Shown: piece after piece, positions 1 through 33,837 of the stretch
Layout of the letters: the number at the start of each line of letters is the position of its first letter
Numbering within the stretch: position 1 is the first letter of the stretch
NCBI GenBank assembly: GCA_019233375.1
Contig: JAFAMM010000250.1
Span: forward strand, 1-33,837
Length of the DNA stretch: 33,837 nt
Reading direction: 5' to 3'
DNA from: Acidobacteriaceae bacterium
Lineage (GTDB): Bacteria; Acidobacteriota; Terriglobia; Bryobacterales; Bryobacteraceae
The notes under the pieces: model-generated
The model's input: the letters and a program-made list of their open reading frames with translations, nothing else
What the model was told of the DNA's origin: nothing
The model's database searches: none
Program-made: the position numbers and the translations under genes

Positions 1-101
1 TGTATGAATTGGAGTATCTGGGACTGGATGCCGGGCCAGTACTAAACGGGAACGCCGGCTCGGCGAAGGTGGTGCTGCATGTGCCGGCAAAGAGCCGCTA
101 A
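1..101 (+). CDS. C-terminal end of an unidentified protein (partial)
   Basis: An open frame enters from the left edge (codons in phase from position 3) and ends at TAA 99-101. The visible 32 residues run from YELEYLGLDAGP to a basic end VLHVPAKSR. No motif is recognisable in so short a piece, so I give no function. It is listed because the frame is open, the stop is followed by non-coding AT-richer DNA, and no competing gene covers these bases. It could equally be a chance open frame. Confidence 0.4.
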   Translation, partial: YELEYLGLDAGPVLNGNAGSAKVVLHVPAKSR

Positions 102-127
102 AAGAAGAGTCTGGGCCGCCCCGGCCG

Positions 128-163
128 AAAAAAAAGCGGCGGACACATTGAGTTTTCCGCCGC
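128..163 (-). terminator. Rho-independent terminator (minus strand)
   Basis: On the minus strand an 8-bp perfect stem, GCGGCGGA (163-156) pairing with TCCGCCGC (143-136), encloses a 12-nt loop and is followed at once by eight T residues (135-128). This is the classic intrinsic terminator layout. It would stop leftward transcription coming from the MgtC/SapB gene, whose stop lies about 155 bases upstream. Read on the plus strand the tract is A, so it is directional. Confidence 0.8.
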
Positions 164-228
164 ATCCAATTTCGCCCTGGATTAAAGTGCCGACTTACAT
201 GGAGGCGCCCGCTTTACGCCGCAATTTC

Positions 229-243
229 CTACGCTAAGCGTAG
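229..243. promoter_or_regulatory. Perfect palindrome, operator-like
   Basis: CTACGCT (229-235), one central A, then AGCGTAG (237-243) form a perfect inverted repeat with 7-base arms and almost no loop. It is therefore more like a protein-binding site than an RNA hairpin. It sits in the gene-free stretch 102-319, which is more AT-rich than the flanking genes and contains no convincing ORF longer than about a dozen codons. Confidence 0.3.
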
Positions 244-319
244 CAAGTTTATTGATTAACTGTTCTACTTTTATCTGAATTAGCGGTTTTAGTACCTATG
301 CTTTAATACACACCTGTTG

Positions 320-757
320 TTAGCCCCGCCCGTTACTGCGTCGGTCAATCCAATTCTTGAGCGGCAGAAGCAACTGCAAAGTAAGCACGTTAAGCATTGA
401 AAGAATAATCGCTATCTCGTACTGCTGCAGTCCCACGGCCGCGCCAATTGCGCCCGCATTCCACACGCTGGCAGCGGTCGCGGGGCCGCGAACTGTGATG
501 CCTTCTTTGAGAATGGCGCCGGCGCCCACAAAGCCTATTCCAGTAATAACCCCCTGGAGTACGCGCGATCGCGCTGAAATATCCGCGTTTGGACCAAGAA
601 TCAATATGTACCCGCAGGCGGCCATACCGACGATGGGAAAGGCACGGATCCCGGTGCTGCGTTCCTCCCGCTCGCGGTTCCAGCCAATAGGAATGGTCAG
701 GAGATACGCGACGCTGACCTGCAGCAGCTCTCTCCCCATCACACTCAAAGAGACCAT
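320..757 (-). CDS. MgtC/SapB family membrane protein
   Basis: A 145-residue membrane protein with the MgtC/SapB N-terminal domain. The family signature is clear: an IGWNRERE segment with alternating charges (about residues 24-31) after the first helix, STGIRAFPIVG (about 34-44), GIGFVGAGAILKEG (about 72-85) and the T-x-A-S-V-W-N-AGAIG stretch. About four transmembrane helices are visible. It lacks the C-terminal ACT-like domain of Salmonella MgtC (about 230 aa), so it is the short SapB-like form. MgtC proteins are linked to survival in low Mg2+ and inhibition of F-type ATP synthase, but for short forms the role is unproven. A Shine-Dalgarno AAGGA lies about 9 bases before the ATG at 757. It is divergent from aroC with 54 bases between, and a strong terminator lies downstream. 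Confidence 0.9.
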   Translation of the reverse strand: MVSLSVMGRELLQVSVAYLLTIPIGWNREREERSTGIRAFPIVGMAACGYILILGPNADISARSRVLQGVITGIGFVGAGAILKEGITVRGPATAASVWNAGAIGAAVGLQQYEIAIILSMLNVLTLQLLLPLKNWIDRRSNGRG

Positions 758-811
758 GGACGCATCCTTCCCATGCCGAGAATATCCCGTTCGTTACCAT
801 AAAATCTTTGG

Positions 812-1984
812 ATGCTGCGTTTTGAAACGGCTGGCGAGTCGCATGGCGAGTGTTTGATCGCCACCATAACGGGTCTTCCTGCGGGGATTCCGGTATCAAT
901 TGAATTCATCGACCGGGAGTTGTGGCGGCGGCAGCAAGGTTACGGCCGCGGCGGCCGGATGAAGATCGAATCAGACCACGTGCACGTGGTTTCCGGAGTG
1001 CGCCATTCACGAACGATCGGGTCGCCGATTGCGGTGGTGATCGAGAACCGGGACTGGAAGAACTGGACCGGAACACTGCCGGTAGAGGAGAAAGATGCAG
1101 AGGCCGGGAAAGCGAAGCCGGTTCACCGGCCGAGGCCGGGCCATGCGGATCTGGCCGGAGTGATCAAATACAATTTCGGAGACGCGCGCTACGTATTGGA
1201 ACGTGCGAGCGCGCGTGAGACGACGGCGCGCGTAGCCGTGGGCGCGCTCGCAAAGCTCCTGCTTCGGCAGTTTGGCATAGAAGTCTTAAGTCACGTAATC
1301 GGAGTGGGGCCGGTGCGGCTCGGCCGCGCGGCTACCTGGGAGGAGATTGCGGGTCTCGCGGCGCGGGACGAAGTGCTGCTGAATTGCGTAGATTCCGATA
1401 CCGAGAGTCGCATGAAAGAGGCCGTTGATCACGCTTACCGCACCGGCGACACAATCGGCGGCATCTTTGAAGTAGTCGCGCACGGGCTGCCGCCCGGCTT
1501 GGGATCGCATATTACATGGGACACGCGGCTGGATGGACGGCTGGCGCAAGCGATCGTTTCCATACAGGCCGTTAAAGGCGCCGAGATTGGATTCGCAGCG
1601 GAGGGAGCAAGCGCCTACGGCTCAGCCGTGCAGGATACGATCCACTATGACAAACCCGCACGGGAATTTGCGCGCGGATCGAATCGCGCCGGAGGCCTGG
1701 AAGGCGGCATCACGAACGGCCAGGACGTGATTGTGCGGGGGCTGCTGAAGCCGATCTCGACACTTCGCAGACCGCTTGAATCCGTCGACCTGCCGACCCG
1801 CGAGCCGGCGCTGGCCGCGTACGAGCGAAGTGATGTAGCGGTGATTCCGGCCGCGGGCGTGATCGGCGAAGCGATGGTTGCGATCGTGCTGGCGCAGGCG
1901 TTCTTGGAGAAGTTCGGCGGGGATTCCTTGGGCGAGACACGGCGCAATTTCGACGGTTATCTGGAACAGGTGAGGAGCTTCTAG
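812..1984 (+). CDS. aroC: Chorismate synthase
   Basis: The cytosolic, reduced-FMN-dependent last enzyme of the shikimate pathway, converting 5-enolpyruvylshikimate-3-phosphate to chorismate. At 390 aa it has normal family length. Signatures: N-terminal FxTAGESHG with active-site His11; GRGGRMKIESD (45-55); RPRPGHADL (107-114); and RASARETTARVAVGALAKLL (131-150), the FMN and substrate site. The ATG at 812 gives the canonical family N-terminus MLRF-TAGESHG, so this start is secure although no good Shine-Dalgarno is visible. It is the first gene of a + strand run with def (42-base gap), fmt, argJ and a small secreted protein. Confidence 0.97.
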   Translation: MLRFETAGESHGECLIATITGLPAGIPVSIEFIDRELWRRQQGYGRGGRMKIESDHVHVVSGVRHSRTIGSPIAVVIENRDWKNWTGTLPVEEKDAEAGKAKPVHRPRPGHADLAGVIKYNFGDARYVLERASARETTARVAVGALAKLLLRQFGIEVLSHVIGVGPVRLGRAATWEEIAGLAARDEVLLNCVDSDTESRMKEAVDHAYRTGDTIGGIFEVVAHGLPPGLGSHITWDTRLDGRLAQAIVSIQAVKGAEIGFAAEGASAYGSAVQDTIHYDKPAREFARGSNRAGGLEGGITNGQDVIVRGLLKPISTLRRPLESVDLPTREPALAAYERSDVAVIPAAGVIGEAMVAIVLAQAFLEKFGGDSLGETRRNFDGYLEQVRSF

Positions 1985-2026
1985 GAGAGCGCGGCTGAAA
2001 CCCGCTCCCCGGTTAGACATTGGGAA

Positions 2027-2542
2027 ATGGTTCAGAAGATTTTAAAGTACGGAGATCCCGTGCTGGAGCAAGCGGCGCTGGAAGTGACAGAGTTCGACAC
2101 GCCGGAGTTGCACGCCCTAATCACGGATATGTGGGAAACCATGTATGCCGCCAAGGGAGTCGGTCTGGCTGCCCCGCAGATTGGCATCAGCAAACGAATC
2201 TCTGTGATCGACATATCCGTGGGCGAGGACGAGAGCAAGAAGATCGTCATCATCAACCCTGAGGTAACGTCGTCGGAGGGCAAGCAGACCGGAGAGGAAG
2301 GGTGTCTGAGCATTCCAGGATTCCGGGAACCGGTCACGAGGGCAAACCAGGTGACCGTGCGCGCGCAGAACGAGAAAGGCGCAGTGTTGGAACTCAGCGG
2401 CGAAGAACTGCTGGCCCGCGCCTTCCTGCACGAGATCGATCATCTCAACGGCATCCTGTTCATCCAGCACCTGAGCACGCTGAAGCGCGATATCATCCGC
2501 CGCAAGATCAAGAAACTGCAAAAAGCCGGCGAATGGGACTAG
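2027..2542 (+). CDS. def: Peptide deformylase
   Basis: A metallohydrolase that removes the formyl group from the N-terminal Met of nascent proteins. All three family motifs are present in 171 aa: GVGLAAPQIG (44-53), EEGCLSIPG (90-98) with metal ligand Cys93, and HEIDHLNG (135-142) with ligands His135 and His139 and catalytic Glu136. Its partner in the formylation cycle, fmt, follows after 18 bases, a common bacterial pairing. Another frame is open from 2020 but does not encode a deformylase. Confidence 0.97.
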   Translation: MVQKILKYGDPVLEQAALEVTEFDTPELHALITDMWETMYAAKGVGLAAPQIGISKRISVIDISVGEDESKKIVIINPEVTSSEGKQTGEEGCLSIPGFREPVTRANQVTVRAQNEKGAVLELSGEELLARAFLHEIDHLNGILFIQHLSTLKRDIIRRKIKKLQKAGEWD

Positions 2543-2560
2543 CGCAGCCCGTATCCGAAT

Positions 2561-3493
2561 ATGCGCGTTGTTTTCCTCGGCACGCCTGAATTCGCGGTTC
2601 CATCTCTGCAGGCGCTCGCGCGCGAGCACGAGATTGCCGGCGTTTTCACACAGCCGGACCGTCCGAAGGGGCGTGGCAATGAGCTGGCCGAATCAACCGT
2701 GAAGACGGCGGCCAGAGAACTGGGTGTTCCTGTGTATCAGCCGGAACGGGTGAGGCGGCCAGAGGCGGTGGAGCTTTTGCGCGAACTTGCGCCTGAGATT
2801 ATGGTGGTGGTCGGATACGGCCAGATCATCCCACAGGTGCTCATCGATCTTCCTCCGAAAGGTATTCTGAACGTGCATGCTTCCCTGCTGCCGAAGTACC
2901 GCGGCGCGGCGCCGATTCAATGGGCCATCGCGAATGGGGAAACGGAAACGGGCGTGACAATCATGCAGATTGATGCGGGGCTGGATACCGGGAGCATGCT
3001 GTTGAAGGCACGCACATGCATCGGGCCGCATGAAACGGCTCCGGAACTGAGTGCGCGGCTGGCGCCGCTTGGGGCAAACCTGCTCCTCGAAGCGATGCGC
3101 GCGATCAAGGAAGGAACAGCGACACCAGAGAAGCAGAACGACGCCGAGGCGACTCTCGCGCCGATCCTGAACAAAGAGGATGGCCGCATCGACTGGTCGC
3201 GGACGGCGCGCGAGATTTACAACCGTCTGAGAGGGTTCACGCCGTGGCCGGGCGCGTACACGACTTTCCGCGGGCAGCAACTTGCAATCGTGCGCGCCAC
3301 GCCGGAGAACAATGACGCTGTCCGGCCAGGCGTGCTCGCGGCCATCGATCGGCGATTAATAGCGGGCTGCGGCGGCGCGAGTGCGCTCGAGATTCTGGAA
3401 CTGCAGCTCGCCGGAAAAAGGCGTATGAGCGCCGGCGCTTTCCTGAACGGATATCCGCTGGCTGCGGGTGAACACCTGGGAGACGCAAATTGA
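2561..3493 (+). CDS. fmt: Methionyl-tRNA formyltransferase
   Basis: Transfers formyl from 10-formyl-tetrahydrofolate to initiator Met-tRNA. At 310 aa it has family length. The N-terminal formyltransferase domain (about 1-180) starts MRVVFLGTPEFAVPSL and carries the signature NVHASLLPKYRGAAPIQWAI (104-123), giving catalytic Asn104 and His106, then GLDTG with Asp142. The C-terminal OB-like domain (about 200-305) contains DGRIDWSR and RGFTPWPGAYT. Its TGA stop (3491-3493) overlaps the TTG start of argJ in a TTGA overlap, so the two are probably translationally coupled. Confidence 0.97.
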   Translation: MRVVFLGTPEFAVPSLQALAREHEIAGVFTQPDRPKGRGNELAESTVKTAARELGVPVYQPERVRRPEAVELLRELAPEIMVVVGYGQIIPQVLIDLPPKGILNVHASLLPKYRGAAPIQWAIANGETETGVTIMQIDAGLDTGSMLLKARTCIGPHETAPELSARLAPLGANLLLEAMRAIKEGTATPEKQNDAEATLAPILNKEDGRIDWSRTAREIYNRLRGFTPWPGAYTTFRGQQLAIVRATPENNDAVRPGVLAAIDRRLIAGCGGASALEILELQLAGKRRMSAGAFLNGYPLAAGEHLGDAN

Positions 3494-4668
3494 GTCTTCC
3501 TTTGGGATACCGGTACGCCGCGACGTATGCAGGCATTCGCAAGCAGCAGCAGGATGACGTCGCACTAATTGTCCCGGATCGCGTAGCCCAAGCCGCAGCC
3601 GTGTTTACGCGGAATATTGTGCAGGCGGCGCCAGTTCGTCTGTCACGCCGGCATCTGCAATCTTCGGGCGGCAAAGTAGCGGCGATTCTGGTGAACGCGG
3701 GAAACGCCAATTGTGCGACGCGGACCGGCGACAGTGTCGCGATGGCATCATGCCGGACGGTTGCAAAGGCGCTGCGCACTAAGGTGCGTTACGTCCTGCC
3801 GGCTTCGACCGGGGTCATCGGCGTCGAGCTCAATCCGAAGCTGCTGGTCGAGGCGGTTCCGAAGCTTGCAGCCGAGCTTTCTCGGGAGGGCTTTGAAGCG
3901 GTCGCACGGGCGATCCTGACGACGGATACACGCGTGAAGATGGCGTCCGAGCAGGTGCACTTTCGAAAGGGAACGGTGCGGATCGCCGGTATGGCCAAGG
4001 GCTCGGGAATGATTCATCCGAATATGGCGACCACGCTTGCTTTCGTGATGACCGATGCGGAGCTTCCGGCACCAGCGCTGCGCCAAATGCTAATGCGCGC
4101 AACTGAGCGGTCATTCAACGCCCTCACGGTGGACGGGGACACATCAACGAACGACACACTGGCACTCCTGGCGAGCGGGGCGTCGAAGGTGAAGCCGGAC
4201 GCGAAGGAGCGGAAGGTCTTTGAAGAAGTGCTTACTTGGGTGCTGGAAAACCTGGCCGAGCAGATGGCGGCGGACGGCGAGGGCGCCCGCAAGCTGATCC
4301 GCATCCGGGCAGCCGGATTTAAGGCAACCGAAGACGCGCGGCGCGTGGCGAGAACCATTGCCAATTCCCCGTTAGTAAAAACAGCGATCGCGGGGAGCGA
4401 CCCCAATTGGGGGCGGATTCTGGCGGCTGCCGGGTACTCCGGCGTGGCTTTCGACCCATCGCGGATTGATATCTACCTGCAGCGAGTACTGGTGTGCCGC
4501 AGCGGCGTTGCGGCTGAGTTCGACGAGCAAGAGCTCAAACGGAAACTGGATGAACCCGAGGTGCATATCCGCATCGTCCAGGAAGGCAAAGGGCAAGCCG
4601 AAGCGCGCTTCTTCACTTGTGATTTGACGGAAGGGTACATCCGGATCAATGGCAGCTATCGGACGTAG
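3490..4668 (+). CDS. argJ: Bifunctional ornithine acetyltransferase / N-acetylglutamate synthase
   Basis: Recycles the acetyl group between N-acetylornithine and glutamate in the cyclic arginine pathway, and in bifunctional forms also uses acetyl-CoA. At 392 aa it is a typical ArgJ. The autoprocessing site is visible as KGSGMIHPNMATTLAF (170-185); cleavage before Thr181 would generate the beta-chain nucleophile. The oxyanion-hole segment ASTGVIG (105-111) and the ILVNAGNANC stretch (66-75) are present, as is the C-terminal ending GYIRINGSYRT. The start is TTG, overlapping the fmt stop by four bases. Whether it is mono- or bifunctional cannot be told from motifs. Confidence 0.96.
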   Translation: MSLPLGYRYAATYAGIRKQQQDDVALIVPDRVAQAAAVFTRNIVQAAPVRLSRRHLQSSGGKVAAILVNAGNANCATRTGDSVAMASCRTVAKALRTKVRYVLPASTGVIGVELNPKLLVEAVPKLAAELSREGFEAVARAILTTDTRVKMASEQVHFRKGTVRIAGMAKGSGMIHPNMATTLAFVMTDAELPAPALRQMLMRATERSFNALTVDGDTSTNDTLALLASGASKVKPDAKERKVFEEVLTWVLENLAEQMAADGEGARKLIRIRAAGFKATEDARRVARTIANSPLVKTAIAGSDPNWGRILAAAGYSGVAFDPSRIDIYLQRVLVCRSGVAAEFDEQELKRKLDEPEVHIRIVQEGKGQAEARFFTCDLTEGYIRINGSYRT

Positions 4669-5134
4669 CAAGGTGAGCTGCATCGTGCCGCTCGCAGTTC
4701 TGCTATGTCAGGTTTGCTTCGGCCAAGCTCCTGAAAGTGAAAGCGACAAACAATCGGCGCAAGTACGCCGGGTGCTTGGCAATCTGGCGGACGCACTGAC
4801 GGCGGGCAATGTATCCGATGCTATGGATCAGTTCGAGAAAGGGCTTCCGGATTACGACAAGCTCAACAACTACTTCCACGGACTGGTGGACGCGTTTTAC
4901 GTGACCAACGAAATCGAAGTGCTGGATGAGAACGATCTGCCGGGTAACACCAAACTCACGTTGCGCTGGGCACTGACGTTGACGGACCTCGCAACGAACT
5001 ACACCGAGGACCGCAGCGCGGAGTTGTCTGTCCGATTGGCTGGCAAGGGCGGCAAGTGGCGCATTGCGGATCTTTCGCCGATCACCTTGTTCGACCCCGC
5101 CCGGGGGTCCGGAGGGTCCAGGCGTAAACCGTAA
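4649..5134 (+). CDS. Small secreted protein with NTF2-like character
   Basis: A 161-residue protein with an N-terminal signal peptide: basic MAAIGRSK, a hydrophobic core IVPLAVLLCQVCF and a probable cleavage around FGQA. The mature part, with VRRVLGNLADALTAGN, a polar middle and a C-terminal KGGKWRIADL strand, looks like an NTF2/SnoaL-fold domain; this is a pattern-based suggestion only. The ATG at 4649 overlaps argJ by 20 bases and is preferred because it keeps the positive n-region; a GTG at 4673, just after the argJ stop, is the alternative. Its last 136 bases overlap the antisense 3' end of the NfrB-like gene. Confidence 0.7.
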   Translation: MAAIGRSKVSCIVPLAVLLCQVCFGQAPESESDKQSAQVRRVLGNLADALTAGNVSDAMDQFEKGLPDYDKLNNYFHGLVDAFYVTNEIEVLDENDLPGNTKLTLRWALTLTDLATNYTEDRSAELSVRLAGKGGKWRIADLSPITLFDPARGSGGSRRKP

Positions 5135-6939
5135 CACAGCTCGCGCAATGCCGCATAATCGCTGCTGCGAACAAGCTGAAACTCGACATCGAGGTTGGTG
5201 AGGGCCTTGAGTTCGTCGAACACTTCATTGGACGGCACAAGCCACCCGGCCAAGGCGAGGCGCCCGCTGTTCATATCGAAGGGCACGAGGCCGTAGCGTT
5301 CCTCAATGTAGTTCGGAAGACTACGGACGACCTGTTGCTTTACAAGCTCAAGGTTCACGCGCACGGCCTGCACACCGCCCTGAATGCTGAGAGCAAGGCA
5401 CAGAGCGTCTTCTGAAACCAAACCGTTTTCAAGGAGATAGGCCGCAGGCTCAACCTGAGGAGGGATGCCGTCGCGCAGGGCGCTGGCTTGTTCGACAGAG
5501 AGGCAGCCGGAATCGCAGAGAATCTCGAGAAGGTCGCGCCGGTGAAATGCGGGCATTGGACCGGCAGGGTATGTATGAGCCGTCTTTTGCCAGGCGAGGT
5601 TTCGCCCCTGAAGCCGGGCGGACACGTAAGTAGTAATGGCGCGTACGGATGCGCCGCAATTGACAAAGTTTGCATAGATAGCTCGTAAGGGAACGCCGGC
5701 GGCAAACAGCGGACCGTATATACGAGCGACGCAAGCGGTTCGCAGAGACAGGCGGAAGAGAGTCAGCAGCATCGTAAGAACGCAGAGCTTGATAACTGTG
5801 GGTGATGTGGCCCCGAGAGTCCAGGGCCGGCGCGCCAGTGCGCTTGCGGCGAGATCGGCCCCTCCGGCCAGCGAGACCGCGTTCGCAAGCAGGCTTAACA
5901 CATTGCTTAGTAGTCCTTTGCGGTCACGCCAGAACCAGTACCGAGTGGGCCAGCCGCCTTGCCAGCCGACGCGCTGCCAGCACTGGAGGCTGATGCCAGT
6001 CACCCAACGCGTGCGCTGGCGGACAGCGGCCCTGACATTACGCGGGAAATACTCCCGCGTGGCGACCCAGGTGTTGCCGTCGCGGCGCAGGGGCGCGAAG
6101 ATCTGCGAATGGCCCGCTGCGTGGATGCGGACTCCGATCTCATAGTCTTCCGTCAGAGTGCCGGGGTCAAATACTGCACCGGCGCGTTCCCGAGCCAGCG
6201 TAGCAAGCACGTCACGGGAAAAGCCCGTGCCAACGCCATTCGAAGGGATGAAGGATCCGGACAGGCCGCGAGCACGCATATCGATATTTTGAAATTCGGC
6301 GAATTCGTCGCAGTAAATGCCATGGGTGAATTCAGCGAAGCCTGTCGGCAGAGGCAAGACGGGAACCTGCACCATGTCATAGGCGGCGCGAGCGCGGTTC
6401 ACAACGTCAAGGGCATCGGGATGGATGACGTCTTCGGCATCATGGAGCAGGACGGTATCGAAGCTGATGCCGCGCTCGGCCTCAAACTGCTCCATCCGGG
6501 CGTAGATCGAGTTGAGGCAATCCGCTTTGCAGGTGGGACCAGGGCGCGAACACATCGCCAGATGCACATTTTCGAACGAGGCAACGACTTTCTTGACTTC
6601 GGCGATGGTGGCGGGGTCATTCGGGTAAGTCCCAACGAAGAAGTCGAAGTTCCGGTATTTAATCCCAGCGATGTTATGGCGGAGCATATGACCGATGACG
6701 TCGAATTCCTGCCAGCAAGGGACGAAGACGGCGATACGGCGCTGGAGGGGGGCGCGCGGCGGGATCTGAGGGGCGTGCCGGCTGGGCACAAATGCAGCCC
6801 GAACGCAGATCAGGATGGGGACCAGGTCATCTATACCGCTGATCAGCAATATGATCGCGAGCAGCGCCAGAAACGCGTTCCACAGAGCTTCGAAGGTCAC
6901 AGGTGTGCGCGAGCCCGCCGGGGAGCTTCCGGCCAGCAA
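4999..6939 (-). CDS. NfrB-like membrane glycosyltransferase with C-terminal MshEN/GspE-N domain
   Basis: A 646-residue inner-membrane GT2 glycosyltransferase of the NfrB (phage N4 adsorption protein B) type. Order: a transmembrane helix (about 20-45), the GT2 domain (about 65-330) with DAED (167-170), TED (263-265) and the processive-synthase motif QRTRW (309-313), transmembrane helices (about 340-430), and a T2SSE-N/MshEN domain (about 466-606). In E. coli, NfrB is a c-di-GMP-responsive exopolysaccharide synthase. Here the RLG triplets expected in the MshEN motifs are replaced (DLL near 469, EPA near 497), so c-di-GMP binding is doubtful. The TTG at 6939 is chosen because GAGGA lies 9 bases upstream; a GTG at 6900 is the alternative. 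The last 39 residues lie beyond the domain and are antisense to the neighbouring gene. No NfrA partner is visible. Confidence 0.88.
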   Translation of the reverse strand: MLAGSSPAGSRTPVTFEALWNAFLALLAIILLISGIDDLVPILICVRAAFVPSRHAPQIPPRAPLQRRIAVFVPCWQEFDVIGHMLRHNIAGIKYRNFDFFVGTYPNDPATIAEVKKVVASFENVHLAMCSRPGPTCKADCLNSIYARMEQFEAERGISFDTVLLHDAEDVIHPDALDVVNRARAAYDMVQVPVLPLPTGFAEFTHGIYCDEFAEFQNIDMRARGLSGSFIPSNGVGTGFSRDVLATLARERAGAVFDPGTLTEDYEIGVRIHAAGHSQIFAPLRRDGNTWVATREYFPRNVRAAVRQRTRWVTGISLQCWQRVGWQGGWPTRYWFWRDRKGLLSNVLSLLANAVSLAGGADLAASALARRPWTLGATSPTVIKLCVLTMLLTLFRLSLRTACVARIYGPLFAAGVPLRAIYANFVNCGASVRAITTYVSARLQGRNLAWQKTAHTYPAGPMPAFHRRDLLEILCDSGCLSVEQASALRDGIPPQVEPAAYLLENGLVSEDALCLALSIQGGVQAVRVNLELVKQQVVRSLPNYIEERYGLVPFDMNSGRLALAGWLVPSNEVFDELKALTNLDVEFQLVRSSDYAALRELCYGLRLDPPDPRAGSNKVIGERSAMRHLPPLPANRTDNSALRSSV

Positions 6940-7030
6940 CGCAGTCTATCCTCGAACAATGAGTGGGCCGAGTGGCAGGGGTATTGCAGCAAAATGTTAG
7001 AGTTTTCCCCGCGCCGGGGCACATTCTGAT

Positions 7031-7369
7031 TTGCCGACGAAAACAAACGTAACCTTGAATCAACGCGACGCGTTTACCCAGTTCGTGCATGAGCTGATCG
7101 GCGGGGGCATTCGCCGCAACACGTTCACGCAATGGGAACTGGATCTTTTGTTCGATCTGGAAAAGCTTCCGGTACGGAAGTCCGCACGGGGGCAGATCTT
7201 AAGGCGATATACAAAGGCTGTCAGCCAGGCAATGACGAACGGGGCACCGGCGCCGCCACGGCTGCGCGATTTCTTCGCTTTAGAGATGGAACGCCAGCAT
7301 GCGGAGATGCTGGCCGCACGCGCCGAGGGGTTATCTGAAGAGCATATTCTCGCGCACGCCGTGAGTTAA
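7031..7369 (+). CDS. Conserved-looking small hypothetical protein
   Basis: 112 residues from a TTG start. I do not recognise it. It is mainly helical and charged, with an aromatic segment [17 protein letters not shown] (about 36-52) followed by [16 protein letters not shown], and no signal peptide or membrane helix. The 91 bases upstream lie between its start and that of the divergent NfrB-like gene and may hold promoters for both. Its stop TAA (7367-7369) shares three bases with the stop of the converging MoaD-like gene. The composition and length make it a plausible real gene, but the start lacks a clear Shine-Dalgarno. Confidence 0.6.
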
Positions 7370-7707
7370 AAGGCCGCTTGTTCAGGCGCGCGGCTCGGTT
7401 TCGGCAATGTTATGCCGCCAGCTATAGCGCCGACGATGAGAAGCGGCTCAACGCCGGCCGCAACCGGCGCCGGAAGAAGCATGTCGGGCGATTCGTGCGA
7501 GATATCCTGCTCGCACGCGAAAAAACGAACAAACGCGCGCCGGCGCTGGCTGGTGTGATCGCGAATGGCCCCGCAGAGCACCGGATAACGCCCCTCGAGC
7601 GCGTCAAGGACGGCGCGCAACGTCACTTCGCCTTGGACAGAAACTTCGACCTCCCCCGTCACCCGGGCCAGCGTTCGTAGATGAGCAGGGAGGACGACCC
7701 GGATCAT
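7366..7707 (-). CDS. MoaD/ThiS-like ubiquitin-fold protein with post-GG extension
   Basis: 113 residues. The beta-grasp pattern of MoaD/ThiS sulfur carriers is seen: [14 protein letters not shown] opening strand, [17 protein letters not shown] helix, and the closing strand [12 protein letters not shown] with the Gly-Gly at 97-98. In working sulfur carriers this Gly-Gly is the extreme C-terminus, adenylated and thiocarboxylated. Here 15 further residues follow ([15 protein letters not shown]). A TAA occurs in another frame one base after the second Gly codon (7412-7410), so a one-base insertion is a possible origin. The gene overlaps the upstream propeller gene by four bases (ATGA) and is last in the DGPF-propeller-MoaD operon beside the ECF42 sigma gene. 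A role in molybdopterin or thiamine synthesis is not supported by the neighbours. Confidence 0.8.
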
Positions 7708-8819
7708 AACAGGGTCTGGGCCTCGACGGAAAAGACAGCCGGAAGATCGCGCACAATCGCCTGCCAGCTATCGCCCGCGTCGCTCGAGCCGTACACCTGG
7801 CCGCCGGTGGTTCCGAAATACACGCCGCACGGATCGAGCAAATCGACTGACATGGCGTCTCGCAGAACGTTCACATAGCAGTCGCTCTGCGGTAAACCTC
7901 TGCTGAGCGGCTCCCACTCGTTACCTCCCGCACGACTGCGATACACGCGCAGCTTGCCTTCGGGAGGATAATGCTCCGCGTCGCTCTTTATCGGCACGAC
8001 ATAGACGGTCTCTGGTTCGTGCGAGTGGACATCAATTGCGAAACCGAAATCGGTCGGGAGATTGCCGCTGACTTCGTGCCACGAATCTCCGCCATTATCG
8101 CTGCGCATCACATCCCAGTGCTTCTGCATGAAGAGTACGTCGGGGCTGGAGGCGTGCTTGGCCACATGGTGAACGCAGTGGCCGACCTCAGCCGTTTTCT
8201 CAGGGAGAAACTCGGACCGCAGGCCATTGTTGATGGGACGCCAGGTCGCACCCGCATCATCGGTGCGAAAGGCGCCCGCGGCGGAGATGGCGATGACCAT
8301 GTAACCCGCATTGGCGGGGTCGAGGAGGATGGTATGGAGGCACATGCCGCCTGCTCCGGGCTGCCAGCGCGGGCCCGAGCCGTGGCCGCGCAAGCCGGGC
8401 AGCTCCTGCCATGTTTTGCCGCCATCTGTGGAGCGGAATAGCGCCGCATCCTCCACTCCGGCAAAGACAGTGTCGGGGTCTGTCAGCGAAGGTTCCAGGT
8501 GCCATACGCGCTTGAACTCCCAGGGGTGGGGCGTGCCATCGTACCACTGATGCGTCCCTGGGACACCGTCGTAAACAAATTTGTTTCCGACCGGCTCCCA
8601 GGTTTTCCCACCGTCATCCGAACGCTGGATCTGCTGGCCGAACCACCCGCTCGACTGAGAGGCATAAATACGATTCGGGTCGACAGGCGAGCCCTTAACG
8701 TGATAAATCTCCCAACCCGCAAAGTGAGGACCGCTGACCTCCCACTTTTCACGCTTACCGTCGGAGGTCAAGATGAAAGCTCCCTTGTGTGTTCCGATCA
8801 GAAGCCGTACCTGGCTCAT
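7704..8819 (-). CDS. Asp-box (BNR/sialidase-like) beta-propeller protein
   Basis: 371 residues made largely of six propeller blades, each with an Asp-box (S-x-D-x-G-x-x-W-like): RSDDGGKTW (66-74), STDGGKTW (130-137), RTDDAGATW (185-193), RSDNGGDSW (239-247), a degenerate RSRAGGNEW (294-302) and SSDAGDSW (345-352). No signal peptide is visible, so it is probably cytoplasmic. The catalytic Arg triad and Tyr/Glu of true sialidases are not evident, so I call it a WD40/YVTN/BNR-like protein rather than a sialidase. A strong AGGAG lies 6 bases before the ATG. It is 24 bases downstream of the DGPF gene and overlaps the MoaD-like gene by four bases, indicating one operon. Confidence 0.88.
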
Positions 8820-8843
8820 GTTTTCTCCTCTTCTTTGTAAGTT

Positions 8844-9200
8844 TCAATAGGCTGGCAGATTTGGAAGCTCGACCACCGGACGGATTTCGACCGTCCCCTT
8901 ACGAGCCGCCGGTATCCGGGCGGCGATGCAGATGGCTTCGTCCAGGTTGCCGGCGTCGACAAGAAAATAACCGCCTAGTTGTTCGCGCATTTCGGCGAAG
9001 GGACCATCAGTCACCATCGGCCTGCCATCGCGAACCCGCACACTGGTGGCCGTAGAAACCGGCTGCAATGGCAGCGAGGCGAGGTACTGGCCGGACGTCT
9101 GGAGTTGGTGCGCCAATTCGGTCGACTCCACATAACACTGTTCCCTCTCGGCTTCGGTCCAGGCTTGCTCGTCGCCATAGATGAGTAGCATGTACTTCAT
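8844..9200 (-). CDS. YCII/DGPF domain protein
   Basis: A 118-residue single-domain protein of the YCII family. It opens [14 protein letters not shown] and carries the family name-giving motif in [20 protein letters not shown] (83-102), which contains DGPF. The function of DGPF proteins is not established; they are recurrently encoded next to ECF42 sigma factors, as here. GGAGAG lies 7 bases before the ATG at 9200. It heads the three-gene minus operon, and the symmetric TGTCG-N18-CGACA element upstream places its likely transcription start almost at the Shine-Dalgarno. Confidence 0.95.
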
Positions 9201-9217
9201 TCAGATCTCTCCAAAGT

Positions 9218-9246
9218 ATGTCGGATTGCATGAGGCCCGATCGACA
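9218..9246. promoter_or_regulatory. Candidate bidirectional ECF42-type promoter
   Basis: Between the divergent DGPF gene (start 9200) and the sigma factor gene (start 9274) lies the inverted repeat TGTCG (9219-9223) - 18 bases - CGACA (9242-9246). Read on the minus strand it gives TGTCGA (9246-9241), 17 bases, CGACAT (9223-9218). Read on the plus strand it gives TGTCGG (9219-9224), 17 bases, CGACAG (9242-9247). From memory, ECF42 promoters have TGTCGA at -35 and a CGA-type -10, so one element could drive both units. The short arms could also arise by chance or bind a dimeric regulator. Confidence 0.5.
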
Positions 9247-9273
9247 GGTAAGAGCATATTTCTAAAATCGGAT

Positions 9274-10539
9274 ATGCCTGCCTGCGCAAATGAGGCTGTG
9301 GAAGCAGTTTATCGCTCCGAGTGGGGGCGAATTGTCGCGACGCTGATTCGTCTGGTGGGCGATTTTGAGCTGGCTGAGGAGTGCGCGCAGGAAGCGTTTG
9401 CTGCCGCGTTGGAGAAGTGGCCGGAAACAGGCGTGCCTGATTTTCCGCGCGCCTGGCTCATCCAGACGGCGCGCCACAAAGCCATTGACCGGATCCGGCG
9501 CAGGCAGAAGTTTGAAACGCCGCTCGAAAAGCTGGACACTACGCAACTGGCGGATGGGCGCGAAGCGCCGGGTTTCGAGGGGAATGACATCCCTGACGAG
9601 CGGCTCCGGCTGATATTCACCTGTTGTCACCCCGCGCTGGCGCCAGAGGTGCAAGTGGCTCTGACGCTGCGGACTTTGTGCGGCCTAACCACAGAAGAGA
9701 TTGCACGGGCCTTTTTGGTGCCGGAGGCGACCATGGCGCAGCGGCTGGTAAGGGCCAAGCGCAAGATTCGCGACGCGGGCATTCCGTATGCGGTGCCGGA
9801 AACGGCGGATTTGCCGGGGCGTCTGGACGCCGTCCTGACGGTGATTTACCTGGTCTTCAACGAAGGATACGCCGCAACGCGCGGCGATTCACTGGTGAGG
9901 GTGGATCTTTGCGCGGAGGCGATACGATTGGGGCGGCTGGTCCGAACGCTTATGAGCGCTGACCATTCCGGCGAAGCGACGGGACTGCTGGCGCTGATGC
10001 TGCTGCAGGACTCGCGACGCCAGGCGCGGCATGATGAAGCCGGAGAACTGGTCCTTTTAGAGGAGCAGGACCGGAGCCGTTGGGACCGCAGACAGATCGC
10101 AGAGGCTCTGCCCCTGGTAGACGAAGCCGTCCAAAAGGGTCTGAGGCCGTTCGCTGTGCAGGCGGCGATTGCAGCGGTGCATTGTCGGGCCAAACGCCCA
10201 GAGGACACGAATTGGCGGCAGATCGTGGCGCTCTACAATGTACTCGAAGCTCTGCAGCCTTCGCCCGTTGTATCGCTGAATCGGGCGGTGGCGGTGGCGA
10301 TGGTGGATGGCCCGGAGAAGGCGCTCGAAATCATCCAGTCGCCAAGACTCGCGATAGAACTTGACAAATATCACCTTCTGCACGCGGTGCGCGCGGACCT
10401 CCTGCGGCGAATGGGGCGCTTTGACTTAGCAGCCAAGAGTTACGAACGCGCGCTGGAACTGGCAAATAACACCACTGAAAGAAAATTCCTGGAGCGGCGA
10501 TTAAGCGAAATGCGGGGGAACCAGGCGCAGAGCGCGTAG
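9274..10539 (+). CDS. ECF42-type RNA polymerase sigma factor with TPR-like C-terminus
   Basis: A 421-residue sigma factor, far longer than a simple ECF (about 190 aa). Region sigma2 spans about 10-78 ([46 protein letters not shown]) and sigma4 about 110-168 ([19 protein letters not shown], then [20 protein letters not shown] and [10 protein letters not shown]). A DUF6596-like middle follows ([18 protein letters not shown]), then a TPR-like tail (about 320-415; [38 protein letters not shown]). This architecture and the adjacent DGPF gene identify ECF42. No anti-sigma gene is adjacent, consistent with control through the C-terminal extension. The frame is open from 9181, but that start would overlap the DGPF gene and the promoter; the ATG at 9274 matches the family N-terminus. 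Confidence 0.93.
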
Positions 10540-10563
10540 ATGCTCGCCGGCACGCATCACGTC

Positions 10564-11766
10564 TCAAGTTGCCTTTTGGAGGATGTCGCCGAGAGCGACC
10601 GCATCGGACGAGCTGGAACCGCGGCTGAATTTCGGTCCGACCGCAATGGCTTCCCCGCCCGGTTCGAACCATGCGACGAAGGCCGCCTGTGCGGCGCCGG
10701 ATAGGCGCTGCTGGTTGATCCATGTGTAATAAGCGGCCATATCGGCATCTATTAAGGATCCCCGTGGATCCATCGCCGGCTTACTTGCCGCTTCCATCAA
10801 AAGCGCGCTCATGGGACGCTCCTGCTGGCGGGGTGTGAAGCGTGCCAACAGCGTAAGCGGTTGAGCACGGCGCAGAGCCTCGCGCGCGGCCCACTGGACG
10901 AAGGTTGTGCTGAATACCTGTGTTCCCGAGCCTTCCGTGAGCAGACTTAGCTCGAAGCGGCTCAGGACGGGATCACTTCCATCCATGCCAAGGTCCTGCG
11001 GTTGCATGCGCGCGAGGAGCGAGCGAAAGGCCTCCGGCCCCGTCCCCGACGAGAAGACATGGCGCATTTTGTCTTGCAGGCGGGCGCGGACGGGCGTGAG
11101 CGCATCGTAGGAGACCGACGTGACGTTGGCTGGCGGCCGCGGGATGGAAGCGCCATCGATATACCAGTGCGCGAATTCTGCAGCATCCTTGTGTGCGCGA
11201 GAGGCGAGGGCATCGACCAACGTGGTAAGCCCATTGGAGGCGGTGACATGCCGGAAGTACGTTCCGTGCTGCCGGAGCTTCCGAAACAGCGGGTAGCTGT
11301 TGTTTTGAACTCCCTGCCCTAGCGCAACGATGGCGAGCCGCTGCATGGGGGGTGCCTGCTCCGGTACAGCTTCGTTGACCTTGTTCATGAAGCTGACGGC
11401 GGCTGAGTGGAAAAAATCAATCTGGCGAGAGGACCAGAGGTGAGCAGAGAGCTGTTCGGAGAACGAAGCGGGATCGTTGACCCAGTTCACCTGTTCGAGC
11501 TGCGGAGAGAGTCTAAGAGCCGCGAACGGAGTGAAGGCGGTATGGCGCTGCTCCGGCGACAGCGATGCGAGGTAAACGAATTGGCGGTTGACCTGGTCGC
11601 GCTCAGCGGGGAATTTCCAATCCCAACCGATCACCTCCCGCAGGAGCAAAGCAAGGAACGGGACGGGCATGTCCCGAAGCAGATTCAAGTGCTCGACGGC
11701 TACCTGTTTGGCGAGAGGAGGGTAGGCACCAAAGTCTGTTGGCGCCAATTGAGCTGGCGTCACCAT
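10564..11766 (-). CDS. Unrecognised 400-residue protein downstream of the respiratory cluster
   Basis: I do not recognise this protein. It is soluble-looking, mostly helical, with no signal peptide, membrane helix, heme motif or cysteine cluster. Segments that look structured include LRDMPVPFLALLLREVIGWD (near 30-49), AIVALGQGVQNNSYPLFRKL (about 147-166), SRFELSLLTEGSGTQVFSTT (about 271-290) and AFVAWFEPGGEAIAVGP near the C-terminus. It lies 59 bases after actE on the same strand but has a plausible promoter of its own in that gap, so membership of the act operon is uncertain. It converges on the ECF42 gene with 24 bases between. Length and sustained codon bias make it a real gene. Confidence 0.75.
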   Translation of the reverse strand: MVTPAQLAPTDFGAYPPLAKQVAVEHLNLLRDMPVPFLALLLREVIGWDWKFPAERDQVNRQFVYLASLSPEQRHTAFTPFAALRLSPQLEQVNWVNDPASFSEQLSAHLWSSRQIDFFHSAAVSFMNKVNEAVPEQAPPMQRLAIVALGQGVQNNSYPLFRKLRQHGTYFRHVTASNGLTTLVDALASRAHKDAAEFAHWYIDGASIPRPPANVTSVSYDALTPVRARLQDKMRHVFSSGTGPEAFRSLLARMQPQDLGMDGSDPVLSRFELSLLTEGSGTQVFSTTFVQWAAREALRRAQPLTLLARFTPRQQERPMSALLMEAASKPAMDPRGSLIDADMAAYYTWINQQRLSGAAQAAFVAWFEPGGEAIAVGPKFSRGSSSSDAVALGDILQKAT

Positions 11767-11778
11767 GGCCGCGTGCTG

Positions 11779-11807
11779 ATACTAAACCGTATTCGACAAT
11801 CTTACAA
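11779..11807 (-). promoter_or_regulatory. Possible sigma70-type promoter
   Basis: On the minus strand TTGTAA (11807-11802) and TAGTAT (11784-11779) are separated by 17 bases; each matches 4 of 6 consensus positions. A start point near 11772 would leave a very short leader before the ATG at 11766. This would let the unknown 400-residue gene be transcribed apart from the act cluster. Confidence 0.35.
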
Positions 11808-11825
11808 TGCTGCAGAGCGCCAGCG

Positions 11826-12173
11826 TTACTTCGACGCGATGTAGTCGATGAGGATATTGATATCGGAATCGTCCAGTTTCTTACTGAAGGCGGGCATCAG
11901 CGCGCCACCGTACTTGATGCGCACTACCACATACTGCCGGTTCGGCTTGGCGTGACTCATGGGCAGGGTGGGGTTCGTAAACAAGTGGTTGAGACTCGGA
12001 CCGATCTTTCGTGAGTGCATTTTGTCTTTATCGATGTCGTGACAAACGGCACAGTTCTCTCGGAAGAGATCGCGGCCGATGACCAGTTGAGAGGTCGCCC
12101 ACGGCGGGGTTCGGGTGTCCGCTGCGGAGAGCACGACGGCGAATGCAGTGATCACGAGCCATCGGCAGTTCAT
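11826..12173 (-). CDS. actE: Monoheme cytochrome c (ActE-like)
   Basis: 115 residues with an N-terminal export signal (MNCRWLVITAFAVVLSAA) and a class I cytochrome c fold: heme site CAVCH (41-45), GPSL (58-61) and a distal Met ligand in GALMPAF (Met93). In alternative complex III, ActE is the monoheme subunit that passes electrons out of the complex. The signal has no lipobox cysteine near its end, unlike the lipid-anchored ActE of characterised complexes. Its ATG overlaps the actD stop by four bases (ATGA). The subunit name rests on gene order. Confidence 0.85.
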   Translation of the reverse strand: MNCRWLVITAFAVVLSAADTRTPPWATSQLVIGRDLFRENCAVCHDIDKDKMHSRKIGPSLNHLFTNPTLPMSHAKPNRQYVVVRIKYGGALMPAFSKKLDDSDINILIDYIASK

Positions 12174-12673
12174 TCCGCCACCTCCATGCGCGCGATATTG
12201 CGGGCGCCGGCACGCTCCAGCGCCCGGCGCGCCTCATCCGCTTGATCGGGAAGACAACCAATGCGGATGCAGATGATGCCTGGCTCGATGATTGGAACCG
12301 GACGGCGACTGCGGCGGAGCAGACCGCTTTCCCACAAAAAGCAGACGAGAGTGGTCAGGATAGCGCCGAGCATCGTGAGCTCATAGAAAATGACGCCGGT
12401 GGCCCAGAACGAAAACAGCGGCATGCCCCCGGTAACGAGCGGGTAATTGTGTTGGGTGTAGTAGACAAAGCCAACGGCGAGCAGCATGAAACTAACAGCA
12501 CCCGTTACCACGGTGAGAGACATACGGCTCGGACGTGGCAAGACGCCTTTGGGAAACTCGATAGGCTCGTCCGAGAAGACATCGATATCGGCCGGGGTGA
12601 AGCCAACGGCCCTCAGCTGGCGAAGCGCGTGCGCGGCGGAATGATCGTTCTCGAAATCACCTCTTAAGTACAC
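12170..12673 (-). CDS. actD: ActD-like DUF3341 membrane protein
   Basis: About 167 residues, DUF3341. Its N-terminal ferredoxin-like half reads VYLRGDFEND and a GFTPADIDVFSDEPIE segment, followed by two transmembrane helices (LTVVTGAVSFMLLAVGFVYY and a second around FWATGVIFYELTMLGAILTT), then a C-terminal GIICIRIGC strand. DUF3341 is the hallmark ActD subunit of ACIII. Only GTG starts are available: 12673, just past the actC stop and matching where the family domain begins, or 12715, inside actC. I chose 12673. Confidence 0.88.
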   Translation of the reverse strand: MYLRGDFENDHSAAHALRQLRAVGFTPADIDVFSDEPIEFPKGVLPRPSRMSLTVVTGAVSFMLLAVGFVYYTQHNYPLVTGGMPLFSFWATGVIFYELTMLGAILTTLVCFLWESGLLRRSRRPVPIIEPGIICIRIGCLPDQADEARRALERAGARNIARMEVAE

Positions 12674-12678
12674 GCTGG

Positions 12679-13995
12679 TCAGTCCTGTTCCGCCGGATGG
12701 GGCTCGAACTCCCACACCGAGACGAGTGGAAAGAGCTTCGAGAAAAGCAGATAGAGCAGCGCCATGACCGCGAAGGTGGCACCGGTAATCGAGATTTCAA
12801 CCCAGGAAGGAGAATAGCTGCCCCAGGCGGCAGCGAGGCGGGGCATGCTGAGCGTGGGAACGATGATGATGTAACGTTCAAGCCACATGCCAACAAGGAC
12901 CGTGATGGAAGCGATTGTGGCAGTCCGGATATTGCGTAAGCGCCGGATGCCGAGCAGCACGAAGGGCACGACAAAGTTGCAGACGACCATGATCCAGAAG
13001 TACGGGGCGAAGTGGCCGCGAATGCGATCGCCGAACACGGCCATTTCCTTTGGCTCGTTGCCATACCACACGGTGAGGTTTTCGGCCACGGTAAAGTACA
13101 GCCACAGCAGGCTCATCAGCAGCAGGAGCTTGGCGAGATTGTTGAAGTGATGAGGCGTGAGGTAACGCTCGAAGTGCAGCGTTTTGCGAATAATGGACAT
13201 CACGAGCAGCAGCGCCGCAATGCCGCTGAAAATGGCGCCGACGACAAAATAGGGACCGAATATGGTGCTGTGCCACATGGGCGCGATGGCCATAGAGAAG
13301 TCCCAGGCGACCACGGTATGAACGGAAATGGCGACCGCCAGGATAATGGCCGCCATGAGTTTCATAGCGCGCTCGAGCGCATGCCATTCGCGGTCGCTGC
13401 CGGTCCAGCCGAGTGAGAGCTTGCGGTACAACGCGCGACGCCAGCCGCTGGCGTGTTCCGCCAGTTGGGCGACGTCGGGTATGAGGGGCAGAAAGAGATA
13501 AATGGTGCTGCCGGTCAGATAGGTGGTGATGGCCGTCAAGTCCCAAAGGAGCGGCGAACGGAAGTTAGGCCAGAGCAGGCGCGAATTCGGATATGGAATC
13601 AGCCAGTAGAAGACCCAGGCGCGTCCCAAATGGATGATCGGGAATAAGCCACCGATCATGAGCGCGAACACGGTGATGGCCTCGGCGGCGCGAGTGACGG
13701 GCTTGCGCCAGTTCGCGTCCGTCAGACGTAGGATCGCCGAGATAAGCGTCCCCGCGTGGGAGATGCCGATCCAGAATACGAAGTCGACGAGATAAAACCC
13801 CCAGAAAACGGGCCGGCGGATGCCTGCGACACCGATTCCGCGGTACAACTGGTACCCCCAGCAGGAGAGTCCCCAGAGGGCTATGGCAAGCAGGATAATA
13901 ACCCAGATGGAATAGCTGCGGCCGGTCCGCTCGAGCGGGCGCCAGAGGTCACGCCGGACCTCTGGATACGGTATGACCTCGGGCACAGCCGCCAT
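12679..13995 (-). CDS. actC: NrfD/PsrC-type quinol-oxidising membrane subunit (ActC-like)
   Basis: A 438-residue integral membrane protein with about ten helices, NrfD family. Typical segments: VFWGFYLVDFVFWIGISHAG (about 62-81), AITVFALMIGGLFPIIHLGR, FYWLIPYPNSR, and SVHTVVAWDFSMAIAPMWHS. In ACIII the ActC subunit carries a quinol site and part of the proposed proton path. It starts with ATG at 13995, directly abutting the TAA of the ferredoxin-like gene (13998-13996), so translation is probably coupled. A second NrfD-type gene (actF) would be expected in a full ACIII cluster but is not in the window. Confidence 0.92.
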   Translation of the reverse strand: MAAVPEVIPYPEVRRDLWRPLERTGRSYSIWVIILLAIALWGLSCWGYQLYRGIGVAGIRRPVFWGFYLVDFVFWIGISHAGTLISAILRLTDANWRKPVTRAAEAITVFALMIGGLFPIIHLGRAWVFYWLIPYPNSRLLWPNFRSPLLWDLTAITTYLTGSTIYLFLPLIPDVAQLAEHASGWRRALYRKLSLGWTGSDREWHALERAMKLMAAIILAVAISVHTVVAWDFSMAIAPMWHSTIFGPYFVVGAIFSGIAALLLVMSIIRKTLHFERYLTPHHFNNLAKLLLLMSLLWLYFTVAENLTVWYGNEPKEMAVFGDRIRGHFAPYFWIMVVCNFVVPFVLLGIRRLRNIRTATIASITVLVGMWLERYIIIVPTLSMPRLAAAWGSYSPSWVEISITGATFAVMALLYLLFSKLFPLVSVWEFEPHPAEQD

Positions 13996-14700
13996 TTACT
14001 CAGACCTCTCGAGGTAGAAGACTTTCGACTTCGTTCCTAATTCCTCAAGCAAGCGTGTTGCACGGCCGCTTGCAGCGAGACGGGACACTTTGCTTTCCGG
14101 GTCATTCAAGTCGCCGAAGGTCATGGCTTCCGCAGGGCAGGACTGGACGCAGGCGGGCTGGATTTCGCCATCTGCCACCTGCCTATGTTCTGAGGCGGCG
14201 TCGCGCTCCGCACGCTGAATGCGCTGAATGCAGAAGGTACATTTCTCCATGACACCAGTCATGCGGATGGAGACGTCAGGGTTATGTTGCAGCGGGAGCG
14301 GTTCCGGCCACACGGGATCAAACCAGTTGAAGAAGCGAACCGAATACGGACAATTGTTCGCACAATAGCGAGTCCCGACGCAGCGGTTATAAACCTGCAC
14401 GTTGAGACCTTCGTCATTTCGGTACGTGGCGTATACAGGGCAGACCGGCTCACAGGGCGCTTCGTCACACTGCTGGCACAGCACCGGCATGTGTTTGACG
14501 CGTATACTCGGGAACTCGCCTTCGTAGTAACGGTCAACGCGGATCCAATGGAAGGCGCGTCCTTTCGCGGCAGACTCGGGATCAGAGAGCGGAAGATTGT
14601 TCTCAGCGTGGCACGCCGCGACGCAGGCTTGGCAGCCGGTGCAGCGGTCGAGGTCAATGGCCATCCCCCAGCGGTGTCGTTCGTTTTGCGATTCGCTCAC
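13996..14700 (-). CDS. actB2: Ferredoxin-like Fe-S subunit (ActB C-terminal part, separate gene)
   Basis: 234 residues with the four cluster motifs of an NrfC/PsrB-type electron relay: CTGCQACVAAC, CQQCDEAPCEPVCP, CVGTRYCANNCPY and CTFC paired with CVQSCP. In the third motif the second Cys is Thr (14350-14382), which predicts one [3Fe-4S] and three [4Fe-4S] clusters, as in ACIII ActB. In characterised ACIII this domain is fused to the molybdopterin-fold domain; here it is its own gene. A GTG at 14700 overlaps the upstream TGA in a GTGA overlap and is preferred to the TTG at 14712. There is no signal peptide, so export would depend on the Tat-borne partner. Confidence 0.93.
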   Translation of the reverse strand: MSESQNERHRWGMAIDLDRCTGCQACVAACHAENNLPLSDPESAAKGRAFHWIRVDRYYEGEFPSIRVKHMPVLCQQCDEAPCEPVCPVYATYRNDEGLNVQVYNRCVGTRYCANNCPYSVRFFNWFDPVWPEPLPLQHNPDVSIRMTGVMEKCTFCIQRIQRAERDAASEHRQVADGEIQPACVQSCPAEAMTFGDLNDPESKVSRLAASGRATRLLEELGTKSKVFYLERSE

Positions 14701-16859
14701 CTGTACCCCCAAGGGCCCTGCTCGCGGTCGCGCGGGGAGAATTGGACGAAGCCGGCGGGAGCGCGATCAAGCCGGGCAATCTGCACGCGGGTGCCGCCTA
14801 AGGCAAGAGTGCCGGTCGAGGGTTCAAGCACCGGCGCGAGGATTTCGATAGGGTTTGCACCCCTGCCCGAAGCGTACCGGCCATAATGCTGATGCCCGTC
14901 ACCGATGGCCATGCTCACCACGCCCGGAATGGCTGCCGGGTAAACGTAAGCAGGAGCTTCGAATGACGAATACGGCGACTGCACACGCACCCAATCGCCG
15001 GTCCTGATATCGAGCCTTGCCGCGGATTGCGGATCGATTTCGACTGGTATGTTCCACATGGCGCTAGAAACGGGGTCCGGCAACTCTTGCATCCAGGGTA
15101 GATTGGCGCCGCTGCCGTCATGAAACTGGAGAGAGAGGTAGGGCTGAAAGTAAAACGGAAACCGAGCAAGATCCGGGGACACAGCGATTTCTGAATGGGC
15201 TGCTTGCGCTTCGGCGACTCGCGGAACCTCGTTCCCGACAGGTTTGGGCGCTTCTTGCCACAATCCTCCCCGACAGGCAACCTGATCCCATGTCTGATCA
15301 GGGGGAAGCAGCGATTTGACATAGCGTTCTGGTGTAACGGGTTCGAGGCTCTTGCCCATTTTGTGAGCGATTGCTACGAGTGTTTGATCGAGCGCACGGG
15401 TGTCGTATAGCGGTCGGATAAACGGGAGACCGACGGTGATCGCACTGCCCGGGGCAACGGCGGGAACCACGGCTTGCGCAGTTTCGAGAGCGTGGTGATC
15501 GGGAAGAATCCAATCGGCATACGCGGAGGAGTCATCGATGAAAGGAGAAAAACTAACGATCATCTCGAGCTGCGAGAGGGTCTCGCGGGCGCCCGCTGCT
15601 GCAGGAAGGCTGTACACAGGATTTTGATAATCGAGCAGCAGGAAATTCGAAGCCTTCAGCTTCTCCGAGACTGAGCCGACTAGGGGAAGCGGCGACAAAT
15701 CCTGGTTAGGTGCGAGGATCCCACCAGGGCGGCCGATATTCCCCAATAACGCGTTCAAGTAGTGTGCGGCTGCTACCGCATGAAGCGAATTGGTGTTGGG
15801 CGACGACGCACCCGAGATAACAAGCGGCGCATCTGACTCGCCCAGATCGCGAGTGATTCGTTCGAGGCGATTCACATTCAGGCCGCATATGCGTGCGAGG
15901 GAGGCGACGTCGGCCGACTTTATGGAATTGAGTACGGCGGGCGGAAGCTGTTCAGGATCCCGCGCCAGTCTGGCATCGAGCAGCAGGCGAGTGACCGCCG
16001 TCAGGAATTCCGGCTCGGAGCCTGGCAGAAGGGGAAGCCACTCATCCGCACTGGCCGCAGTCAGGGACATCCTAGATTCGGCTTGGATGAAGCGGCCGCG
16101 CACGCCTGGCCGGCCTCGGCGGAATTCGCCGAACTGGCGGGCGTAATAGACGGGCGAGACCCAGCCGCCAAGAAAGTCCGCACCCACGCCCAACACGTAA
16201 CGAGCGCGGGCGAGATTATAAACGGGCACACCGCGCCATCCAAACACGACCTCAGACGCTTTCCGCTCTACAGCGAAGCTCGCTAGGGAACAGGTGAGCG
16301 GCGGCGGAGCATTCAAAGCCGAGAGGAAATTCTGAATCGTGGCGGAACGGCTTCCGGACTCGGGCCGGGTCAGGAACAGGATTTTCCCCGGATCGGCGCT
16401 CTGCTGAATGTTGAGCGAGCGGGAGACGGCGTCGATTGCTTCATCCCAGGAAACGGGTACGAATTCAGCAGTGCCGCGGGTGCCCTTGCGGCGCATGGGC
16501 GCGGTAACGCGGTCGGGGTGGTAGAGCGACTGCACGGCGGATTGCCCGCGTGCGCAAAGGCGGCCACCGCTGACGGGATCGAGTGGATTGCCCTCGATTT
16601 TCTTGATGGCGGCGATACGCTCGCGGAACTTGTGCCCCTGACGCTCGACGGTGCGCTCGCCTTCCATGACACGCACGATCACCCCGCAGCCGGCACTGCA
16701 CTCACTGCAAACGGAGGGATGCCACTGCTCCTCGCCGGGAACGATTTCAGTATTTGAGACGAGCAGGGGGATGAGGGTATCGGTCTTGTTGGAGCAGGAA
16801 CTAGCGGCGACTCCGGCCGACACGGAAGAGAGAATTTTGAAGAAGCTGCGACGTTCCAT
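14697..16859 (-). CDS. actB1: Molybdopterin-oxidoreductase-fold Fe-S protein (ActB N-terminal part)
   Basis: 720 residues. It opens with a twin-arginine signal MERRSFFKIL and a possible lipobox ending at Cys22 (AASSC), implying export and membrane anchoring. The N-terminal cluster site is CSECSAGCG (51-59) with the fourth Cys in GRLCARGQ (Cys102), followed by LYHPDRVTAPMRR and the long molybdopterin-type fold. A C-terminal domain (about 590-700) has the dimethylsulfoxide-reductase-like DPQSAARLDIRTGDWVRV. In characterised ACIII this domain binds no molybdenum; whether it does here cannot be read from the sequence. It lies 12 bases after actA and overlaps the ferredoxin-like gene by four bases. 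Confidence 0.92.
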   Translation of the reverse strand: MERRSFFKILSSVSAGVAASSCSNKTDTLIPLLVSNTEIVPGEEQWHPSVCSECSAGCGVIVRVMEGERTVERQGHKFRERIAAIKKIEGNPLDPVSGGRLCARGQSAVQSLYHPDRVTAPMRRKGTRGTAEFVPVSWDEAIDAVSRSLNIQQSADPGKILFLTRPESGSRSATIQNFLSALNAPPPLTCSLASFAVERKASEVVFGWRGVPVYNLARARYVLGVGADFLGGWVSPVYYARQFGEFRRGRPGVRGRFIQAESRMSLTAASADEWLPLLPGSEPEFLTAVTRLLLDARLARDPEQLPPAVLNSIKSADVASLARICGLNVNRLERITRDLGESDAPLVISGASSPNTNSLHAVAAAHYLNALLGNIGRPGGILAPNQDLSPLPLVGSVSEKLKASNFLLLDYQNPVYSLPAAAGARETLSQLEMIVSFSPFIDDSSAYADWILPDHHALETAQAVVPAVAPGSAITVGLPFIRPLYDTRALDQTLVAIAHKMGKSLEPVTPERYVKSLLPPDQTWDQVACRGGLWQEAPKPVGNEVPRVAEAQAAHSEIAVSPDLARFPFYFQPYLSLQFHDGSGANLPWMQELPDPVSSAMWNIPVEIDPQSAARLDIRTGDWVRVQSPYSSFEAPAYVYPAAIPGVVSMAIGDGHQHYGRYASGRGANPIEILAPVLEPSTGTLALGGTRVQIARLDRAPAGFVQFSPRDREQGPWGYR

Positions 16860-16871
16860 ACAGAGTAGCGC

Positions 16872-17381
16872 TCAGTAATGGCAGGCGGCACAATCCTGTG
16901 ACGCCTTCCGTTGCCGGTGGCACGTGAGACAGGTTCCCATGGTGAAGTCGATTGACCGGACGGCGACTGTTTCCTGACTCATCTCGCCGTGGCAAGTCGC
17001 GCACGAGATGTTCGCCTCGAAATGCGGCGCGTGACGAAACTTGACGTGAGCATCGCTCGAGAATCCATAGACCCGCCGCCATGGGATTTCTTCGCCCTTT
17101 TGTGCGTATTGAATGACTTTCTTCACTTCGGGTTTATTTGTAGCTAACTTCGCGTGGCAGAGCATGCATTTTGTGACCGAGGGGATTCCGGCTGCGGCGC
17201 GTATGTCGGCTCCGGTGTGGCAGTCGACACAAGCAAGCCCGAGCTTCATGTGCGTGTTGTGCGGGAACTGAACCGGCTGGTTCACGGCCGCTAAAGAGAG
17301 CGCCGCATGTAGAAGAAAGAGCGCCGTGATCCGGGCGCACCGTTTTGGCAGCCCCTCACTCCATGGGTCGGTTCGAAGCAA
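16872..17381 (-). CDS. actA: Pentaheme cytochrome c (ActA-like)
   Basis: 169 residues with five CxxCH heme sites at 51-55, 72-76, 127-131, 151-155 and 164-168 and extra His residues for bis-His coordination. It is the class III/c7-like cytochrome that heads ACIII clusters. An N-terminal hydrophobic stretch (RITALFLLHAALSLAA) serves as signal or anchor, and QPVQFPHNTHMKLGLACVDC is the ActA-like opening. The start is uncertain: TTG at 17381 is the only standard start upstream of the signal, with no Shine-Dalgarno. The five-heme count and position before actB1 support the ActA name; a Qrc-type QrcA is the alternative, but DUF3341 downstream favours ACIII. Confidence 0.88.
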   Translation of the reverse strand: MLRTDPWSEGLPKRCARITALFLLHAALSLAAVNQPVQFPHNTHMKLGLACVDCHTGADIRAAAGIPSVTKCMLCHAKLATNKPEVKKVIQYAQKGEEIPWRRVYGFSSDAHVKFRHAPHFEANISCATCHGEMSQETVAVRSIDFTMGTCLTCHRQRKASQDCAACHY

Positions 17382-17564
17382 ATTGTTAGGGATAGCTTAT
17401 CTCAACAGCAATTCAGGCGACGAAAAGATGCCATTGAACACCGGATTAGGGCTGCTGGCCATGGGGCGTTGAAACCGAACCGGCTCTCTCATCGTTTCGG
17501 GTACCTTACGACTCCGGACTCGTTTCGAGAGAGTGTGTGGAAAACTAGAACTGTTCGGCGCGGG

Positions 17565-17765
17565 TCAGATCTGCTCCTCGCGGGCTTCGGCACGATGGAA
17601 GCGCGGTTCACCGGAGGGGCCGCCAGATACTCGAGCACTCGACCGAGGAGGAACATCATTGATGCCGGCTTTCAATTCCGAAAGCCGCTCCAACGCCCGA
17701 AGCGCGCGGAGCACGAGCTGCCTTTCATAACGCAGCTCAGCAATTCTCTTCGCAATCATCTCCAT
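17565..17765 (-). CDS. Small coiled-coil hypothetical protein
   Basis: 66 residues. The first half is a charged heptad-like helix (MEMIAKRIAELRYERQLVLR and ALRALERLSELK), and the second half is Pro/Ser/Arg-rich and probably disordered. GGAGG lies 4 bases before the ATG at 17765, which is good for this window and favours a real gene. No function is recognised; small helical proteins of this kind are often accessory or regulatory. A plus-strand frame over the same bases (17469-17846) has no such start signal. Confidence 0.5.
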   Translation of the reverse strand: MEMIAKRIAELRYERQLVLRALRALERLSELKAGINDVPPRSSARVSGGPSGEPRFHRAEAREEQI

Positions 17766-18039
17766 ACAACCTCCGGCAGGCAGACACGCAAGCCCGGACG
17801 GGCCCAGAGCAATAGGATACGCGGTATCAGCTCGCTTGCCTGCTAGTTTTACGGTAATAGTACTAGGCTACCATCAACGTGGGTTAGGACGACAGTACCA
17901 GCAAATCCCCGATAGCGCAACCGATCTGCACCTAGCTAAACTACTGATAGGAATTTCCCGTTACAAAACTGTGCATTCGAGCACAAACTATACGAACACG
18001 AAAAGTAGCCGGCAATTCGAAGGTGGATTACCCGTCTGT

Positions 18040-18366
18040 ATGGCGTTGAAACGTATCCGGTGCATAAAGAGGCCCGAACCTAATCAGAAGTTTCTTTTGA
18101 ATCTGGTTCGAAGCCAGATCTCATTCGGCTTGGCTTACCTGGCACACGCCCGGATTGCATACGGGGAGGGGCGAGTCGAATCCGGGGAGAATGCGCGGGA
18201 GATTGTGTTAAATTCCTACCGCGCCGCGACACGGTTCGCAGCGCAATTGGCCGCAGCGCAATTGGCCAAAGATACAGATTCAAGCGTACGCAGCAGACTC
18301 GAGGCCCTGCGATATGGCATCGAAGTACTCTGGCCGGATGCCATGCATTCGCGCGAGATCGCCTAG
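18040..18366 (+). CDS. Small hypothetical protein
   Basis: 108 residues from ATG 18040. The frame is open from 17836, but the upstream part is AT-rich and low in coding character, while MALKRIRCIKRP opens the compact helical part (QISFGLAYLAHARIAYGEGR, ESGENAREIVLNSYRAATRF). No signal peptide or known motif. An exact 15-base tandem duplication inside it adds five residues (AAQLA twice) without breaking the frame. It converges on treZ. The 17766-18039 stretch before it is gene-poor and shows only a weak inverted repeat, TGTGC-N6-GCACA (17970-17985). Confidence 0.5.
   Translation: MALKRIRCIKRPEPNQKFLLNLVRSQISFGLAYLAHARIAYGEGRVESGENAREIVLNSYRAATRFAAQLAAAQLAKDTDSSVRSRLEALRYGIEVLWPDAMHSREIA
18238..18267 (+). 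repeat. Exact 15-bp tandem duplication
   Basis: GCAGCGCAATTGGCC occurs twice head to tail at 18238-18252 and 18253-18267 with no mismatch, inside the small gene 18040-18366. It encodes AAQLA-AAQLA and keeps the frame. Confidence 0.9.
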
Positions 18367-18409
18367 CGTCAAGAACATGTAAGGTGTTCCACCACCGGTT
18401 TCAAGAACG

Positions 18410-20143
18410 TCAGGAATGCTGGGAATCAAGAACGACCACTGTATCGGGGCCGATCTCGATGGCGCCCGTCCTCAGATGAAAATTTAAATCAGAGGCCAAA
18501 ACAGATTCACTGTCGTACGTCACCGGCACGGTTTGCGTTTGAGGCGAAAGATTGCAAACGAGCTGAACGCACTGGCGTTTCACAACCATCCACTTGGCGT
18601 TTTCGTCGCAGCGGACCTCGACTTCCCTCATTCGGCCGTTGACCAAGCTCGGATTCAAGCGGCGGAATGCAATCAAGCGCTTGTACCACTCGTGCATATC
18701 GGAGTGCGGTTGGCGGGTTAGCTCGTCCCAGCAAAGTTTTGACCGCTGAAATGTTTGCGGATCCTGCGGATCGGGAACCTCTTCAGGGCTCCAGCCAAAA
18801 GCTTTGAACTCATTCCGACGCCCTTCCGAGACCTTCCGGCCGAGATCGGGATCGTGATTAGTAAAGTATTGGAACGGCGACGAGGACGCGAACTCCTCGC
18901 CCTGGAAGAGCATGGGCACGAAGGGTGATGTCAGGACGAGGGCAGCGGCGATTTTGGCGCGGCCGAGGCTCAGCAGATGGCAAAGGCGCTCGCCCTGGGC
19001 GCGGTTTCCCACCTGATCATGAGTCTGTGCGTACCCAAGAAAGTGGTGGCCGGAAAGTCCGTCGACGGGCCGGCCATGAATGCGGTTGCGATGCCGCGAG
19101 AAGTCGCCAGCGTAGACGAAGGCATGCTGCAGCGCTTTGGCCAATTCCGTTAGTGTTCCGAAGTCCTCGTAATACCCGTTGGTCTCGCCGGTGAGAGCTG
19201 AGTGCAGAGCATGGTGAAAATCGTCGCTCCACTGCGCCTGGATACCGAGGCCCCCGCACTCACGGACAGTGACGACACGCGGATCATTGAGATCGCTTTC
19301 GGCAATGAGGACTAAATGGCGGCCCAGTTCTGAGGAAAGCGAATCAACTTCGGTAGACAGCTCTTCCAGAAAAGGAAGCGCCGAGCGGTCGTAATAGGCG
19401 TGTATGGCATCAAGCCGCAGACCATCAAAATGATAGTCGCGCAGCCACATGAGCGCGTTGTCGATGAAGAAGCGGCGCACCTCAAAGCTGCCGGAGTGAT
19501 CGAAGTTAACGGCGGGGCCCCAGGGTGTCTGATACGCGGAAGTAAAATACGGCGCGAACTGATCGAGGTAATTGCCGGACGGACCGAAGTGGTTGTAGAC
19601 CACATCGAGGAGCACGGCAACGCCCTTTTCGTGGCAGGCGTTTACAAACGTTTTGAGTTCGTCCGGTGAGCCGTAGCAATGATGCGGGGCGTAAATATCG
19701 ACACCGTCGTAACCCCACCCCCAATCGCCCGAGAACTCGTTTACAGGCATGAGTTCGACGTGAGTAACTCCTAGATCGGCGAGATAGTCAACTCTGTCTA
19801 AGGCCGCCCGGAAGGTACCCTCTGGTGTGAAAGTGCCGATATGCAGCTCGTAGATAATGGCGCTGCCTAGCGGCTTGGCCTGCCAGAGCCGGTCTGTCCA
19901 CGGGAATTTTGTGTGATCGATGATCTGCGAAGGACCGTTTACACCATGAGGTTGAAACTGAGAGCGGGGATCCGGCACCGGCTGACCCTGGTTCAGCACG
20001 AAAGAATACTTTGTGTTCGGGCCGGCATCTGGGACACCGCCCGTCCACCAGCCACGATCAATGCAGCGCAGCGGATAAGAGCGCTCGCCGATAGTGACGG
20101 CGAGACTTTGGGCGCGGGGGCCCCAGACTTTGAATTCGTGCAT
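18410..20143 (-). CDS. treZ: Malto-oligosyltrehalose trehalohydrolase
   Basis: A GH13 enzyme that releases trehalose from the maltooligosyl trehalose made by TreY. At 577 aa it has family length. An N-terminal beta-sandwich (about 1-90, MHEFKVWGPRAQSL) precedes the TIM barrel: region I LLDVVYNHFGPSGNY (178-192), region II FDGLRLDAIHA with nucleophile Asp245, region III LIAESDLNDPRV with acid/base Glu282, and region IV QTHDQVGNR (373-381). A C-terminal beta domain follows. The ATG at 20143 lies 4 bases after the treY stop, so the two are co-transcribed and probably coupled. The debranching enzyme TreX is not encoded here. Confidence 0.97.
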   Translation of the reverse strand: MHEFKVWGPRAQSLAVTIGERSYPLRCIDRGWWTGGVPDAGPNTKYSFVLNQGQPVPDPRSQFQPHGVNGPSQIIDHTKFPWTDRLWQAKPLGSAIIYELHIGTFTPEGTFRAALDRVDYLADLGVTHVELMPVNEFSGDWGWGYDGVDIYAPHHCYGSPDELKTFVNACHEKGVAVLLDVVYNHFGPSGNYLDQFAPYFTSAYQTPWGPAVNFDHSGSFEVRRFFIDNALMWLRDYHFDGLRLDAIHAYYDRSALPFLEELSTEVDSLSSELGRHLVLIAESDLNDPRVVTVRECGGLGIQAQWSDDFHHALHSALTGETNGYYEDFGTLTELAKALQHAFVYAGDFSRHRNRIHGRPVDGLSGHHFLGYAQTHDQVGNRAQGERLCHLLSLGRAKIAAALVLTSPFVPMLFQGEEFASSSPFQYFTNHDPDLGRKVSEGRRNEFKAFGWSPEEVPDPQDPQTFQRSKLCWDELTRQPHSDMHEWYKRLIAFRRLNPSLVNGRMREVEVRCDENAKWMVVKRQCVQLVCNLSPQTQTVPVTYDSESVLASDLNFHLRTGAIEIGPDTVVVLDSQHS

Positions 20144-20147
20144 AGCT

Positions 20148-22823
20148 TTACGTCTTGGTTAAGAGAGAAACCGGGAAGTCCTTCAAGATCTCGGCAAGCG
20201 GCCGCTCACCGCCTGCGACGCGCGCTCCAGAAAGTTCGTCTTTCCATACGCCCGCAGGTAAGGAAACAGAGGTGTCGGCCCAATCGGGCCTGCCTGTGCA
20301 GCCCCACGCGCAGGGGTCGAGCGTCCAGACGAGACGTGGGGCGATCGAGACGACGCTTTCACCGCGAGCAAACGCGACTATGTGGGCGGCCTTGGGACCA
20401 AGGGCATATAGCGGGCGGTACGTTCCGGCCGTGCCGAGGAGTTCGGCGCGTTCGCGGCGCACGCGAAGGACATGGTGCAGCGTCCACAGCTTGGGGAGGC
20501 CTTCGTCAACGCGCTTCCAGACTGCCTGGACATTCAGGCTCTCCATTTCTTGAAGCAGCCGGCGGCGGCGGCCGTAATCGACAGGCCGCCGGTTATCCGG
20601 GTCGACCAGGCTCAAATCCCAAAGTTCGGTTCCCTGGTATGTATCCGGAACGCCAGGCGCGGTCAGCTTCCAGAGAAGTTGAGAGAGTGAGCTGACTTGT
20701 CCGGGCAGGACCATGCGGTTTACGAATGCTTCGAAATCCTGTATAAATTCTGCGTTGCCGTATATACCCTCGATGAACGAGCGCGTCGCGTTCTCGAACT
20801 GTTCGTTGGGGGCGAGCCAACTGGTCCGCTGCTTCGCCTCCCGCGTGGCTTTCTCCATGTAGGGCAGCAGGCGATCCGTGCCGATTGGCCATGCTCCGAT
20901 CATTGTTTGATATAGGAAGTATTCGGTGTTGCGGTCCGGACCCTCATATTTCCTGTATTTTTCGTTCATCGCAGACCAGCAATAAAGGCGGTCCTTCCAA
21001 AGCTGCGGCATTTCCGACAGAAGGCTGATACGGGCACGTACGTCCTCGCTGCGCTTGGTGTCGTGAGTGGACGATGACGCCATCGTCAACGGATGTGATT
21101 CCTGAGCGCGCTGGCAGAACGCATGGAATTCCTCCGGTAGTACACCGAAGCGTCCTGGGCTTCCGCCCACCTCATTGAGTGCGATGAGGCGGTTGTAGCA
21201 ATAGAAAACAGTATCTTCCACGCCCTTCGCCATCGCCGGCCCGGTGAACTGCTGGAAACGCATGACGAACTCAGACTCAAGATCACCGCGCACGCGCAAC
21301 AGCAAAATGTCGCGGATAAAGTCGAAGAGATCCGCATCGAGCTCTGCCCGGTTGCGTTTTGCGGTGTCTACCGCTTCATTGACATAACGCTCGTCATCCG
21401 GAGTGATCTCGCCACGCTCCGGCACAACATACGTACGATATACAGGAAAGCAAGCGGTTAGCTCGCGAATCGCTTTGATCAGGTCTTCGCGAGTATAATC
21501 GCGCCGTTCGCGGTGCTCTTCGCAGATATCACGTAAAAGCGTCGTGATGCGATTGACATCGCTGCCTAACAATTCGCGCAACACGCGGTGCTTCTTATCC
21601 CGGCAGATCTCCGCATACGATGCTGTCTCGCCGGTGAAGTCCGCATAGATAGCCGTGATCGCGCCCTCAGCCGACCTGTCTACCAGCAAGCCCGCGGCCT
21701 CATTCAGGAAGTCATAGCCTGTCGTGCCGTTAATCGGCCATTCGGCGCGGAAGCGCTCTCCCGGTTCAAGGATTTTCTCAGCCACGATCCAGACGTCTAC
21801 GGCATCTTTACGAAGCCACTCGAAATAGTGCCGCGGATCGCGCAGCCCGTCCGGGTGATCGATGCGAATGCCATCCAGCACGCCTTCTCGAAGCCAGCGC
21901 AGGATCATGGCGTGTGTATCGGCGAAGACAAGCGGGAGTTCCATGCGCAGGCCAACCAGCGTATCGACGTCGAAGAAGCGCCGGTAAGGCAGCTCCTCGC
22001 TCGAAGTTCGCCAGGAAGCGAGTCGATAGTTCTGCTCCTCGAGAAATTGGTCGAGTTCGTCCGCATCGCGGTTGAGCTCATCCAATGCGGTATCCACCGC
22101 ATCACCGATAAAAGGAGTCTCCTCGAATAAGCGGCAGAGAAGACCGCGGATGACTTCTTTATCCCGGTGGCGTTCCGAGACGCTGGCCCGGTCTACAAGG
22201 GTGGGTCCGGGCAATCGCGATAACGAATCGGCGAGGAAGGCTAAGTAATCCGATCCGCTCTCTCGCGCTGCAAAGGCGAGAAGAGGCCCCACAGAGCGCG
22301 GAGAGGCGGGCAATTCATGTTCGAAATACTCAATATAGATCTCGCCGCCGCGGCGTTTGACCTTGATTTCGCCGCGCGCGATCACGCGGCCGTAGTGATC
22401 GCCGAGGATGGGCACAAGAAGCTTGTTCCGAAGACGCTCGTCGTGAGACTGCCAGTCAATGTCGAAATAAATTGAGTAGCGGCTCGAAGGGCCGTTTTCG
22501 AGGACGTCCCACCACAAACGGTTGCGGCGGCCGCTGATTGCCATGTGGTTTGGAACGATATCGAGCACTTGTCCTAAGTTGCAGGCGCCTAGTTTGAGAG
22601 AAAAGCGCTCGTGAGCTAGGGATCCACCCAGCTCGTCATTGACCTTGTGATGATCGACAACATCGTAGCCGTGCTGACTACCGGGCGCGGCCTGGAGATA
22701 GGGCGAGCTGTATACATGAGAGATGCCTAACTTCTCGATGTAGTCGGCGATCTCCGCCGCGGCATCGAAGCCGAAGCCGGCATGCAGTTGTAACCGATAG
22801 GTACCGGTGGGGATCCGGGGCAT
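20148..22823 (-). CDS. treY: Malto-oligosyltrehalose synthase
   Basis: Isomerises the reducing-end alpha-1,4 bond of maltodextrins to the alpha,alpha-1,1 bond of trehalose. At 891 aa it is within the family range of about 720-960. GH13 landmarks: MPRIPTGTYRLQLHAGFGFD N-terminus, SHVYSSPYLQAAPGSQHGYD (36-53), DIVPNHMA (88-95), GIRIDHPDGL with the nucleophile Asp (near 320), VAEKILEPGE with the acid/base Glu (near 350) and SSTHDTKRSEDVRAR in the second half. It is first of the treY-treZ pair and divergent from the UxaA-family gene; the 81 bases between should hold both promoters. Trehalose from glycogen or maltodextrin suggests desiccation or osmotic protection. Confidence 0.97.
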   Translation of the reverse strand: MPRIPTGTYRLQLHAGFGFDAAAEIADYIEKLGISHVYSSPYLQAAPGSQHGYDVVDHHKVNDELGGSLAHERFSLKLGACNLGQVLDIVPNHMAISGRRNRLWWDVLENGPSSRYSIYFDIDWQSHDERLRNKLLVPILGDHYGRVIARGEIKVKRRGGEIYIEYFEHELPASPRSVGPLLAFAARESGSDYLAFLADSLSRLPGPTLVDRASVSERHRDKEVIRGLLCRLFEETPFIGDAVDTALDELNRDADELDQFLEEQNYRLASWRTSSEELPYRRFFDVDTLVGLRMELPLVFADTHAMILRWLREGVLDGIRIDHPDGLRDPRHYFEWLRKDAVDVWIVAEKILEPGERFRAEWPINGTTGYDFLNEAAGLLVDRSAEGAITAIYADFTGETASYAEICRDKKHRVLRELLGSDVNRITTLLRDICEEHRERRDYTREDLIKAIRELTACFPVYRTYVVPERGEITPDDERYVNEAVDTAKRNRAELDADLFDFIRDILLLRVRGDLESEFVMRFQQFTGPAMAKGVEDTVFYCYNRLIALNEVGGSPGRFGVLPEEFHAFCQRAQESHPLTMASSSTHDTKRSEDVRARISLLSEMPQLWKDRLYCWSAMNEKYRKYEGPDRNTEYFLYQTMIGAWPIGTDRLLPYMEKATREAKQRTSWLAPNEQFENATRSFIEGIYGNAEFIQDFEAFVNRMVLPGQVSSLSQLLWKLTAPGVPDTYQGTELWDLSLVDPDNRRPVDYGRRRRLLQEMESLNVQAVWKRVDEGLPKLWTLHHVLRVRRERAELLGTAGTYRPLYALGPKAAHIVAFARGESVVSIAPRLVWTLDPCAWGCTGRPDWADTSVSLPAGVWKDELSGARVAGGERPLAEILKDFPVSLLTKT

Positions 22824-22904
22824 TCTACCTTAAGAGCCTCCGCTCTATGACATGGTTTCGTGAGAACGAAGACATGTGCGGGATTACAGTGAAAGTGAAA
22901 GCAT

Positions 22905-24452
22905 ATGCTTTACGATATACAAGCGCGGCCGACAGCTCAGAACGCGGCAATTCTTCTGAATGCAGGCGATAACGTCGCAATTGCCCGTGTCGCTCTGGAG
23001 CCGGGCCAGGAAATTGAAGCGGGCGCGGACAAGGTGGTGACGCGTTCGGCTATCCCGGCGGGTCACAAGGTTGCCATTCGGCGGATTCGAGCCGGCGAGC
23101 GAGTGTATCGATACGGTAATGTGATCGGGTTCGCAACCCGGATCATTGAGCCCGGGGATCACGTGCACGTACATAATCTGGGCTACAAGGAACTGGATCC
23201 AGAAGAAGTTGTAAGGACCGAGCGGCGCGCCACGATTGCTCCGCGACCGCAGCCCGCATCGTTTCTGGGCTATCGCCGCGCGGACGGGCGAGTGGGCACG
23301 CGCAATTACATCGCGGTCGTGGCGGCCAGTAACTGTGCCGCGTACACGTCTGAACTGATTGCGCAGAGTTTTCGAGACGAAAAACTTCCGGACAACGTGG
23401 ACGGCGTGGTGGCGTTTCCGCATGGGGAAGGCTGCGGAATGGCAATCGGCCCGGACACAACGCAACTGGAGCGCACGTTGCGCGGGGTGCTGGACCACCC
23501 CAACGTGTCTGCGGCGTTGATTCTGGGGCTGGGATGCGAGGTGAATCAGATCAGCCACTACCTAGGACTTGCAAATGGAACAGAAAGCTCGATTCCAGCT
23601 ACGCTGCACGGCATGACGCTGCAGGAATCGGGCGGGACGACAGGCGCGGTGGAGACGGCCCGCAAACAGGTAAGACACTTCATTGACCGCGCGGCGGCTG
23701 AACGGCGGACAGATGCGCCGGCATCGGAACTGGTGCTGGGATTGAACTGCGGAGGATCTGATTCGTTTTCGGGCATTACCGCGAACCCCGCTCTGGGCTA
23801 TTGCTGCGACTTGCTTGTCGCCCAGGGCGGCACGGTGGTGCTGGCGGAAACAACAGAGATCTTCGGCGCAGAGCACCTGCTGGTACAGCGAGCGCGCAGC
23901 GAGCCGATAGCACGGAAGCTGCTCGAGTGCGTGGCGAGATACAAAACGTATCTCCGAGGATTCGGTGGAAGCTTCAACGATAATCCGTCGCCCGGCAACA
24001 AAGAAGGAGGTTTGACGAACATTCTGGAAAAATCTCTCGGAGCGATCGCGAAGGCTGGCACTACGCCTCTCGAAGATGTAGTCGATTACGCGGAACGCAT
24101 AAATCACCCCGGATTTGTGTTCATGAACACACCTGGTTATGACCCGGTCTCGATTACGGGACTCGGAGCAGGCGGTGTGAACCTGATCGCGTTTACGACC
24201 GGCCGCGGCAGCGCGATAGGATTTCCCAGTATTCCTGTGCTGAAGATAGCAAGCAATTCGCAGACGTTCCGGCGCATGCAGGGCAATATGGACCTCAATG
24301 CGGGCCGGATCGCGGACGGTGAGGCAACTGTGGAGAGTGTGGGACGGGAGATTTTCGAGGCATTGCTGCGCGTCGCTTCCGGCGAGCGGACGAAGGCAGA
24401 ACTGCTTGGCCATCACGAGTTCGCGCCTTGGAAAATCGGGCCGGTGCTTTAG
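22905..24452 (+). CDS. uxaA: UxaA/GarD family altronate/galactarate dehydratase
   Basis: A 515-residue sugar-acid dehydratase. An N-terminal SAF domain (about 14-90; GDNVAIARVALEPGQEI, VTRSAIPAGHKVAIR) is joined to the catalytic region (from about 120), which has GYRRADGRVGTRNYIAVVA, FPHGEGCGMAIG, LGLGCEVNQI, LNCGGSDSFSGITANPALGY and DNPSPGNKEGGLTNILEKSL. Family members dehydrate D-altronate or D-galactarate with Fe2+; which substrate applies cannot be told from motifs. No uronate or hexuronate genes are adjacent, so its pathway partners must lie elsewhere. The ATG at 22905 has only a weak upstream purine stretch. Confidence 0.9.
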   Translation: MLYDIQARPTAQNAAILLNAGDNVAIARVALEPGQEIEAGADKVVTRSAIPAGHKVAIRRIRAGERVYRYGNVIGFATRIIEPGDHVHVHNLGYKELDPEEVVRTERRATIAPRPQPASFLGYRRADGRVGTRNYIAVVAASNCAAYTSELIAQSFRDEKLPDNVDGVVAFPHGEGCGMAIGPDTTQLERTLRGVLDHPNVSAALILGLGCEVNQISHYLGLANGTESSIPATLHGMTLQESGGTTGAVETARKQVRHFIDRAAAERRTDAPASELVLGLNCGGSDSFSGITANPALGYCCDLLVAQGGTVVLAETTEIFGAEHLLVQRARSEPIARKLLECVARYKTYLRGFGGSFNDNPSPGNKEGGLTNILEKSLGAIAKAGTTPLEDVVDYAERINHPGFVFMNTPGYDPVSITGLGAGGVNLIAFTTGRGSAIGFPSIPVLKIASNSQTFRRMQGNMDLNAGRIADGEATVESVGREIFEALLRVASGERTKAELLGHHEFAPWKIGPVL

Positions 24453-24478
24453 CCCTACGTTCCAGACAATCGTATAAT
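24449..24478 (+). promoter_or_regulatory. Probable promoter of the DUF4239 gene
   Basis: A perfect TATAAT is at 24473-24478 in the 54-base gap after the UxaA-family gene. The -35 is weak: TTAGCC at 24449-24454, 18 bases upstream and overlapping the preceding stop. A start near 24485 would give a leader of about 22 bases to the GTG at 24507. Confidence 0.4.
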
Positions 24479-24506
24479 TCAGCACGGCCGTCAGGCTACT
24501 TCAATT

Positions 24507-25283
24507 GTGCTGAACAACTACCAAAGCATTGCGATCGTGATCGCAATCATCGCCGGATCCATCGGTTTTCTCGGCCTGCTCCATCGCGTTTGGCCAAGCG
24601 AGCAGCGCCGGCTACATAACGAGCTGATCGGATGGCAGATAGCGGTGCTGGGGACTACGTACGCGGTAATCGTCGGCTTCATGCTGTACGCTGTCTGGAC
24701 GGAATTTCAAATGGCGGACAGCAATGCGGCGGCCGAGGCTAACTCGCTGCTGAGCGTAGTGCGCGCGTCGCAGGGGTTGCCGGTGGACACACAGCGGGAA
24801 ATTCAAAATCTCGCCGAAAAATACGCGGACCTGATGGTGAACGAGGAGTGGCCGGCCATGAGCGATTGCAAGGTAAGCCCCGCCTCTCATACGGCGATCG
24901 TGCAACTGTGGCGCGTGGCATTGGGCGCGCGGATTCACGATGCCACTGCGCAGACGAGCCTGGATCATACGCTGACGGAACTCTCCAGCCTATCGGAGTA
25001 CCGCCGAAGACGGCACCTTCAGATCAACTCCGCGCTTCCCTCTATCTTGTGGGCGGTGCTAGTTGCGGGAGCGATTGTCACCATTGTTTCTTCCTGCATG
25101 TTCGGAAGTGCGGATTTCAGACTGCACTTCATCCAGGTGTTCATGCTCGCATTATTGATAGGGCTGGCGCTGGTGGCGATCGCCGACATCAACCGGCCGT
25201 TCCAAGGCTCGGTGCACGTTGATCCGAGCGGTTTCGAGCAGGCTCGAGAAATTCTGCCAGGTATCAGGCCCGTCACCCACTGA
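24507..25283 (+). CDS. DUF4239 (bestrophin-like) membrane protein
   Basis: 258 residues from a GTG start. Four membrane helices fall in two pairs: about 8-27 (IAIVIAIIAGSIGFLGLLHR) and 43-65 (WQIAVLGTTYAVIVGFMLYA), then about 180-200 and 208-230, with a soluble helical middle (about 75-175). This two-plus-two layout with a W-Q-x-A-V-L-G-T-x-Y-A-V-I-V-G-F second helix is typical of DUF4239. The function is unknown; a channel-like role has been suggested by resemblance to bestrophins but is unproven. It converges on the TauE/SafE gene with 18 bases between. Confidence 0.82.
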   Translation: MLNNYQSIAIVIAIIAGSIGFLGLLHRVWPSEQRRLHNELIGWQIAVLGTTYAVIVGFMLYAVWTEFQMADSNAAAEANSLLSVVRASQGLPVDTQREIQNLAEKYADLMVNEEWPAMSDCKVSPASHTAIVQLWRVALGARIHDATAQTSLDHTLTELSSLSEYRRRRHLQINSALPSILWAVLVAGAIVTIVSSCMFGSADFRLHFIQVFMLALLIGLALVAIADINRPFQGSVHVDPSGFEQAREILPGIRPVTH

Positions 25284-25301
25284 ATGGCACTCCCTTTGCG
25301 A

Positions 25302-26048
25302 TTACCCGGGAGCCGTGCGGAAAAAATAGGCGGTCATGATAACACCGACGACGATGATAGTTGCCCGGATAGCGGAGTGCGGGAGTCTGCGCGCGAGCAT
25401 AGGGCCGATGTAGCCGCCGGCGATCGCGGCCGCCATCATGACGAGCGTCGGCAGCCAGTCAATACGATGGGCAACGATGAAAATGAGCGCGGCAATGGCG
25501 TTCAGTGAACTTGCGAGGATGGATTTTATGCCATTCATGCCGTGAATGTCGTTGAAGCCGTATAGACGGAAGGCGGAGAGCAGCATGATTCCGATGCCTC
25601 CGCCGAAGTAGCCGCCGTAGATGGAAATCGGAAGCAGAAAAACGAGCATAAGCGCCTGGCTGGAGTGAAACCGGCCACGCAGGGCCACCCCGACGCGCGC
25701 TCCGAAGGCAAACAGGAGCGTGGCGAAGAGCAGCAGCCAGGGTGCGACCTGACGGAATGTCTTATCTGAAGTGAACAACAGCAGAGCCGCACCTACCGCA
25801 CCGCCGAAAATGCTAACTACGAACCAGAGTTTGATTCTGGTTTCATTCAGCCGCCGGATCTCATCGCGATAGGACACGGCGGCGGTAACGGAACCGGGCA
25901 CAAGCGCGACTGTACTGGACGCGTTTGCAACAACGGCGGGTACACCGGCAAACACAAGCGAAGGGAACGTGAGAAAACTGCCGCCTCCGGCAATGGAATT
26001 TACCGCACCCGCGCAGAACGCAGCGGCCGCGAGTAACATAAAGACCAT
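25302..26048 (-). CDS. TauE/SafE (TSUP) family permease
   Basis: A 248-residue inner-membrane protein with about eight helices. The family signature is clear in both halves: FCAGAVNSIAGGGSFLTFPS (about 11-30) and YGGYFGGGIGIMLLSAFRLY, the repeated G-G-G-x turn of the TSUP fold. Members export sulfite, sulfoacetate or related organic anions; the substrate is not predictable here. It is divergent from the DPP-IV-type gene across only 42 bases containing a 6-base inverted repeat. Confidence 0.92.
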   Translation of the reverse strand: MVFMLLAAAAFCAGAVNSIAGGGSFLTFPSLVFAGVPAVVANASSTVALVPGSVTAAVSYRDEIRRLNETRIKLWFVVSIFGGAVGAALLLFTSDKTFRQVAPWLLLFATLLFAFGARVGVALRGRFHSSQALMLVFLLPISIYGGYFGGGIGIMLLSAFRLYGFNDIHGMNGIKSILASSLNAIAALIFIVAHRIDWLPTLVMMAAAIAGGYIGPMLARRLPHSAIRATIIVVGVIMTAYFFRTAPG

Positions 26049-26057
26049 CTGTGCACT

Positions 26058-26084
26058 AGTGTACGGGTTTGGCCCTTATACACT
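26058..26084. promoter_or_regulatory. Inverted repeat in the TauE/SafE - DPP-IV intergenic region
   Basis: AGTGTA (26058-26063) and TACACT (26079-26084) form a perfect inverted repeat with a 15-base spacer; the half-site centres are about two helical turns apart, as for a dimeric repressor. An 8-base palindrome CACTAGTG (26054-26061) overlaps its left arm. Both divergent starts (26048 and 26091) lie within 15 bases of the element. Confidence 0.35.
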
Positions 26085-26090
26085 GCTAGA

Positions 26091-28283
26091 GTGCGCGCCA
26101 ATAAGCTGCGATTTGTCGGGATAGCCGCCCTTTCGGCAACGGTTCTACTGCCGCAACCGGGCGGTAAGAAGCCGGTCACAATCGACGCAATGCTGGGCTC
26201 CCGCCACACGCGGCCGATGACTCCGAATTGGTCGCCGGATGGAAGGTCGTTCGCATTCGAGAAAAAGGGCGCGATGTGCCTTTATGACGTGGACAGGAAG
26301 AAATCGACGGAGTGGTTTCAACCGGAGAACCTGGAAAAAGCGGCAGTAGAGCCCGTCGTTCCGAAAGAATTCGGTTGGAGGAACCGGCGTGTTTCATCAG
26401 ATTCATACCAATGGTTCCCGAACGGGAAAGACATGCTGGTCTCCGCCAAAGGCGACTTGTTCATTGTGCATCGGGATGGAAAGTTCGAGCAGATTACCAA
26501 GACCGACATAGATGAAGAAGATCCGAAACTTTCGCCGGATGGAAAGCGGGTACTGTACCGCTGGAAATCAAATCTGTACGTCTTCGACCTGAATACAAAA
26601 CAGGTGAAACAGCTCACGAGCGACGGTACACCCACGCTGCTGAACGGAAAGCTGGACTGGGTTTATCCGGAAGAACTGGACCTGGGAACGGCCGTGTGGT
26701 GGTCACCGGATTCAAAACAGATTGCTTACTTTCAGTTCAACGTACAGGACGAATTTGTATATCCGCAGGTGGACCTGCTCGGTGTGCGCGCGGTAAGCGA
26801 ACCGGAGCGATATCCGCAGGCGGGAACACCGAACGCCGAGGTGAAGCTCGGCGTCATTTCACCCGAAGGCGGCAGCACCCGGTGGATGGATCTGGGCAGC
26901 ACGGCAGATGCGCTTCTGGCGCGCATTTCTTGGTTGCCGGATTCGTCGCAGATTGCTGTCGAGCGATTCAATCGCGTACAGAACAAACTGGAGCTGCTGC
27001 TGTGTGACGCAAGAAGCGGTCAGGTTCAGCCGATTGTGCGGGAGGAATCAAAGACCTGGATCAACGTCGCGGATAATCTGTTCTTCCTGAAGTCGCGCCC
27101 GGAGTTCATCTGGACGAGCGAACAGAGCGGGTTCCGGCACATCTATCGTTACTCAAATAAAGGCGAACTGATGGGCGAGTTGACGAAAGGCAATTGGGTG
27201 GTGACCGGCATTTCGGCGATCGACGAGGCGAAACAGCGTATCTACTACATGTCCAACGAGACAAGCCCTCTTGAAGCGCAGCTTTACACGGTCAGCTTTG
27301 ATGGCCGCGACCGTACCCGGGTCACCAAGGAAGAGGGCTCGCACACCGTACACGCGAACGCGGACGGGAGTTATTTTGTGGACAGCTATTCAAGCCTGAA
27401 GCGGCCGAGTGAGACAGTGCTTAAAACCGGCAGCGGTGAACAGTTCGCTATTCTCGAGCCGGCCGACATGAAAGATTTGCAGGAGTATGACCTCATCACT
27501 GCTGAGATTCACACGGTCACAGCGTCAGACGGCACCGTTCTCTATGCTCGCCTGGTCAAGCCAGCTGGATTTCAGCCCGGACGCAGATATCCGGCCATTG
27601 TGGGCGTATACGGGGGGCCGGGCGTGCACACGGTGCAAAACGCGTGGTCGGGAGTCGACCTGGATCAGGTGCTGGCGCATCACGGGTATGTCGTGTGGAG
27701 GCTGGATAACCGCGGATCCAATGACCGCGGCGTGGCGTTTGAGGCGCCCATCTATCGGGAGTTGGGCAAAGTGGAAGTAGCAGACCAGCGGTTGGGAGTG
27801 GAACATCTCATAAAAATGGGGTTCGTGGATCCGAATCGCATTGGCATCACCGGTTGGAGCTACGGCGGGTACATGACGATTCACTCGATGCTGCTGGCGC
27901 CCGACGTGTTCAAGGTGGGTGTGGCGGGCGCGCCTGTGACCGATTGGCACAACTACGACACCATTTACACGGAACGGTATATGGGCATACCCGAGCAAAA
28001 TATGAAGGGTTACGATGCGGCCTCAAACGTAAAGAACGCCGCGAAGCTGGAAGGCAATCTGCTGATTCTGCACAATATTGAAGACGACAACGTGCTATTC
28101 CAAAACACGATGCAAATGGCGGGCGCGTTGGAGACGGCCGATAAACCGTTCGTTATGCAAATCTACCCGCAAAAGACCCACGGCGTATCAGGACCGCTCG
28201 CGAAGCCGCTGTATCGAGAGATGGTGGACTTCTTCGATGCCCACTTGAAGACGAGCAATAACGGATCCAATCGCTCAAACTGA
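26091..28283 (+). CDS. Secreted dipeptidyl peptidase IV-type serine peptidase (S9B)
   Basis: 730 residues from a GTG start, with an N-terminal hydrophobic segment (RFVGIAALSATVLLP) suggesting export. An eight-bladed propeller precedes the alpha/beta hydrolase domain (from about 480). Catalytic residues: Ser590 in GWSYGGYMT, Asp665 (or 666) in IEDDNVLFQ and His697 in KTHGVSG. The propeller carries DWVYPEELDLG (189-199), matching the DPP-IV DWVYEEE motif, with Glu194 and Glu195 to hold the substrate N-terminus. It should therefore release Xaa-Pro or similar dipeptides from peptides in the periplasm. Downstream 28284-28460 holds no gene I can support. Confidence 0.95.
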   Translation: MRANKLRFVGIAALSATVLLPQPGGKKPVTIDAMLGSRHTRPMTPNWSPDGRSFAFEKKGAMCLYDVDRKKSTEWFQPENLEKAAVEPVVPKEFGWRNRRVSSDSYQWFPNGKDMLVSAKGDLFIVHRDGKFEQITKTDIDEEDPKLSPDGKRVLYRWKSNLYVFDLNTKQVKQLTSDGTPTLLNGKLDWVYPEELDLGTAVWWSPDSKQIAYFQFNVQDEFVYPQVDLLGVRAVSEPERYPQAGTPNAEVKLGVISPEGGSTRWMDLGSTADALLARISWLPDSSQIAVERFNRVQNKLELLLCDARSGQVQPIVREESKTWINVADNLFFLKSRPEFIWTSEQSGFRHIYRYSNKGELMGELTKGNWVVTGISAIDEAKQRIYYMSNETSPLEAQLYTVSFDGRDRTRVTKEEGSHTVHANADGSYFVDSYSSLKRPSETVLKTGSGEQFAILEPADMKDLQEYDLITAEIHTVTASDGTVLYARLVKPAGFQPGRRYPAIVGVYGGPGVHTVQNAWSGVDLDQVLAHHGYVVWRLDNRGSNDRGVAFEAPIYRELGKVEVADQRLGVEHLIKMGFVDPNRIGITGWSYGGYMTIHSMLLAPDVFKVGVAGAPVTDWHNYDTIYTERYMGIPEQNMKGYDAASNVKNAAKLEGNLLILHNIEDDNVLFQNTMQMAGALETADKPFVMQIYPQKTHGVSGPLAKPLYREMVDFFDAHLKTSNNGSNRSN

Positions 28284-28460
28284 TGGCACGATTTGGTGCT
28301 GCATCGGACCGAGAGTTCGGAATAAAGCCGACTAACTTCCAATTAGCTGCCAGAGGACTCGGGCCTGGGCGGGATACTTCCCTCGATCGATGTAGCTGCG
28401 GTGGTGCCCATGCCCGCCTTGATGCCGCGCCATCGTTAAGAGCTGACTGACGGTCGCGAT

Positions 28461-29003
28461 TCAAGCAGGCACGTGATGATCCGGCGGCCAGTCGTTGAGA
28501 TGCGCATTGCTCAGGTACTTAAGCAGCATGACTTCGTTGCCGCTCTCGTTGTAGATGAGTTCGTCTGCGATCTGGCGAACCAGCATTATGCCAAAACCGC
28601 CGGGGCGCATACCGAGCTCAGATCGAAGCCAGACATGCCGAAGCGGATCTCCTGGCGGGTTGTTGATTGCAGCATGCGGCGTTTTGCTGATCGGAAAGCC
28701 CGGGCCTTGATCCCGCACGTGCATCATGATCACCTGATCCGTGCGAACGAGCGAGACTTCAACAGTACATCCAGGATTGTGGCGGCACCCATGCTCGATA
28801 GCGTTGGTCAATAACTCGTCGAGCGCAAGGATAAGGGCGTCACATAAGCCCGCGGACAATCCCTGCAAGTGCTTCCTGAAATAATCGCAGACCTGCTCTT
28901 TGGATTCGAGCACCGACGCGATTGTCAAAGAAATCCAGTCCGGCGACGCGGATCTCACCTGAATTAAAGCATTCTCTTCGAACAGTTGTCGGGCGTTTAC
29001 CAC
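28461..29003 (-). CDS. RsbW/SpoIIAB-like anti-sigma factor histidine-kinase-type ATPase
   Basis: A 180-residue single HATPase_c_2 domain. N-box ALDELLTNAIEHG (60-72) with Glu63 and Asn67, G1 box RDQGPGFP (97-104) and G2 box RPGGFGIMLVRQIAD (133-147) are intact, so it should bind ATP. Proteins of this type are serine kinases and anti-sigma factors in partner-switching systems. No STAS anti-anti-sigma, PP2C phosphatase or sigma gene is adjacent, so it is an orphan whose partners lie elsewhere. The start is GTG at 29003; about 20 residues precede the domain. It is divergent from the glycine-rich secreted protein. Confidence 0.9.
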   Translation of the reverse strand: MVNARQLFEENALIQVRSASPDWISLTIASVLESKEQVCDYFRKHLQGLSAGLCDALILALDELLTNAIEHGCRHNPGCTVEVSLVRTDQVIMMHVRDQGPGFPISKTPHAAINNPPGDPLRHVWLRSELGMRPGGFGIMLVRQIADELIYNESGNEVMLLKYLSNAHLNDWPPDHHVPA

Positions 29004-29065
29004 TGGCTATACTCTAAGCGATTTTCTCACCGATTTCTTTAGTGTTATGTTCAGAGCAGAACGAC

Positions 29066-29704
29066 GTGCGGTTTTTAATCTGCTCCGGAACCATCCTGCT
29101 GACGGGCGTAAGCCTGTTCGCATCCAAGAAGATCATTTCGCCCAGCACGAGCGCCGGGAACGAGCAGGTCGACATCATCGCGAGAATCATTCTTGCGGAA
29201 GATGAAGTGACGCAGGAACTGGGCGCGGATCCGGGTAAAGGCATCGTGTTGTTGAAGGTTCGCGTGGTGCCGAAAACGGACCAGCCGGTACAGGTGAGCC
29301 CGGATGATTTCATACTGCTGGCGCACGATGACGGAGAGCGGTCAAAACCATTTGGTCCTGAGGAGATTGCGGGCGCTGGCCGCATGGTCGTGTCCAACAC
29401 GGCAACGGCTCCGACGAAGAAAACGGAGGGATTTGGCGGCTTCGGCGGGATGATCGGTGGGGGCAGCGGATCCTCGCCCGGCAACTCAAAGCCGGTTGCT
29501 CTCAGCTCCAAAGTCGACTCGAAGAGCCAAGGCAATACCCAGCTGCTGGATGTTTTGAAGGCCAAAGAATTACCAGAAACGGATGCGAAGGATGCCGTGC
29601 AGGGTTACCTGTACTTTCCCCTGGACGGCAAGCACAAATTGAAGAATCTGGCAATTCTGTATCGAGGTCCAGCGGGCAAGCTGAACCTCGAATTCGAGCA
29701 CTAA
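29066..29704 (+). CDS. Secreted hypothetical protein with glycine-rich linker
   Basis: About 212 residues. I chose the GTG at 29066 because it places a short basic n-region directly before a hydrophobic signal (MRFLICSGTILLTGVSLFAS); the frame is open to a GTG at 29042. The mature part has an N-terminal beta-rich domain (VLLKVRVVPKTDQPVQVSPD and FILLAHDDGERS), a flexible glycine-rich stretch (GFGGFGGMIGGGSGSS), and a C-terminal beta domain (AVQGYLYFPLDGKHKLKNL and AILYRGPAGKLNLEFE). No enzyme motif is visible. It is likely periplasmic and converges on the DUF5818-like gene, with two bases between the stops. Confidence 0.72.
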   Translation: MRFLICSGTILLTGVSLFASKKIISPSTSAGNEQVDIIARIILAEDEVTQELGADPGKGIVLLKVRVVPKTDQPVQVSPDDFILLAHDDGERSKPFGPEEIAGAGRMVVSNTATAPTKKTEGFGGFGGMIGGGSGSSPGNSKPVALSSKVDSKSQGNTQLLDVLKAKELPETDAKDAVQGYLYFPLDGKHKLKNLAILYRGPAGKLNLEFEH

Positions 29705-29706
29705 GC

Positions 29707-30024
29707 TTATTGCGCTTTTTGAATGGAGTTGATTTTAACGAGATCGCCGTCCATAGATCCGTCGATCTTCACGTCCTGGCCGGCGAAGGAGCGAGCCTTC
29801 GTCGCGGAATCGGGCGTGAATTTCATGACTTTCCCATCGCTTACCAGGACGGGGTCAGAACCTTTCTTCAGACATCCTTCAATGCACTTGCTATTAGCGG
29901 CGCTGGCGCTGTTGTGGGCCGCGCCACAATGTGCATCAGAAACGTAACCCGTCATCTGGTCTGCATACGCGGCAAATGAGCACAGCGAAATCGTCGCGAA
30001 ACAAGAGAAAAGAACTTTTTTCAT
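29707..30024 (-). CDS. Small secreted protein, DUF5818-like
   Basis: 105 residues. A clear signal peptide (MKKVLFSCFATISLCSFAAYA) is followed by DQMTGYVSDAHCGAAH, three Cys in all in the mature part (CGA, KCIEGC), and GSDPVLVSDGKVMKF with a beta-rich end. This resembles a family of small secreted proteins frequent in Acidobacteriota; its function is unknown. The ATG at 30024 is preferred because GGAGG lies 9 bases upstream; the in-frame GTG at 30033 touches that site and would leave no spacing. Confidence 0.8.
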   Translation of the reverse strand: MKKVLFSCFATISLCSFAAYADQMTGYVSDAHCGAAHNSASAANSKCIEGCLKKGSDPVLVSDGKVMKFTPDSATKARSFAGQDVKIDGSMDGDLVKINSIQKAQ

Positions 30025-30081
30025 CAATCTCACCCTCCCAAAGTCAGATACGAGAAATATTCTATCCTGGATGCGTTCACT

Positions 30082-31749
30082 CTACACTTCGAGAATTACA
30101 GGCATGATAAGTGGGCGGCGCTGAGTTTGCTTATTCAAGAACCGCTTCAGGTCCGTGCGGATCTTCTCCTGCATGACTCCCCAATCGCCGCGTTCTTCAG
30201 GGCTGGATGTTTCCAGGGTTCGGGCCACAACGCCTCGGGCCTCTTGCAGCACGGCGGCGTTGTCACCGGCAACGAAACCCCGGCTCACAATTTCCGGGAG
30301 GCCCTCACTTCTGCCGCTGTGCTTGTTGATCGCAATGATGGGCAACACAAAGCCATCTTCGGACAGGTGACGGCGATCGCGGATGATGATGTCTTCGACG
30401 ACGTCATCTAGCGAGCCGGAATCGATGCAGACACGACCGACGGTGATCCGGTCTCCACGCCGGGCGCCGAGGTGGTCGATCTCGAGAGTCTCACCTGTTT
30501 CGATGACAAATGCGTCCTCAAGCCCCGCGAACCGCAGATGCTGGGCGAGCGATGCGTGCCGCGAAAGCTGCCGGTACTCGCCATGAATGGGCACGAAATA
30601 CCGGGGACGGACTAGGTTCAGTACCAGCTTCAATTCTTCTTCACTGGCATGCCCGGAGACGTGCACGGGCGGCCGCATCGAGCCGTAAACAAGTTCGACA
30701 CCCCGCCGCGCCATGTGATTCATCATGCGGTAAATTGCTTTCTCATTGCCGGGAATGATGCGCGAGCTTAAGACAACGGTGTCGCCGGGCTGCAGGTACA
30801 GGTGCTTGTGATTATCGACGGCAACACGAGAGAGGGCGGACATCGGTTCGCCCTGCGTTCCCGAAACCACGGCGGCCACTTTTTCAGGAGCCATTTGCAT
30901 GATGTCCTGCGGCCGAAGCAATGTTGAGTCGGGGATGGAGAGCAGCCCTAGAGTGTGTGCGATCTCGGTAACGTTCAGCATGCTGCGGCCGAGAAACGCG
31001 ACCTTGCGGCCGTACTCCGCCGCGAGATCGAGAATCTGTTGCAGGCGGTGGATGGAACTGCTGAAACAGGAGATGATGAGCCGCCGGTCACTTCGTGAAA
31101 AAAGCTCCTCGAGACGCGGACGCACTGCACGCTCGCTTTCGGTATAGCCGGGACGGTCCACGTTGGTTGAATCCGACAGTAACAGCAGCACGCCGCGCTT
31201 GCCGTATTCGGCCAGGGTATGCAGATCAAACAGTTCGTTGTCAGTGGGAGTGGGGTCTACTTTGAAATCGCCGGTGTGAATGATGACGCCGAGCGGTGTG
31301 GTTATGGCCAGGGCGACGGCGCTAACAATGGAGTGCGTGACGTGGATAAACTCAATTTCAAATGGTCCGAGAGCCAGCCGTGCGCCGGGCTTGATGATGT
31401 TCAATTGCGCGTCTTCAAGAAGCTCGTGTTCCTCGAGGCGCCGTTCGACGAGGGCCAGCGTGAACTCAGTCCCGTAAACCGGAATGTTGAGTTGGGATAG
31501 CAGGAAAGGCACGCCGCCGATGTGGTCTTCATGGCCGTGGGTGAGGATCAATCCACGAACCATGCCGGCATTCTGTTCAAGATACGTAAAGTCCGGAGTC
31601 ACGATATCAACGCCGAGCAGCTCGGATTCCGGAAACATCATGCCCGCATCGATCACGATGATGTCGTCACCATAGCGCAGCGCCAGCGAGTTCATTCCGA
31701 ACTCTCCTAGCCCCCCGATCGGCAGTATCTGCAGCTTGCGATCAGCCAT
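30082..31749 (-). CDS. rnj: Ribonuclease J
   Basis: A 555-residue beta-CASP metallo-beta-lactamase nuclease that degrades and matures RNA from the 5' end. It opens with LPIGGLGEFGMNSLAL and carries the zinc site HGHEDHIGG (71-79; His71, His73, Asp75, His76), followed by the GDFKVDPTP loop, the SDSTNVDRPG beta-CASP entry and a C-terminal domain after about 450. The frame is open to 31827, but the ATG at 31749 gives the canonical N-terminus MADRKLQILPIGGLGE and the usual family length. It lies 120 bases downstream of ppa on the same strand; that gap has no recognisable feature. Confidence 0.96.
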   Translation of the reverse strand: MADRKLQILPIGGLGEFGMNSLALRYGDDIIVIDAGMMFPESELLGVDIVTPDFTYLEQNAGMVRGLILTHGHEDHIGGVPFLLSQLNIPVYGTEFTLALVERRLEEHELLEDAQLNIIKPGARLALGPFEIEFIHVTHSIVSAVALAITTPLGVIIHTGDFKVDPTPTDNELFDLHTLAEYGKRGVLLLLSDSTNVDRPGYTESERAVRPRLEELFSRSDRRLIISCFSSSIHRLQQILDLAAEYGRKVAFLGRSMLNVTEIAHTLGLLSIPDSTLLRPQDIMQMAPEKVAAVVSGTQGEPMSALSRVAVDNHKHLYLQPGDTVVLSSRIIPGNEKAIYRMMNHMARRGVELVYGSMRPPVHVSGHASEEELKLVLNLVRPRYFVPIHGEYRQLSRHASLAQHLRFAGLEDAFVIETGETLEIDHLGARRGDRITVGRVCIDSGSLDDVVEDIIIRDRRHLSEDGFVLPIIAINKHSGRSEGLPEIVSRGFVAGDNAAVLQEARGVVARTLETSSPEERGDWGVMQEKIRTDLKRFLNKQTQRRPLIMPVILEV

Positions 31750-31869
31750 GGAAGCTAAAGAGTAGCACGCGGAAACATTCCCGGAAGACGCGAATGGCGT
31801 GCGGCGCAGGGCTGGAACGAGAGGCAAGCGCGGCCGCTCAAAGCCGCCGCACGTCCGAACTGGCGCAGT

Positions 31870-32409
31870 TCACTCGCCGCCTTTTTTCGCCGTCCTACTT
31901 GCCGTCAAGACGTGTTTGATCGCTCTCGAAGGGCCGTGCACACCGAGCACCTTGAACTTCTTCCCGCGGCTCTTGTTGTAAGACACGAAGAACTCCGCAA
32001 CCTGATCGACAAGGGGCGTCTGCGCATCGGAGATGGAGTGCAGATGTTGATGGTTGTAAGAATGCACTGCGACGGCGATGAGGCGATCATTCCGAGTCGT
32101 ACGGCCATCCTGCGTCTGTTGAGCTTCAATTACGCCGATCAAGCGAACGTCCATAACGCAGCCCACGTGCGCGGGCTCATCCATCAGCACCATGATGTCT
32201 AAGGGGTCTCCATCCTCCGCCTTTGTTGATGGAACGAAGCCGAAATCAAATGGAAAGCTCAGGCCTTCGGGCAGCAGGCCGCCTAAGGTAAACGCCTGCA
32301 ATTGGGGATCGTAATCGAACTTATTCCTGCGCCCTTTTGGGGTTTCGATGACAATCCGGCAGGTGCCATTTTTCTTGTCCAGCTCGTGGGACAGACTCGC
32401 GAGATTCAT
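31870..32409 (-). CDS. ppa: Inorganic pyrophosphatase, family I
   Basis: 179 residues. A soluble Mg2+-dependent hydrolase of pyrophosphate that pulls biosynthetic reactions forward. The family I signature DGDPLDIMVL (66-75) gives three metal-binding Asp residues; RIVIETPKGRRNKFDYD (18-34) and LSFPFDFGFVPST (50-62) supply substrate-binding residues. FPFDFGF in place of the E. coli YPCNYGY form marks the variant common outside Proteobacteria. The ATG at 32409 follows a TACAAT -10-like box after only eight bases, so the message may be nearly leaderless. Confidence 0.95.
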   Translation of the reverse strand: MNLASLSHELDKKNGTCRIVIETPKGRRNKFDYDPQLQAFTLGGLLPEGLSFPFDFGFVPSTKAEDGDPLDIMVLMDEPAHVGCVMDVRLIGVIEAQQTQDGRTTRNDRLIAVAVHSYNHQHLHSISDAQTPLVDQVAEFFVSYNKSRGKKFKVLGVHGPSRAIKHVLTASRTAKKGGE

Positions 32410-32417
32410 CCTTTAGA

Positions 32418-32449
32418 ATTGTAGAATCCTTACGTACCGTTACGCACCG
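32418..32449 (-). promoter_or_regulatory. Putative ppa promoter with tandem decamers
   Basis: On the minus strand TACAAT (32423-32418; 5 of 6 matches to TATAAT) ends eight bases before the ppa ATG. Just upstream are two head-to-tail decamers, CGGTGCGTAA (32449-32440) and CGGTACGTAA (32439-32430), differing at one base. There is no good -35 hexamer, so the repeats may bind an activator. Confidence 0.4.
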
Positions 32450-32568
32450 CCGCACCCGTACCTTCGGATCGTTCCAGAACGAAGTAAGCCCAGGACCCTC
32501 GCAGATAGACAGGTATGCCCTGCACCGCTAAGGTGCCTGTCACATCGGTGTGAGGCCGCGAATGGCGT

Positions 32569-33813
32569 CTAGACCTGGCGGTCCGCCATCGCGGCAAAAT
32601 GCTGCTCCATGGCGCGTGCCATGACTTCCGGACGATACAGTAGCTCGTAGCGTACCCGAGCATGCTCTCCGAGTTGGTTCGCCAGGCGAGTATCGTTCAG
32701 CAGCCGGAGGAGAGCTTCTGCAAGAGCCTCGGCATTGCCCGCCGGCACAACCAGGCCGGTTTCCCCATGTAAAACCATTTCGGGGATGCCGCCCGCGTCG
32801 GTCACCACGGCGGGTTTACCGAGTGACATGCCCTCGGCAATGGAAATCGGCAAAGAATCAAACAGAGACGCGTGAGCATGAACGTCGATGACATTCCAGA
32901 CGTCCCCAATCTGCCGCTGATATTCAGTGATCACGACCCTGTGTGCAATTCCAAGTTTCTCCGCGAGAGATTGCAGATGGCGCTTGTATTCCTCCCGGCG
33001 TGTGTAGCCCACACACAACAAGGCAACGTTCCGCTGCTTCATCATCACCTGCTTCGCGGCATCCAGCAACACTTCGTGACCTTTGTACTCGATAAGGCGG
33101 CTGATTTGACCAATCACACGCACGTGAGGATCTTCAGGCAAGCCCAGCAGCTTTCTCATCTGCAGCGGCGGGAGCTCCGAGGCGGGCTTCGGTACTCCAT
33201 TCGGAATGACCACGACTTTCGAGTCTTTCCCCTTGAGAAGCGCACGCATTTGATCAGCTCGGATACGGGAGTCTGTGATGACGCTGCTTGCGAGTCGCAG
33301 TCCCAGCCGCGTGGTCCAGGGCCACGTTACCTCATTCTGAGGCGTGTGGCCACCGTAAAGGGTAATACTCGCGGGAATACCGCCCAGTTGTCCCGCGATC
33401 GCACCCACGAGGCCCGCTGATTCCAAACGGCCGTCGATTACATCAATTTCCCACGCGCGGGCCAGGTGAGCTAACCTGCGAGCCTTTCGAAAGATCCCGG
33501 TCTTTCCATAAATGCGTGCGAGGAGGCCGGTAAAATGGCGGGTTCGCTCGGGGATGCTTTCATCCAGATCTCTCAGGTTTACACCGGCACTCAAGTATTG
33601 GATGCGGCGTGCGGCGTACTCATCGGCGGGCGAATAAGCAAGGCGGTTGAGTGTAAGTACGGAGTGTTCGAACCGGTCGCGGTCAAGACTACGGCTCATG
33701 CTTAACAGCCGGCTTTCATCACCGGCGAAGCCCAATCCGTCAATGACGGAGAGCACCCGTAGGCGCCGGTGGTTTTTTCTGGCTCCGATGGATAAGAGGG
33801 TTCCAGCAGTCAT
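32569..33813 (-). CDS. GT4-type glycosyltransferase
   Basis: A 414-residue GT-B fold retaining glycosyltransferase. The N-terminal acceptor domain starts near LRVLSVIDGLGFAGDESRLL (18-37); the C-terminal nucleotide-sugar domain carries VIGQISRLIEYKGHEVLLDA, the helix-turn DVHAHASLFDSLPISIAEGM with the E-x7-E region, and GKPAVVTDAGGIPEMV then GETGLVVPAGN. Substrate and product are not predictable; such enzymes usually build cell-surface polysaccharide or glycolipid. AAGG lies 8 bases before the ATG at 33813. The gene may continue an operon beyond the right edge. The 32410-32568 gap behind it holds only the ppa promoter region and a 37-codon frame. Confidence 0.93.
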   Translation of the reverse strand: MTAGTLLSIGARKNHRRLRVLSVIDGLGFAGDESRLLSMSRSLDRDRFEHSVLTLNRLAYSPADEYAARRIQYLSAGVNLRDLDESIPERTRHFTGLLARIYGKTGIFRKARRLAHLARAWEIDVIDGRLESAGLVGAIAGQLGGIPASITLYGGHTPQNEVTWPWTTRLGLRLASSVITDSRIRADQMRALLKGKDSKVVVIPNGVPKPASELPPLQMRKLLGLPEDPHVRVIGQISRLIEYKGHEVLLDAAKQVMMKQRNVALLCVGYTRREEYKRHLQSLAEKLGIAHRVVITEYQRQIGDVWNVIDVHAHASLFDSLPISIAEGMSLGKPAVVTDAGGIPEMVLHGETGLVVPAGNAEALAEALLRLLNDTRLANQLGEHARVRYELLYRPEVMARAMEQHFAAMADRQV

Positions 33814-33837
33814 TCATTTACCTTCATTCGTTTCCGG

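Follow-up and report, generated by a model that had tools for sequence, protein, structure and literature searches.

The question raised by this locus is what an inverted repeat is doing between two divergent genes, one for an ECF sigma factor and the other for a YCII/DGPF protein. In the window (i.e. the whole stretch of 33,837 nucleotides that was analysed), the repeat lies in the 73-base gap (9201-9273) between the YCII/DGPF gene on the minus strand and the sigma factor gene on the plus strand (Table 1). The symmetric element is real and as the initial annotation described it, with TGTCG at 9219-9223 mirrored by CGACA at 9242-9246; it reads TGTCGG (9219-9224), N17, CGACAG (9242-9247) on the plus strand and TGTCGA (9246-9241), N17, CGACAT (9223-9218) on the minus strand. 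From this it had been proposed that a single ECF42-type element fires both ways, the -35 of each direction being the -10 of the other, which would result in autoregulation (positive, as the sigma factor would activate its own gene) and mutually exclusive firing. By itself the repeat is unremarkable, since the two copies of TGTCG-N15..20-CGACA found in the window (starting at 9219 and 17204, versus 0.34 expected) are equalled or exceeded in 9 out of 100 shuffles; the noteworthy thing about it is its location in the gap between divergent genes. The second copy, TGTCG-N16-CGACA, spans 17204-17229; finding this many in the window is no more than chance allows.

Table 1 Features of the divergent sigma factor-YCII locus (window coordinates)
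Feature	Position	Strand	Remarks
YCII/DGPF gene	8844..9200	-	Predicted to be read from the ECF42-type promoter
GGAGAG, Shine-Dalgarno-like (YCII gene)	9207..9212	-	At the predicted mRNA 5' end, near 9211-9212
ECF42-type -10, minus-strand CGACAT	9218..9223	-	Same bases on the plus strand: TGTCG 9219-9223, the plus-strand -35 of the initial annotation
Putative shared box ATCGACA	9240..9246	both	Minus TGTCGAT, ECF42 -35; plus TCGACA 9241-9246, candidate -35 of the sigma factor gene
Putative -10 element TAAAAT of the sigma factor gene promoter	9263..9268	+	16 bases past TCGACA, 5 before ATG
ECF42-like sigma factor gene	9274..10539	+	Region 2, region 4.2, DUF6596, weak C-terminal TPR matches

The sigma factor is ECF42-like. 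Sigma70_r2, Sigma70_r4_2 and DUF6596 all score above their own cut-offs, and regions 2 and 4 are followed by a long C-terminal extension like the TPR-bearing one of this group (the TPR matches, at 369-403, being below cut-off), while the adjoining YCII/DGPF gene is a further group trait. Among the NCBIfam matches listed (25 of 49), general sigma70-ECF is the only model above its cut-off, and solved structures match the protein only weakly, in ECF sigma regions and repeat proteins. According to PMC6180224, ECF42-type sigma factor genes have no identified anti-sigma factor nearby. Close behind the YCII gene, on the same strand, lie a gene for a BNR/sortilin-type repeat protein (7704-8819) and one for a 113-residue protein with no Pfam match (7366-7707); the YCII gene and these two (7366-8819) are probably one operon.

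Relatives of the sigma factor were drawn from genomes of the same genus, family, class and phylum (with E-value cut-offs of 1e-40, 1e-120 and 1e-142, depending on the search), and from named genomes, of which the best 80 were kept; the three closest of these belong to acidobacteria, as the window probably does as well. A divergent YCII gene is present within 900 bases at 65 of the 162 loci with a sigma factor match, a count that still includes L163, a duplicate of L124 that was removed afterwards. The orthologue counts are based on 71 loci with at least 58.8% identity, window included. In 62 of these, CGACA lies in the 75 bases that precede the sigma start; nine lack it there (L023, L045, L086, L120, L133, L141, L165, L167 and L170). 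Leaving the window aside, the remaining 61 of the 62 were aligned on CGACA, by which its own columns are fixed; since relatives are not independent samples, p-values are merely indicative.

In the direction of the YCII gene, the ECF42-type promoter proposed by the initial annotation is well supported: the minus strand reads TGTCGA-N17-CGAC, with a spacing that is fixed in the orthologues. At a constant distance from CGACA the alignment has TCGA (T in 55, C in 58, G in 59 and A in 57 of the 61 loci), an A precedes TCGACA in 58, and the bases between the boxes are less conserved; the minus-strand consensus is TGTCGAT, 16 bases, CGAY. The general pattern, i.e. TGTCGR, a 17-base spacer and CGWC, is found in the minus strand of the window, in the orthologues, in one-way promoters of more distant sigma loci, and in the S. 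meliloti RpoE10 targets listed in Table 1 of PMC6180224, which are likewise near YCII and ECF42-type sigma factor genes. Of 104 co-oriented YCII genes examined at the distant loci, 45 have the one-way version of the motif in front of them, with A following TGTCG in all 45 and CGAC in 38. These one-way occurrences led us to reject the idea that a dimeric regulator uses the repeat as its operator and that no promoter is involved. Two 5-base arms arranged as an inverted repeat in an intergenic gap would suit such an operator, but the arm symmetry is not preserved in relatives and the motif fits the RpoE10-dependent promoters listed in PMC6180224, which makes an operator hardly credible.

By analogy with one S. 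meliloti RpoE10 target (SMc01149, as presented in PMC6180224), the start of the YCII transcript was placed 9 bases past the fourth base of the -10. A Shine-Dalgarno-like sequence follows the minus promoter in 44 of 49 close pairs; in five orthologous loci it begins at about the expected start, so that the leader would open with it. Among the minus promoters, that of the window is comparatively weak (rank 55 of 62 when scored with a matrix made from 37 one-way ECF42 promoters), and it has a G at 9224 where 57 of the 61 relatives have A. Elsewhere in the same genome, contigs C53, C24 and C214 have TGTCGA-N17-CGWY upstream of YCII reading frames; the motif also occurs near YCII matches on C196 and C248, with no long reading frame directly downstream in the latter two (with a looser pattern there were 516 matches, too many to be specific). 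On C53 (L178, 1501-2365), the ECF42-type promoter and its YCII gene precede an apparently broken second sigma factor gene, as judged by eye from the translation. At some loci the divergent element adjoins a gene other than YCII, namely at L122 (DinB-like), L123 and L148 (both GyrI-like), L147 (DUF899) and L164 (Phd/YefM), where the promoter stays with the sigma factor gene while the neighbouring gene changes. At L013, the gap between the YCII and sigma factor genes is ~415 bases long, with an intact copy of the element by the sigma factor gene and a second, imperfect one by the YCII gene.

A second ECF42 promoter, directed towards the sigma factor gene, is a different matter. Of all 67,610 positions in the window, the ECF42 matrix ranks the minus reading first (12.6) and the plus reading second (11.5), and no other locus among the 62 has so small a margin between them. 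Nevertheless, the minus reading outscores the plus reading in 62/62 loci, and when core matches are counted instead it is higher in 57 and equal in 5. Owing to the self-complementary TCGA, the reverse reading exceeds the 99.9% point of window positions at 57 of the 62 loci. The joint conservation of TGTCG and CGACA that the initial annotation expected in orthologous gaps is not seen in the alignment, where TGTCG occurs on the plus strand at 6/62 loci (the window, L122, L123, L136, L161 and L164); this is no more frequent than CGACA in the -10 of one-way promoters (4/45, Fisher p = 1). The perfectly symmetric form requires T at 9219 and G at 9220, while the 61 relatives have A (46), T (9) or G (6) at the former place and mostly G (34) or A (25) at the latter.

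Some observations do favour one element firing both ways. Within the window's genus TGTCG is present in 3/6 loci, compared to 3/56 elsewhere (p = 0.009, for a comparison chosen after seeing the data), and the five relatives have the plus-strand sequence as TGTCGA. Furthermore, two of the three genus loci with TGTCG (L122 and L123) have no TAnnnT 16-19 bases past the box, a DinB-like and a GyrI-like gene, respectively, now being situated between the element and the YCII gene, and TGTCG is also present in a decayed locus of this genus (L190), with one extra base between the boxes. Against this, the window reads TGTCGG on the plus strand where 45/45 one-way promoters have TGTCGA (although TGTCGG does occur among the S. 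meliloti RpoE10 targets given in PMC6180224), and the other conserved promoter of the sigma factor gene, discussed below, is retained in the window, L136, L161 and L164. S. meliloti RpoE10 moreover failed to activate its own operon (PMC6180224, which draws attention to a motif that overlaps the start site). On balance, it is improbable that one ECF42 element fires both ways and thereby brings about positive autoregulation and exclusive firing, although two-way firing may occur in this genome and in its genus. ECF42 promoters look symmetric by nature, as the TGTCGA of the -35 and the usual CGAC of the -10 are partly each other's complement, and the perfect mirror symmetry in the window looks mostly accidental. 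Symmetry as a functional feature was rejected on the same grounds, i.e. arms that are not kept symmetric in relatives, the rarity of the plus-strand TGTCG and the consistently better minus reading.

Within 9100-9400, a scan for sigma-70-type sites returned a single one, matching at 10 of 12 positions: TCGACA (9241-9246), N16, TAAAAT (9263-9268), followed after 5 bases by the ATG at 9274. The window thereby has the housekeeping arrangement of a TTGACA-like box (TCGACA differing from TTGACA only at position 2), 16-18 bases and a TATAAT-like box. TAnnnT is present 16-18 bases past TCGACA in 45/62 orthologues (and absent there in 17), compared to a mean of 5.0 and a maximum of 13 in 2000 mononucleotide shuffles of the same 24 bases. 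Including a distance of 19 bases this becomes 54/62, the exceptions being L018, L122, L123, L124, L147, L148, L152 and L159. When the best-scoring TAnnnT per locus is chosen, its spacer is 17 bases in 20 loci, 18 in 18, 19 in 8, 16 in 4 and another length in 5, with none found in 7. Facing outward from one-way ECF42 promoters, TAnnnT at 16-18 bases was found in 0/45 (versus 45/62, p = 4e-16); since their GC content is different (0.49 vs 0.38) and a gene on the outward side is not required of them, this control goes no further than ruling out the -10 as a by-product of the ECF42 box.

The position of the -10 relative to the start codon points to a leaderless transcript. The start codon lies 5-7 bases past the -10 in 44 of the 50 loci with a chosen spacer of 16-19, and in the remaining six, where the ATG is more than 7 bases away, the spacer is still 17-19. 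Shine-Dalgarno-like sequences precede the sigma start in only 2/62 loci, the window not being one of them, versus 49/53 for the YCII start. The candidate arrangement in the window resembles that of leaderless genes in PMC3160421 (TANNNT ~12 bases before the start), the first T of its TAnnnT being 11 bases before the ATG and a Shine-Dalgarno sequence being absent. The sigma factor mRNA is therefore predicted to be leaderless, with its 5' end near 9274, and its promoter to resemble a housekeeping promoter of the leaderless type. According to a table in PMC3160421, on average 13.3% of the genes in three acidobacterial genomes are leaderless; divergent promoters are outside the subject of its passages on leaderless genes.

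Sequence anatomy, conservation and spacing thus place two different promoters back to back, and it seems probable, judged from sequence, that both use 9240-9246 as their -35, one being an ECF42 promoter for the YCII gene and the other a housekeeping-type promoter for a leaderless sigma factor mRNA, which would entail mutual exclusion and self-limitation. The case for this double use is built on the spacing to the plus-strand -10, on L153, where the ECF42 -10 has been lost while TCGACA-N17-TAACAT is kept, and on the match to the housekeeping -35 in 5 of 6 positions. Conservation of the box as such requires no second role, since TGTCGA is present in all one-way ECF42 promoters anyway. It could therefore be that only the ECF42 promoter uses the box, and that the sigma factor gene is read from a leaderless TAnnnT that functions as a -10 alone, at a distance of 16-19 bases due to common descent and little space. 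That a -10 may work without the shared -35 is indicated by L165 and L167, which retain TACCAT before the sigma ATG in the absence of the CGACA box. However, 38/62 loci have a best-scoring TAnnnT at 17 or 18 bases despite varying start-codon offsets and outer gap lengths, and the retention of TCGACA in L153 is not what a -10 acting alone would lead one to expect; we regard this alternative as unlikely. Further points against the shared box are the nine of 71 loci without CGACA, the loci lacking TAnnnT at 16-18 (17 of 62) or 16-19 bases (8 of 62), the departure of TCGACA from TTGACA, the low rank of the window's own minus promoter mentioned above, and the over-representation of the symmetric form in its genus.

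The composite was also searched for irrespective of genes. TCGAA-N14-ATCGACA-N16..19-TANNAT, a strict pattern that misses many true loci (the window among them), was matched 21 times, in 19 of the 344 genomes searched within the class, versus once for the reversed control. With one extra base between the boxes (i.e. off by one), 3 matches were obtained in 399 genomes, and again 1 for the reversed control. A tblastn search showed sigma factor sequence just downstream of 18 of the 21 matches (only a remnant in L207), while none was found there for L205, L209 and L211, although L205 and L211 do have a divergent YCII gene. In L190 (with its extra base), L207, L209 and L211 the composite has outlasted a sigma factor gene that is decayed or missing.

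With the box shared between the two promoters, the sequence of events would be as follows. Housekeeping polymerase would make the sigma factor through TCGACA-N16-TAAAAT on the plus strand, and the ECF42 holoenzyme would read the YCII gene through TGTCGAT-N16-CGAC on the minus strand. As both promoters need the same base pairs (9240-9246), the two polymerases should exclude each other if both promoters fire. Active sigma factor would then throttle its own gene, because its holoenzyme on the overlapping YCII promoter would block fresh sigma synthesis, and we infer only from this geometry that the feedback would be self-limitation, not self-activation. Of the exclusive firing foreseen in the initial annotation, the exclusion itself thus remains likely, as two outward promoters do overlap, but the second of these is probably not of the ECF42 type. 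Positive autoregulation has become the less likely reading, because the plus-strand ECF42 reading is unconserved and the sigma factor gene appears to have a separate, housekeeping-like leaderless promoter of its own.

Known systems resemble this arrangement in part. In S. meliloti the YCII and sigma factor genes are predicted to be cotranscribed (PMC6180224), whereas in the window they are divergent and the ECF42-type -35 occupies the same bases as a housekeeping-like -35 of the opposite strand. The bidirectional promoters described by Warman, Grainger and colleagues (PMC12825309) are similar in that RNA polymerase can bind a short pseudo-symmetric stretch of DNA facing either way; occupation in one orientation precludes the other, the directions compete once activity is high, and strong activation in one direction can repress the other. 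Those promoters, however, share their -10 (with sigma-70 consensus), while the window has separate -10 elements (9218-9223 and 9263-9268) and would share the -35, with two sigma factors acting. No report of a -35 common to an ECF and a housekeeping promoter was found among the matches listed in a keyword search of the open literature (titles and beginnings of abstracts).

For the annotation of such loci there are two traps: ECF42 boxes contain the self-complementary TCGA, or most of it, and mimic inverted repeats, and TGTCGA in reverse reading resembles a housekeeping -35. That the locus represents a conserved self-limiting switch in one box, in which the -35 of an ECF promoter doubles as the housekeeping -35 of its own sigma factor gene, without a repressor or anti-sigma factor, is a tentative proposal that we put at below even chances. 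If true, a -35 common to two different sigma factors would take the concept of bidirectional promoters beyond those known to share a -10, and it would provide ECF42-type sigma factors with a built-in brake.
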